Of a stretch of 64,000 nucleotides of DNA, positions 1 to 64,000 are shown piece after piece. Position 1 is the first letter of the stretch, and each line of letters opens with the position of its first letter. The notes under the pieces are model-generated. The model made no database searches, was not told the origin of the DNA, and saw nothing but the letters and a program-made list of their open reading frames with translations. Source of the stretch: Limimaricola cinnabarinus (lineage in GTDB: Bacteria > Pseudomonadota > Alphaproteobacteria > Rhodobacterales > Rhodobacteraceae); the NCBI RefSeq assembly GCF_002723615.1, contig NZ_KZ304951.1:207344-271343 (forward strand), in the 5' to 3' direction. The translations under genes were made by a program, and so were the position numbers.

Positions 1-88
1 CGGAGCATGGCTCCGGGCGATGGACGGGCAATCCACCGCGATGACCCGCGGGACCGGGCAGCGGCGATCGGAAGAAGATCCGGGCAGA
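1..88. other. Left edge, no gene recognised; small inverted repeat at 1-15
   Basis: No convincing coding frame is visible. Bases 1-15 form a 6-bp inverted repeat (CGGAGC, loop ATG, GCTCCG). It lies 3' of the minus-strand microprotein gene and could be part of a terminator, but the window ends there. Confidence 0.25.
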
Positions 89-211
89 TCAGATCAGGCC
101 GGGCAGCCACAATCCGACGAACAACAGAACCATGAGAGACGCCGCGCCCAGCGCGTCGGCAACAAGCGTGTCGCGAGAGCGGTTCACGACCAGTTTGAGT
201 TCCTGTGCCAT
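89..211 (-). CDS. 40-aa single-pass membrane microprotein, probably SOS-controlled
   Basis: Short gene of 40 codons plus TGA. The N-terminal half is polar and basic (Lys6, Arg11 and Arg13, with Asp14 and Asp19). Residues 22-40 are strongly hydrophobic and end in Pro-Gly-Leu-Ile, so one transmembrane helix with a cytoplasmic N-terminus is expected. A good Shine-Dalgarno (GAGGAG) lies 7 nt before the ATG. A perfect GTTC-N7-GTTC SOS box lies 65-79 nt upstream, after the end of recG. I do not recognise a named family. In Caulobacter, SOS-induced single-pass microproteins (SidA, 29 aa) block division, so a damage checkpoint role is a reasonable inference but is not shown. That the gene is real rests on the RBS, the clean hydrophobic segment and the box. 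Confidence 0.7.
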   Translation of the reverse strand: MAQELKLVVNRSRDTLVADALGAASLMVLLFVGLWLPGLI

Positions 212-245
212 GCCGCGTCTCCTCTCACCATGCTTCCGTTGCCTG

Positions 246-304
246 TTTGTTCCCATATGAGGCGCGCCCTGTAAAGAACTTTATGAGAACACTTTGTTCC
301 CATA
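246..304. repeat. 12-bp direct repeat flanking the SOS box
   Basis: The 12-mer TTTGTTCCCATA occurs at 246-257 and again at 293-304, 47 bp apart, one copy on each side of the SOS box. Spacing of about 4.5 helical turns could suit a looped or cooperative regulator, but no protein can be assigned. Confidence 0.55.
276..290 (-). promoter_or_regulatory. LexA (SOS) box, GTTC-N7-GTTC
   Basis: On the minus strand the sequence reads GTTCTCATAAAGTTC, an exact match to the direct-repeat LexA operator of Alphaproteobacteria (GTTC, seven bases, GTTC). It lies in the recG-microprotein gap, 65 nt before the microprotein ATG. A one-mismatch copy (GTTG-N7-GTTC) is on the plus strand at 238-252. LexA binding is inferred from the motif only. 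Confidence 0.75.
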
Positions 305-336
305 CGCCCAGCGCCTTGATGCAAAAGCAGAAATTC

Positions 337-4661
<4,325 letters not shown>

Positions 4662-4701
4662 TTAGAAGCCCGGCGGGGAAGCGTCCAGATGCCGGAGCGG
4701 C

Positions 4702-5415
4702 TCAGGCACCGATGGCGATGGGCGAGCTGTGCGGCACCGGCTCCGGGTCGCGCAGCACGTAGCCGCGCCCCCAGACCGTCTCGATGTAGTGCTCTCCCCC
4801 GGTGGCTTGGGCGAGCTTCTTGCGCAGCTTGCAGATGAACACGTCGATGATCTTCAGCTCCGGCTCGTCCATGCCGCCATAGAGATGGTTGAGAAACATC
4901 TCCTTGGTCAGCGTCGTTCCCTTGCGCAGGCTCAGAAGCTCCAGCATCTGGTATTCCTTGCCGGTCAGATGCACCGTCTGCCCGCCCGCCTCGACCGTCT
5001 TGGCATCGAGATTGACCGAGACCTCCCCGGTGGTGATCACCGATTGCGCATGGCCCTTGGAGCGGCGGATGATCGCATGGATGCGCGCCACCAGCTCGTC
5101 GCGGTGGAACGGCTTGGTCAGGTAGTCGTCGGCGCCGAAGCCGAAGCCCTTGAGCTTGCTTTCGGTGCCATCATCCCCCGAGAGGATCAGGATCGGCGTG
5201 TCGATCCGGTTCAGCCGCAGCTGGCGCAGCACCTCATGCCCGTTCATGTCCGGCAGGTTCAGGTCGAGCAGGATCAGGTCATAGTCGTAGAGCTTGGCCA
5301 GATCGATCCCCTCCTCGCCCATATCCGTTGCATAGACGTTCAGATTGGCATGGGTCAGCATCAGTTCGATGCTCTTGGACGTGGTCGGGTCGTCCTCGAC
5401 AAGCAAGACACGCAT
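4702..5415 (-). CDS. ctrA: Cell-cycle response regulator CtrA
   Basis: 237 aa OmpR-family regulator with a receiver domain (phospho-acceptor Asp51 in LILLDLNLP, Lys in the TKPF motif) and a winged-helix DNA-binding domain from about 125. The sequence is strongly CtrA-like, including [12 protein letters not shown] and [14 protein letters not shown]. In Caulobacter CtrA controls replication and division. In Rhodobacteraceae it mainly drives motility and gene transfer agent genes and is usually not essential. Its phosphodonor ChpT is encoded at 48810-49400 in this same window. The CtrA inhibitor gene sciP lies just upstream on the same strand, with a near-consensus CtrA box between them that suggests autoregulation. 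Confidence 0.97.
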
Positions 5416-5468
5416 TCCTATCCCTCCGTGATCGGGTTCGCCGCTACCGGTACTTAGCCACCAGACGG

Positions 5469-5483
5469 TTAATTCCGTGTTAC
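5469..5483. promoter_or_regulatory. Near-consensus CtrA box in front of ctrA
   Basis: TTAA-N7-TTAC (TTAATTCCGTGTTAC) differs by one base from the CtrA consensus TTAA-N7-TTAA. It sits in the 69-bp gap between the sciP stop and the ctrA start, 54-68 nt before the ATG. It would fit CtrA feedback on its own promoter. Binding is inferred. Confidence 0.45.
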
Positions 5484-5484
5484 C

Positions 5485-5787
5485 CTAAGGCAACTTTGGC
5501 AGCTCGCCTTCCAGCTGTCTATACTTTTGTATAGACCTCGCCTGCAGCCCCGCCGCGCCATGGCGCGCAGCAAGGCGTTCCCAGCTTTGCAGCTCCTCCT
5601 CGGAAAGATCGTAGGTCTCGATCGCATAGTCGCGGGAGATCAACCCCGAGGCGATGGCCAGCAACAGCCGCGCCTTGCGCGAGGCGACCCAGCGCCCGGT
5701 CTCGGGCGCGGGCAGATCGGCACGCGTCATGACGCGGCCGTCGGGCAGCGTCACCGCCCGCGGCCCCTCGATTTTCTTCAGATACAT
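5485..5787 (-). CDS. sciP: CtrA inhibitory protein SciP (DUF1153)
   Basis: 100 aa, all helical, with the DUF1153 signature [15 protein letters not shown], the GRWVASRK segment and the C-terminal [13 protein letters not shown]. SciP is the small DNA-binding protein that blocks transcription from CtrA-activated promoters in Caulobacter. I chose the ATG at 5787 (Met-Tyr-Leu-Lys-Lys) because GGAGGGTGAG lies directly before it. An in-frame ATG four codons upstream would lie over that Shine-Dalgarno. The gene is 69 bp upstream of ctrA and co-oriented, so inhibitor and target may share a transcript. Confidence 0.9.
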
Positions 5788-5853
5788 CTCACCCTCCATT
5801 CGCCCCGGACCGAACCTGACCGACCGAGGCTAAGGAGCGGTGAAGCCGGGGGG

Positions 5854-5881
5854 TTGAGAATGGGTGCCATTTTCATATATT
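5854..5881 (+). promoter_or_regulatory. Predicted sigma-70-type promoter for mnmA
   Basis: TTGAGA (5854-5859), 16-bp spacer, TATATT (5876-5881). The elements sit about 57 nt before the mnmA ATG, in the divergent gap with sciP. Confidence 0.5.
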
Positions 5882-5937
5882 GCGGCGCGATCACCCGCCC
5901 CGCGCGCCCTCCTCCCTCCCGCGCCAAGGATCGTCCC

Positions 5938-7077
5938 ATGCCGCTCGACACCGCTCTCAACTCGCTGGGCTTCGCCAAGCCCGCCTCCGAAACCCGCGTC
6001 GTCGTCGCGATGTCGGGGGGCGTGGACAGCTCGGTCGTGGCCGCCCAGCTCAAGGAAGAGGGCTACGACGTGGTCGGCGTGACGCTGCAGCTCTACGACC
6101 ACGGCGCCGCGCTGGCCAAGAAGGGTGCCTGCTGCGCGGGCCGCGACATCCACGACGCGCGCCGCGTGGCCGAGAGCATGGGCTTTCCGCATTACGTGCT
6201 CGATTACGAGAACACCTTCCGCGAGGCGGTGATCGACGAGTTCGCCGACAGCTACCTCGCGGGCGCGACACCGGTGCCCTGCATCCGCTGCAACGAGCGG
6301 GTGAAGTTCAAGGACCTGCTGGCCACCGCGAAGGATCTCGACGCCGACTGCATGGCGACCGGCCACTACATCCGCCGCGAGATGGGGCCGACGCGCGCCG
6401 AGCTGCATTCGGCCGCCGACGCCAACCGCGACCAGAGCTATTTCCTGTTCTCGACCACGCAGGAGCAGCTCGACTACCTGCGCTTTCCGCTGGGCGGGCT
6501 GGCCTCGAAGGACGAGACGCGGGCGCTGGCCGCGCGTTACGGCCTGTCGGTCGCCGACAAGCCCGACAGCCAGGACATCTGCTTCGTGCCCAACGGCAAC
6601 TACGCCGCCGTGATCGAGAAGCTGCGCCCCGGCGCGGCCGAGCCGGGCGAGATCGTCCATGCCGATGGGCGCGTGCTGGGCGCGCATCGCGGGCTGATCC
6701 ATTACACGGTAGGCCAGCGGCGCGGCCTTGGCATCGGCGGGCTCGACGAGCCGCTCTACGTGGTCAAGCTCGACGTCGACGCGCGCCGCGTCGTGGTCGG
6801 CCCCAAGGAGATGCTGGCCACGCGCCGCGTGCCGCTCAGGGAGATCAACTGGCTCGGCGAGGGCGGCTTTGCCGATCAGGCCGAGCGCGAGGTGCTGGTG
6901 CGCGTGCGCTCGACGCGCCCGCCCGCCCCGGCGGTGATCCGCCCGATCAACGCGACCAAGGCCGAGGTCGAGCTTCTGTCACCCGAGCAGGGCGTCTCGC
7001 CCGGTCAGGCCTGCGTGTTCTACGAAACCGAAGGCACCCGGGTGCTGGGCGGCGGCTGGATCTGGAAGGGGCACTGA
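5938..7077 (+). CDS. mnmA: tRNA-specific 2-thiouridylase MnmA
   Basis: 379 aa. Adds the 2-thio group to U34 of tRNA-Lys, -Glu and -Gln using ATP and sulfur delivered through a relay that includes TusA (a tusA gene is at 30184). The PP-loop SGGVDSS is at about 26-32. Catalytic cysteines are Cys115 (PVPCIRCN) and the Cys in [11 protein letters not shown]. The C-terminal barrel is complete. The ATG at 5938 directly precedes the conserved N-terminal region; longer upstream frames lack similarity to the family. It is convergent with lpxB, with a strong hairpin between the two stops. Confidence 0.96.
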
Positions 7078-7108
7078 CGCCGGGACCGGAACCCTTCGAA
7101 GAGTTCTG

Positions 7109-7130
7109 CCGGTTTCTTCGAAGAAACCGG
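7109..7130. terminator. Perfect palindromic hairpin between mnmA and lpxB
   Basis: Arms CCGGTTTC and GAAACCGG flank TTCGAA, giving an uninterrupted 22-bp palindrome between the mnmA stop and the lpxB stop (7133). There is no long T-run, but its position between convergent genes suggests a bidirectional terminator or RNA-stabilising hairpin. Confidence 0.5.
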
Positions 7131-7132
7131 TT

Positions 7133-8281
7133 CTAGCCCGCGCGGCTCAGGATCGCGCGGGCGGCGCGCAGCCCCGGGGCCTCGCCTTCGGCCCCGAGCC
7201 GCATCATCGTCTCGCGCAGCGCCGCGCGCTGGGCCTCGGGACGCTCCAGCACCCGCAACAGCCCCCGCCCGATCGCCTCGGGCTGGCACCGCTTGCCGAT
7301 GAACTCGGGCACGCTGCGGGTTTCGCTCACGAGGTTCACCAGCGTCACCGTGTCGGTGAGCAGCATCCGCCCGATGATCTGCCGCGAGATCCAGCCCATG
7401 TCATAGGCGATCACCATCGGCGTCTCCGCCGCCGCCAGTTCGAGCGAGACGGTGCCCGAAGCGGCGAGCGCCACGTCGGCGGCGCGGAAAGCGGCGCGCT
7501 TCTCGGCGCCGTCAGGGTCCTCCGCCGGGTCGATCAGCAGCGGCGCGACCGTCCAGTGCCGCGTCTCGGCGCGGACCAGATCGACCACAGGCGCGGCACA
7601 GGGCAGCACGACGCGCGCCTGCGGCAGCGCCGCCTGCACCCGGGCCAGCGCGCCGCCGAAGGTCTCCGACAGGCGCTGCACCTCGCCCCGGCGCGAGCCG
7701 GGCAGCGCGAGGAGGAGGGGCGCATCGCCGATGCCGTGGCGGTCGCGGAACGCGCGGGCCTCCTTTTCGCTCGCCTGCGGATCGGTGACGACGGGGTGGC
7801 CGACGAAATCGCATTCCATCCCGGCGGCTTCCATGTAGGGCGGCTCGAAGGGCAGAAGCGCCAGCACCTGGTCGATGCTGCGCGCCATTCTGGCCGCGCG
7901 CCCCGGACGCCAGGCCCAGACGCTGGGGGCCACGTAATGCACGCAGCGCACCGGTGCGCCCGCCGCCTTCACCCGCCGCGCCACGCGCAGGCAGAAATCG
8001 GGGCTGTCGATGGTCAGCAGGATGTCGGGCTTCGTTTCGATCACGGCGCGCGCCGTCTCGTCGAGCCGACGCATGAGATGCCGGTAGCGGGGCAGCACCT
8101 CGGCGATGCCCATGACCGACAGCTCCTCCATCGGAAAGCGGCTCACGAGCCCTTCACCGGTCATGAGCGGGCCGCCGATGCCATCGAAGCTTACGCCGGG
8201 GTCGAGACTCTTCAGCCCCGCCATCACCGCCCGGCCAAGCCGGTCACCCGAAGGCTCGCCCGCGATCACGAAGACCTTCAT
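7133..8281 (-). CDS. lpxB: Lipid-A-disaccharide synthase LpxB
   Basis: 382 aa, normal length. Membrane-associated GT19 glycosyltransferase that joins UDP-diacylglucosamine and lipid X to make the lipid A disaccharide. Family signatures include the N-terminal IAGEPSGDRLG, the FDGIGGPLM segment and HYVAPSVWAWRPGR. Its start overlaps the lpxI stop by 4 nt, and LpxI makes its substrate lipid X. Last gene of the long envelope cluster. Confidence 0.96.
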   Translation of the reverse strand: MKVFVIAGEPSGDRLGRAVMAGLKSLDPGVSFDGIGGPLMTGEGLVSRFPMEELSVMGIAEVLPRYRHLMRRLDETARAVIETKPDILLTIDSPDFCLRVARRVKAAGAPVRCVHYVAPSVWAWRPGRAARMARSIDQVLALLPFEPPYMEAAGMECDFVGHPVVTDPQASEKEARAFRDRHGIGDAPLLLALPGSRRGEVQRLSETFGGALARVQAALPQARVVLPCAAPVVDLVRAETRHWTVAPLLIDPAEDPDGAEKRAAFRAADVALAASGTVSLELAAAETPMVIAYDMGWISRQIIGRMLLTDTVTLVNLVSETRSVPEFIGKRCQPEAIGRGLLRVLERPEAQRAALRETMMRLGAEGEAPGLRAARAILSRAG

Positions 8282-9063
8282 GGCCGGACCACCAGCGCGA
8301 TGTTGTGCCGGTCGGCGGCGGCGATGGTGGCGGCGCGGTCGAGCAGCATCACGCCGCCCGCCTCGATCACGATGGCCGAAAGACCGGCCCGCGCCGCGCC
8401 CTCGACCGTGTGCGGCCCGATCACCGGAAGATCGGCGCGGCGGTCCTGACCGGGCTTGGGTGCCTTGTAGAGAAGGCCGCCCCTGGCCTCGCCGCCCGCG
8501 AGGCTTTCCAGCATCCAGTCGGTGCCCGGCAGCGCCTCGACGGCGATGCAGAGCCCGCCGCGCGTGACGCAGGCCTGGCCGATATCGGCGGCGGCCAGAT
8601 GGCGATGCACCGCGGCGGCGCGGATCGCGTCGGGCTCCAGCCTGTCGGGGAATGCGGTCGCGCCGAGCGGCCCGGCCTCGGGCAACAGCTCGGGCGCGAT
8701 CTCGTGGGCGGCGCGCAGGGCGAAGCCCTGCTCTTCGAGCAGCATCATGACGGCGCGCAGCGTCGCATCGTCGCCCTGCCCCATGGCCGCCGCAAGGCGC
8801 GGCACCAGCGGCGCGGTGGCGGCGTCGATGGCGGCGGGGTCGATCTCGGGGCGGGCCATCGCGCCGGCAAGGCAGATCTCGGTGATGCCGCGCGCGCGCA
8901 GATCGGACAGGAGCGTGCCCAGCGTCTCGATCCGGTAGCCGATCCGCGCGCAGCCTTCGGGGGCCTCGACCGGCACGCCCGCCATTTCGCAGACCAGCGC
9001 CTCGGGCCGATGCGCGAGGATGGCGGCGGGCAGCGCGCCGGTCCCGGCGAGAAGCGCCAGCAT
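8278..9063 (-). CDS. lpxI: UDP-2,3-diacylglucosamine pyrophosphatase LpxI
   Basis: 261 aa (DUF1009 family). Hydrolyses UDP-2,3-diacylglucosamine to lipid X, the step done by the unrelated LpxH in E. coli. N-terminal LLAGTGALPAAIL and C-terminal LPVIGPHTVEGAARAGL with the IVIEAGGVMLLD segment are typical. It lies between lpxA and lpxB with overlapping or near-touching reading frames, consistent with pathway order. Confidence 0.94.
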   Translation of the reverse strand: MLALLAGTGALPAAILAHRPEALVCEMAGVPVEAPEGCARIGYRIETLGTLLSDLRARGITEICLAGAMARPEIDPAAIDAATAPLVPRLAAAMGQGDDATLRAVMMLLEEQGFALRAAHEIAPELLPEAGPLGATAFPDRLEPDAIRAAAVHRHLAAADIGQACVTRGGLCIAVEALPGTDWMLESLAGGEARGGLLYKAPKPGQDRRADLPVIGPHTVEGAARAGLSAIVIEAGGVMLLDRAATIAAADRHNIALVVRP

Positions 9064-9067
9064 CGTC

Positions 9068-9850
9068 TCAGCCCTGCGGCGTCAGGAACTGGCGGTCGCT
9101 CTGGGCGGAGACGAACTCCGACAGCTCGCGCACGAGGTCGCTCTGGGTCGCCTTGAGCCCCTCGGCGCGCTCGTGGAACGTGCCCTCGCCCTCCTTGAGG
9201 GTGCGGAAGGCGGCGCGCAGCGCCGAGATCTCTTCGCGCCCGGTGCCGCGCCGCTTCAGCCCGACGAGGTTCAGCCCGTCGAGCCGCCCGCGCGGGCCCT
9301 GCACGAGGCCGAAGGGGATGACGTCGTTGGTCACCATGGTCACCGCGCCGATGATCGCGCCGCGGCCGATGCGCACGAACTGGTGGATGCCGCAGAGCCC
9401 GCCGACGATCACGTCGTCGCCGATCACGCAATGGCCCGCGACGCTGGCATGGTTGACGAGGATCACCCGGTCGCCGACCTGCACGTCATGCGCCACGTGG
9501 CAGCCCGCCATCAGCAGGCAATCATCACCCACCCGCGTCTCGCCGCCGCCGCCCTGCGTGCCGGTGTTGATCGTCACGTGTTCGCGGATGCGGTTGCGCG
9601 CGCCGATCCTGAGCCGCGTGCGCTCGCCGTCGAACTTCAGATCCTGCGGGATCTCGCCGATCACCGAAAAGGAGAAGACCACGCTCTGCGCGCCGATCTC
9701 GGTATCGCCGGTGACGACGACATGGCTCTTCAGCTCCACGCCGTCTTGCAGCACCACCTGCGCGCCGACATGGCAGAAGGGGCCGATGCGGCAGCCTTCG
9801 CCGATCCGCGCGCCCTCCTCGATCACCGCCGATGGGTGGATCTCGCTCAT
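9068..9850 (-). CDS. lpxA: UDP-N-acetylglucosamine O-acyltransferase LpxA
   Basis: 260 aa. First acylation step of lipid A synthesis, transferring a 3-hydroxyacyl chain from ACP to UDP-GlcNAc. Repeated hexapeptides build a left-handed beta-helix through about residue 190 (IHPSAVIEEGARIGEG, INTGTQGGGGETRVG, HASVAGHCVIGDDV, including the catalytic His region), followed by the helical C-terminal domain. The ATG overlaps the fabZ stop by one base (TGATG). Confidence 0.96.
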   Translation of the reverse strand: MSEIHPSAVIEEGARIGEGCRIGPFCHVGAQVVLQDGVELKSHVVVTGDTEIGAQSVVFSFSVIGEIPQDLKFDGERTRLRIGARNRIREHVTINTGTQGGGGETRVGDDCLLMAGCHVAHDVQVGDRVILVNHASVAGHCVIGDDVIVGGLCGIHQFVRIGRGAIIGAVTMVTNDVIPFGLVQGPRGRLDGLNLVGLKRRGTGREEISALRAAFRTLKEGEGTFHERAEGLKATQSDLVRELSEFVSAQSDRQFLTPQG

Positions 9851-10326
9851 CAGCCCTGCAGGTCCATCATCGCGGTGAACTCGGCCTCGGCGGCCATCTC
9901 GCCATCGACGGTGGCCACGCCCTTGAACTTCCAGACCTTGCCGCCCGGCTTGCCGCGCGTGGTCTCGACCTTCATCAAAAGCTGGTCGCCGGGGACGACC
10001 TTGCGGCGGAACTTGGTCGCGTCGATGCCCATGAAGTAGATCAGCATGTTGCCGTCCACGAGGTTCATCGTCGTGCCGACCATGACGGCGGCGGTCTGCG
10101 CCATCGCCTCGATGATGGTGACGCCGGGCATGATCGGGTTGCCGGGGAAATGCCCCTGGAAATGCGGCTCGTTCATCGTGACGTTCTTGATGCCCGTCGC
10201 ACTGGTGGTGCCGTCGATGTCGACCACGCGGTCGACGAGCAGGAACGGGTAGCGATGCGGCAGGATGCGCTGGATCAGCTGGATGTCGGCGCTGGTCGGC
10301 GTGCCGGTCTCGGGGGTGTCGGTCAT
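9850..10326 (-). CDS. fabZ: 3-hydroxyacyl-[ACP] dehydratase FabZ
   Basis: 158 aa hot-dog-fold enzyme that dehydrates 3-hydroxyacyl-ACP in fatty acid elongation and so competes with LpxA for hydroxyacyl-ACP. The active-site His is in [11 protein letters not shown] and the catalytic Glu in IEAMAQ. Start chosen at 10326 because GGAAGGA precedes it; an ATG 16 codons upstream has no such signal. In many proteobacteria lpxD lies immediately upstream, but here ompH does. Confidence 0.95.
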
Positions 10327-10409
10327 GTCTGGGGTCCTTCCCGGCTGGGGCGCGTGTTCCGGCCTGAGTAGCAAGCGTGGCCCGAGGCGGCAAGCCGTGC
10401 GGCCCGGCG

Positions 10410-11081
10410 CTATTGCTCCGGCGCGGCAGGGGCCGGGGCCGGGATTGGGGAGGTTTCGGGCGCCTCGCCCTCGGGGGGCAGCTCCGACCCGTCGCCGATC
10501 GCCGCATCGACCGCCGCGATCGCGGCTTCGGTCACATCGACCGCGCCGGTCGACAGGAACACCGCCCGCCGGTCGAGGATCACCGTCGCGCCGCGCTCCA
10601 TCATCACCTCGCCCAGCGTCGGGCCGATGGCGGCGAGGAAGCGCTCGCGCCCGGCGGAGGCCTCCTGCTGGAGCGCCCGCTCCTCGGCGTCGCGCTCGCG
10701 GCGGATCTGCTGCACCTTCGCGTCGAAAGCATCCGCCTCCTCGCGGAACGCCGCCGGGTCCATGCCGGGGCGGCGGCGGGTCAGCGCCTGCTCCTCTGCG
10801 GTCAGCTCCGCCTCGATCCGGCGGTTTTCCTCGATCAGCGCCTCGGTTTCGGCCTGCAGCATCTCGGCGAGATGCAGGCCGAACTGGCTTTCGGCAAAGA
10901 GCCTCTCGGTGTCGAGAACGACGACGCCGCCCCTGGCCGCGGCCATGGGCTGCGCCGGATCGGCGACGCCCGGCACCCCCGCCTGCGCCCCGCCCTGCGT
11001 CACCGTCTGCGCCATGGCCGGGGCCGCAAGACAGACCAGAAGGGCGCAGGCCGCCCGCCGGACCGCGCGCCCGCGCATCAA
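10410..11081 (-). CDS. Periplasmic OmpH/Skp-family chaperone
   Basis: 223 aa. A signal peptide (Arg-rich start, hydrophobic core, AMA-Q cleavage near 24) is followed by a long charged coiled-coil (about 65-165) typical of Skp tentacles and a short beta segment ([14 protein letters not shown]). The tail is rich in Pro, Ala and Glu. Skp holds unfolded outer-membrane proteins in the periplasm before BamA inserts them. The ATG overlaps the bamA stop by 4 nt. The Pro-rich C-terminus and the insert after the signal peptide make it longer than E. coli Skp. Confidence 0.85.
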
Positions 11082-13417
11082 AAGCGCGAGGAGATGGTCA
11101 GGTCGAAGTTGCGCGTCTCGTCCTTCTCCTCGGCCTGCAGCGCCTCGGTGAAGTTGAAGCGCAGCGGCCCGAGCGGCGTGTCCCAGAACACCGAGGCGCC
11201 GATCACCGCGCGCGGGGTGAACTCGTCATAGAGCACGAGGTCGGGACGGCCTTCGCGTGCGCGCAGATCGCCCACATCCCAGACCGAGCCGTAATCGACG
11301 AAGGCGCCGCCCGAGATGCCGTAATCCTCGGGCAGGCCGAGCGGGAACTCGGCCTCGAGCCGGGTCACGGCGTATTTGTTGCCCCCCAGCGCGTCCTCGG
11401 TCACGTCGTCGCGCGGGCCGATGCCGCCGGGCTCGAAGCCGCGCATGATCCGGCTGCCCATGAAGAAGCGGTCGGTGACGCGGGTGCTGCCGTCGGAATG
11501 GTTGAGCATGCCGCCCTCGACCGTGGCGCGCAGCAGCACCTCGTCGCCCCAGACGCGGGTTTCGGCGGTGGCGAGCGCGGTCGTCTTGATGAAGGATTCG
11601 TCACCGATGCCGAACTCCTGCCCGAAGCGCAGCAGCACGCCGGTGGTCGGATCGAGCCCCGAGCGGCGGGTGTCGTAGCTGTAGGCATAGCCCAGCGAAT
11701 TGGTCCAGACGCCGGCCTCCTCCCGCTCATCGATGATGATCGGGCTGGCCTCGTCCAGATCGACATCGGTGATGTCGGTGTATTCGGCGGCATAATAGGT
11801 CTGCAGCCGGCCATTCGCGCTCACCGGGAAGGTGAAGGAGGGCGAGATGCGGAAGGTGTCGGTGTCGTAGAGCGCCGAATCATTGTCGGTCGAGCGGTAA
11901 TCGACACCGAAGCCGAAGCGCAGATCGCGGCCCAGAAAGGCGGGCTCGGCGAAATCGAAGGAGATGACGCGGTTGCTCTGGCTGGTCGACAGGTCGAGGC
12001 TGAAGAGCTGGCCGCGGCCGAGGAAATTGCGCTCCTTGAACCCCGCGACGAGGCCGAAGCCATTGTCGGTCGAGTAGTTGGCGCCGAAGGAGAGCGAGCC
12101 GGTGGGCTGCTCCTCGACGTCGACGTCGATCACCACCGAGCCGGGGGTGGTGCCGGGCCGGGCATTGACCTGCGCATCGGAGAAATAGCCCAGGGCGCGG
12201 ATGCGCTCGGCGCTTTCGCGGATGGCGCGCGGGTTGAAGGGGTCGCCCTCGACGGTGTTGAACTGCTGGCGCACCACGCGGTCGAGCGTGGTCGAGTTGC
12301 CCTCGATGTCGATCCGCTCGACGAAGATGCGCTCGCCGCGGGTCAGCACATAGGTGACGTCGAGCGACAGGTCGCGCGGGTTGCGCTCGATCTTCGGCTC
12401 CACCCGCAGGAAATCGACGCCGTCGCGGATCGCGATGCGCTCCATGCGGGTGATGTCGTTCTCCAGATCGGTGGGCGAGAAGTAATCGCCCTCGTCGATG
12501 CGGACCGCCTCGTCGAAGCGGCTTGGGTCGAGGCCGGGGATCTCGCTGGCCACCCTGACCTCGCCGATCGAGAAGCGCTGCCCCTCGCGGATGTTGAAGG
12601 TCAGAAGATAGGCGTCGCGCGCGCGGGTCAGCTCGGCATCGACGTCGAGGATCTCGAAATCGACATAGCCGCGCGAGCGGTAGAAATCGGTGAGCATCTG
12701 CCGGTCGAGCGCGATGCGGTCGGCGACGAAGGTGTCGCTCTTGATGATCTGGCGCAGCAGCCCGGCCTGCCGCGTGCCGAGCACGCCGCGCAGCCGCCGG
12801 TCCGAAAAGGCGCGGTTGCCCGCAAAGGAGATCCGCTCGATCTCGGTCACGCCGCCCTCGGCGATCTGGTAGACGAGATCGACCCGGTTGTCGGAGCGCT
12901 CGATCAGCGCCGGGCGGACGCTGGCGCTGATCCGGCCGCGCGCGGCATAGGCCGCGGCGATGGCATTGGCGTCGGCCTGCGCCTCGCTCGGGTTGTAGAC
13001 GCGCCGCTCGGTCGCGGAGATCAGCGCGGCAAGCTCGCTGTCATCGACCTTGGCGTTGCCTTCGAAACCGATGCGGTTGATCGTCGGGTATTCGGTCACG
13101 GCGATGGTCAGCCGCCCGCCCTCGGGCCGGATCTCGACCTCCTGGAACAGGCCGGATTCGCGGATCCTCTGGCCCGCGTCGTTGAGTGCGGCGGCGCTCA
13201 GCGTCTCGCCGCGCGAGATGCCGGCATAGGTCAGGATGGTGCCGGTCTCGATCCGGCGGTTGCCCTCGACCGCCACCTCGTCAAAGCGGAAATCCTGCGC
13301 CAGCGCCGGCGCCACGGCGCTGATCGCGGCGACAAGCGCGGCCACGCTCGCGGCGCCAGTCAACTTGCGCGCCAAGGCGCCCCTGCTTCGAGCCGTCATC
13401 GTCACCATCCCTGCCAC
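11078..13417 (-). CDS. bamA: Outer-membrane protein assembly factor BamA
   Basis: 779 aa. Signal peptide to about residue 40 (cleavage at ALA-QDF), five POTRA repeats to about 430, then the Omp85 barrel ending in Phe (LTISSRF). The barrel carries [11 protein letters not shown], corresponding to the lid-lock loop, and the G-PLR-FNF strand near the end. Catalyses outer-membrane protein insertion. An internal ATG at 13399 could be the true start, which shortens the signal peptide by six residues. A good promoter lies just upstream, so bamA can be transcribed separately from rseP. Confidence 0.96.
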
Positions 13418-13437
13418 GCGTCGTTTCTTGGTCTAGG

Positions 13438-13466
13438 GAAGTATCGGGACACGGCGGGCTTGTCAA
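13438..13466 (-). promoter_or_regulatory. Predicted promoter for bamA
   Basis: On the minus strand TTGACA (13461-13466), 17-bp spacer, TACTTC (13438-13443), about 20-50 nt before the bamA ATG. It overlaps the last codon of the 40-aa gene. The -35 box is perfect and the -10 box is weak. Confidence 0.5.
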
Positions 13467-13469
13467 AAG

Positions 13470-13592
13470 CTACGACCCGGCGAGATAGGCCGAGATCGCC
13501 AATGCGCAGATGATGGCCGAGGGGATCAGCGCCCAGTCGAGGGACTGCATCAGCACCAGCCGCAATTCGACCCCGGGCTTCGATGACGACAT
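13470..13592 (-). CDS. 40-aa membrane microprotein between rseP and bamA
   Basis: 40 codons plus TAG. A polar start (Met-Ser-Ser-Ser-Lys-Pro) is followed by hydrophobic residues 11-40 broken by one Asp at 19, so one helix spanning the membrane is likely. AAAAGGAG lies 7 nt before the ATG, a strong Shine-Dalgarno. It is co-oriented between the site-2 protease RseP and BamA, 91 nt after rseP. Not recognised. Context suggests a link to envelope stress or membrane protein processing, but that is inference. Confidence 0.6.
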   Translation of the reverse strand: MSSSKPGVELRLVLMQSLDWALIPSAIICALAISAYLAGS

Positions 13593-13683
13593 GACGGCGC
13601 TCCTTTTCGCGGCATTCGGATGCCCGGCATCGTGGCACCCGATTCTGGCGCAAATCCGGCATCGCGAAGACGCCGGAGCGGCT

Positions 13684-15018
13684 TCAGGGGCACAGGAACA
13701 GGTCGTTGAGCACGGCAAAGACCGTCATCGTCAGGATCAGCGACAGCCCCAGCGCCATCAGCACGCGCAGCGCCTTGTCGCTCGGCTGGCGCCCGGTGAT
13801 CGCCTCGTAGCCGAAGAACACCAGATGCCCGCCATCGAGCACCGGGATCGGAAAGAGGTTGAGCAGGCCCACCGCCGTCGAGAGCACCGCGACGAACCAG
13901 ATGAAGCTGGCGGCGCCCTGCTCGGCCATCGCGCCCGAGGTCTGGGCGATGCCCACCGGGCCCGACAGGTTGCACGAGGAAATCGCGCCGGTGATCATCG
14001 CGCCCAGCCCCGAGATCGAGGAGGTGATGATCCGCCAGACCTGCCCCCCCGCATCCGCGAGCGCCGTGCCGAGCCCCGGCGTTTCGGTCGCCGCCTCGAA
14101 AAACAGCCCCGAGGAGATGCCCAGGAGCCAGCGCGTCTCGAAGCCGCCACCCTCGCGCGGCAAATCCACCCGGCGCGGCGTAAGCGTGAGATCGCGGCTG
14201 GCGCCGTCGCGCCAGATCGTCAGGTCGAGCGGGCGGCCATCCGAGGCGGTGACGGTCTCGATCAGCTGCGCGAAGGCGAAGACCTCGCGCCCGTCGAGCG
14301 TGGTGATCACGTCGCCCGCCCGCAGCCCCGCCGCCGCCGCCGCCGAGCGCGGCGAGACGGCGCCGATGATGGGCGGCTGCGGATAGGGGCCGCGCAGCAG
14401 CATTTCGCGCCCGTCGCGGCGGATGCGGTAATCGAGCACCGGCTCGGCCGGGTAGCCCTCGGCCACGCGGCCCAGACCGCCCTCGCCGGGCAGCTCGGCG
14501 CCGCCGATGGCAAGGATCTCGTCGCCCGCGCGCAGCTCGTTAACGTAGCCCGGCGGCAAAGGCAGCATGCGCTCCACGGTGAGCGGATCGGCCGGGCGTC
14601 CCTGGGTCAGGATCACCGCCGTGAAGATCAGCATCGACAGCACGAAATTGAAGATCGGCCCCGCCGCCACCGTCGCCGCCCGCGCCCAGAGCGGCGCGCC
14701 GAGCATGGTGTGGCGCAGCTGCGAGGGGTCGGTGCCCGCCGCCTGACCGACCGAAGCCGGATTGGCGTCGCCCATGAACTTCACGTAGCCGCCGAACGGC
14801 AGCGCCGCGATCTGCCACAGCGTGCCATGCCTGTCGCGGCGCGAAATCAGCACCGGGCCGAAGCCGAGGCTGAACACCTCCGCCTTGATGCCCGACCAGC
14901 GCCCGACGATGTAATGGCCGTATTCGTGGATCGCCACGATCACCGAAAGCGCCACCACGAAGGCGGCGAGGGTGAAGGCGACATTGCCGAACTGCGGCAG
15001 GATCTGGGTCGGGTCCAA
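13684..15018 (-). CDS. rseP: RIP zinc metalloprotease RseP
   Basis: 444 aa site-2 protease of the inner membrane. Zinc motif HEYGH at residues 31-35 in the first transmembrane segment, the second metal region with LDGGHL near the C-terminus, and two PDZ domains between them (about 125-320). Cleaves anti-sigma factors within the membrane and clears signal-peptide remnants. Follows dxr after 9 nt, in the same envelope operon. Confidence 0.95.
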   Translation of the reverse strand: MDPTQILPQFGNVAFTLAAFVVALSVIVAIHEYGHYIVGRWSGIKAEVFSLGFGPVLISRRDRHGTLWQIAALPFGGYVKFMGDANPASVGQAAGTDPSQLRHTMLGAPLWARAATVAAGPIFNFVLSMLIFTAVILTQGRPADPLTVERMLPLPPGYVNELRAGDEILAIGGAELPGEGGLGRVAEGYPAEPVLDYRIRRDGREMLLRGPYPQPPIIGAVSPRSAAAAAGLRAGDVITTLDGREVFAFAQLIETVTASDGRPLDLTIWRDGASRDLTLTPRRVDLPREGGGFETRWLLGISSGLFFEAATETPGLGTALADAGGQVWRIITSSISGLGAMITGAISSCNLSGPVGIAQTSGAMAEQGAASFIWFVAVLSTAVGLLNLFPIPVLDGGHLVFFGYEAITGRQPSDKALRVLMALGLSLILTMTVFAVLNDLFLCP

Positions 15019-15027
15019 GGGGGCGTC

Positions 15028-16206
15028 CTATGCGGTCAGGTGATCGGTCCGGGCGATGGAAGCGGCGCGCGCGCGCGCCTGCGCATCGGCTTCAAGGACC
15101 GCGTCGAGGCCGGGGCTGTCAACCCGCAGCGCGCCCTCCCGCGACATCATGTCCAGCACCCGCTCGACCACCTGCGCCATCTGCATGAAGCCGATGCGCC
15201 GGTCGAGAAAGGCGTCGAGCGCGGCCTCCTTGGCGGCGTTGAAGGCCGCGCCCGCGAGCCCGCCCTCCTCCATCACCCGCCGCGCCAGCCGCAGCGCCGG
15301 GTAGCGCGCATCGTCGGGGGCGCGGAAGGTCATGGCGCCTTGCGCCGCGAGATCGAGCCGCGCCACGGGCAGCGCCCGCCGCTCGGGCCAGTTGAGCGCG
15401 TAGCCGATGGCGTGGCGCATGTCGGGCGCGCCCATATGCGCCATCAGCGCGCCGTCGTTGAAGCCGACCAGCGCGTGAATGAGGCTCTCGGGGTGGATCA
15501 CCACCTCGACCTGATCGGGGGCGAGGTCGAACAGCTCTTTGGCCTCGATGACCTCCAGCGCCTTGTTGAACATCGAGGCGCTGTCGATGGTGATGCGCTG
15601 GCCCATGGCCCAGTTGGGATGGGTCGCGGCCTCTTCGGGCGTGGCCTGCGCCAGCCGCTCCAGCGGCCAGTCGCGGAAGGCGCCGCCAGAGGCGGTGAGG
15701 ATCACCCGCTCCACCGCGCCGCGGTCCTCGCCCACCAGCGCCTGGAACACCGCCGAATGTTCGCTGTCGACCGGCAGCAGCGTCGCGCCATGGGCGCGCG
15801 CCTCGGCCAGGACCAGCGGTCCGGCGGCCACCATCGTCTCCTTGTTGGCGAGCGCCAGCGTCGCCCCCTGCCGGATCCCGGCGAGGCCCGGCACGAGCCC
15901 GGCGGCGCCGACGATGGCCGACATCACCAGATCGGCGGGCATGGCCGCGGCCTCGGCGATGGCGGCATCGCCCGAGGCGGTGGCGATGCCGCTCCCGGCC
16001 AGCCGCTCGGCCAGCTCGGCCCGGCAATCATCATGGCAGGTGACGGCGATCTTCGCGCCCAGACGCCGCGCCTGATCGGCCAGCAGGGCGACATTGCGCC
16101 CGCCGGTCAGCGCCACGGTCTCGAAGCGGTCGGGCGCGGCCTCGATCAGCTCGACGGTCTGGCAGCCGATAGATCCGGTGGCGCCCAGAATGGTGACGCG
16201 TTTCAA
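15028..16206 (-). CDS. dxr: 1-deoxy-D-xylulose 5-phosphate reductoisomerase
   Basis: 392 aa. Second step of the MEP isoprenoid pathway, NADPH-dependent. N-terminal ILGATGSIG dinucleotide motif, the ALANKETMVAAG segment, metal and substrate residues in LPVDSEHSAVFQ and TASGGAF, and the flexible loop with PNWAMGQRITIDSA. The start appears to be TTG at 16206. It overlaps the cdsA stop by 4 nt (TTGA), has GGAGTG 6 nt upstream and gives Lys-Arg-Val-Thr at the N-terminus. No ATG or GTG fits as well. Confidence 0.93.
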   Translation of the reverse strand: MKRVTILGATGSIGCQTVELIEAAPDRFETVALTGGRNVALLADQARRLGAKIAVTCHDDCRAELAERLAGSGIATASGDAAIAEAAAMPADLVMSAIVGAAGLVPGLAGIRQGATLALANKETMVAAGPLVLAEARAHGATLLPVDSEHSAVFQALVGEDRGAVERVILTASGGAFRDWPLERLAQATPEEAATHPNWAMGQRITIDSASMFNKALEVIEAKELFDLAPDQVEVVIHPESLIHALVGFNDGALMAHMGAPDMRHAIGYALNWPERRALPVARLDLAAQGAMTFRAPDDARYPALRLARRVMEEGGLAGAAFNAAKEAALDAFLDRRIGFMQMAQVVERVLDMMSREGALRVDSPGLDAVLEADAQARARAASIARTDHLTA

Positions 16207-17062
16207 AAATGCACTCCGGGAATGAAGCCGAGCACCGAGGCCAGCAGCATGAAGAGCGACGCGCCGAGCATCGCGTCGAACCGGTCGAACAGCCCGCCAT
16301 GGCCGGGGATCAGCGTCGAGCTGTCCTTGACCTTCATGCGCCGCTTGAGCGCGCTCTCGGCGATGTCGCCCATCTGGCTGGCAAAGCTCAGCAGCATGGA
16401 GATCCAGACCAGATGCCAGGGGCTGACGGTGAGCCAGACGAAGACGAGACCGACGAGACCGGCGGCGATCCAGCCGCCGGCGGTGCCCGACCATGTCTTC
16501 TTGGGGCTGACCTTGGGCCAGAATTTCGGCCCGCCCAGCGTCCGGCCGACGAGATAGCCGAAGACATCCGTGGCCACGACCACGAGGATCAGCCACAAGA
16601 GCCACTGAAAGCCGTATTCGGCGCGGAAGGAGACAAGGCCCCACCCCGCGATCTCGATGCCCAGCGCGAAGGCGAGAAAGGTCCCCCGCTCGCGCCGCAG
16701 CATCAGGGCCCCGGCGATGGGCGGGACGAGAAACAGCAGCAAGGCCCAGTTTTCCGGGCTCGACATCTGCCCCGACAGCACGCTCGCGCAGAGGGCGGCC
16801 AGAAGCATGCCCGGCGTCGGCTTGCCGGGCTCGATCATCATCCACAGCTCCCAGATCATCACGGCGGTGACGAACACCGCCAGCATCTGGAACCACAGCC
16901 CGCCCATCATCACCGCCGCGGCGCCCAGAACGGCCATCGCGGCGCCGGAGGCCATCCGCACGCCCAGATCGCTCCACCGGCCCGGATCGGCCAGCGCCGC
17001 GGCCCCGGCGACGACCCCCTCGTCCTGCGCTTGGGCGTTCGCGCTCTCCTCCCGCTCCGCCA

Positions 17063-17063
<1 letters not shown>
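16203..17063 (-). CDS. cdsA: Phosphatidate cytidylyltransferase CdsA
   Basis: 286 aa polytopic inner-membrane enzyme making CDP-diacylglycerol, the precursor of all phospholipids. About eight hydrophobic segments, with the CDP-DAG synthase signature near the C-terminus (SALKRRMKVKDSS then PGHGGLFDRFDAM). ATG at 17063 overlaps the uppS stop by one base (TGATG). The preceding residues, rich in Arg, belong to another frame's extension and were excluded. Confidence 0.94.
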
Positions 17064-17797
<734 letters not shown>

Positions 17798-17831
17798 TGA
17801 GGCCTCCCTTGCAATCGTCGAGGCGCCAGCC

Positions 17832-18395
17832 TCAGACCTGCATGATTTCGGCCTGCTTCGTTTCGAGCTGCTGGTCGATCTGCTTGATGTAGCGGTCGGT
17901 CAGCTCCTGCACCTCCTGCTCCCAGAACTTCTGGTCGTCCTCGGAGAGGCCGTCGGCCTTGGCCTTCTTGATCTGGTCCATGCCGTCGCGGCGCAGGTTG
18001 CGGATCGCGACGCGGGCGTGCTCGGCATATTGGCCGGCCACCTTGGTGAGCTGGGTGCGGCGCTCCTCGTTCAGCTCGGGGATCGGCAGCATGATGATGG
18101 TGCCGTTGAGCTGCGGGTTGATGCCGAGGCCGCTTTCGCGGATCGCCTTCTCGACCTTGCCGACCATCGACTTGTCCCAGACATTGATGGTCACCATGCG
18201 CGGCTCGGGCACGTTGACGGTGCCGACCTGGTTGATCGGGGTCGGGCTGCCGTAAGCCTCGACCATCACCGGCTCGAGCATCGAGGCCGAGGCACGGCCG
18301 GTGCGAAGCGAGGCGAATTCGGTGCGCAGGGCGGCGATCGCCCCGTCCATGCGGCGCTGAAGGTCGTCGGTATCGAGTTCGAAATCGTCTGCCAT
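17832..18395 (-). CDS. frr: Ribosome recycling factor
   Basis: 187 aa, standard size. With EF-G it splits the post-termination ribosome. Typical segments: [21 protein letters not shown] near the N-terminus, [16 protein letters not shown], and the C-terminal helical bundle. Start at 18395 matches the family N-terminus; a 25-codon upstream extension has no similarity. Follows pyrH after 136 nt, the common pyrH-frr order. Confidence 0.96.
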
Positions 18396-18531
18396 CGGTC
18401 TCTTCTTGTCATATGAGGGCGGGCTGTCGGCGCCGGTGATAGCGGCAACGGCCTGCGCATTCCAGAACACTTTGCCCCCGCGCTATCGCCACCTCGTGTC
18501 ACCCAAGCGACGAGAGCGGGGAAAGTTTCGT

Positions 18532-19257
18532 TCAGCCGTGAACCCGCGTCGAGGTCCCCTCGCCCGCGAGGATGCCGCGGAAGCCGCCCGGCTCGTCGAG
18601 CGAAAAGACGATGATCGGCAGGTCGTTGTCGCGCGCCAGCGCGATGGCGCTCGCATCCATCACGCCCAGATGCTTCTGCAGCACCTCGTCATAGGTGACG
18701 GTCGAATAGCGCTTGGCGTCCTCGAACTTCTTGGGGTCCTTGTCATAGACCCCGTCGACCTTGGTGCCCTTGAAGATCGCCTCGCAGCTCATCTCGTTGG
18801 CGCGCAGCGTCGCGGCGGTGTCGGTGGTGAAATAGGGGTTGCCGGTGCCGGCGGCGAAGATGCAGACGCGCTTCTTCTCCAGATGACGCACCGCCCGGCG
18901 GCGGATATAGGGCTCGCAGACCTGGTCCATCGGAATGGCCGAGATCACGCGGGTATAGACGCCGAGCTCCTCGAGCGCCGACTGCATCGCCAGCGCGTTC
19001 ATCACCGTGGCGAGCATGCCCATGTAATCGGCGGTGGTCCGCTCCATCCCCTGCGCCGAGCCCGACAGCCCGCGAAAGATGTTGCCGCCGCCGATCACCA
19101 TGCAGATCTCGACGCCGAGATCATGCACCGACTTGACCTCGCGCGCGATGCGTTCGACGGTCGGCGGATGCAGACCGAACGCCGTGTTCCCCATCAAGGC
19201 CTCCCCGGAGATCTTCAGCATAACCCTGCGGAAAGCGGGCTTGTGGGTATCGGTCAT
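18532..19257 (-). CDS. pyrH: UMP kinase PyrH
   Basis: 241 aa, amino-acid-kinase fold. Phosphorylates UMP to UDP. Motifs: [10 protein letters not shown] (phosphate binding), [10 protein letters not shown], and the [11 protein letters not shown] loop near 160-170. First gene of the long minus-strand cluster running to lpxB. miaA starts divergently 107 nt away. Confidence 0.97.
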
Positions 19258-19364
19258 GGGGGCTCCGTGCGTGTCTCGGGGGGTCTTGGGTCGTCGCGCA
19301 AGATGGACGAAACCGCGCCGGTGTTCAATGCCGCGCGGGCCGGTCCGGCGGGCTTCGGCCGGGG

Positions 19365-20249
19365 ATGATCGCGCTGCCCCAGATCGCGCGCGGACTCGAC
19401 CCCGCGCGCCCGGTGCTGATCGCCGGGCCGACCGCTTCGGGCAAGTCGGCGCTGGCGCTCGCGGTGGCCGAAGCGGGCGGCGGCGTGGTGGTCAATGCCG
19501 ATGCGCTGCAGGTCTATGCCGATTGGCGGGTGCTGACCGCCCGCCCCTCGCCCGAGGAAGAGGCGCGCGCCCCGCACGCGCTCTACGGTCATGTCGCGCG
19601 GGAGGCGGAGTGGTCGGTCGGCCATTGGCTGCGCGCGGTAGCGCCGCTTCTGGGCGGCGCGCGGCCGATCATCACCGGCGGCACGGGGCTCTACTTCGCG
19701 GCGCTGACCGACGGGCTGGCCGAGATCCCCGCCACCCCGCCCGCCATCCGCGCCGAGGCCGACGCCATCCCCCTGCCCGATCTGGTGGAGGGGCTCGACG
19801 CCGCGAGCGCCGCGCGCATCGACCTCAACAACCGTGCGCGGGTGCAGCGCGCCTGGGAGGTGCTGCGCGCCACCGGGCGCGGCATCGCCGATTGGCAGGC
19901 CGACACACCCGCCCCGCTATTGCCGCTGGCCCACGCCCAGCCCATCGTGCTGCGCCCCGATCCGGCCTGGCTCAACGCCCGCATCGCCCGGCGCTTCGAC
20001 GCGATGCTGAAGGAGGGCGCGCTCGAGGAGGCGCGCGCGGCGCTGCCCCATTGGCAGCCCAGCGCCCCCTGGGCCCGCGCCATCGGCGCGCCCGAGCTCG
20101 TGGCGCATCTGCGCGGCGAGATGGATCTGCCGACCGCGCGCGAGGCCGCGATCATCGCCTCGCGCCAATATGCCAAGCGCCAGCGCAGCTGGTTTCGCAG
20201 CCGCATGGGCGGCTGGCGCGACGTCGACCCGGCGGAGCTGACCGGCTGA
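19365..20249 (+). CDS. miaA: tRNA dimethylallyltransferase MiaA
   Basis: 294 aa. Prenylates A37 of tRNAs that read UNN codons. Walker A GPTASGKS at 21-28, Asp in VNADALQVY (the usual QVYRGL is here QVYADW, a substitution that is common in this bacterial family), [13 protein letters not shown], and the C-terminal [14 protein letters not shown] motif. The ATG at 19365 gives an 18-residue lead before the P-loop. Confidence 0.94.
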
Positions 20250-20340
20250 GTGGCGTTGCACGCAAGCCACGCCGGCCGCGCGCCGCGTGATCGCCGCGTG
20301 ACCGGTGGAACCGGGAGGATGCGGACCCGCTTGTGAGCGC

Positions 20341-21174
20341 ATGACACAGCAAAATCTCCAATGGGCGGTCCCGGTCATGCGCGCGGGCTATGCCGGGCGC
20401 GGCCTCATCTACCTCGTGGTGGCGATCCTGTCGCTCCTCGCGATCTGGCGCGGCTCGACGCCAGGCGGCACCGGCGAGGCGATGGCCTCGCTCGAACGCG
20501 CGTGGTGGGGCATCGCGCTTCTGGCTCTGATCGCGCTTGGCCTCGCGGCTTACGGCATCTGGCGGCTCGTCGCGGCGTTTTGGGATCTCGAGGCCCATGG
20601 CAGCGAGGCCAAGGGCCTCGTGGCGCGGATCGGCCAGGTCGTCACCGGGCTCATCCATCTCGGCCTCGCGGCGACGGCGGCGGCGATCCTGATGCCCTCC
20701 TCCTCGGGCTCGGGCGGCGGCTCCAGCATCGACAACTGGACGGCCAGGATCATGCAGGCCCCCTTCGGCCAATGGATCGTCGGCATCGCCGGGGCGATCG
20801 GGCTGGGCGCCGGGGCCTATTACGTCTGGAAGGGCGTGTCGCACAAATACATGGATGATCTGCGCGCCAAGCCGCTGACGCTGAAGCTGCGCCCGGCGCT
20901 CACTCTCGGGCTCGTGGCCAATGGCGCGGTGATCGCCATTCTTGGCTTCCTGCTGATCTATGCCGCCTGGACGCTCAATCCCAGCGAGGCGGGCGGTCTG
21001 GCCGAGGCCTTCGACTGGCTGCGCGACAAGCCCTATGGCACGGTGCTGGTCACGGCGCTGGCGATCGGTCTTCTGGGCTTCTCGCTGTTTTGCTTCGTCA
21101 ACGCGGCCTACCGGCTGATCCCCAAGCTCAAGACCGACGACGTCGAGACCATGGCGCGGCGTCTGGCCAACTGA
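20341..21174 (+). CDS. DUF1206 integral membrane protein
   Basis: 277 aa. Three repeated units of about 70-80 residues, each with two transmembrane helices and a related opening (MRAGYAGRGLIYLVVA, IGQVVTGLIHLGLAA, LTLGLVANGAVIAILG), which is the DUF1206 pattern. Function of the family is unknown. A Ser/Gly-rich stretch lies between the first and second units. Stands alone on the plus strand between miaA and a convergent transglycosylase. Confidence 0.8.
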   Translation: MTQQNLQWAVPVMRAGYAGRGLIYLVVAILSLLAIWRGSTPGGTGEAMASLERAWWGIALLALIALGLAAYGIWRLVAAFWDLEAHGSEAKGLVARIGQVVTGLIHLGLAATAAAILMPSSSGSGGGSSIDNWTARIMQAPFGQWIVGIAGAIGLGAGAYYVWKGVSHKYMDDLRAKPLTLKLRPALTLGLVANGAVIAILGFLLIYAAWTLNPSEAGGLAEAFDWLRDKPYGTVLVTALAIGLLGFSLFCFVNAAYRLIPKLKTDDVETMARRLAN

Positions 21175-21208
21175 GCCGGACCAGCGGGACCGGCGCACAG
21201 GCGCCGGT

Positions 21209-21814
21209 TCAATTCCCCAGGATCACCTTCACGTAATGCCGGGTTTCGGCATAGGGCGGAATGCCACCATATTTTGTCACCGCCCCCGGCCCAGCATTGT
21301 AGGCCGCCAGCGCCAGCCGCCAATCCTTGAAGCGGTCGAACTGCATCCGCAGGTAGCGCGCGCCGCCATCGAGGTTCTGGACCGGATCGCGCGGATCGAC
21401 GCGCAGCTGCCGCGCCGTGCCCGGCATCAGCTGCGCGAGACCGAGCGCGCCGACCTTGCTGACGGCGCGGGCATTCCAGCCGCTCTCCTGCTGCACGAGG
21501 CGCAGGAACAGGTCTTCGGGAATGCGGTTCTTGCGGGCCGCCTGCCGCGCCAGATCGAGATAGGGGCCGGCATAACGCCCGCGAAAGGCCGGGGCGGGCG
21601 CGGCGGCGGCGCGCAGGGCCTCCGGCACTTCGGCGCGCGGCGGCTGCAACCGGTCGGAGCCCGCATATTGCGAAGCCGCGCGGCCATCGAGCACGCGCAG
21701 CTGCGAGCTGAACAGGCTCGGTGCCGAACTGCTCGACACCCGGTCGGCCAGCGCCGGTGCGCCGCAGGCAAGGCAGAGCGCCGCCGCGACGGCCCCTCGA
21801 AATCGTAGTGTCAT
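21209..21814 (-). CDS. Lytic transglycosylase, SLT domain
   Basis: 201 aa with a signal peptide (cleavage near ALA-DRV). The SLT domain fills the C-terminal half. Catalytic Glu is in [12 protein letters not shown], followed by [13 protein letters not shown] and [11 protein letters not shown]. It cleaves the glycan backbone of peptidoglycan to leave anhydro-muropeptides. The anhMurNAc kinase AnmK at 22531 could process the released sugar. Start at 21814 chosen on GGAGGGA 6 nt upstream. Confidence 0.88.
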
Positions 21815-21990
21815 TGCGTCCCTCCGTTCCGCCGCCTTGTGTGCCGCGCGGTGCGTTCGCTGATGCGACGCTAGCCGGGATCGTCGCGGAAAGGAATGCC
21901 GCGACGCGCCAATTCCGCTGTCATCGGACGGCCGCGCGGCATAGGGTCGGCACCTGAACACATGCGAGATTCGACAAGGCAGGAGGCGTT

Positions 21991-22491
21991 ATGGCCGGTT
22001 CCGTTAACAAGGTGATCCTCATCGGCAATCTGGGTCGCGACCCCGAGGTCCGCACCTTCCAGAACGGCGGCAAGGTGGTGAACCTGCGCGTCGCCACCTC
22101 CGAAAACTGGAAGGACAAGAACACCGGAGAGCGCCGCGAGCGCACCGAGTGGCACTCGGTCGCGATCTTCAACGAGCCGCTGGGCCGGATCGCCGAGCAA
22201 TATCTCAAGAAGGGCTCGACCGTCTATCTCGAGGGCCAGCTCGAGACCCGCAAATGGCAGGACCAGTCGGGCAATGACCGCTACTCCACCGAAGTCGTGC
22301 TGCGCCCCTTCACCGGCAATCTGACGCTGCTCGGCGGGCGTGGTGACGGCGGCGGTGGCGGCTATGGCGGCGACGACCGGGGCGGCTATGGCGGCGGTTC
22401 GGGCGGTTATGACGACCGCGGCGGCTATGGCGGCGGCAACCAGGGCGGTGGCGGCGGCAGCCGCGACATCGACGACGAGATCCCGTTCTGA
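21991..22491 (+). CDS. ssb: Single-stranded DNA-binding protein
   Basis: 166 aa. OB-fold from residue 4 ([16 protein letters not shown]) to about 112, then a Gly/Tyr/Asp-rich linker with GGYGG-type repeats, and the acidic tail DIDDEIPF that docks partner proteins such as helicases and RecG. AGGAGG lies 7 nt before the ATG. I looked for the SOS box often seen in front of ssb and did not find one. Confidence 0.97.
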
Positions 22492-22497
22492 GATCGC

Positions 22498-22524
22498 GCG
22501 CGCCGCCCCCCCGGGGCGGCGCGC
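22498..22524. terminator. Strong terminator hairpin between ssb and anmK
   Basis: A 12-bp all-GC stem (22498-22509 with 22513-22524) and a CCC loop, followed by TTCGTTT on the plus strand. It lies between convergent stops and probably terminates ssb. Confidence 0.75.
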
Positions 22525-22530
22525 TTCGTT

Positions 22531-23655
22531 TCAGCCCAGCGCCACGGCAAGCTCTCCGGGGCGGCTGAGCGTGCCGCCGCCCACCGCCGCGCGCACGCCC
22601 GTCGTGCCGGGCGCGGAGGTCGGCAGGCCGCGCGCGACGCGCACCGCCAGATGCGCGAAGGCCTGCGCCTCCATCATGTCGCCGTCGAGCCCCGCCTCCT
22701 CGACCGGCGCGACCGGGCAATCGACGCCCGCCGCGATCATCGCCATCAGCACCGGGTTGTGCCGCCCGCCCCCGGTCGCCAGCAGCCGCGCGGGCGGCGC
22801 GGGGCAGTGCTCCATTCCCCGCATCACCGCCGCCGCGGCGCAGGCGGTCAGCGTCGCCGCCGCATCGGCATCCGGCAAGGCCTCGACCTCGCGCGCCAGC
22901 GCGGCAAAGGCGTCGCGGTCGAGCGATTTGGGCGCCATGCGGTAGAAATGCGGATGTTCGAGAAAGCGCGCGACGACCGCGTCGTCGACCTCGCCCATGG
23001 CGGCCAGCGCGCCGCCCTCGTCGAGCGCCCGGCCAAGACGGCGCTGCACGAGGTCGTTGATCGGCGCATTGGCGGGCCCGGTGTCGAAGGCCAGCAGAGC
23101 GCCCTCGGCCTCGGGCTGGGCAAAGCCGGGATCGGCGAAGGTCAGGTTGCCCACCCCGCCGAGATTGAGAAAGGCGAGCGGCTCCGTGGCGGCAATGAAC
23201 TTCGCCAGAGCGAAATGGTAGAACGGCGCCAGCGGCGCGCCCTCGCCGCCGAAGCGCACGTCGGAGCTTCGGAAATCCCAGACCACCGGCACGCCCAGCG
23301 CCTCGGCGAGGATCGCGCCCGACCCGGCCTGATGCGTGCCGCGCCCGCGCGGTTCATGCGCCAATGTCTGGCCGTGAAAGCCGATCAGCTCGACATCCTC
23401 GAAGCCCGACAGGATCTCGGCATGGGCGGTCTCGATCACCTCTGCCGCCGCCTCGACCGCCTCGCCCTCCCACAGGCCCAGCGCCGCGCGCAGCACCGCG
23501 CGCTCGGCCTCCGAATAGGGCCTGTAGGCGCTCTCGCCGAAGCCGAACACCGTCTCGCCATCGGTCTCGATCACCGCCGCGTCCACCCCGTCGAGCGAGG
23601 TGCCCGACATCGCGCCCAAGGCCCTGATCCTGTCGCCCGTCCCGATCCGCCGCAT
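22531..23655 (-). CDS. anmK: Anhydro-N-acetylmuramic acid kinase AnmK
   Basis: 374 aa. Phosphorylates and opens 1,6-anhydroMurNAc during recycling of cell-wall sugars. N-terminal [37 protein letters not shown], and [12 protein letters not shown] with the C-terminal [10 protein letters not shown] are all present. Divergent from tyrS with a 63-bp gap, an arrangement common in this group. Confidence 0.94.
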
Positions 23656-23718
23656 CGCGCTTTCCTTCGCCCCGGTTGAGGCCTATAGAGTGGCGCGACC
23701 AAGAGAGGGGCACAAGAC

Positions 23719-24969
23719 ATGACCTACCACCCCAAGAGCGACTTCATGTCCGTGATGATCGAGCGTGGCTATCTGGCCGACTGCACCGATTATCAGGGCC
23801 TGGACGAGGCGCTGTCGAAGGGGGTCGTGTCCGCCTATATCGGCTATGACGCCACCGCGGCGTCGCTGCATGTGGGCCATTTGCTCAACGTGATGATGCT
23901 GCGCTGGCTGCAGAAGACCGGCCACAAGCCGATCACCCTGATGGGCGGCGGCACCACCAAGGTGGGCGATCCCTCGTTCCGTTCGGACGAGCGCCCGCTT
24001 CTGGGGCCCGATCAGATCGCCTCGAACATCGACGGCATGCGGAAGGTCTTCGCGCGCTACCTCTCCTATGACGAGAGCGCGACCGGGGCGATGATGCTCG
24101 ACAACGCCGAATGGCTCGACAATCTCAACTACCTCGAATTCCTGCGCGACATCGGGCGGCATTTCTCGGTCAACCGGATGCTGTCCTTCGAAAGCGTGAA
24201 ATCGCGGATCGACCGCGAGCAGTCGCTCTCCTTCCTCGAATTCAACTACATGATCCTGCAGGCCTACGACTTCCTCGAGCTGAACCGCCGCTATGGCTGC
24301 GTGCTGCAGATGGGCGGCTCGGACCAGTGGGGCAACATCGTCAACGGCATCGATCTCACGCGCCGGGTGCTCGACCACGAGATCTTCGGCCTGACCTCGC
24401 CGCTCTTGACCACCTCGGATGGCCGCAAGATGGGCAAGTCGGCGGGTGGTGCCGTCTGGCTCAACGAGGAGATGCTGAGCCCGTACGAGTTCTGGCAGTT
24501 CTGGCGCAACACCACCGACGCCGACGTGGGCCGCTTCCTCAAGCTCTATACCGAGCTGCCCGTGGCGGAATGCGAGCGGCTGGGCGCGCTGTCGGGCTCG
24601 GAGATCAACGAGGGCAAGATCGTCCTTGCCGACGAGGTCACCGCGCTTCTGCACGGGCGCGAGGCCGCCGAGGCGGCCAAGGCCACGGCGCGCGAGGTGT
24701 TCGAGAAGGGCGGCGTGGGCGATGATCTGCCCAGCGTGACGCTTTCGGAGGACGAGATCGGCGGCGGCATCTCGGTGGTGCAGCTGATCGTGCGCGCCGG
24801 GCTGGCGGGTTCGGGCAAGGAAGCCAAGCGGCTGATCTCCGACAATGGCGCGAAGCTCAACGACGTGCCGCTGACCGATGCGGGGCTGGTGATCGACCGC
24901 GCCGCGCTGGCCGCGCCGATCAAGCTTTCGGCCGGCAAGAAGCGCCACGCGCTGGTGCGCCTGGGCTGA
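23719..24969 (+). CDS. tyrS: Tyrosyl-tRNA synthetase
   Basis: 416 aa class I synthetase. HIGH-type motif is HVGH ([12 protein letters not shown]), tyrosine pocket LQAYDF and [14 protein letters not shown]-type motif is KMGKS ([12 protein letters not shown]). A C-terminal S4 RNA-binding domain starts near 350. Charges tRNA-Tyr. Confidence 0.97.
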
Positions 24970-24979
24970 AAGCCCATAA

Positions 24980-25000
24980 GGGGGCGGCGCGGCTGCCCCC
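24980..25000 (+). terminator. Possible terminator after tyrS
   Basis: GGGGGC and GCCCCC arms 9 bases apart, 10 nt past the tyrS stop. It is not followed by a T-run, so the call is weak. Confidence 0.4.
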
Positions 25001-25087
25001 TGCCCGTTCCGTCGCGGCGTCACGCGGCTCCTGCCGGAACCCGCGCAATGTCCTGTCGTTGCCTCCCCATTCGTGAGGAGACATGCG

Positions 25088-25729
25088 ATGAAGGATGCCG
25101 TCGGACAGCCCGTCGATGCGGAACGACCCTACCTGCTCCTGCTGCTCGCCGGGATCGGCGTCTTGGGCTGCCTGTCGATGATCGGCGGCACCATTGCCGC
25201 GCAGATCGTCGTGCCCGGCCATGACTGGATCGCCGACACGATCAGCGATCTGGGCGCAGGCGAATGGGAGATCATCATGGATGTGGCGCTCTACGGCTTT
25301 GCCGCGGGGCTCTTTGCCATGGCGCTGGCGGCGTCGCACGCGCATCTGGGCGGCATCGGCTGGTCGGCGGGGGTGATCTCGCTCGCCATCCTCGCGGCGC
25401 TGGTCGTCATGGTGGGAGCGCGCAACGAATACGGCGATGCCGACAGCGACGGCGTGGTGATCCACATCTACCTCGTCTACGGGCTGGGCCTTCTGTTCCT
25501 CGTCGCCCCCCTGGCCATGGCGGCGGGCTTCGGGCGGCATCATCCGGGCGCGCGCCGCGCGCTGATCGGGCTGGCCGTCGCATGGGCGGTCATGGCGCCC
25601 CTGTTCCTCATGGCCCCCACCACGATCGACGGCCTGGCCGAGCGGGTGCTCGGGCTGATCGCCATCGGCATGGTCGCGGTGATGACTTGGGTGTTCTGGC
25701 AGCGGGGCCGCGACGCGCGCCGCTTCTAG
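25088..25729 (+). CDS. DUF998-type integral membrane protein
   Basis: 213 aa with about six transmembrane helices. An early loop contains PGHDWIADTISDLGAGEW, which resembles the periplasmic loop of DUF998 proteins (VSDLG-type motif). Function unknown. ATG at 25088 chosen because GAGGAG lies 7 nt upstream; alternative starts at 25073 (GTG) and 25083 crowd that site. The stop overlaps the stop of the convergent DUF3179 gene by 4 bp (CTAG). Confidence 0.7.
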   Translation: MKDAVGQPVDAERPYLLLLLAGIGVLGCLSMIGGTIAAQIVVPGHDWIADTISDLGAGEWEIIMDVALYGFAAGLFAMALAASHAHLGGIGWSAGVISLAILAALVVMVGARNEYGDADSDGVVIHIYLVYGLGLLFLVAPLAMAAGFGRHHPGARRALIGLAVAWAVMAPLFLMAPTTIDGLAERVLGLIAIGMVAVMTWVFWQRGRDARRF

Positions 25730-26712
25730 CCGCCGAGCATCCATTCCCCCTCGGGCCAGAAGGCGTGGAAGGCAAAGGCGAAGAGCACGTCATGCGGCAC
25801 GTCGCGCCCCTCCGCGTCGCGCACCCGGACATTGCCCACATCGCGCCCCTCGGCCACGCGGCGCGCATCGAGCGCGCTGGCCTGCCCCGCCTCCCACGAG
25901 ATCGTCACCCCCGCCTCGGTGACGCTCTCCTCTTCGCGCAGCCGCGAAAAGGGCCAGGCCCGCTCACCCACGCGCACCACCCGCATCAGGGGCGCGATGC
26001 CGTGCGGCGGCATCTCGCCCGAATAGAGGAAGGGCTTGGCCGAGCGGTCGTAGCTGACGTAAGGGTTGCGCCCGTAATCGCGGCTCCAGTCGGGCTCGTC
26101 CATGACGAGGCCGTCCGGGTAGGCCGCGCGGAACCTCTCCCAGCTGTCCATCCAGGCGGGCAGCAGATCGAGCTCCGCGCCCGTCATCTCTCCGACGATG
26201 CCGGTACCGGTGGCCTGCTGCCACCAGCTTTCGGTCTGCCGGTCATACATCACCATGTCGGAGGCGCGCAGCAGCCCCGAGACGCCGAAGGAGAGCGTGG
26301 CACCCGCCACCCTCCGGTCGAACACCATGCCCGAATTGCACAAGGGGCAATAGGTCACCGCCACCGGCACGCCGCCCGCCATGTCGTTGACGATCTCGTG
26401 CCACAGCAGGTAGCGGATCGGATAGGCCCGCGCCGCACCATCCGGCACGGGCCAGACCATCACCGGCTCCTGCGCTTCGAGCCGCGTCTCGGAGGCCGCC
26501 GGGATCATGCGCGGCGCGTCGATCGCGGGGATGCCGTCCTTGGGCGGGCCGCCCGACATGATCTCGGACCAGTCGGCGATGCTGGTCCGATCGAAATCGG
26601 TCTCGGGCCATTGCCCCTGCCAGCGCGCGGGCTGGGCCTGTGCCGCCCCCGCGACCGCTCCCGCGATCGCCATGGCGGCGAAGATGGCGGCGATGTTCGT
26701 GATGATGCGCAT
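25726..26712 (-). CDS. DUF3179 exported protein
   Basis: 328 aa with a signal peptide (cleavage near AQA-QPA). The DUF3179 core has the hallmark VTYCPLCNSG, with two Cys, and the VMYDRQTESWWQQATG segment. Function unknown; the paired Cys suggest metal or thiol chemistry outside the cytoplasm. A strong Shine-Dalgarno (GGAGGGAGGA) precedes the ATG. No partner gene is evident: it converges on a DUF998 gene and diverges from the Fur-type regulator. Confidence 0.82.
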   Translation of the reverse strand: MRIITNIAAIFAAMAIAGAVAGAAQAQPARWQGQWPETDFDRTSIADWSEIMSGGPPKDGIPAIDAPRMIPAASETRLEAQEPVMVWPVPDGAARAYPIRYLLWHEIVNDMAGGVPVAVTYCPLCNSGMVFDRRVAGATLSFGVSGLLRASDMVMYDRQTESWWQQATGTGIVGEMTGAELDLLPAWMDSWERFRAAYPDGLVMDEPDWSRDYGRNPYVSYDRSAKPFLYSGEMPPHGIAPLMRVVRVGERAWPFSRLREEESVTEAGVTISWEAGQASALDARRVAEGRDVGNVRVRDAEGRDVPHDVLFAFAFHAFWPEGEWMLGG

Positions 26713-26868
26713 GTCGCGTCCTCCCTCCGCCCAGCCTGACCGCTCGGCCCGGCCCTGTCATCCGGCCTCACCGCAGTGTGACGCACAGCGAGCAGGCGTG
26801 TGCCGGACGGGTGGCGCCGGCGCACCGAACCGGCTAGACGAAGCGCAGCACAAGACACGGACCCGCCC

Positions 26869-27285
26869 ATGCCCAAGACCATCCTGTCGCGCTGCGAGCA
26901 GAACGGCCTGCGCCTGACCGAGCAGCGCCGCGTGATCGCGCAGGTGCTGGAGGCGGCCGACGACCACCCCGACGTGGAGGAGCTGCACGCCCGCGCCGCC
27001 GCCGAGGATGCGCGCATCTCGCTCGCCACCGTCTACCGCACGGTGAAGCTGTTCGAGGAGGCGGGCATCCTTGAGAAGCACGAGTTCGGCGACGGGCGCG
27101 CGCGCTACGAGACCACCGACCGCGAGCATCACGACCACCTGATCGACATGCATTCGGGCCAGGTGATCGAGTTCGTCGACGCCGAGATCGAGGCGCTGCA
27201 GGAGCGGATCGCCGAGCGTCTGGGCTACAGGCTGATCGGGCATAGGCTGGAGCTTTACGGCGTGCCCACCAAGAAGGACGGCTGA
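26869..27285 (+). CDS. fur: Fur/Mur-family metal-responsive repressor
   Basis: 138 aa. N-terminal winged helix with the recognition region SLATVYRTVKLFEEAGIL, then a dimerisation domain with the His cluster EHHDHLIDMHSGQVIEF. The CxxC zinc knuckle found in E. coli Fur is absent and Met-His-Ser-Gly takes its place, as in the manganese-responsive Mur proteins of Alphaproteobacteria. Manganese sensing is therefore likely but not shown. Start at 26869 is the ATG next to the conserved domain. One nucleotide separates its stop from the DMT transporter gene. Confidence 0.85.
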   Translation: MPKTILSRCEQNGLRLTEQRRVIAQVLEAADDHPDVEELHARAAAEDARISLATVYRTVKLFEEAGILEKHEFGDGRARYETTDREHHDHLIDMHSGQVIEFVDAEIEALQERIAERLGYRLIGHRLELYGVPTKKDG

Positions 27286-27286
27286 G

Positions 27287-29486
<2,200 letters not shown>

Positions 29487-29506
29487 GATCACGCCCCGAA
29501 CACGCG

Positions 29507-29535
29507 AAAGGCCGCGGCGCATGCCGCGGCCTTTT
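29507..29535 (+). terminator. Intrinsic terminator of eno
   Basis: AAAGGCCGCGGC, loop GCAT, GCCGCGGCC followed by TTTTT. A classic GC stem with U-tract, 20 nt past the eno stop. The T-run is the start of the first copy of a 16-bp tandem repeat. Confidence 0.9.
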
Positions 29536-29562
29536 TACCTGGTCCGCTTTTTACCTGGTCCG
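29531..29562. repeat. 16-bp perfect tandem duplication
   Basis: CTTTTTACCTGGTCCG occurs twice head to tail at 29531-29546 and 29547-29562, so the terminator T-run is duplicated. It lies between eno and the PRC-barrel gene and is probably a replication-slippage product. Confidence 0.85.
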
Positions 29563-29572
29563 AAGGCGTGGA

Positions 29573-30046
29573 TCAGTCCCAGTAGCCGGTATCGGCCTCG
29601 GGCATCTGCTCCAGCATCTCTTGGCTCATGCGGGTCACGACCTCGTAATTGTCGATGCCGTAATCGCCGACGATGCGGACATCCTTGAAGTCGACGATCA
29701 CCTCTTCGTCGCCGATATCGAGCCAGCCGCCGGTCTCGACCACGAGGCCGATCAGGCTGCCGTCGCGCGAGATGACGATATCCTCGATCTCGCCGATCTC
29801 TTCCCATTCGGTGTCGAATTCGCCATAGCCGTTCGGGTCGATCCAGGTGGCTTCATCGTATTCGGTGCCGATGCTATAGAGATCCTGGCCGATCAGGTTC
29901 TCGGCGCGCAGCGCGGTCTGGTAGCTTTCGGCGCTCAGCACGCCGCTGGTCGTCTCGAAGCTCTGCATATGCGTCTCGGCGCTCGCGGCACCGGCGGAAA
30001 TGGCGAGTCCGAGGGTCAGGGCGGTGGAGGTCATCAGACGGGTCAT
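29573..30046 (-). CDS. Exported PRC-barrel domain protein
   Basis: 157 aa. Signal peptide (cleavage near ASA-ETH), then a PRC-barrel domain (about 45-140) with the typical opening ENLIGQDLYSIGTEYDEATWI and strand pattern IEDIVISRDGSLIGLVVETGG. Very acidic. PRC-barrels bind RNA, proteins or membranes in different settings; the role of the exported version is unknown. AAGGAG lies 7 nt before the ATG. Confidence 0.82.
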   Translation of the reverse strand: MTRLMTSTALTLGLAISAGAASAETHMQSFETTSGVLSAESYQTALRAENLIGQDLYSIGTEYDEATWIDPNGYGEFDTEWEEIGEIEDIVISRDGSLIGLVVETGGWLDIGDEEVIVDFKDVRIVGDYGIDNYEVVTRMSQEMLEQMPEADTGYWD

Positions 30047-30183
30047 GAAGGTCTCCTTGTCGTTTCATGTTGCGGACTCAACACCGCCTGCCCCGTACCG
30101 TTCCAAGCCCGGTAGTTTTTCCTGCCTCACATCTGTTTGAGAGCCGTTCCTCACCCTGTCTCACCCCATGGGAGCCCGATGGC

Positions 30184-30405
30184 ATGACCACAAGATACGA
30201 CGCGCGCGGCCTGATCTGCCCGCTGCCCGTGCTCAGGGCGCGCAAGCTGCTCGGCGCGATGGCGCCCGGCGAGCTGCTCGAAATCGAGACCGACGATCCG
30301 GTGGCGCGGATCGATCTTCCGCATTTCTGCCTGGAGGCCGGTCATGCCCATCTCGGGATCGTCGAGGAGGGCGAAACGCAGCTGCACCGCATCCGGCGCG
30401 GCTGA
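30184..30405 (+). CDS. tusA: Sulfur carrier protein TusA
   Basis: 73 aa. CPxP motif with Cys12 (GLICPLPVLRARKLLG), the persulfide-carrying residue. It passes sulfur towards tRNA 2-thiolation (MnmA is encoded at 5938) and other pathways. ATG at 30184 gives the family-length N-terminus. Confidence 0.9.
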   Translation: MTTRYDARGLICPLPVLRARKLLGAMAPGELLEIETDDPVARIDLPHFCLEAGHAHLGIVEEGETQLHRIRRG

Positions 30406-30458
30406 CGGAAAGAAACATAGGGTTTCGTTCCGTCCCCTCCCGCTTCCCCTGACATGAA

Positions 30459-30490
30459 GAAGGCCGGGCAGGTTTCCCTGCCCGGCCTTT
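30459..30490. terminator. Bidirectional terminator between tusA and rne
   Basis: A 13-bp stem (30460-30472 with 30477-30489) and a 4-base loop between the convergent tusA and rne stops. On the minus strand the stem ends in CTTCTTC, which fits termination of rne. Confidence 0.75.
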
Positions 30491-30511
30491 CATCCTTGCA
30501 TGAGCGCGGCG

Positions 30512-33295
30512 TCAGCGACCGACCGACCACCAGCCGCGGCGGCGCGGCTTCTTGTCGGCTTCATCGGCCTCTTCGCCATCGGCGGCCACCGTCTCGCGCG
30601 GGGTGTCCTCCGGCGCGGGCGACTGGCGCGTTTCGGCGACGGTCTCGGCCACCTGCTCGGCCACCTGCGGCATCACCTCGGGCGTCTCGGCCGCCGGGCT
30701 CTCCTCCGGCTTGTCACCCGCCTGCGCCTCGGCGGCACCGGCCGCGGCGGTCTCGGCCTCGGCCGGGACCGGGGCGGTCGCGGCGACCTCCTCGGGCTTG
30801 GGCTCGGCCTTCTTGCGCCGGGTGCGCTTGGGCTTGGGCGCGGCTTCGGCCTCGCCTTCGGGCGCGGGCGTCTCGGCCTTCTTGCGACGGGTGCGCTTGG
30901 GCTTGGGCGCTTCCTCGGCCACCGGCTCGGCGGCTTGCGTCGTCTCGGCGGCGGCCTCCTTCGCCGGTTCCGCCGCGGGCGCTTCGGCCGTCTCGGCAGG
31001 CGTCTCGGCCTTCTTGCGGGTCCGGGTGCGGGTCCGCTTGGGCTTGGCCTCGGCCTCGGGCGCGGCCTCTGCCGCCGCCTCCTGCGGCACGGCTTCGGCC
31101 TGAACCGCGCCGCTCTGCGCCGCTTCGGGCTGGGCCGTCTCGGCCTGCGCCTCCACGGGCTCGGCTGCGGGTGTCGCTTCGGGCTGAGCCTGCGGCGCGG
31201 TCTCGGCGCCGGACTCGTCGCTCTCGCCCTCGTCGTCGCGGCTCTCATCGCCCTGCGCCTCATGGCCTTCGCCATTGCCGCCCCGACGCCGCCGACGCCG
31301 ACGCCGCTTCTTGCGCGGACGCTCGTCATCCTCGCCGCCTTCGGAGGTCTCGGCATGGCCGGTGGCGGCGGTCTCCGTCGCCTCTTCCGCGCTGTCGTCC
31401 TCGTCTTCTTCGATCTCGGCATCGGCCGCGAAGTCGTATTCCGCGTCGAGCGCCTCCATCAGCTCGGCCGAGGAGACGACCGGCGCGGCCTCGGGCACGG
31501 CGCGGGTTGCGGTCTTGAACTTCTCGACCACGAAATCGGGCGAGACCAGCGCCGCATCCCCCTCGACCCGCACCGCCATGCCGTAGCGCTGCTCGATCGC
31601 GGCGACATGCTCGCGCTTGAAGTTCATCAGGAAGTTCATGATCGCATGCGGCACGCGGACCAGAACCTCCTTGGTGCGGCCGCGCACGCCCTCTTCCTCG
31701 AGCTGGCGCAGGATCGCCAGCGCCACGTTCTCGTCCGAGCGCAGAAGGCCGGTGCCGTGGCAGTGCGGGCAAGGCTGGGTCGTCGCCTCGATCATGCCGG
31801 GGCGCAGGCGCTGGCGGCTCATCTCCATCAGGCCGAAGCCCGAGATGCGGCCGACCTGGATCCGGGCGCGGTCGGTCTTGAGCTTGTCCTTGAAGCGCTT
31901 TTCGACGGCGGTGTTGTTGCGCCGCTCATCCATGTCGATGAAGTCGATCACGATCAGACCGGCCAGATCGCGCAGGCGCAGCTGGCGCGCCACCTCGTCG
32001 GCGGCTTCGAGATTGGTCTTGAGCGCGGTCTGCTCGATCGAGCCTTCCTTGGTGGCGCGGCCCGAGTTCACGTCGATGGCGACCAGCGCCTCGGTCACGC
32101 CGATCACGATGTAGCCGCCCGAGGGCAGCTGCACGGTCGGGTTGAACATGCCGGCGAGGTAGCTCTCGACCTGGTAGCGCGCGAAGAGCGGCAGGCTGTC
32201 GGTGTAGGGCTTCACGTTGCGGGCATGCGACGGCATGATCATCTTCATGAAGTCGCGCGCGGTGCGGAAGCCGTCGACGCCCTCGACGATCACCTCGTCG
32301 ATCTCCTTGGAATAGAGATCGCGGATCGACCGCTTGATGAGGTCGCCCTCCTCGTAGATCTTGGCGGGCGCGATGGATTTCAGCGTCAGCTCGCGGATCT
32401 GCTCCCACATGCGCTGCAGGTATTCGTAGTCGCGCTTGATCTCGGACTTGGTGCGCTGCGAGCCCGCGGTGCGGATGATCAGCCCCGCGCCCTCGGGCAC
32501 GTCCATCTCGGAGGCGATCTCCTTGAGCTTCTTGCGATCGGCGGCGTTGGTGATCTTGCGGGAGATGCCGCCACCGCGCGCGGTGTTGGGCATCAGCACG
32601 CAGTAGCGCCCGGCGAGCGAGAGATAGGTGGTCAGCGCAGCCCCCTTGTTGCCGCGCTCTTCCTTGACGACCTGAACCAGCATGATCTGCCGGACCTTGA
32701 TCACCTCCTGGATCTTGTAGCGCTTGGGCCGCGGCTTGCGGGCCGGGCGCACGTCTTCGCTGTCGTCCTCGTCGGCGACGCTTTCGATGCTCTCGTCCTT
32801 GGCGCTGGCGTCGTCGCCCTCGTCCTCGGTTTCGCCGTCGGCCTCGCCGTCATCGGTGGCCACGGCGTCGGTGTTGGCCTCCGACGCGCTGCGGCGCGAA
32901 CGGCTGCGGCGGCGGCGCGGGCGGTCGCCCTCCTCGCCATCCTCCTCGTCCTCCGCCTCGTCGCTTCTGGAGGAGGCGGCCTCGGCCTCGGCCTTCAGGC
33001 TCTCGGCATAGGCCTTTTCCTCGGCCAGCAGCGCCTCGCGGTCGGCGACGGGGATCTGGTAGTAATCCGGGTGGATCTCGGAAAAGGCGAGAAAGCCGTG
33101 CCGGTTGCCGCCGTAATCGACGAAGGCCGCCTGCAGCGACGGCTCTACCCGCGTGACCTTGGCGAGGTAGATGTTGCCGGCGAGCTGACGGCGGCTCTGG
33201 CTTTCGAAGTCGAATTCCTCGACCTTGTTTCCGTCACAGACCACGACGCGGGTTTCCTCCGCATGCGTGGCGTCGATAAGCATTTTCTTTGCCAT
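30512..33295 (-). CDS. rne: Ribonuclease E
   Basis: 927 aa endoribonuclease that starts mRNA decay and matures rRNA and tRNA. N-terminal catalytic half: S1 domain interrupted by a charged Arg/Asp/Glu-rich insert (about 95-200), metal-binding Asp in VAIDVNSGRATKEGS and IDFIDMDERRN, zinc-link CPHCHGTG, then the C-terminal half of about 350 residues. That part is low-complexity, with Ala/Glu/Pro and repeated KPKRTRRKK-type basic patches expected to hold RNA and degradosome partners. Start set at 33295 (Met-Ala-Lys-Lys-Met), which matches the family. A long untranslated leader precedes it. Confidence 0.96.
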   Translation of the reverse strand: MAKKMLIDATHAEETRVVVCDGNKVEEFDFESQSRRQLAGNIYLAKVTRVEPSLQAAFVDYGGNRHGFLAFSEIHPDYYQIPVADREALLAEEKAYAESLKAEAEAASSRSDEAEDEEDGEEGDRPRRRRSRSRRSASEANTDAVATDDGEADGETEDEGDDASAKDESIESVADEDDSEDVRPARKPRPKRYKIQEVIKVRQIMLVQVVKEERGNKGAALTTYLSLAGRYCVLMPNTARGGGISRKITNAADRKKLKEIASEMDVPEGAGLIIRTAGSQRTKSEIKRDYEYLQRMWEQIRELTLKSIAPAKIYEEGDLIKRSIRDLYSKEIDEVIVEGVDGFRTARDFMKMIMPSHARNVKPYTDSLPLFARYQVESYLAGMFNPTVQLPSGGYIVIGVTEALVAIDVNSGRATKEGSIEQTALKTNLEAADEVARQLRLRDLAGLIVIDFIDMDERRNNTAVEKRFKDKLKTDRARIQVGRISGFGLMEMSRQRLRPGMIEATTQPCPHCHGTGLLRSDENVALAILRQLEEEGVRGRTKEVLVRVPHAIMNFLMNFKREHVAAIEQRYGMAVRVEGDAALVSPDFVVEKFKTATRAVPEAAPVVSSAELMEALDAEYDFAADAEIEEDEDDSAEEATETAATGHAETSEGGEDDERPRKKRRRRRRRRGGNGEGHEAQGDESRDDEGESDESGAETAPQAQPEATPAAEPVEAQAETAQPEAAQSGAVQAEAVPQEAAAEAAPEAEAKPKRTRTRTRKKAETPAETAEAPAAEPAKEAAAETTQAAEPVAEEAPKPKRTRRKKAETPAPEGEAEAAPKPKRTRRKKAEPKPEEVAATAPVPAEAETAAAGAAEAQAGDKPEESPAAETPEVMPQVAEQVAETVAETRQSPAPEDTPRETVAADGEEADEADKKPRRRGWWSVGR

Positions 33296-33675
33296 AATAT
33301 CCATTCGCATGGCACGCCGGGCGGCGCCCCCGTGGGGGCGTGGCCTGCGCGCTCATGTCCGATTGTGGCGATGACGCGGGCATCGGCCTGCCTGCGGCCC
33401 CTCGGGGCCGTCACTGGCTCGCCTGCATGCTGCGCGCGTTGCATCGCGGTTCTTCCTTGGCCCCCGGGGGGCCCGTTCATGCCCGGCGGCCATCCGAGGA
33501 GCGGGCCGGTCGGGGTCAGGTCAACGGCCCCTCTCGGAGCCGGTCTCGTCCGCCGCCGGTGCCGGGCAAACCCGTCGCAAAGGTGGCGGAAAATCCGTCC
33601 GGGCCACCGCGCGATGCGCAGGCCCGTTCCGACCTTCATAGCGGCACTTGTCCACATGACACAATGACGAATGTG
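33296..33675 (-). promoter_or_regulatory. Long gene-free leader region of rne
   Basis: About 380 bp without a gene lie between the dctD terminator and rne. The DNA is rich in short GC hairpins, for example around 33328-33344, 33400-33412 and 33460-33476. RNase E in other bacteria controls its own mRNA through a long structured leader, so this is a candidate for the same use. No known riboswitch was recognised. Confidence 0.4.
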
Positions 33676-33700
33676 AAAGGCCGCCCCGAGGGGCGGCCCG
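33676..33700 (-). terminator. Intrinsic terminator of dctD
   Basis: GGCCGCCCC and GGGGCGGCC arms (33679-33698) with a 2-base loop core. On the minus strand this is followed by TTTCACATT, 24 nt past the dctD stop. Confidence 0.8.
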
Positions 33701-33723
33701 TCATGCGTCCAATGCCATGAAAA

Positions 33724-35058
<1,335 letters not shown>

Positions 35059-35067
35059 GTGAGCCCC

Positions 35068-36816
35068 CTATTCCGCCGCAGCCATACCTTCTTCCAAGAT
35101 AGGCAGTTGCACTTCGAAAACAGCCCCACCGCCGGATGCGTTCCGTGCGGTCAGCCGTCCGCCGAGATCGTTGACGATCCCCGAGGAGATCGCGAGCCCG
35201 AGGCCGACGCCGTCGCCGGGCTGCTTGGTGGTGTAGAACGGTTCGAACAGCGCATCGAGATCCTCGATGCCCGGGCCGTTGTCATGCACGGTGAGCACCA
35301 CGGCCTCGTCGACCGTGAGCGTGATGTCGATCCGCGGATCGCGCACGCCCTTGGTGGCGTCGAGCGCGTTGCGCAGAAGGTTGATGATCACCTGCTCGAA
35401 GCGCAGCCTGTCGCCCAGGATCATCGCCGGGCCGGGCGGCAGCGTGCGGTTGATCGCGACCGAGCGGGTCTTGAGCTGCGGCTCCATCATGGCGAGCGCC
35501 GAGGAGAGGGCCGCGCGCGCATCCACCGGCTCGAAGGCCTGATTGCCCTTGCGCGCATAGGATTTGAGCTGGCGGGTGATCGCGCCCATCCGGTCGATCA
35601 GGTCGTCGATCCGCTGAAACGACGACAGCGCCTCCTCGGCGCGGCGGCGCTGCAGCAGGAGCCGCGCGCCCGCCAGATAGGTCTTCATCGCCGCCAAAGG
35701 CTGGTTCAGCTCGTGGCTGACGGAGGCCGACATCTCGCCCAGAACCGCGAGCTTGGAGCTTTGCGCGATGGTCTGCTCGGCGCTCTCCAGGTTGCGCTCG
35801 ACCTGCTGGCGCTGCGCGATCTCGCGCTGCAGCCGCATGTTGAGCCGCCGGAGCTGATCGCTTTCGCGGCGCACCAGCAAGAGCCGCGAGGCGGATTTGC
35901 GCGAGCTGATCCAGAAGGTCAGCGCCAGCAGCATGGCAAAGCCCATGATCTCGAGCGCCAGAACGCCGTTCACCCGCTCGCGCACCGAGGAATAGGCGGT
36001 GAAGGTGACCATCTTCCAGCCCTGGAACGGCACCCGCATCTCGCGCCGCATCACCGCCTCGCCGCGCAGATAGGCGTCGATCGGCAGCGCGGTCCAGTCG
36101 GTGGCGAGAAAGGCCCGCTCGATCGCCGAGGGCGCGCTTTGCCGCTCCAGCGCCTCGCTCTCGGGCAGGCCGCGCCAGCGCGGCTCGGTCGACAGGATGA
36201 TCTCGCCTTCGCTGTTGGTGACCAGCACCGCGTCCGAGGTGCCGGCCCAGCTGCGTTCCAGCTTGGCCAGATCGACCTCGACCGAGATCACCCCCAGCCC
36301 GGCCCCGTTGGCGTCGATCTTGCGCGAATAGAGAAAGGAATAGCCGCCCGTGGGCTGCTGGAAGATGGTGAAGACGGTGGAATTGGCGCGCATCGCATCG
36401 ACGAAATAGGGCGCGCCGCGATGGGTCTCGCCCAGCCGGTTGCGATCGGTCGCCGCCACGATGCGCCCGTCGCGGTCGTAAAGCACGAGGCTCGCCGCGC
36501 CGATCTCGTCGACGAAGGAGAGCAGCCGCTGGGTCGAGCGCGAGAAATCCGAAGAAGAGAGCGCGCCGATCAGCTCGGGGTCGCGCGCCAGAAGCTGCGG
36601 CACGATGGAGTTGCGCTGCAGCTCGGAGATCAGGTTGCCGACATAAAGCGTCAGCCGGACCTCGGCGCGGTTGCGCGTGGCCTCGGTGAAGCGCTCGGTC
36701 AGAAGCACGTTGGTGACCCAGATCACCGCGATCGCGGCAAGGCAGAACAGGGCCAGCGCGATGCGCGGGCCCCAGCTGCGCCGCGGGCGGGGCGGTCTGG
36801 AGGCGTGGGTCGACAT
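35068..36816 (-). CDS. DctB-like sensor histidine kinase
   Basis: 582 aa. One transmembrane helix near 20-40, a periplasmic double-Cache sensor (about 45-300, with GAPYFVDAMRANSTVF and GGYSFLYSRKI), a second helix near 305-325, a coiled-coil, HisKA with SHELNQPLAAMKTYL, and HATPase_c (NLLRNALDAT, DNGPGIE, GVGLGLAISSGIV). DctB proteins sense C4-dicarboxylates and activate TRAP or DctA uptake; no transporter gene is adjacent, so the ligand is inferred from similarity only. Operon with the regulator at 33724. Confidence 0.85.
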   Translation of the reverse strand: MSTHASRPPRPRRSWGPRIALALFCLAAIAVIWVTNVLLTERFTEATRNRAEVRLTLYVGNLISELQRNSIVPQLLARDPELIGALSSSDFSRSTQRLLSFVDEIGAASLVLYDRDGRIVAATDRNRLGETHRGAPYFVDAMRANSTVFTIFQQPTGGYSFLYSRKIDANGAGLGVISVEVDLAKLERSWAGTSDAVLVTNSEGEIILSTEPRWRGLPESEALERQSAPSAIERAFLATDWTALPIDAYLRGEAVMRREMRVPFQGWKMVTFTAYSSVRERVNGVLALEIMGFAMLLALTFWISSRKSASRLLLVRRESDQLRRLNMRLQREIAQRQQVERNLESAEQTIAQSSKLAVLGEMSASVSHELNQPLAAMKTYLAGARLLLQRRRAEEALSSFQRIDDLIDRMGAITRQLKSYARKGNQAFEPVDARAALSSALAMMEPQLKTRSVAINRTLPPGPAMILGDRLRFEQVIINLLRNALDATKGVRDPRIDITLTVDEAVVLTVHDNGPGIEDLDALFEPFYTTKQPGDGVGLGLAISSGIVNDLGGRLTARNASGGGAVFEVQLPILEEGMAAAE

Positions 36817-36896
36817 GCGCAGGGTTTACGCGCCCCCGCCCGGCACGGCAAGCCGGAGGCCGATCACGCCGCGATCACGCGAAGGCGCAGCCAGGC

Positions 36897-37565
36897 TCAG
36901 GCCGCGACCAGCGCGCCCACCAGCCCGTCGAACAGCCCGCGCCCGTCGGTGCCGCCATGGCCCGCATCCACCGCCCGCTCGGGATGCGGCATCATGCCGA
37001 GCACGCGGCGGTTCTCGGACAGCACGCCCGCGATGTCGCCGGTCGAGCCGTTGGGGTTGTCGCCATAGGTGAAGGCGATCCGGTCCTCGGCGCGCAGCCG
37101 CTCCAGCGTCGGGGCGTCGACGAAGTAATTGCCATCATGATGCGCCACCGGGATCTGCAACTCGGCGCCCTTGGCGTAGCCGCGGGTGAAATCGCTCTCG
37201 GCGGTGGCGACGGTGAGCGGCACGGTCCTGCACACGAAGCGGATGCCGGCATTGCGCATCAGCGCGCCGGGCAGCAGCCCGGTTTCGGTCAGCACCTGAA
37301 AGCCGTTGCACACGCCGAGCGCGTAGCCGCCCTTGTGGACGTGGTCGATCACCGCGCGGCAGACCGGCGATTGCGCGGCGATGGCGCCGCAGCGCAGGTA
37401 ATCGCCGAAGGAGAACCCGCCCGGCACGGCGACGAGATCGACCCCGCGCGGCAGGCCGGCATCCTTGTGCCAGACCATTTCGACATCCGCGCCCGCCGCG
37501 CGCAGGGCGACGGCCATGTCGCGGTCGCAGTTGGAACCGGGAAAGACGATGACGGCTGCCTTCAT
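36897..37565 (-). CDS. purQ: Phosphoribosylformylglycinamidine synthase glutaminase PurQ
   Basis: 222 aa class I glutamine amidotransferase supplying ammonia to PurL. Nucleophile Cys in [11 protein letters not shown], and the His/Glu pair in [10 protein letters not shown]. Works with PurS (37789) and PurL, which is not in the window. AAGGAGG is 7 nt before the ATG. Confidence 0.97.
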
Positions 37566-37761
37566 GGCGAACCTCCTTCAGGATCAGCGGCCGCGCCGCG
37601 AAAGGGGTATTCCGGGCCGGGGCACGGGCTGCCCCGCCGGGGGGAACAGGTCGGCGGTGGCGCCCTCCCCTGCAACCACCGCCGCATCGCTCCCGGTGCT
37701 CAAGACCCTCGTGAAAGGACCGAGCGGCGCCCGAAAGCGAAACCTGCGCCAAAGATGCGAA

Positions 37762-37781
37762 CGCCGCCCCGAGAGGCGGCG
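37762..37781 (-). terminator. Hairpin just after purS
   Basis: CGCCGCC and GGCGGCG arms in a 20-bp element, 8 nt past the purS stop on the minus strand, within a 222-bp gap before purQ. It may reduce read-through or protect the upstream mRNA. Confidence 0.5.
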
Positions 37782-37788
37782 CACGACC

Positions 37789-38028
37789 TCAGCTCAGGTC
37801 GATCTTGTAGCTTTCGATCACCGTGTTGGCGAGAAGTTTCTCGCACATCTCGGTCACTTGCGCCTCGGCGGCGGCCGCATCCTCGCCCGCGAGGTCGAGT
37901 TCGATCACCTTGCCCTGGCGGACACCCTCGACACCGTCGAAGCCCAGCGCGCCCAGCGCGTGGCGGATCGCCTCGCCCTGCGGGTCGAGGACTCCGGTCT
38001 TCAGCATCACCTGCACGCGAGCCTTCAT
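37789..38028 (-). CDS. purS: PurS subunit of phosphoribosylformylglycinamidine synthase
   Basis: 79 aa, standard length. Small dimer that bridges PurL and PurQ in the fourth step of purine synthesis. Family opening KARVQVMLKTGVLDPQGEAI and the VEGVRQGKVIELDL strand are clear. It is 57 nt downstream of purC on the same strand. Confidence 0.94.
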   Translation of the reverse strand: MKARVQVMLKTGVLDPQGEAIRHALGALGFDGVEGVRQGKVIELDLAGEDAAAAEAQVTEMCEKLLANTVIESYKIDLS

Positions 38029-38085
38029 GCGCGCCGCTCCTTCTACTTTCGGTCTGTCTCGTCGCTCCGGCCCTGGCCGGCGCGG

Positions 38086-38847
38086 TCAGTTGATCAGCGT
38101 CGGCCGGGGCCGGTGAGTCACGTTGGAGGGCAGGACGCCAAGGCGGCGGGCCACCTCGGTATAGGCATCCGTGAGGCTGCCCAGATCCTTGCGGAACACG
38201 TCCTTGTCGAGCTTCTGGCCGGTCTCGATGTCCCACAGCCGGCAGCTGTCGGGCGAGATCTCGTCGGCCACGACGAGGCGCTGGAAGTCATTGTCCCAGA
38301 CCCGGCCGATCTCGATCTTGAAATCGATGAGCTTGATGCCGACGCCGTGCATGACGCCAGACATGAAGTCGTTGACCCGCAGCGCCAGCGCCACGATGTC
38401 GTCGAGATCCTGCTGGGAGGCCCAGCCGAAGGCGATGATGTATTCCTCGGGCACCAGCGGATCGCCGAGCTTGTCGTCCTTGTAGGAGAACTCGATGATC
38501 GGGCGCGGCAGCGGCGCGCCCTCCTCCATGCCGAGCCGGCGGGCCATGGAGCCGGCGGCGAAATTGCGCACGATCACCTCGAGCGGAATGATTTCCACCT
38601 GGCGAATCAACTGCTCGCGCATGTTGAGCCGCTTGATGAAATGCGTCGGCACGCCGATCGCCTGCAGCCCGGTCATGAAGAACTCGGACAGGCGGTTGTT
38701 GAGCACGCCCTTGCCCTCGATCACCGCGCGCTTCTCGGCGTTGTTGGCGGTCGCGTCATCCTTGAAATATTGCACGAGCGTGCCGGGCTCGGGGCCTTCA
38801 TACAGGATCTTCGCCTTGCCCTCGTAAATCTTCTTGCGACGTGCCAT
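38086..38847 (-). CDS. purC: SAICAR synthase PurC
   Basis: 253 aa. Joins aspartate to CAIR with ATP in purine synthesis. Signatures: [14 protein letters not shown], the phosphate region [47 protein letters not shown] and the [11 protein letters not shown] loop. Starts the purC-purS-purQ run. Confidence 0.97.
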
Positions 38848-39028
38848 GCGGTCTCCAAGGGGTTCATGCGCCCAACCCCCCGGATGTCGGGGCGACGCAA
38901 CGTTTCCGTGACGGGAAAGCTGCGCGGCGCGGCCTCGGGGGCCTCATAGTCCAAGGCCCCCTTGCGGGCAAGGTGCAGCAGGACGTATCCTGCAAGCCCT
39001 AGGACGAGAGCGTGGAAAGGCAAGTCAC

Positions 39029-39343
39029 ATGACCACCTTCGATGAGAGAGAGCGCGCTTTCGAGGCAAAGTTCGCGCATGACGCGGAAATGAAATTCCGC
39101 GCCGAGGCCCGGCGCAACCGGATGCTCGGCTTCTGGGCCGCGGGACTCTTGGGCAAGGAAGGCGACGAGGCCGCCGCCTATACCCGCGAGGTCATCAAGG
39201 CCGAGTTCCAGGAGGCGGGCGAGGACGACGTGTTCCGCAAGCTGCGCCGCGACACCGGCCACCTGCTCAGCGACGAGGAGATCCGCGACAAGATGGCCGA
39301 GTTCACCGCGCTGGCCAAGGCCGAGCTGGTCGAAGAGAACTGA
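39029..39343 (+). CDS. DUF1476 protein, F1-ATPase zeta (inhibitor) subunit type
   Basis: 104 aa, highly charged and helical, opening TTFDERERAFEAKFAHDAEM. This matches the zeta subunit of Paracoccus denitrificans ATP synthase, which blocks ATP hydrolysis by F1 through its N-terminal segment. It is far from any atp operon, as is usual. Faces away from purC across a 181-bp gap. Confidence 0.88.
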   Translation: MTTFDERERAFEAKFAHDAEMKFRAEARRNRMLGFWAAGLLGKEGDEAAAYTREVIKAEFQEAGEDDVFRKLRRDTGHLLSDEEIRDKMAEFTALAKAELVEEN

Positions 39344-39493
39344 CCGGGCCGCCTGCCTTGCCCCCGGCGCGCCTCCCGGGGCGCGGGCCTTGCCGTCATA
39401 CCGCATCGTAAACCCGTTTTTCATCCCCCTGCCCGAAACTGCCCGTCGCATCGCCGCGGCAGAACCCCGGCCCTCTGACCTGGAGCCGTCGCC

Positions 39494-41488
39494 ATGCCCG
39501 CACCCTCGCCCGAGCCCGCCGCGCGCGGCGCCCGGACACTGCCCTTCACCCTCGGCCAGACCGTGCTTCGGCTGCTGCCGCTGCTGGCGCTCGGGCTCGG
39601 GGCGCTGCTGCTGGCCCGGCGCTGCGAAAGCATCGATTTCGGCGCGGTCTGGCCCGCGCTGCTGGCGCTGCCGCCGCTGCAATGGATCGGCGCGCTGGCC
39701 TGCACCGGGCTGAGCCTCTGGGCGCTGGGGCAATACGACGTGGTGCTGCACCGCGCCATGGGCACCGGCATCGCGCCGGGCCGGGCGCGGGCCGCGGGGA
39801 TGCGCGCCATGGCCATCGCCCAGACCGTGGGCTTCGGCAGCATCACCGGCGCGCTGGTGCGCTGGCGCTGCCTGCCCGAATGCGACCTGTGGACCGCGAC
39901 GCGGCTGTCGCTGTGGGTTTCGGCCTCCTTCATGGGGGCGCTCGCCATGCTGGCGGGGCTGTCGCTCCTGCTGCTCGACGGGCACAGCGCGCTGGCCGCC
40001 CTGCTGGCGATCGCGCTCATCGCCGGGGTGTCGCGGATCACCCGCCTGCCGGGCCTGCCGCAGATGCGCGCCGGCACCCTGCCACGGCTGATGCTCTGGA
40101 CCGCGATCGACACCATCGCCGCTGGCGCGGTGCTGTGGCTGCTGCTGCCCGCCGGGGTCGAGGTTCCGGCGACCACGGTGATCTTTGCCTATCTCGCGGC
40201 GCTGGGCGCGGGGCTGGCGAGCCAGAGCCCCGGCGGCGTCGGGGCCTTCGAGCTGTGCCTGCTGGCGCTGCTGCCGCAGCTGCCCGAGGCCGAGCTGCTC
40301 GCGGCGATCATCGGCTACCGCGTCGTCTACCACGCAGGACCGGCGCTCATCGCGCTGCTGGCGCTGATCCGCCCCATGGCGCCCGAGGCCCGGCCCGGTC
40401 TCGTCGTCGCCGAGGGCGCGGCGCGGCACCGGGCGCTGGCGCAGGCGCCGCAGGCCGAATGGGGCCTCGTCTGGCAGGGCGCGCGGATCCTGCTCACCCC
40501 CGACCATGAAAGCGGCTGGCTGGTGCGCCGCGCCGGCGGCACGCTGGCGGCGATCGGCACGCCGCTGGGCCGCCCCGATTTCGGCGCGCTGCGCGCCCAT
40601 GCCAGCCGGCTCGGCCTGACGCCCGCGCTCTACAAATGCGGCCCGCGCGAGGCGCTGCGCGCCCGCGCCGCGGGCTGGGCGGTGGAGCGCATCGCCACCG
40701 AAGCCGTGATCGACACCGCCCGCTGGAGCCTCGACCGCCCCGCCTGCCGCAGCCTGCGCCGCAAGCTGAAATCCGCGGCCAAGGCCGGGGTGACGATCGA
40801 GTGCGCGCCGCAGATCCTGCCGCTCGACGAGATGGCGCGGATCCATGCCGACTGGGCGGCGCGTTCGGGCGGCGAGCGCGGCTTTTCGATGGGCCGCTAC
40901 TGCCCCGAGCTGCTGATGCACCAGCACGTGGTGCTGGCGCGGCGCGAGGGCGAGCTCGTCGCCTTCGCGAGCTTTCACCAGGGCCGGGGCGACTGGACGC
41001 TCGATCTCATGCGCCAGACCGCCGCCGCCCCCGACGGCACGATGATGGCGCTCGTGCTTTCGGCGATCGAGGCGGCGCGCGCGGCGCAGGTGCCGGTGGT
41101 GTCGCTCGCGGCGCTGCCGAAGCTGCCCGGCTGGATGCCCGCCGCTTTGCGCGCCCGGATCGCCGCGCGGCCGGGCTGCGCCGGGCTCGAACAGTTCAAG
41201 CGCGGCTTCGGCCCCGGCTGGCGGCCGCTCTACGCCGCGGCACCCGGGCGCGCAGGCCTGACGCGCGCCGCGATCGAGATCGCGCGCGCCGTGCATGATC
41301 CCGCGCCGCTCGGCGCCGAGCCGCCCATCCCCGACATTGAACTCGGGGCCGCTCTTGTGCAGAAGGGCGGCGCTACCGCCCGGCGGCCGCTCCGGCTTCC
41401 GGTCCTTCGCGGCGCCGCGCCGCGCCTCACCGAGCAGACAGGCCCCGCCAATGACAGATGCACTCTCCCGACTTCTCGAAACCCGTGA
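39494..41488 (+). CDS. MprF-like aminoacyl-phosphatidylglycerol synthase/flippase
   Basis: 664 aa. About eight transmembrane helices to about 315 form an LPG synthase/flippase region (VGFGSITGALVRWR and SQSPGGVGAFELCLLALLP are typical). A cytoplasmic DUF2156 GNAT-like synthase domain (about 330-600) ends with FKRGFGPGWRPLYAAAP. Such enzymes move lysine or alanine from tRNA onto phosphatidylglycerol and flip it, lowering surface negative charge. The amino acid cannot be told from sequence. Its last 38 bases overlap the next gene. Confidence 0.85.
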   Translation: MPAPSPEPAARGARTLPFTLGQTVLRLLPLLALGLGALLLARRCESIDFGAVWPALLALPPLQWIGALACTGLSLWALGQYDVVLHRAMGTGIAPGRARAAGMRAMAIAQTVGFGSITGALVRWRCLPECDLWTATRLSLWVSASFMGALAMLAGLSLLLLDGHSALAALLAIALIAGVSRITRLPGLPQMRAGTLPRLMLWTAIDTIAAGAVLWLLLPAGVEVPATTVIFAYLAALGAGLASQSPGGVGAFELCLLALLPQLPEAELLAAIIGYRVVYHAGPALIALLALIRPMAPEARPGLVVAEGAARHRALAQAPQAEWGLVWQGARILLTPDHESGWLVRRAGGTLAAIGTPLGRPDFGALRAHASRLGLTPALYKCGPREALRARAAGWAVERIATEAVIDTARWSLDRPACRSLRRKLKSAAKAGVTIECAPQILPLDEMARIHADWAARSGGERGFSMGRYCPELLMHQHVVLARREGELVAFASFHQGRGDWTLDLMRQTAAAPDGTMMALVLSAIEAARAAQVPVVSLAALPKLPGWMPAALRARIAARPGCAGLEQFKRGFGPGWRPLYAAAPGRAGLTRAAIEIARAVHDPAPLGAEPPIPDIELGAALVQKGGATARRPLRLPVLRGAAPRLTEQTGPANDRCTLPTSRNP

Positions 41489-42464
41489 CTGGCTTCTTGC
41501 CGACGGTGCGACGGGGACCAACCTGTTCAACATGGGGCTGAGCTCGGGCGATGCGCCCGAACTTTGGAACGTCACCGAGCAGGACAAGATCCGCGCGCTC
41601 TATGCCGGGGCCGTCGATGCGGGCTCGGACCTGTTTCTGACCAACAGCTTTGGCGGCAACGCCTCGCGGCTCAAGCTGCACCAGGCGCAGGACCGGGTGT
41701 TCGAGCTCAACAAGGCCGCCGCCGAGCTGGGCCGGGAGATCGCCGACAAGGCGGATCGCCCGGTGATCGTCGCGGGTTCGGTCGGGCCGACGGGCGACAT
41801 CATGGCGCCGATGGGCGAGCTCACCCACGAAGTCGCGGTCGAGATGTTCCACGAGCAGGCCGAGGGGCTCAAGGCCGGTGGCGCCGACGTGCTCTGGGTC
41901 GAGACGATCTCGGCCGCGGAGGAATTCCGCGCCGCCGCCGAGGCCTTCGGCAAGGCGGGGATGCCGTGGTGCGGCACGATGAGCTTCGACACGGCGGGCC
42001 GCACCATGATGGGGCTGACCTCGGCCGACATGGTCAAGATGGTCGGCAAGCTCGACCACGCGCCGCTCGCCTTCGGCGCCAATTGCGGCACCGGGGCCTC
42101 GGACCTGTTGCGCACCGTGCTGGGCTTTACCGCCGCGGGCACCGAGGCGCCGGTCATCGCCAAGGGCAATGCCGGCATCCCGAAATACCAGGACGGGCAT
42201 ATCCACTATGACGGCACGCCCGCGCTGATGGCCGATTACGCCTGCCTCGCCCGCGATGCGGGCGCGACGATCATCGGCGGCTGCTGCGGCACCATGCCCG
42301 AACATCTGCGCGCCATGCGCGAGGCTCTGGAGACGCGGGCCCCGGGCGAGCGCCCGACGCTGGAGCAGATCGTCGAGGCGCTGGGCGGGTTTTCCTCGGC
42401 CTCCGACGGCACCGACGGCGCGGGGCCGACGCGCGCCGCGCGGCGCGGACGCCGCCGGGGCTGA
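41451..42464 (+). CDS. bmt: Betaine/homocysteine S-methyltransferase (Bmt)
   Basis: 337 aa homocysteine S-methyltransferase barrel. Zinc cysteines: GANCG in mid-sequence and GGCCGT near the C-terminus. N-terminal LLADGATGTNLF and SFGGNASRLKLH are typical. Makes methionine from homocysteine with a betaine-type methyl donor. ATG at 41451 lies inside the end of the mprF-like gene. The last 40 residues are a low-complexity Gly/Arg tail. Confidence 0.88.
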   Translation: MTDALSRLLETRDWLLADGATGTNLFNMGLSSGDAPELWNVTEQDKIRALYAGAVDAGSDLFLTNSFGGNASRLKLHQAQDRVFELNKAAAELGREIADKADRPVIVAGSVGPTGDIMAPMGELTHEVAVEMFHEQAEGLKAGGADVLWVETISAAEEFRAAAEAFGKAGMPWCGTMSFDTAGRTMMGLTSADMVKMVGKLDHAPLAFGANCGTGASDLLRTVLGFTAAGTEAPVIAKGNAGIPKYQDGHIHYDGTPALMADYACLARDAGATIIGGCCGTMPEHLRAMREALETRAPGERPTLEQIVEALGGFSSASDGTDGAGPTRAARRGRRRG

Positions 42465-42480
42465 GCCTCTTTCCGAAACG

Positions 42481-42516
42481 AAAAAGCCCCGCGACCGAAA
42501 GGACGCGGGGCTTTTT
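42481..42516. terminator. Bidirectional intrinsic terminator
   Basis: AAAAAGCCCCGCG and CGCGGGGCTTTTT arms with a 10-base spacer. There are A and T runs on both sides, so it can end both bmt and the convergent peptidase gene. Confidence 0.92.
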
Positions 42517-42533
42517 CATGCATGGCTGACCGA

Positions 42534-44003
42534 TCAGAGATCGTAAAGCGTGCCGAACTTGGCTTCGAGATAGTCGAGCAGCGGCGCCTCGGAGGGGGCA
42601 AAGCCGCAAGCGGCCTGAACCGTTTCGCGCGGGCCGCGCAGCGCGCCGTGGCGCTGGACATTCTCGCGCAGCCAGCCGGTCGCGCCCGACAGATCGCCGC
42701 GCGCCAACTCGTCGTCGAGCCCGGGCCGCGCCTTGCGCAGCGCCTCGTGCAGGCAGCCCGCATAGACATTGCCGAGGCTGTAGGTCGGAAAATAGCCCAT
42801 CAGCCCCACCGACCAATGCACGTCCTGCAGGCAGCCATTCGAGGGCCGGTCGACGGCAAAGCCGAAATCGGCGGCGAAGCGGTCGTTCCACGCCGCTTCC
42901 AGATCCTCCACGGCCAGATCGCCCGAGATCAGCGCGCGTTCGAGATCGAAGCGCATCAGCACATGCAGGTTGTACTGCACCTCGTCCGATTCGGTGCGGA
43001 TGTAGCCGTCGCTGACGCGGTTGACGGCGCGCGCGAACTCCATGGGATCGGTGATGCCGATATCGCCGAAAGCATCGCGCATCCGGCCCAGCAGCCAACC
43101 CGCGAAGGCCGGGCTGCGGGCGAGCTGGTTCTCGTAGATCCGGCTTTGGCTTTCATGCACGCCCATCGACACGCCGCGCCCGATCGGGGTCAGCAGGTAA
43201 TCGGGATCGACGTTCTGCTCGTAGCTCGCATGGCCGACCTCGTGGATGGTCGAATAGAGGCAGTTGAACGGATCGGCGGGATCGGTGCGGGTGGTCACGC
43301 GCACATCGTTGCCCGAGCCCGAGCAGAAGGGATGCACGGCCTTGTCGATCCGCCCGCGCGCCATGTCGTAGCCGAAGATTTCGGCCAGTTCGCGCGTCAG
43401 CGCCAGCTGCGCGGCCTCGTCGAACTTGCCCGATAGCGCCTCGGGCTGCGGCCTTTCGCGGATCGCCTCGCGCAAGGAGACGAGCCGCGGGCGCAGCGCG
43501 CCGAACATCGCGTCGAGCTCGGCGGCCTTGGCGCCCGGCTCGTAATCATCGAGCAGCGCGTCATAGACGTCGCCGCCCCCGGCCAGCGCCTGCCCCTCCT
43601 CCTGCCTGAGCGCCACGACGCGCGCCAGCGTCGGCAGGAAGGCCGCGACATCCTCGTCGGCGCGGGCCTGCGCCCATGTGCCCTGCGCCACGGAGGTCAC
43701 GCGCGCGATCTCGGCGGCGAGGCTGGCGGGCACCTTGTTCGCGCGCGCGTAGGCGCGGCGGATTTCGCGCAGATTGGCGGCGGCGACGTCATCCGGGGCC
43801 TCCGCCCGCTCCAGCCAGTCGCCGATGCGCGGATCGGTGCGGCGGGCATGCAGCACGCCCTCCATCGCAGCACTTTCCTCGCCACGCTGGGCCGCCGCGC
43901 CGCGCGGCATCATCGTCTCCTGATCCCAGCCGAGACGGCCCGCCACCTGCGCCAGCGCCTCGGTTTCGCGCGCATGCGCCATCAGATCGTCGTAAGCGGT
44001 CAT
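42534..44003 (-). CDS. Thermostable-type carboxypeptidase, M32 family
   Basis: 489 aa. Cytoplasmic zinc carboxypeptidase. Metal site HEVGH in LYSTIHEVGHASYEQN, downstream Glu in GVHESQSRIYEN, plus the DVRVTTR and MGYFPTYSLGNVYAG family motifs. Start at 44003 overlaps the ctaA stop by one base (TGATG), so it is coupled to ctaA. Confidence 0.95.
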   Translation of the reverse strand: MTAYDDLMAHARETEALAQVAGRLGWDQETMMPRGAAAQRGEESAAMEGVLHARRTDPRIGDWLERAEAPDDVAAANLREIRRAYARANKVPASLAAEIARVTSVAQGTWAQARADEDVAAFLPTLARVVALRQEEGQALAGGGDVYDALLDDYEPGAKAAELDAMFGALRPRLVSLREAIRERPQPEALSGKFDEAAQLALTRELAEIFGYDMARGRIDKAVHPFCSGSGNDVRVTTRTDPADPFNCLYSTIHEVGHASYEQNVDPDYLLTPIGRGVSMGVHESQSRIYENQLARSPAFAGWLLGRMRDAFGDIGITDPMEFARAVNRVSDGYIRTESDEVQYNLHVLMRFDLERALISGDLAVEDLEAAWNDRFAADFGFAVDRPSNGCLQDVHWSVGLMGYFPTYSLGNVYAGCLHEALRKARPGLDDELARGDLSGATGWLRENVQRHGALRGPRETVQAACGFAPSEAPLLDYLEAKFGTLYDL

Positions 44004-45157
44004 CAGCGGATCTTCCTGAGCGATTGGATGTAGGGGTAGCGGGCGAGGAAGCGGGCGCGCAGGATCAGCACCCACAACAGCACCGCGCCGAGCTGGTGGG
44101 TGATCGCGGCGTGCCAGGGCGCGGCGTAGAGCGCGGTGACGATGCCCAGGCCCATCTGCACCACGAGCATCGCCAGCACGGCGTTGACCGCGAAGCGGGT
44201 CGAGGGATGCGGCGAGCGGCTGCCGCGCAGCCAGACGACCACGCCGAGGATCAGGAGCAGGTAGCCGGCCATGCGGTGGATGAACTGCACCAGCCCCGCA
44301 TCCTCGAAGAAGTTGCGCCAGAGCGGTTCGAGCTGGAACGGGTCGGGCGGAAAGAAGCCGTCGCCCATCAGAGGCCAGGTCGGAAAGGCCCTTCCTGCGT
44401 CGATGCCGGCGACCAGCGCGCCGAGGATGATCTGCAAGAAGCCCAGATGCATGAGCCCGGTCATGCCGCCCCAGAGCTTGCGCTCGGCCGAGCGGCGGGC
44501 CTGCAACAGGTCCACCTCGCGGCGCTTCAGCCGCAGGATGTACCACGTGATCAGCCCGAGGATCGCGAAGGCGAGGCCGAGATGGGTGGCAAGGCGGTAG
44601 GAGGCGACGGTGCTCATCCCCTCCTGCAGACCGCTATGGACCATCCACCAGCCGACCGCACCCTGCAGCCCGATCAGCGCGCCGAGGCCGAGGAACCGGC
44701 TCGACCAGCCCGGCGGCACGCGGCGCGCGATGGCAAAGCCCGCGAAGCCCAGCGCCCAGACGAGACCGATGGTCCGCCCGAGCTGCCGATGCCCCCATTC
44801 CCACCAGAAGATCGGCTTGAACTCGGCAAGCGTCATGCCCTTGTTCAACAGCTCGTATTGCGGGCTGGCCTTGTAATTGGCGAATTCGACATCCCAATCC
44901 TCGGCCGAAAGCGGCGGCACCGCGCCCGAGACCGGGTTCCACTCGGTGATCGACAGCCCGCTGTCGGTCAGCCGGGTCATGCCGCCGACGACGACGATGG
45001 CCACGACCAGCGCAAAGAGGATGCCGAGCCAGATCCGCAGGCCGCGCCGCGCATCGGCGCGGCCGCGGTCGATGCCGCCGGGCGTGGCGACGGATCTCTG
45101 GCTCGTGCCCACCTCCTCGAAGATGGAGCGGGGCTTCTTTTCCGCCTGTTTCGCCAT
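44003..45157 (-). CDS. ctaA: Heme A synthase CtaA/COX15
   Basis: 384 aa, eight transmembrane helices. Hydroxylates heme O to heme A for aa3-type cytochrome oxidase. Heme-ligand histidines in the WWEWGHRQLGR, LATHLGL, FIHRMAGYLL and ITHQLGAV segments; GGMTRLTDSGLSITEW is the family signature. Start at 45157 (Met-Ala-Lys-Gln); the upstream frame extension lacks similarity. Confidence 0.95.
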   Translation of the reverse strand: MAKQAEKKPRSIFEEVGTSQRSVATPGGIDRGRADARRGLRIWLGILFALVVAIVVVGGMTRLTDSGLSITEWNPVSGAVPPLSAEDWDVEFANYKASPQYELLNKGMTLAEFKPIFWWEWGHRQLGRTIGLVWALGFAGFAIARRVPPGWSSRFLGLGALIGLQGAVGWWMVHSGLQEGMSTVASYRLATHLGLAFAILGLITWYILRLKRREVDLLQARRSAERKLWGGMTGLMHLGFLQIILGALVAGIDAGRAFPTWPLMGDGFFPPDPFQLEPLWRNFFEDAGLVQFIHRMAGYLLLILGVVVWLRGSRSPHPSTRFAVNAVLAMLVVQMGLGIVTALYAAPWHAAITHQLGAVLLWVLILRARFLARYPYIQSLRKIR

Positions 45158-45258
45158 GTCTGGGCCTCCGGTCTGATCGGCGCGCAGCCTAGGCGTGCGG
45201 CCTGCGGGCGACAACACCCGCCAATGCAAGGGCTTGGAACCTGTGAAGGGCTAGGCCT

Positions 45259-46002
45259 TCAACCGCGCTCCTTCCAGCGGACCATCTGTCGCATCACCCC
45301 GTGCAGCGTCTGCACGTCCGAACGGGTGAGCGGCATCCGGCTCCACAGGTTGCGCATGGTCTGCTTCATGTGGGCGGCCTTGTGCTCGGGGAAATAGAAC
45401 CCCGCCTCGTCGAGCCGCTCCTCGTAATGCTCGGCCAGCTTCTCGACCTCATGCGCCTGCGCCCATTCGGCCCCCGCCATCTCGATCCGGCGGTCCTCGA
45501 CCGCGCCGCTGGCGCGGCGCCATTCATAGGCCATGAGCAGCACGCATTGCCCGAGGTTGAGCGAGGCGAAGTCCGGGTTCACCGGCACCGAGACGATGGC
45601 ATTGGCGCGCGCGATGTCGTCATTCTCCATGCCCGCGCGCTCGGGCCCGAACATCACGGCGACCTTCTGGCCCTGGCTGATCCGCTCGGCGGCGTCGCGC
45701 ATCGCGGCCTCGGGCGTCATCACCTCCTTGGTGAGTCCGCGCGGCCGCGCCGTGGTGGCGTAGACGAAGGTGCAGTCGGAGACGGCTTCGGCCGTGCCTT
45801 CGGCCAGCACCGCCTCGTCCAGAAGCCGCCCCGCGCCCGAGGCCAGCGCCACGGCGCGCTCTTGCGGCCAGCCATCGCGCGGGGCGACGACGCGCATCCG
45901 ATCGAGGCCGAAATTCCACATCGCGCGCGCGGCCGCGCCGATGTTCTCGCCCATCTGCGGGCGGATCAGGACGAAGGCGGGTTGCGGCGTGTGCTCGGTC
46001 AT
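45259..46002 (-). CDS. TrmH/TrmJ-family RNA 2'-O-methyltransferase
   Basis: 247 aa SPOUT methyltransferase. Opening FVLIRPQMGENIGAAARAMWNFG, motif 2 with VMFGPERAGMENDDI, and motif 3 SLNLGQCVLLMAYEW, forming the knotted SAM site. Closest to TrmJ, which methylates position 32 of tRNAs. The start codon lies 7 nt from a 10-bp inverted repeat that covers the likely ribosome-binding region. Confidence 0.9.
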   Translation of the reverse strand: MTEHTPQPAFVLIRPQMGENIGAAARAMWNFGLDRMRVVAPRDGWPQERAVALASGAGRLLDEAVLAEGTAEAVSDCTFVYATTARPRGLTKEVMTPEAAMRDAAERISQGQKVAVMFGPERAGMENDDIARANAIVSVPVNPDFASLNLGQCVLLMAYEWRRASGAVEDRRIEMAGAEWAQAHEVEKLAEHYEERLDEAGFYFPEHKAAHMKQTMRNLWSRMPLTRSDVQTLHGVMRQMVRWKERG

Positions 46003-46008
46003 GGGGGT

Positions 46009-46052
46009 CCCGGGGGCTGGTCGGAAGGATGCGCGGCGGTGTAGCCCCCGGG
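46009..46052 (-). promoter_or_regulatory. 10-bp inverted repeat over the trmJ-like gene's ribosome-binding region
   Basis: CCCGGGGGCT (46009-46018) and AGCCCCCGGG (46043-46052) pair perfectly around 24 bases. The inner end of the stem lies 7 nt before the ATG, so folding could limit translation. No ligand or factor is evident. Confidence 0.45.
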
Positions 46053-46091
46053 GGCCGCGATAACAAGAAGCCGCGCGCATCCGCGACGATG

Positions 46092-46119
46092 GCGCGGCGG
46101 GGGCGCGGCGGGGGCGCGG
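46092..46119. repeat. 11-bp tandem repeat, about 2.5 copies
   Basis: GCGCGGCGGGG repeats at 46092-46102 and 46103-46113 with a partial third copy, in the divergent gap between the trmJ-like and ThiE-like genes. Simple GC-rich slippage tract. Confidence 0.7.
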
Positions 46120-46199
46120 CCCGCCGAATCCCCCGCCTGCGACGTAGCCAAGCGCGAGGAAGCCGGATATAGGGCGGCCTCGAAGTGCAGGAGGCCCTC

Positions 46200-46826
46200 A
46201 TGAGCGACCAAGACGACGCGCCGCAGATCTATCTCGTCACCCCGCCCGAATTCGAATTGTCGGAGTTTCCCGACCGGCTCGCCGCCTGCCTCGACGCGAC
46301 CGAGGTGGCCTGCGTGCGGCTCGGCCTCGCCACCCGCGACGAGGACCGCATCTCCCGCGCCGCCGACGCGCTGCGCGAGGTCACCATCGCGCGCGACGTG
46401 GCACTGGTGGTCGACAGCCATGCCCGGCTCGTCACGCGGCTCGGGCTCGACGGCGTGCATCTGACCGACGGCGCGCGCTCGGTGCGCGCCACGCGCAAGG
46501 ATCTCGGCGAGGACGCGATCGTCGGCGCGTTTTGCGGCAATTCGCGCCATGACGGCATGACCGCGGGCGAGCTTGGCGCCGATTACGTCTCCTTCGGCCC
46601 TGCCGGGGCCACCGATCTGGGCACCACGCCGCAGGCCGAGGCCGAATTGTTCGAATGGTGGTCGATGATGATCGAGGTGCCGGTGGTGGCCGAGGGCGCG
46701 CTCGATCTCGACGTCGTGCGACGCCTTGCGCCGCATGCCGATTTCTTCGGGATCGGCGAGGAGATCTGGCGCGAGGCGGACGCCGCCGAGACGCTGCGCC
46801 GCTACGCTTCGGCCATGGCGGGCTGA
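46200..46826 (+). CDS. ThiE/TenI-like TIM-barrel protein
   Basis: 208 aa. Strand-helix pattern of thiamine-phosphate synthases, with LGLDGVHLTDGARSVR, VGAFCGNSRHDGMTAGELGADYVSFGP split over two strands, and a phosphate-binding end. The diagnostic ThiE substrate loops are altered (GPAGATDLGTT instead of the usual GPxFxTxTK), so catalysis of the thiamine step is uncertain. AGGAGG precedes the ATG at 46200. Confidence 0.75.
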   Translation: MSDQDDAPQIYLVTPPEFELSEFPDRLAACLDATEVACVRLGLATRDEDRISRAADALREVTIARDVALVVDSHARLVTRLGLDGVHLTDGARSVRATRKDLGEDAIVGAFCGNSRHDGMTAGELGADYVSFGPAGATDLGTTPQAEAELFEWWSMMIEVPVVAEGALDLDVVRRLAPHADFFGIGEEIWREADAAETLRRYASAMAG

Positions 46827-47677
46827 GCCGCCTCTTCCAGCGCGCCGGCACGTTCCAGCCCGGCGCGCACCTGCCCCTCGAGCCTGCGCGCCAGCGCCTT
46901 GCGATCGGGGTGATCGGCGACCCTGAGCGCCGGATGATAGACAAGCTCGATCCGCCCGTGCCGCCGTACCGACAGCATGCGCAGCATGTGCGGGCCGAAC
47001 TCCATGTCGCCCCACCAGCCATAGAATCGTGGCTCCATGCCGTCGGGCGCGTGGTAGGCGACGCTGACGGGCTGGATCTCCAGATCCGGCTGGTCGGGCG
47101 TGAGAAAGGCCGCGAAGAGCGTCGGCTTGAAGGGCAGCACCCGGCGCCCGTCGGTCGAGGTGCCTTCGGGAAAGAACACCAGCCTGTGGCCATGCGCCAG
47201 CCGCTCGCGCATGAGCCGCACCTGCGCTGCCGCCTCGCGCCGCTCGCGGCGGATGAAGACCGTGCCCGTGGCGCGCGCCAGCCAGCCGATGCCGGGCCAG
47301 CCCGCCACCTCGGCCTTGGAGACGAAATAGACCGAGGCGCGCGCGTTCAGCGCGAAGATGTCGAGCCACGAGGCATGATTGGCGACCATCGCGCCATGCG
47401 CCTGCATCGGCTGGCCGGTGACGCGCAGCCGCAGCCCGAGGATCGCCAGCGCCGCGCGGCAGGCCCCTTGGGTGATGCGCGAGGTCAGCGGCCGGCTCAG
47501 CCCCCAGATCCGCCGCTCCAGAGGCCGCAGCGCCAAAGACAGCGCCAGCGCGCCGAGCATGACCGCCACCAGAAGCGGCCCGCGCCGCGCCACGCGCAGC
47601 CAGCCGCGCAGGCCGGGGCCGGTCCACTCGGCCGGGGTGGCGCCGTGCCAGGTCTGCGAAGCGGAGGCGTCGCTCAT
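46802..47677 (-). CDS. olsA: 1-acyl-glycerol-3-phosphate/lyso-ornithine-lipid acyltransferase (PlsC/OlsA)
   Basis: 291 aa. N-terminal hydrophobic anchor, then the PlsC domain with the HX4D motif in NHASWLDIF and FFPEGTSTDGRR, the acyl-acceptor box. Overlaps the olsB start region by 4 nt (ATGA), so it most likely acylates lyso-ornithine lipid as OlsA. A general phosphatidate role is the alternative. The last 25 bases overlap the convergent ThiE-like gene. Confidence 0.88.
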   Translation of the reverse strand: MSDASASQTWHGATPAEWTGPGLRGWLRVARRGPLLVAVMLGALALSLALRPLERRIWGLSRPLTSRITQGACRAALAILGLRLRVTGQPMQAHGAMVANHASWLDIFALNARASVYFVSKAEVAGWPGIGWLARATGTVFIRRERREAAAQVRLMRERLAHGHRLVFFPEGTSTDGRRVLPFKPTLFAAFLTPDQPDLEIQPVSVAYHAPDGMEPRFYGWWGDMEFGPHMLRMLSVRRHGRIELVYHPALRVADHPDRKALARRLEGQVRAGLERAGALEEAAQPAMAEA

Positions 47678-48435
47678 ATGCGCGCACCAAAGCGGGCGCG
47701 CTGCGCGGCATGGGCGGTGGCAATGTCGAGGATCATGCAGACATCCGTGGTGTTGAAGGCGGCATCCGAGAACACGCCCTGCCCGACCTTTCCGCCGATC
47801 CGCAGATAGGCCTTGATCAGCGGCGGGATCACCCGCATCGCCGCCGCCCTGTCGAATTCGGCCGGGCCGGGCAGCGCGATGTCATGCGCCTGGCGGCTCG
47901 TGACGCGCAGCGCGGCGGGGGCGAGATGCTCGCGCTGCAGCAGCGCCAGCGGCGCGGCATGGGCCTTTGGGTCGGCCCCGCGAAAGGAGGCGGTGCCGAA
48001 CAGGATCTCGATGCCGCGCGCCTCGATATGCGCGGCCAGCCCCTGCCACAGCCGGAACATCGCCGTGCCGCCGCGGTAGTCGCGATGCAGGCAGGAGCGC
48101 CCCAACTCCAGCAGCTTTCGCCCCGAGGCCCTGAGCGGCGCGAGGTCGAACTCGTCCTCGGTATAGAACTGTCCCATCCGGGCCGCGCCGGCCTCGTCGA
48201 GCAGCCTGTAGAGGCCGACGACGCGCGCGCCCTCGGGACGCGCCTCGTCGATCAGCAGGAGCTGCTCGGTGACCGCGTCGAAACGGTCGCGCTCGCGCCC
48301 TTGCGCGTGATCCACAAGTTCGCCGTCGCCGCCAAGCTCGCGGATGAAGACGTCGTAGCGCAGCCGCTCGGCCTCGGCGCGATCGGCCGCGTCGCGGGCG
48401 AGCCGCACGGACAGGATGGGAGAGGCAGCGATCAT
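47674..48435 (-). CDS. olsB: Ornithine-acyl-ACP N-acyltransferase OlsB
   Basis: 253 aa GNAT-like acyltransferase (hemolysin family). Opening VRLARDAADRAEAERLRYDVF, core LLELGRSCLHRDYRGGTAMFRLW and GTASFRGADP, and C-terminal PPLIKAYLRIGGKVGQGVF. Transfers a 3-hydroxyacyl group to ornithine, first step of phosphorus-free ornithine lipids. A promoter (48501-48529) and an 11-codon upstream frame that overlaps the ATG precede it. Confidence 0.92.
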   Translation of the reverse strand: MIAASPILSVRLARDAADRAEAERLRYDVFIRELGGDGELVDHAQGRERDRFDAVTEQLLLIDEARPEGARVVGLYRLLDEAGAARMGQFYTEDEFDLAPLRASGRKLLELGRSCLHRDYRGGTAMFRLWQGLAAHIEARGIEILFGTASFRGADPKAHAAPLALLQREHLAPAALRVTSRQAHDIALPGPAEFDRAAAMRVIPPLIKAYLRIGGKVGQGVFSDAAFNTTDVCMILDIATAHAAQRARFGARI

Positions 48436-48467
48436 CGGCGTCGGATCGAGCTCGGCATCGGCGCCAT
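48432..48467 (-). other. Possible 11-aa leader peptide coupled to olsB
   Basis: ATG at 48467 opens MAPMPSSIRRR and its TGA overlaps the olsB ATG (ATGA). GGAG lies 9 nt before the leader ATG, whereas olsB itself has no clear Shine-Dalgarno. This suggests translational coupling. Expression is unproven. Confidence 0.35.
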
Positions 48468-48500
48468 TCGGATGGTCTCCGGATCGGATGTTGCTTCGGG

Positions 48501-48529
48501 GTTCTAGGCGCGGCGCGCCCGCTTGGCAA
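48501..48529 (-). promoter_or_regulatory. Predicted promoter for olsB-olsA
   Basis: On the minus strand TTGCCA (48524-48529), 17-bp spacer, TAGAAC (48501-48506). It lies 34 nt before the leader ATG and 66 nt before olsB. Confidence 0.5.
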
Positions 48530-48593
48530 CAGATCCCGCCCGGGCTGTGTCCTGAGTTGACAGGACAAGCGAACTCGCTACCGTGAGTTGCAT

Positions 48594-48779
48594 TCAATCG
48601 CTGGCGGAAACGAGGACGAGCGCCACCCGGGAGCCATCGAGCACCACCTTGCCCGCTTCGCGGAAATTGACCGTGATGCGACCGGCGATGTTCGACTGGA
48701 TCTGACCATCGCCCCAATCGGGATGGTCTGGATGACGCACGATCATGCCCGGCGTGAGAATGGAGTTCAAATCGGCCAT
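48594..48779 (-). CDS. DUF3553 small protein
   Basis: 61 aa. All-beta pattern with PGMIVRHPDHPDWGDGQIQS, the DUF3553 signature (a short SH3-like fold also found at the end of UvrD-type helicases). Function of stand-alone copies unknown. Start at 48779 chosen on GGAGG upstream. Divergent from chpT, whose start is 31 bp away. Confidence 0.85.
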   Translation of the reverse strand: MADLNSILTPGMIVRHPDHPDWGDGQIQSNIAGRITVNFREAGKVVLDGSRVALVLVSASD

Positions 48780-48809
48780 CGCGGCCTCCTGCTGTCTTGG
48801 GACCATGTC

Positions 48810-49400
48810 ATGACCGACGATCCGGATTTCGGCGCGCTGATCGCCTCACGCATCTGCCACGACCTTATCAGCCCGCTGAGCGCGATCGGCAACGGGGTCG
48901 AGCTTCTGGCGATGAGCACGCCGCCCGGCCCCGAATTGTCGCTCATTTCCGAAAGCGTCGAAAGCGCGCTGGCTCGCATCCGTTTCTTCCGCCTCGCCTT
49001 CGGCGCGGCCTCCTCGGAGCACCCTGTCGGGCGCGGCGAGATCGTCTCTCTGCTCGATGCGCTGTCGCGCGGTGGCCGGCTGCGCTTCGATTGGGAGGTC
49101 TCCGAAGAGCTCACCCGCGACCGGGTGAAGCTGGTTCTGCTGCTGGCCGCCTGTCTCGAAGCGGCGCTGCCCCATGGCGGGCGGATCGTCATCGACGGCG
49201 CCGCGGGCCGGCTGCAGCTGCGCGGTCACGGGCCGAGGCTGCGGATCGAGAAAGAGGCCTGGTCCCGGCTGCATGGCGAGACGGGGCCGGCCCTGATGCC
49301 GTCCGCCGCGCAGTTCGCCGTGGCGGCGGAAATGCTGCGCGACGCGGCCCGCCCGGTCTCGATCGAGATGGGCGAGCACGAGATCGCGATCCGGCTCTGA
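48810..49400 (+). CDS. chpT: Histidine phosphotransferase ChpT
   Basis: 196 aa. Two-helix dimerisation/phosphotransfer hairpin with the acceptor His17 in ASRICHDLISPLSAIGNGVELL, then a degenerate ATPase-like domain that does not bind ATP. ChpT carries phosphate from the hybrid kinase CckA to CtrA and CpdR. CtrA is encoded at 4702-5415; cckA is not in the window. GTC ATG ACC at 48810 is the start next to the conserved domain; its Shine-Dalgarno is weak. The upstream region is shared with DUF3553. Confidence 0.92.
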   Translation: MTDDPDFGALIASRICHDLISPLSAIGNGVELLAMSTPPGPELSLISESVESALARIRFFRLAFGAASSEHPVGRGEIVSLLDALSRGGRLRFDWEVSEELTRDRVKLVLLLAACLEAALPHGGRIVIDGAAGRLQLRGHGPRLRIEKEAWSRLHGETGPALMPSAAQFAVAAEMLRDAARPVSIEMGEHEIAIRL

Positions 49401-50666
49401 TCAGCCGCGCACCGCGCCGTCACCGACGACGAGATACTTGAAGCTGGTCAGCTGCTCGGCGCCCACGGGGCCGCGGGCGTGCATCTTGCCGGTGGCGATG
49501 CCGATCTCCGCGCCCATGCCGAATTCGCCGCCATCGGCGAACTGGGTCGAGGCGTTGTGCACGAGGATGGCGCTGTCCACGCGCTCGAAGAAGCGCTCGG
49601 CGGTGGCCTTGTCCTCGGTCAGGATGCCGTCGGTGTGGTTCGAGGAATAGGCGCGGATATGCTCGATCGCGCCATCGACGTCGCGCACGGTCCTGGCGGC
49701 GATGTCCATGTCGAGATATTCGCGGCCCCAATCCTCGTCGGTCGCGGGCGTGGTGCCCTCGACACCCTGGAATTCGGGCGCGGCGTGAACGTTGACGCCC
49801 GCCTTGACCAGAGCGGCGACGATCTCGCGGCCGAGGCCGTCCTTCAGATCCTCATGCACCAGCAGGCATTCGGCGGCACCGCAGATGCCGGTGCGGCGGG
49901 TCTTGGCGTTGAGCACGACCTCCATCGCCTTCTTGGGGTCGGCGTCCTTGTCGACATAGATATGCACGATGCCTTCGAGATGGGCGAAGACCGGCACGCG
50001 GGCCTCGCGCTGCACGAGGCCGACGAGCCCCTTGCCGCCGCGCGGCACGATCACGTCGATATGGTCGGTCGCCTTCAGCATTTCCGAGACGGCGGCGCGG
50101 TCGCGGGTCGGCACCAGCTGGATCGCGTCCTTGGGCAGGCCCGCCTTCTCGAGGCCCGCCTTCAGGCATTCGGTCAGGATGGTCGAGGAATTGAGCCCCT
50201 CCGAGCCGCCGCGCAGGATCACCGCATTGCCCGATTTCAGGCACAGCGCCCCGGCATCGGCGGTCACGTTGGGACGGCTTTCATAGATCACGCCGACCAC
50301 GCCGAGCGGCGTGCGCACGCGGCGGATGTTGAGGCCCGAGGGCATGTCCCATTCGGTCAGGGTCGCGCCGACCGGATCGTCCTGCGCCGCGATGGCGCGC
50401 AGGCCCTCGACGATGGCATTGATGCGGTCGTCATCGAGCTTGAGCCGGTCCATCATCGCCGGGCTGATGCCCTTTTCGGTGGCGAACTCCTGGTCCTTGG
50501 CGTTGGCGGCCTTGATCTCCTCGGCGCGCGCGAGAACGGTCTCGGCGGCGGCTTCGAGCGCGGCCTTCTTGGCCTCGGGCTTGGCAAAGGCCAACTCGGC
50601 GGCGGCGGCGCGGGCGCGCTCGCCGATGTCCTTCATCAGGGCGGGAATGTCGGTCTGGTCGGTCAT
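49401..50666 (-). CDS. proA: Glutamate-5-semialdehyde dehydrogenase ProA
   Basis: 421 aa, NADPH-dependent second step of proline synthesis. Catalytic Cys in [34 protein letters not shown] and the C-terminal [18 protein letters not shown] motif. Follows proB after 49 nt; the pair works as a complex. Confidence 0.97.
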
Positions 50667-50715
50667 GCGGGGCTCCTTTCGGAAGCGGGTTTCGGTTGCG
50701 GGAGGCGGGCCGGGC

Positions 50716-52904
<2,189 letters not shown>

Positions 52905-52953
52905 TCAAGGGCGGGCATCCGGCGCGGGCCTGTGCCCCGCGCCGGACGATGGA

Positions 52954-53481
52954 TCAGGAGGCGCGGCGGGCCTCTTCGCGGCGCGCTTCCCAGCGCGCGC
53001 GGGTGAGCCGCACCTTCTGGCCCGGCACGTCATGGCCCAGCACCGGCGAGGGCAGCATCTGCGGCCCCACCGGCTCGAAGCCGAGCTTTTCGAGCACCCG
53101 GCCCGAGCCGGGGTTCTCGTCGTAATAGCCCGCCTCGACCAGCTCCACGCTCGGATCGGCGAAATGCGCGGTCAGGAGCGCCCGCCCGGCTTCGGTGGCA
53201 TAGCCCCGGCCCCAGCGGTCGCGCGCGAACCAGTAGCCCAGCGTCGGGTCGATCGCGATCACGCCGGCAAAGCCCGCATCGTCGAGCACGGCATAGGCCG
53301 GGATGCGGCCCGCCTCGACCTCGCCCGCGAACCATTCGGCATCGCCGGGGCCATAGGGGTAAGGCACGCGGCTGAGCCAGCGCGCGATCTCGATGTCCTG
53401 CAGCGTGGCGTGGATCACGCCCGCATCCTCCATGCGCACCGGCCGAAGATGCAGGCGTTCGGTCTTCAGTTCTGCTGTCAT
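52954..53481 (-). CDS. GNAT-family N-acetyltransferase
   Basis: 175 aa RimJ/RimL type. Opening TERLHLRPVRMEDAG, acetyl-CoA site DRWGRGYATEAGRALL, and the NPGSGRVLEKLGFEPVG end. The ATG overlaps the stop of the next GNAT gene by one base, so the two are coupled. Related to it by duplication at the fold level. Target unknown. Confidence 0.85.
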   Translation of the reverse strand: MTAELKTERLHLRPVRMEDAGVIHATLQDIEIARWLSRVPYPYGPGDAEWFAGEVEAGRIPAYAVLDDAGFAGVIAIDPTLGYWFARDRWGRGYATEAGRALLTAHFADPSVELVEAGYYDENPGSGRVLEKLGFEPVGPQMLPSPVLGHDVPGQKVRLTRARWEARREEARRAS

Positions 53482-54029
53482 CACTCGATCTTCAGGGCAT
53501 AGGTCCAGGTCGGCGCGGTGGCCCCGCGCGCGACCGAATAGGCCTCGGCATCGCCGAGATACTCGAAGCCGCAATTGGTCAGCACGCGGGCCGAGACGGC
53601 GTTGTCCTGAAACACCTCGGCAAAGATCTGCGCCGCGCCATGCGGGTTGGCCGCGATCAGCGCGCGCAGCGCCTCGGAGGCGAAGCCGGTGTTCCAGAAG
53701 GCCGGCGCGACCCAGTAATGCACCTCGGACTGGCCGCGATCCATGCGGGTCAGCGTGACGAGGCCGAGCACCTCGGCGAGCTGGTTCTCGGAGCCGTCGA
53801 TGGCCCAGACATCCTCGGTCCGGTCGGGGCGCTGCGCCCGCTCGATCAGCTGCGTCACCGTGCCCGGCGGCAGCGGATGCGGGATCGAACGGGTGCCACG
53901 CGCGACCCGCGGATCGGCGCCGTAATGCGCGATCAGCCCCTCGTCGGAGCGGCGCAAGGGCCGAAGCTTGAAACGCTCTGCCGTGATGACGGGCTGTCCT
54001 TCGCTGACCTGGATATCGTTGCTCTTCAT
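53481..54029 (-). CDS. GNAT-family N-acetyltransferase
   Basis: 182 aa. Opening TAERFKLRPLRRSDEG, acetyl-CoA site WNTGFASEALRALI, and NAVSARVLTNCGFEYLG. GGAGG lies 7 nt before the ATG at 54029. Lies between rpmA and obgE, a position such proteins often hold in this bacterial group. A ribosomal-protein target is a fair guess only. Confidence 0.85.
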   Translation of the reverse strand: MKSNDIQVSEGQPVITAERFKLRPLRRSDEGLIAHYGADPRVARGTRSIPHPLPPGTVTQLIERAQRPDRTEDVWAIDGSENQLAEVLGLVTLTRMDRGQSEVHYWVAPAFWNTGFASEALRALIAANPHGAAQIFAEVFQDNAVSARVLTNCGFEYLGDAEAYSVARGATAPTWTYALKIE

Positions 54030-54125
54030 GGGCCGCCTCCTCCGCTTCCCTGCTGCTCGGGCCCCGGTTCTGCGCCGGGGCTCTTCGGTCGCCATGCTAG
54101 GCGAAACTTGTGTCCATAATGCGAA

Positions 54126-54154
54126 CGGGGGACCGGTGTGTCACCGATCCCCCG
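54126..54154 (-). terminator. Terminator after rpmA
   Basis: Two-part stem: 54126-54132 (CGGGGGA) with 54148-54154, then an inner CGGTG/CACCG pair. It lies 31 nt past the rpmA stop on the minus strand, followed by TTCGCATT. Confidence 0.65.
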
Positions 54155-54184
54155 CGCTTTGGTCTTCAGCTGAAGGGCCGGCGG

Positions 54185-54454
54185 TTACTCCGCGGCCTCG
54201 GCAACCGGGAGCACCGAGATGAAGGTGCGGCCCTTGAGACCCTTGTGGAAGGTCACGCGGCCCTCTTCGGTCGCGAAGATGGTGTGGTCGCGGCCCATGC
54301 CGACGCCCTGGCCCGGCCACATCTTGGTGCCGCGCTGGCGCATGATGATGTTGCCCGGGATCACGGCCTCGCCGCCGAACTTCTTGACGCCGAGACGGCG
54401 TCCGGCGCTGTCGCGCCCGTTGCGGGAGGAGCCGCCTGCTTTTTTATGTGCCAT
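54185..54454 (-). CDS. rpmA: 50S ribosomal protein L27
   Basis: 89 aa, standard. [16 protein letters not shown] opening reaches towards the peptidyl-transferase centre; [15 protein letters not shown] is the core. 12 nt after rplU. Confidence 0.98.
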
Positions 54455-54466
54455 GTGTCTCTCTCC

Positions 54467-55066
54467 TTAGGCCTTGAGGTCCTGGGACTGGGCGACCCAG
54501 CCCTCTTTCTCGATCTTGCCCTTGAGGCCAAGCTCTTCGTCGTAGCGGGCGATGTCCGCCTCCGACCAGCCGGCGATCTGGGCGAAGCTGGTGATGCCGG
54601 CGGCATTGAGCTTCTTCTCGAGCGCCGGGCCGACGCCCGACAGCTTCTTGAGGTCGTCGCCCGAAGCGGCAGCGGGAGCGGCTTTCGCGGCCGGGGCGGC
54701 CTCGGCCGAGCGCGGCGCGGAAGCGGCACCCAGGGCGGCCTTCACGCCCGACTTGTCGGCGCCTTCGGCCAGCAGCTCGGTGACGCGGATCAGCGTCAGC
54801 TGCTGACGGTGGCCCTTGGTGCGCTTGGACGAGTGCTTCCGGCGGCGGCGCACGAAGTTGATGACCTTCTCGCCCTTGATCTGGTCGATCACCTCGGCCT
54901 GCACGCCGGCACCTTCGACGAGGGGCGCGCCGATGGCGTCGCCGATCATCAGGATATCGTTGAACTGGACGGTGTCACCCGCCTCGGCGGCCAGCTTTTC
55001 GACCCGGAGCACATCGCCCGAGGCCACTTTGTACTGCTTGCCGCCGGTCTTGAGAACCGCAAACAT
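54467..55066 (-). CDS. rplU: 50S ribosomal protein L21 with C-terminal helix-hairpin-helix extension
   Basis: 199 aa, about twice the E. coli length. Residues 1-103 are a complete L21 ([32 protein letters not shown]). After an Ala/Pro/Lys-rich linker (about 105-135), residues 136-199 form a helix-hairpin-helix-like domain ([39 protein letters not shown]). Such extended L21 proteins are seen in Alphaproteobacteria, but the purpose of the tail is not known. Start at 55066 is the family Met. Confidence 0.95.
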
Positions 55067-55282
55067 CTGTCGTTCCTTCGTATACCGCGTCGCTTGGGTC
55101 CCCCTTGCGGGGCGTTGCGGGGCGGATGCCCCACCGTCGGACGGCGCGCCCCGATCGGGGCAATCGTTGAAAATCCGCGGCCGCCTTGCGGATAGCCGCT
55201 CATCCCGAGACAAGGGGTCTTGCCGGGATGCGGGCTTATCGGCGAGGCGATGGCCCAAGTCAACCCCCGCGAAAGGAGCCCC

Positions 55283-55633
55283 ATGCGCCCGCTGATCCTC
55301 GCCCTGCTCGCCGCCCTGCCCGCCACGCTGTCCGCCTGCGCGCCCGGCACGTCTCCCAATGCGCTGCCCGGGCTTCGCCCGACGCTCCTGCCCGCCCAGG
55401 CGCAGGACAATGCCCGCCGCGGCGCGGTCGAGCTTGCCGTCAAGGGGGCCTTCGAGCCGGTGATGTCCGACATCGCCGCCGGTGGCGGCCCCGCGCTCGA
55501 ACGGGCCTTCGACGCGGCGGGCGTTCCGGCCGCGGACCGCCCGGCCCGGCGGCTGCAGCTTTCGGGCGATCTCGAGCTCTACGAGGCCAATCCGGGCGCG
55601 CTGGTCACCTCGCTGCTGCTCTGGGGGCGCTGA
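55283..55633 (+). CDS. Small predicted lipoprotein
   Basis: 116 aa. Signal peptide with lipobox LSAC, Cys19 being the lipid anchor. The rest is short and helical ([20 protein letters not shown]) with no recognised domain. AAAGGAG is 7 nt before the ATG. Its stop abuts the stop of the convergent DUF2059-like gene. Confidence 0.7.
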
Positions 55634-56467
55634 TCAGATGCGCTGGCCCGCCATCAACCGCGCAGCACTCAGCCCCAGTTCGCGCGAGATGCCGATCAGC
55701 ATCTCGTCATAGGCCGAAAACAGGGCCCGGTTGAGCGCGCGCCCGGCCGGCTCCTCGGAAAAGGCGATATAGGCCTGCAGGTCCTCGGCCGGGGCCGGGC
55801 CGTAGGCGAGGTTGAGGAAGGCATAGAGCCACTCGGTCGTGTCGCGCCGGATCTGCGGCTCCTGGGCCCAGACATCGCCGAGCAGCGCCGCCTCGTCCAC
55901 CGCGCCGCCAAAGGCGCCGCCATCGAGCAGCCCCTGCGAGAAGGCGAAGCTGGAGTTCAGCGCCCCGGCCACATTGGCCTCGATCAGGTCATTGGCCTCG
56001 ACGAAGCCGTCGATGAGCGCGAAACGCGCGGTCTCGTCATGCATCGCCCGCGCCGCCATCCGCTCGGCATCCGCTTCGACATGCGGATCGAGCATGGCGC
56101 GCCGGGCCGACGCCTCGAGCCGCGCCAGCCGCGCGCCGGGCCCCTCCTCGAAGAATTCGAGAATCGGGCCGATCGGCTGGTCCACCAGCCCCTCGGCGAG
56201 CCCCTGCGCCAGCGCGTCGCGCATCGCATCGGCATCGTAGATCCGCGCGACCTGCGCCGCCCAGCCGGTTTCGTCGCCATCGAACAGCTCGGCGCCCAGC
56301 TCGGCACCATAGGCCACCCCCTCCTCGCGCATCACCTCGGTGACCTCATCGAGCGCCAACGCCTCGACCAGCCTGTCGAGCTGCTGCGCCGGCAGGGCCG
56401 CGGCGGGCAAGGCGGCGATCGCGGCCACGGTGGCAAGGACGGTCAGAAGGCTTGCGCGGACAGGCAT
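55634..56467 (-). CDS. Exported DUF2059-like protein
   Basis: 277 aa, signal peptide (cleavage near ALP-AQQ) and an all-helical acidic body. The C-terminal part (EDLQAYIAFSEEPAGRALNRALFSAYDEM) matches the DUF2059 pattern, where a helix beginning ELxAxxAFYxSPxGxA recurs. The N-terminal half looks like a diverged repeat. Function unknown. Confidence 0.7.
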   Translation of the reverse strand: MPVRASLLTVLATVAAIAALPAAALPAQQLDRLVEALALDEVTEVMREEGVAYGAELGAELFDGDETGWAAQVARIYDADAMRDALAQGLAEGLVDQPIGPILEFFEEGPGARLARLEASARRAMLDPHVEADAERMAARAMHDETARFALIDGFVEANDLIEANVAGALNSSFAFSQGLLDGGAFGGAVDEAALLGDVWAQEPQIRRDTTEWLYAFLNLAYGPAPAEDLQAYIAFSEEPAGRALNRALFSAYDEMLIGISRELGLSAARLMAGQRI

Positions 56468-56628
56468 GGCTTTGGTCTCCCGGTGACATCACCCGGTGAT
56501 AGGCGCATGGCCGCGCCATTCCAACAGATCCGTGCGGCTTGACGCGACGGTCGCGCGAAGTTTGCGAAATTTCCGCCATCCGGGACTTGCGCCCGCCCGC
56601 GCCACTGGCTAAACGCCCCACAGACCGC

Positions 56629-56718
56629 GGAGAGGTGCCGGAGTGGTCGAACGGGGCGGTCTCGAAAACCGTTGAGCCTTCACGGGTTCCCAGGGTTCGA
56701 ATCCCTGTCTCTCCGCCA
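56629..56718 (+). tRNA. tRNA-Ser (anticodon CGA)
   Basis: Acceptor stem GGAGAGG pairs with TCTCTCC (last pair G-U), discriminator G, CCA encoded. Anticodon loop CT-CGA-AA, T-arm CAGGG TTCGAAT CCCTG, and a long variable arm as expected for serine. Reads UCG. The integrase gene starts 67 nt further on, so the 3' half is probably the attachment site. Confidence 0.95.
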
Positions 56719-56784
56719 AATGGTCTAAAATCAATGACTTAAGACTTCGGGCAGCAAGTGCGACACCAAGTGGAGCACTAGCCC

Positions 56785-58350
56785 ATGAAGTTGTCAGCCT
56801 ACCTTTCCCCATCAAGACACGGCATCTACTATTTTCGCTGGCCTTTGCCCGTTGCTGAGGGTCAAGCCCGCAGAACCGTAAGGCTTTCGTTAAGAACTAA
56901 ATGCCCTGATAGGGCTGGCGACCTGGCCCGCTATCTTGCATCCTGTGGCCGATTGGTTCGGGACGACGAGACTTTGACAAGGCTCAGACAAAACGAGATA
57001 CGCCAGAAGGTCACAGACTACTTCAAGGCGCAATTGGACCAGTATCTGGACTGGCTAGATAAGCGTGGCCTGTCCAAGAACGCTTTGGCCGATGCCCGCG
57101 AGGAAATGCTAGACCATGATTGCTTGGTCGACCTTCAATCGGTGCATCCGCAGTATCTACCTATCGCCCGGTTCAAGCGCCGTATGGAAGTTTCCGACGC
57201 GTCATGGGACGCCAGCCTTCCCCAGATAGCGGTTGAACTGAGGAAGGGCCGCCGGGACATGCTCCGAGACGTTCTGAGCGCCGCTGAGAGTCTTGAGGGC
57301 TATTCTTTCACCGAACCCGCCCAGACCGCGCCGAAGCCACCACAGGCCCGCTCTGCGTCTCTGAGCGCAACCATCGCGGATTTCAAAGCCGAACATGGGC
57401 CGCAATGGTCGCAGGAGATGCGGAACAAGGCGGATGCCTACCTTGCCCTGCTGGTGGAGCATTTTGGACCGGATCGCCCGATGGACCAGATCAGCCGCCA
57501 AGACGCCGCTGACATGAAAAAGCTGGTGCAGGCCCTACCCGCCAACCGCAAGACCAAGCCCGAAACCCGCGACCTGAGTTTGCAGGACGCCATCGCCGTT
57601 CCCGGCCTGCCCAAGATGGGCGTGAAGACCGTGAATAGTTACATCGACATGTTCCGCCGTTTCTGGGACTGGGCGGAACGGCATGGGCGCGCGCCTCACA
57701 AGTTGTTCGTCGGCATGAAGGTAGCGAAGGCCAAGCAAGCCGCCGAGAAGCGCAAGGCGTACAGCAAGGAACAGTTTTCGAGCCTCTACGCCGAGTTGAC
57801 TGAAAATCGTTCCGGGTTGGTCAAGAAAGACGATCACAGGTGGGGAACGCTTCTCGCCATGTTTACCGGGGCACGCTTGCGGGAAGTTGCGCAACTGGTG
57901 CCGTCTGATGTACAGAAGGAGGGCGGTATCTGGTATATTGACATCAACGCGGATGGTGAGAAGAAAAGCCTGAAATCGCCTGCCGCCAAACGCCGGGTGC
58001 CCGTCCATTCGGAGTTGATCCGGCTTGGCTTTCTCGAATGGGTCGAAGGCTGCGCCAAGCAATCCCGCTTGTTCATCTCGTTCACACACAACACCAAGGA
58101 AGGCTATGGCCGCAATCTGGGTCGCTGGTTTGGCACCTTCCTTACCAAGATCGGCATGAAGGAAGACGGTCTTGTCTTCCACAGCCTGCGCCACACTGCC
58201 ATTACCCGGATGCGACAAGCCAGTATTGAGTTGTCACTTGTGCAAGAGATCGTCGGGCACGAGCGCGACACCGTCACAGACGGGTACTTTGGCGAGGGCT
58301 ACACGCTGGCCCAGAAGAAAGACGCCATAGAGAAAATCACCGCGCGTTAG
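56785..58350 (+). CDS. Tyrosine-recombinase integrase
   Basis: 521 aa. N-terminal DUF6538-like region (AYLSPSRHGIYYFRWPLP), SAM-like core-binding domain (about 190-300) and catalytic domain from about 325. Catalytic residues are all visible: Arg364 (TGARLREV), Lys402 region, His466 and Arg469 (HSLRHT), His492 (GHERD) and Tyr501. It inserts the element at the tRNA-Ser gene. GTGGAG lies 9 nt upstream of the ATG. A terminator-like hairpin follows. Confidence 0.94.
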   Translation: MKLSAYLSPSRHGIYYFRWPLPVAEGQARRTVRLSLRTKCPDRAGDLARYLASCGRLVRDDETLTRLRQNEIRQKVTDYFKAQLDQYLDWLDKRGLSKNALADAREEMLDHDCLVDLQSVHPQYLPIARFKRRMEVSDASWDASLPQIAVELRKGRRDMLRDVLSAAESLEGYSFTEPAQTAPKPPQARSASLSATIADFKAEHGPQWSQEMRNKADAYLALLVEHFGPDRPMDQISRQDAADMKKLVQALPANRKTKPETRDLSLQDAIAVPGLPKMGVKTVNSYIDMFRRFWDWAERHGRAPHKLFVGMKVAKAKQAAEKRKAYSKEQFSSLYAELTENRSGLVKKDDHRWGTLLAMFTGARLREVAQLVPSDVQKEGGIWYIDINADGEKKSLKSPAAKRRVPVHSELIRLGFLEWVEGCAKQSRLFISFTHNTKEGYGRNLGRWFGTFLTKIGMKEDGLVFHSLRHTAITRMRQASIELSLVQEIVGHERDTVTDGYFGEGYTLAQKKDAIEKITAR

Positions 58351-58393
58351 GCTTACAGCACCAATCGTCTGCCGAAGGCCAGAATGACGGAGT

Positions 58394-58414
58394 GGGGCCA
58401 TCCCGCATGGCCCC
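58394..58414. terminator. Terminator hairpin after the integrase
   Basis: GGGGCCAT and ATGGCCCC arms around CCCGC, between the convergent integrase and the 58460 gene; followed by TTCC only. Confidence 0.55.
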
Positions 58415-58459
58415 TTCCACCATGTAGGCAAAGCGATCAGCTACATCTGACGCGCAAGG

Positions 58460-59191
58460 CTATTCTACTACGGCCATGCAATCATTGAACATTGCAACGT
58501 CTTTGTGCTGTTCAAAGCGGGCAAAGCAATGGTCGAAAATAGGCGTGCAAGAAAGGTGGTTCGCGGGCGTACATCTGCTCATACCGCTTATCGCTACGGC
58601 GGCTCTTAACTCATGCCATGCCTGATCCTCGGGTGACACGGCAGCCGTGATTTGTATGGCATCCTCAACGGCATTGTGCAGCCCGGACAAATCCCAGCAA
58701 GTATCTTGCTGGCCACTGAATGTGAAAAACCTAGCGCAAAGCGTCTTACTATTCAGAATGTCACGAAACGTCCCTGCATACGCTGTCGGACCGTCGCCGT
58801 GCCAAATACTGCCAGTGACAGTTCGGCCGTCCGTGAAGCCCGTTTCCTTCGGGTTCAGCGTATCAGGCAGTTTGATGTCTGAGCCGCGACCTTCATTGCC
58901 ACGATACAGAGCTACCAAACCCGAACTTATCAAGCGTTCCGGGTTTTCTTCGGGAAGAGCTAAGTAGATACGAACCCGGCGGTCAACGTCACGATAAAAC
59001 CCAGCGACAAAGCCGTCCGGATTTTGACTGATAGCGATGGTTGTACGGTGGTCGGAAGGTGGCACAGGCCAGTTGTGAACGGACAGCCATTCATCTGCGA
59101 CAGCACTCGCAGCAGGAACAGCCACAAGGAATGCTGACAAAAGCCAGCGGGCCAAACCGCGTGGCCTTCGGCTGGCGTCTTGGGATGTCAT
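58460..59191 (-). CDS. Exported Cys-rich protein of unknown function
   Basis: 243 aa. Signal peptide (Arg-rich start, hydrophobic core, cleavage near AVA-DEW). Mature part begins WLSVHNWPVPPSDHRTT, is probably beta-rich in the middle, and has six cysteines in its last third (including SRCTPANHLSC and DHCFARF), suggesting disulfides in the periplasm. I do not recognise the family. Start at 59191 chosen on AAGGA 8 nt upstream; Met at 59212 is the alternative. GC is lower than in the core genome. Divergent from the XRE gene. Confidence 0.6.
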   Translation of the reverse strand: MTSQDASRRPRGLARWLLSAFLVAVPAASAVADEWLSVHNWPVPPSDHRTTIAISQNPDGFVAGFYRDVDRRVRIYLALPEENPERLISSGLVALYRGNEGRGSDIKLPDTLNPKETGFTDGRTVTGSIWHGDGPTAYAGTFRDILNSKTLCARFFTFSGQQDTCWDLSGLHNAVEDAIQITAAVSPEDQAWHELRAAVAISGMSRCTPANHLSCTPIFDHCFARFEQHKDVAMFNDCMAVVE

Positions 59192-59277
59192 TGAACGTGT
59201 CCTTGTTTGCATCTGAATTTTAGATATCCAGTTTTGAGAAATAGTCAACGCGCCCAGTGCAACAGCATGGGGCATTC

Positions 59278-59520
59278 ATGCCTAAAACTCTTGAAGATCA
59301 AAGGCATGATGCTTTTATCCACTATCTTGCCGAGAAGCGGGCCGAGGCAGGCTTGAAACAGGTGGAACTTGCGGAGAGGATGAAGGTCTATCAGTCCTTC
59401 ATCGCGCGGCTGGAAAGCGGTCAACGGCGCGTGGATGTGGTGGAACTGGTCAAGCTGGGCGAGGTTCTGGGCTTCGATCCGACCGAGATCGTGGGCAGGC
59501 TGGCGAAGATGTCGGACTGA
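59278..59520 (+). CDS. XRE-family transcriptional regulator
   Basis: 80 aa, a single Cro/C1-type helix-turn-helix: LKQVELAERMKVYQSFIARL with VELVKLGEVLGFDPTEIV. Size and fold resemble controller proteins of R-M systems and small phage repressors. It ends 126 nt from the stop of the convergent res gene and diverges from the exported-protein gene by 86 bp. Target unknown. Confidence 0.85.
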   Translation: MPKTLEDQRHDAFIHYLAEKRAEAGLKQVELAERMKVYQSFIARLESGQRRVDVVELVKLGEVLGFDPTEIVGRLAKMSD

Positions 59521-59537
59521 GCCTGCACCGACCCCGG

Positions 59538-59573
59538 CTTATTTGCCCCAGTAATCTTATTTGCCCCAGTAAT
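59538..59573. repeat. 18-bp perfect tandem duplication
   Basis: CTTATTTGCCCCAGTAAT occurs twice head to tail at 59538-59555 and 59556-59573. The second copy continues into GGGG, making a CCCC/GGGG hairpin at 59564-59577 between the convergent XRE and res stops. Confidence 0.85.
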
Positions 59574-59645
59574 GGGGAACCATTCCTTAGACCATCAGTC
59601 CCGCACACATAGGCAGGTCCAGACATATAGACAGGCAAGATCAGA

Positions 59646-62276
59646 CTATACGTCCAGCGCCTCAGTCTCGAATGCGGCTTTGAAGTCGGTATTGGTCTGC
59701 CCCGTCTCATTGAAGAAGGGCAGTCCAAGAACGGTATAGTCACGGCCTTGGAAAACCGTTTCAAGTCGGGCCTTGGTTTTCACTTGCTCAAGAAAGCCCT
59801 GCTTCCAGTCGTCTTGCGGGCGCAACTGGTCGCCCTTCGGCTCGATGAATAGCTGCAAGATCGTGCTGGCTTCCTCGTCCTTCTTCCTCAAAAACAGAAC
59901 GAAGTCGGGTTCAAAGGCGCGTCCGGTGTCGAAGTCGTACAGCTTCACCGCCTTCTCGTTCCGCAGCAGGTAGAAGTCATCATAAACGCCGCGCAACCAG
60001 GCTTCTTGATCGTGAATGTATTTGATGAAGTGCTTTTCCTGATCGGTCCCGTAGCTGTCGTCATAGGCGTGCCAGTCTTTGCCGCTCAGGTCGATCTGGT
60101 CCAGCCCTGGAACGTTGCTTTCGGTCCAGCTTTGCCCGGTCTCGCCTTCGATCCGCAGTTTCAGCACCTTGTCGGTGAAGCGGTCCTTGATGGGATAGGG
60201 CTTGAAGTCCTTGGTGCCGATATACTCGACACTTTCGCGTTTCACGCCGCTTTCGATCTGGTGCAGAACGTATTGCGCGATGTCCAGCTTTTGCCGCGCA
60301 GTCAGGTTGTCTAAGTCATCGGGCAAGCCGCGTACGCTCACTATCACGCCGCCCAGATAGGTGACAGAGGTAACAAACTGTGAGGAGCTGGCAAGTTGCG
60401 GGAAGTAGTCGCGCAGGTTGGCGAAGTGGAAGAAGTCGTTGGCGTCCATCGCAAAGCCTAGAATGGCCCTGCCGAAATCGGCCAGCTTGAAGTCGCGGGA
60501 CACAGGTTCCTTGCTCGACGGTTTCAGCGTCAACTGTCCACCGCCAAAGGCAGAGGCTTCCGTCACCCGGCCTGTCATTAGGTTGGGATATGTGAACGGG
60601 CCTTCGATCTTGTAGGCGTCCAGCCCGGCCACACCGTCGCGCGGGTTGCGCACCCGATCATTCGTCCAGACGTATTCCCTCACATATAGGGAGGTTTGCT
60701 TGAAGCTGTCCTTAAGCCGTAGCCGCACCGTCCGGGCCGTGTCGTCCAGCATCCCGGTTTCACGCAGAGCGTTGCGGATGTCTTGGATGTACTTGGGATT
60801 GTGCGAGCAATGGTAATGCAGTTCCTCCAAGATGCGCAGGGGCGTGTCCACCGCACTGTCGTACTTGCGCTTTTCCCGTGCCGCGTCGGGCTGGTCTGGG
60901 GCTATGAAGGGAAAGTACCGCGCCCCGCGCCCGATCAACTGCGCCTCGGCCATCGTGGTCTTGCCCACCTTATTGGCCTTGCCGTCACGGGTATCGTACA
61001 GGCGCACGATGTCGAACAGGTTCAGCACGTCCCAGCCTTCGTTCAGCTTATCGACGGCAAAGATCACCCGTATCTCGTTGCCTCGGTCCTCCAAGGCGTT
61101 CAACTCGATCTGTCTGTTTTCCAAATCCTTGGGGTTGTTGACGTTCACCACCTTCTCGGGCGCAAAATCCCCCTGTAGCTCACGGGCGAAATCCGCGCCG
61201 CTCATGGCCCTTTCGTCCATGATGAAGGTAAAGGCCCGCGAAAGCGTTTCATCGCCCTCAGAGGCCGCCCTGAGCGCGTCCAGCGCCTCGCCCGTCAGCC
61301 CGGCCACCATCGCCGTAAACGCGGCCTCGTTATCGCCGCTGTCCTTGATCGTCTTCGACTTCATCAGGATCACCGGCTTGCAATGCAGCCCGTGCGACTC
61401 GGCCACCTTGCGGCGGTACTGGCTCAGAACCATCGCCTGCATCATCCGGGCCTCCGGCGGCAAATCGGCCTGCCGCAACTCGATGTCCTTGGAATAGCCG
61501 TCTTCCCGAAACTGCCGCAGCGAATAGTCGTACAGTATCTTGTCGGCATACTTCGCCCGGATCGCGTCATTGCTCAGGTCCACGGTCGCGGTAAACTCCA
61601 ACAGCATGTTCTCGGGATGCTGGCGGAAAATCTCGGATACCGTGCCTTCCCAACTGGCCTTTTCCTTCGCTTCGTCCTTGGTCAGCTTGTCCTTGCTCTT
61701 GGTCTCGGCGTTCAGGTGGTGCGCTTCGTCCGAGATCATCACCACCTTGTAGTCGCGGAAGTCCTCGATGGTGACTGCGTTCTCTTTCGGGGCCTGCATC
61801 CGGGTGTGCAGCCCTTGAATGGTGGTGAAGTGGATGTTGATCGCGTTCGTGTTCACCGCGTCGAAAGTGTCCACCGCGCGGATGTCCACGGGCTTGTCAT
61901 CAATCCGCACAGAGGGCGCGAACAGGTGCTTGGCCGATGCGGGGTTGAGGAAGTTTTCCTTCGTTTTCTCGATGATCTGGGCAGAGTTCACGAAGAACAA
62001 GAAGTTGCGGTAGCCGCGCCGGTAAAGGTCTAGGATCAGCGCCGCCATCAGCACCGTCTTGCCGCTGCCCGTGGCCATGTGGAACAGCAGGTGCGGCGCC
62101 TTGGGGCGTGCCTTGTATTTGTCCATGTAGATCAGCCAGCGCTCTAATGCCGTTCGCTGGTAGGGCCTTAGAGAGATATTGCTCGCCAGATTGTCTGTGA
62201 TTGCATCCGGGATAGCAGACTCAAGATCTGCAAACTCAATAGCGGCGTCGATGCGTTCGGTAAGGGTCTGACTCAT
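59646..62276 (-). CDS. Type III restriction enzyme, Res subunit
   Basis: 876 aa. SF2 translocase: Walker A MATGSGKT (about 67-74), DEAH at about 183-186, motif III FTATVDLS, motif VI QLIGRGARYFPF. Near the C-terminus a PD-(D/E)XK nuclease is visible as EPDFVLFL then LFIEPKGD (about 790-830). With Mod it cuts after meeting two inversely oriented unmethylated sites, using ATP. Its ATG overlaps the mod stop by 4 nt (ATGA). All key motifs are intact, so it is probably active. Confidence 0.93.
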   Translation of the reverse strand: MSQTLTERIDAAIEFADLESAIPDAITDNLASNISLRPYQRTALERWLIYMDKYKARPKAPHLLFHMATGSGKTVLMAALILDLYRRGYRNFLFFVNSAQIIEKTKENFLNPASAKHLFAPSVRIDDKPVDIRAVDTFDAVNTNAINIHFTTIQGLHTRMQAPKENAVTIEDFRDYKVVMISDEAHHLNAETKSKDKLTKDEAKEKASWEGTVSEIFRQHPENMLLEFTATVDLSNDAIRAKYADKILYDYSLRQFREDGYSKDIELRQADLPPEARMMQAMVLSQYRRKVAESHGLHCKPVILMKSKTIKDSGDNEAAFTAMVAGLTGEALDALRAASEGDETLSRAFTFIMDERAMSGADFARELQGDFAPEKVVNVNNPKDLENRQIELNALEDRGNEIRVIFAVDKLNEGWDVLNLFDIVRLYDTRDGKANKVGKTTMAEAQLIGRGARYFPFIAPDQPDAAREKRKYDSAVDTPLRILEELHYHCSHNPKYIQDIRNALRETGMLDDTARTVRLRLKDSFKQTSLYVREYVWTNDRVRNPRDGVAGLDAYKIEGPFTYPNLMTGRVTEASAFGGGQLTLKPSSKEPVSRDFKLADFGRAILGFAMDANDFFHFANLRDYFPQLASSSQFVTSVTYLGGVIVSVRGLPDDLDNLTARQKLDIAQYVLHQIESGVKRESVEYIGTKDFKPYPIKDRFTDKVLKLRIEGETGQSWTESNVPGLDQIDLSGKDWHAYDDSYGTDQEKHFIKYIHDQEAWLRGVYDDFYLLRNEKAVKLYDFDTGRAFEPDFVLFLRKKDEEASTILQLFIEPKGDQLRPQDDWKQGFLEQVKTKARLETVFQGRDYTVLGLPFFNETGQTNTDFKAAFETEALDV

Positions 62277-64000
62277 GCGTCCAGCCCATAGAAAGAGCGT
62301 GTAGCTCGGGCGTCTTCGTCGGAGATGTCAAAGTCCGCATCGCCAAGGGAGCCGAGATTGACATAAAGGTGGTTGGCATCAAGGCAGTCCATCAACACAC
62401 GCTTAGCCTCGTCCAGCGGAAGTGCTGCGAAGTCATCGGTATCGAAGGCGCTCAGGTCCACGTCATAGCGTAGATAGCCGGTGGCCTGCATGTCGGCATG
62501 GATGGTTTGCAGCGCGGCCATATCCGGGGCTGCTTCGATCCGGTCGGCAAAGGCAGAGTTTGAAGCCGCGAGTTCGGCATAAACAAACGATCCGCCGCCC
62601 TGCCACTCGATGGCTTTGGAAATGCCGCCCTGTTCGCCTTCGATGACTTTCTTAAGGCGTTCTGCGGTCAACTTGCGAACATAGTCCATTTGCTCAATAG
62701 CGAGCCATCGACGCTGCATCTTTGCCGCGACAGCGGCGAAAGTCCCGGAACCAACAAAGAAGTCAAGCACAAGGTCGCCCGGCGATGTAGTAACCTCAAT
62801 AATCCGCTGCATGAGTTTTTCAGGCTTGGGTGTCGGAAATGTGTCCCCTAACCCAAATGCCATTGCCTCACGCTTCGCATCTTGATTGTCGCCAGCAAAA
62901 CTTCGAAGCCAAAGCGTCTCAGGTACAATACCACTCTTTACTTCAGACAAGAACGACTTCTTCCTGGGCTTTTCCATCTCGTGATTTGGCCCCCACCACA
63001 ACCGCCCATCTTCAATGTTTTTCATTGTAGTTTCACGTTCGCTAGCCCACACTCTCGATCTTTCCGGCCAGACTTCTTTGCCAGTGCGAGGATGGGTGAT
63101 CGGATAGAAAAGATTGGGGCGCTCATCGGCGGTCTTGTTGCATGTGTAGACCACAGATTGCCAAGGTCCGCGCGGGTCGTTGTCAGGATTCTTGTAGTTC
63201 GAGAGTTGCCCCTCATCTCGCTCGACAGGGTTAAACCCCACTGACTGGATGTCTTTCACGAATACTAAGAGGTGATCGTGGCTTTGACTAAAACCAGTCG
63301 CATCATTTTGCTTTGCATATTTCTTCTGCCAGATAACATTCCCTATGAAGTTATCCCGGCCAAACAGCTCATCCATCAACACTTTAGCATAGTGTGCTTC
63401 GCCATCGTCCAAGTTGACGAATACTGTGCCATCGCGACTTAGCAACTCCTTCGCCACTTCCAGCCGGTTTCGCATGAAGGTCAGCCACGCTGAATGGTTG
63501 AAGCGATCATTATATCGGAAGCCGTCATTGCCGGTGTTATAGGGTGGGTCGATATAGATCAGCTTCACCTCACCCGAATACCGCTTCTTCAGCGAGTGCA
63601 GCGCCAGCAGGTTGTTGCCCTTGATAAGCAGGTTGTCATCCTGAGACACGTCCCCTACGGGCTTGGCCTTGCCCTCCGCCACGGCCTCGGCATCCCAGCG
63701 TTGCCACCCTGTCAGCACCTTGGGTTCGAACAGCCGCGTGATGTCGTCCGGGGCCAGCGTCGTGTTCCAGAACACTTCGTTGCGGCCCCGGTCCTCTTTC
63801 GTCATGCCGCCTTCCAGCACGCAATCCTTGTAGGGCCACGCCAGCACCACGTCACGCGACTGGCTCAGGTAGTCGCCGCGCCCGTCCGTCAGGCCGATGC
63901 GGTTCTTGAAGGCGGTGTAGCTGTCGGGAAGGAACGCCTTGTTGGACACGAAATCCTGAAACTTCACCTTGTCGAAGACCAGCGCGTCCGCCACCTCGGT
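62273..64000 (-). CDS. Type III DNA methyltransferase, Mod subunit (5' end outside window)
   Basis: At least 575 codons; the frame is open to base 64000, with a GTG at 63994 that is unlikely to be the start. Motif IV DPPYNTG comes before motif I DFFVGSGTFAA, the beta-class order of N6-adenine methyltransferases. The region between them holds the target-recognition domain and is distinctly AT-richer (about 40-47% GC by hand count at 63241-63420) than the ends of the gene. Mod methylates one strand of an asymmetric site and gives specificity to Res. Recognition site unknown. Confidence 0.92.
   Translation of the reverse strand, partial: TEVADALVFDKVKFQDFVSNKAFLPDSYTAFKNRIGLTDGRGDYLSQSRDVVLAWPYKDCVLEGGMTKEDRGRNEVFWNTTLAPDDITRLFEPKVLTGWQRWDAEAVAEGKAKPVGDVSQDDNLLIKGNNLLALHSLKKRYSGEVKLIYIDPPYNTGNDGFRYNDRFNHSAWLTFMRNRLEVAKELLSRDGTVFVNLDDGEAHYAKVLMDELFGRDNFIGNVIWQKKYAKQNDATGFSQSHDHLLVFVKDIQSVGFNPVERDEGQLSNYKNPDNDPRGPWQSVVYTCNKTADERPNLFYPITHPRTGKEVWPERSRVWASERETTMKNIEDGRLWWGPNHEMEKPRKKSFLSEVKSGIVPETLWLRSFAGDNQDAKREAMAFGLGDTFPTPKPEKLMQRIIEVTTSPGDLVLDFFVGSGTFAAVAAKMQRRWLAIEQMDYVRKLTAERLKKVIEGEQGGISKAIEWQGGGSFVYAELAASNSAFADRIEAAPDMAALQTIHADMQATGYLRYDVDLSAFDTDDFAALPLDEAKRVLMDCLDANHLYVNLGSLGDADFDISDEDARATRSFYGLDA

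Follow-up and report, generated by a model that had tools for sequence, protein, structure and literature searches.

Our analysis of a 64,000-nucleotide stretch of the Limimaricola cinnabarinus genome (the window) recovered a recG-linked gene for a 40-aa microprotein, which is almost certainly a real and strongly conserved gene positioned behind a LexA-type operator. The gene, its coding constraint, a two-box operator, the recG locus and a single conserved helix face all emerge from the comparison of homologous sequences. The most likely function of the product is that of an SOS division inhibitor, a reading of the whole chain from repression to division arrest that we favor, albeit with reserve.

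Coding potential of the microprotein gene

The 40-codon gene occupies positions 89-211 of the reverse strand, stop codon included, and translates as MAQELKLVVNRSRDTLVADALGAASLMVLLFVGLWLPGLI; it is delineated by the reading of the ORF, by profile searches, by coding constraint and by two predicted helices at residues 2-11 and 13-39. The Shine-Dalgarno sequence AGGAG, read from the sequence at 219-223 (-), has a similar counterpart in 88 of 90 homologous loci, and the start codon is ATG in all 90. Diversity at the three codon positions, calculated over 74 homologous sequences of 40 aa, is 0.451, 0.303 and 0.623 respectively, and the mean BLOSUM score of the homologues is 83 as against 22 in a base-matched null, being higher in 99.5% of 600 pairs. 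dN/dS ranges from 0 to 0.27 in all 21 pairs among seven Limimaricola sequences, and L. litoreus (L227) has the very same microprotein as the window (dN 0). The initial annotation had described a 40-codon gene with a good Shine-Dalgarno sequence behind an exact LexA-type box, and each of these elements is indeed found in place.

Operator architecture

The exact GTTC-N7-GTTC box reported upstream of the ORF is present as GTTCTCATAAAGTTC at 276-290 (-). Taken in isolation such a box proves nothing, since its frequency is that expected by chance: sites with at most one mismatch number 34 in the window as against 36.6 expected, and exact sites number 47 in the genome as against 52 for the reversed control pattern. 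It is the conservation of the box across relatives that places it above chance, with motif scans locating an exact box within 160 nt upstream in 89 of the 90 homologous loci against an expectation of about 0.0009 per locus. In these 89 boxed loci the exact box starts 66-106 nt before the ATG, with a median of 79 nt.

A second LexA-type box, GTTGCCTGTTTGTTC, is found by motif scan at 238-252 (+), with one mismatch and in the opposite orientation (GAAC-N7-CAAC in the orientation of the gene). All 89 boxed loci carry this element after the first box in the form GAAC-N7-NAAC, the variable base being C in 82, T in 4 and G in 3 of them, a count made without selection for GAACAA or for a particular spacer. 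As the three GAAC cases constitute exact reverse-oriented boxes, we take this element for more than a part of the promoter, namely a LexA site. The spacer from the first box to the second is 22-24 nt long, being 23 nt in 81 of the 89 loci. When the two-box pattern was searched independently of the protein, it was recovered from 173 of 295 Rhodobacteraceae genomes, once per genome, and the reversed control pattern gave 0.

The first box is abutted by a putative promoter element, the -35-like TTTACA at 270-275 (-), which is conserved at 68-99% per base in 80 aligned operators and takes the form TTGAC or TTGCC in some loci. In the homologous operators GAACAA follows 17 nt after this element, with TG at the extended -10 position; the 80 aligned operators were picked for GAACAA and a 23-nt spacer, and the conservation of those bases among them is by construction. 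Judging from these positions, the two boxes would cover both the -35 and -10 regions. A generic consensus scan returned no sigma-70-type promoter at the operator. The 12-bp direct repeat and the one-mismatch box of the initial annotation are both present, with TTTGTTCCCATA occurring at 246-257, where it overlaps the second box, and again at 293-304, but the outer copy is not kept in relatives and is no feature of the family. Most relatives have an extra GTTC half-site in its place ahead of the first box, conserved at 91-95% per base in the 80 aligned operators and absent from the window, which is possibly a third LexA contact.

A terminator-like hairpin lies over the exact box at about 282-304 of the window (6648-6626 (-) of locus L061), perhaps as the terminator of recG. 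The upstream arm of the hairpin varies among the aligned operators, and the reading of this site as a recG terminator is rejected on that ground. This hairpin, along with the chance frequency of exact boxes in the genome, is what speaks for the ORF being incidental, whether the conserved feature is a regulatory site or the terminator of recG, or box and frame are paired by chance. We consider such an explanation highly improbable in view of the coding constraint, the conservation of the ATG, the Shine-Dalgarno sequence and the box (90, 88 and 89 of the 90 loci, respectively), the unconserved hairpin arm, and the lack of a box after recG in all 28 loci from other families described below. Chance pairing of box and ORF in particular is rejected by the box count, the coding constraint and the result in the other families. 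A further exact GTTC-N7-GTTC lies inside the ligA frame (3324-3338 (-) of the window) and is probably a chance occurrence, given the frequency of boxes genome-wide.

Locus and phyletic distribution

The conserved upstream neighbor of the microprotein gene is recG (337-2433 (-)), which is found on the same strand in 88 of the 90 loci, the exceptions being L039 and L159. On its downstream side the gene converges with a gene at 5793-6263 of L061, which from its sequence we take to be NifU-like, and a terminator-like site is present past the end of the ORF at L061 6296-6278, just beyond the window. The convergent neighbor and the terminator-like site together indicate that the microprotein transcript is probably monocistronic. 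No box occurs within 420 nt after recG in any of 28 recG loci from other families of the Alphaproteobacteria, one of which has a short hydrophobic ORF. As far as these comparisons go, the recG-box-microprotein arrangement looks like an innovation of the Rhodobacteraceae.

A search with the single sequence matched 198 of 295 Rhodobacteraceae genomes, drawn from 294 genera, and a 30-row profile matched 254 of the 295 at E <= 0.05; the gene is near-universal in the genomes of the family that were sampled. The 30 rows of the profile and 30 of the 90 loci are the best-scoring single-sequence matches, and the other 60 loci were hand-picked from the listed profile matches ranking below 30, with lower-ranked matches left out. 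The initial annotation had made its proposal depend in part on the conservation of the 40-aa frame and the box in relatives, and both are retained, in 254 of the 295 genomes and 89 of the 90 loci respectively. A separate named collection, which overlaps in part with the genomes of the other samples, returned 50 loci, all of them with an exact box upstream and 49 with the second motif.

In a sample of the order, the 30-row profile matched 112 of 121 genomes at E <= 0.01, all Rhodobacteraceae. A sample of the class yielded matches in 29 of 385 genomes, which were strong in 5 Rhodobacteraceae, and weak and unconvincing in 24 of the 380 others (E 0.001-0.05); 19 of these 24 fall within longer frames, 131-969 aa in length, and the other five within short ones of 23-35 aa, one of which contains a stop. 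A profile widened to take in diverged members matched 6 of 327 genomes, comprising strong matches in 4 Rhodobacteraceae and weak ones in 2 of the 323 others; the latter two, with E-values of 0.0005 and 0.008, fall within frames 438 and 453 aa long. The matches outside the Rhodobacteraceae, weak and mostly inside long frames, were set aside.

Within the family, recG was detected at a convincing score in 32 of the 41 genomes devoid of a profile match, the remaining 9 having nothing or a weaker match resembling another protein, presumably Mfd. Thirty of these 32 recG loci, all except those of G033 and G172, were read and sorted by hand. Sixteen of them combine an exact box, in either orientation, with a short hydrophobic ORF; two have the ORF with just a one-mismatch reverse box (L255, L262), two have the ORF devoid of a box (L278, L280), one has a box at the contig end (L253), and nine lack both the box and the membrane ORF. 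Most diverged versions of the protein retain aspartate at residue 19 (at least 90% of 29 rows). LexA is found in 6 of the 9 genomes whose recG locus has neither box nor ORF, implying that some SOS-proficient relatives can do without the gene.

SOS context

The genome encodes one LexA. A GAAC-N7-GAAC box is situated 36 nt before lexA, and boxes of this type also precede recA, at 41 nt from the earliest start codon of its frame, and a gene resembling pcrA/uvrD, at 40 nt. With GTTC-N7-GTTC in its promoter region and a box of the same type at lexA itself, the microprotein gene has the marks of membership in the alphaproteobacterial LexA/SOS regulon. Across the family the presence of LexA tracks the box at the locus in a suggestive manner, in a comparison with groups made after the fact and some incomplete assemblies: a strong LexA match occurs in 54 of the 55 genomes whose locus was shown to have the box, as against 16 of the 25 others (Fisher P 7e-5). 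Presence was defined as E <= 1e-10, with G008 and G069, which have weaker matches only, counted as absent. The sample comprised all 41 profile-negative genomes and 39 of the 60 match-bearing ones, the 21 left out being mainly less complete assemblies or those at the end of the list.

The ORF of the sole box-less locus among the 90 (L172) runs to 75 aa, in a genome (G157, an assembly 80% complete) that shows no LexA match, a possible case of decay after the loss of LexA. Two genomes, G195 and G167, have no LexA match and lack both the box and the microprotein after recG (L252 and L257). On contig C10 of the L. cinnabarinus genome, exact boxes are found 34-39 nt before two genes (L023, L024), which from their sequences are presumably resolvase-like and integrase-like; these are possibly SOS-linked mobile genes, though boxes occur at chance frequency.

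Predicted structure and conserved helix face

An AlphaFold2 model computed with 30 rows predicts a short helix at residues 2-11 followed by a helix at 13-39 (mean pLDDT 86.8, pTM 0.46), which is in keeping with the earlier notion of one clear transmembrane helix; the second helix is the one that would insert in the membrane. Across 89 sequences, column entropy varies with a period of 100 degrees (P 0.0034 for residues 13-38 and 0.011 for residues 19-38), with the conserved face of the helix formed by T15, D19, G22, L26, L30, G/A33 and P37. D19, G22 and L34 are invariant in all 89 sequences. The first 17 residues have a mean net charge of +1.1, which is positive in 74% of the 89 sequences, and 82 of them have no charged residue after position 20. 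The positively charged N terminus, the lack of charge past position 20 in most sequences and the single conserved face suggest that the N terminus lies inside and that the helix meets one specific partner in the membrane. The predicted helix, in conjunction with the operator and the coding constraint, lends good support to the SOS-type control of a conserved single-pass microprotein that had been proposed at the outset.

Searches against Pfam, NCBIfam, PHROGs and PDB sequences returned no family for the microprotein. A weak match to T2SSM (E 0.05) in one of 30 members was the sole hit, and membership of a described Pfam, NCBIfam or PDB family is rejected. Viral contigs contained 90 stretches with the pattern, none of which was confirmed, and phage genomes gave no match to the microprotein. 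The plasmid search returned one matching record, a 1.58-Mb replicon of Pseudorhodobacter turbinis filed as a plasmid, which bears a 45% identical copy (E 0.04; NZ_CP039965.1 332590-332709). With nothing confirmed in viral contigs, phages and PHROGs, and plasmids contributing this one record, a phage or mobile origin is rejected. Rfam showed no match in the 651 bases around the gene.

Proposed function and comparison with known systems

We infer a chain that runs from LexA binding and damage induction, through the topology of the product, to an FtsW-type target and division arrest. LexA would repress the gene via the two boxes bracketing its promoter, and LexA cleavage upon DNA damage would release a short, probably monocistronic transcript. 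The 40-aa product would sit in the inner membrane, N terminus inside, where its conserved helix face would dock on a single, specific partner. The septal peptidoglycan synthase complex (FtsW/FtsI/FtsN) is the most likely candidate, and docking there would pause division until repair is complete, in the way that SidA acts in Caulobacter. This SidA-like checkpoint is suggested by a resemblance of class, namely the SOS box, the tiny size and a membrane helix with a conserved face.

SidA of Caulobacter crescentus, described as an SOS-induced protein of 29 aa in the inner membrane that acts on FtsW (PMC4211646) and as the cause of the filamentation that follows lexA deletion (PMC12700426), is like the present protein a tiny, SOS-controlled, single-pass inner-membrane protein behind GTTC-N7-GTTC in the same bacterial class. 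The microprotein differs from it in having 40 aa, a distribution restricted to one family and a recG-linked two-box operator. DidA of the same organism, another small membrane protein, responds to DNA damage and targets the late divisome, but it is SOS-independent (DriD) and binds FtsN (PMC4211646), whereas the gene described here has a LexA-type operator. YneA, ChiZ and SosA are SOS-induced single-pass membrane division inhibitors, of which YneA acts through TM7 of FtsW, and published models put YneA, ChiZ, SosA and SidA alike on FtsW TM7, with what their authors state is not high confidence (PMC13396833). As described, YneA and ChiZ each bear a LysM domain outside the cytoplasm and SosA has an extended region, whereas the microprotein has few residues beyond its membrane helix; with 40 aa in all and no Pfam or NCBIfam match, it is devoid of a LysM domain.

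SOS-induced membrane peptides with functions other than division inhibition do exist, as exemplified by DinQ, a 27-aa SOS-regulated inner-membrane peptide that depolarizes the membrane when overexpressed (PMC3567139). The main rival to a division inhibitor is accordingly a membrane-active peptide of the TisB/DinQ kind, which would lower membrane potential and ATP and slow growth; the type I toxins TisB and DinQ of E. coli share with the microprotein SOS control by a box, a length below 50 aa and a single hydrophobic helix (PMC3567139). Those toxins, however, depolarize the membrane and are controlled by antisense RNAs through structured leaders, whereas here the ATG is close behind the operator with a plain Shine-Dalgarno sequence in 88 of 90 loci, and no antisense or other annotated RNA family of Rfam is matched around the gene, where an unannotated antisense RNA may yet exist. 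The conserved face with its invariant D19, G22 and L34 also fits a specific partner better than a disturbance of the membrane, and we regard this rival as unlikely. Next in rank, and unlikely too in our estimate, comes a small SOS-induced protein that regulates a different membrane complex, such as a transporter, a protease, or a respiratory or envelope enzyme. The conserved face implies a partner without naming it, and SOS control in Caulobacter is reported to extend to envelope regulation (PMC13384398); against this, the SOS-controlled single-pass microproteins for which the literature consulted gives a specific protein target, SidA, YneA, SosA and ChiZ, all act on late division, which is an argument from class.

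The division-inhibitor reading can be extended to a joint interpretation of all the features, to which we would give not quite an even chance. The Rhodobacteraceae would then possess, family-wide, an SOS division checkpoint of their own in the form of the recG-linked 40-aa microprotein, a new family by sequence, acting on the septal synthase via one helix face. The two opposed LexA boxes, at near-fixed spacing over the -35 and -10 regions, would jointly shut the gene because its product is too harmful to leak. In the profile-negative lineages the protein would have diverged almost beyond recognition with the locus, box and membrane helix kept (16 of 30 loci), as expected of co-evolution with a divisome target.

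Novelty and biological implications

No paper on an SOS division inhibitor, or on a gene of this kind, from the Rhodobacteraceae is among those listed by full-text literature searches, with the subscription literature, the SidA paper included, lying outside them and an earlier mention being possible. The main text of the D. shibae LexA paper mentions neither recG, SidA nor SulA, nor the term 'division inhibitor' (PMC6473078). A study covering R. sphaeroides and Paracoccus denitrificans states that recG of some alphaproteobacteria appears to be LexA regulated, be it through the same site or another (PMC3323433). ORFs of less than 50 codons are described as generally omitted in annotation (PMC7667032), and the microprotein is hence short enough to escape the usual procedures.

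The natural sequence diversity of the family around one conserved face amounts to ready-made mutagenesis data, and the system would offer a compact test of whether unrelated SOS microproteins have repeatedly evolved to target the septal synthase. The Rhodobacteraceae include several laboratory models, and the microprotein represents a probable brake on their division during DNA repair, adjoining the repair gene recG in most of the family.
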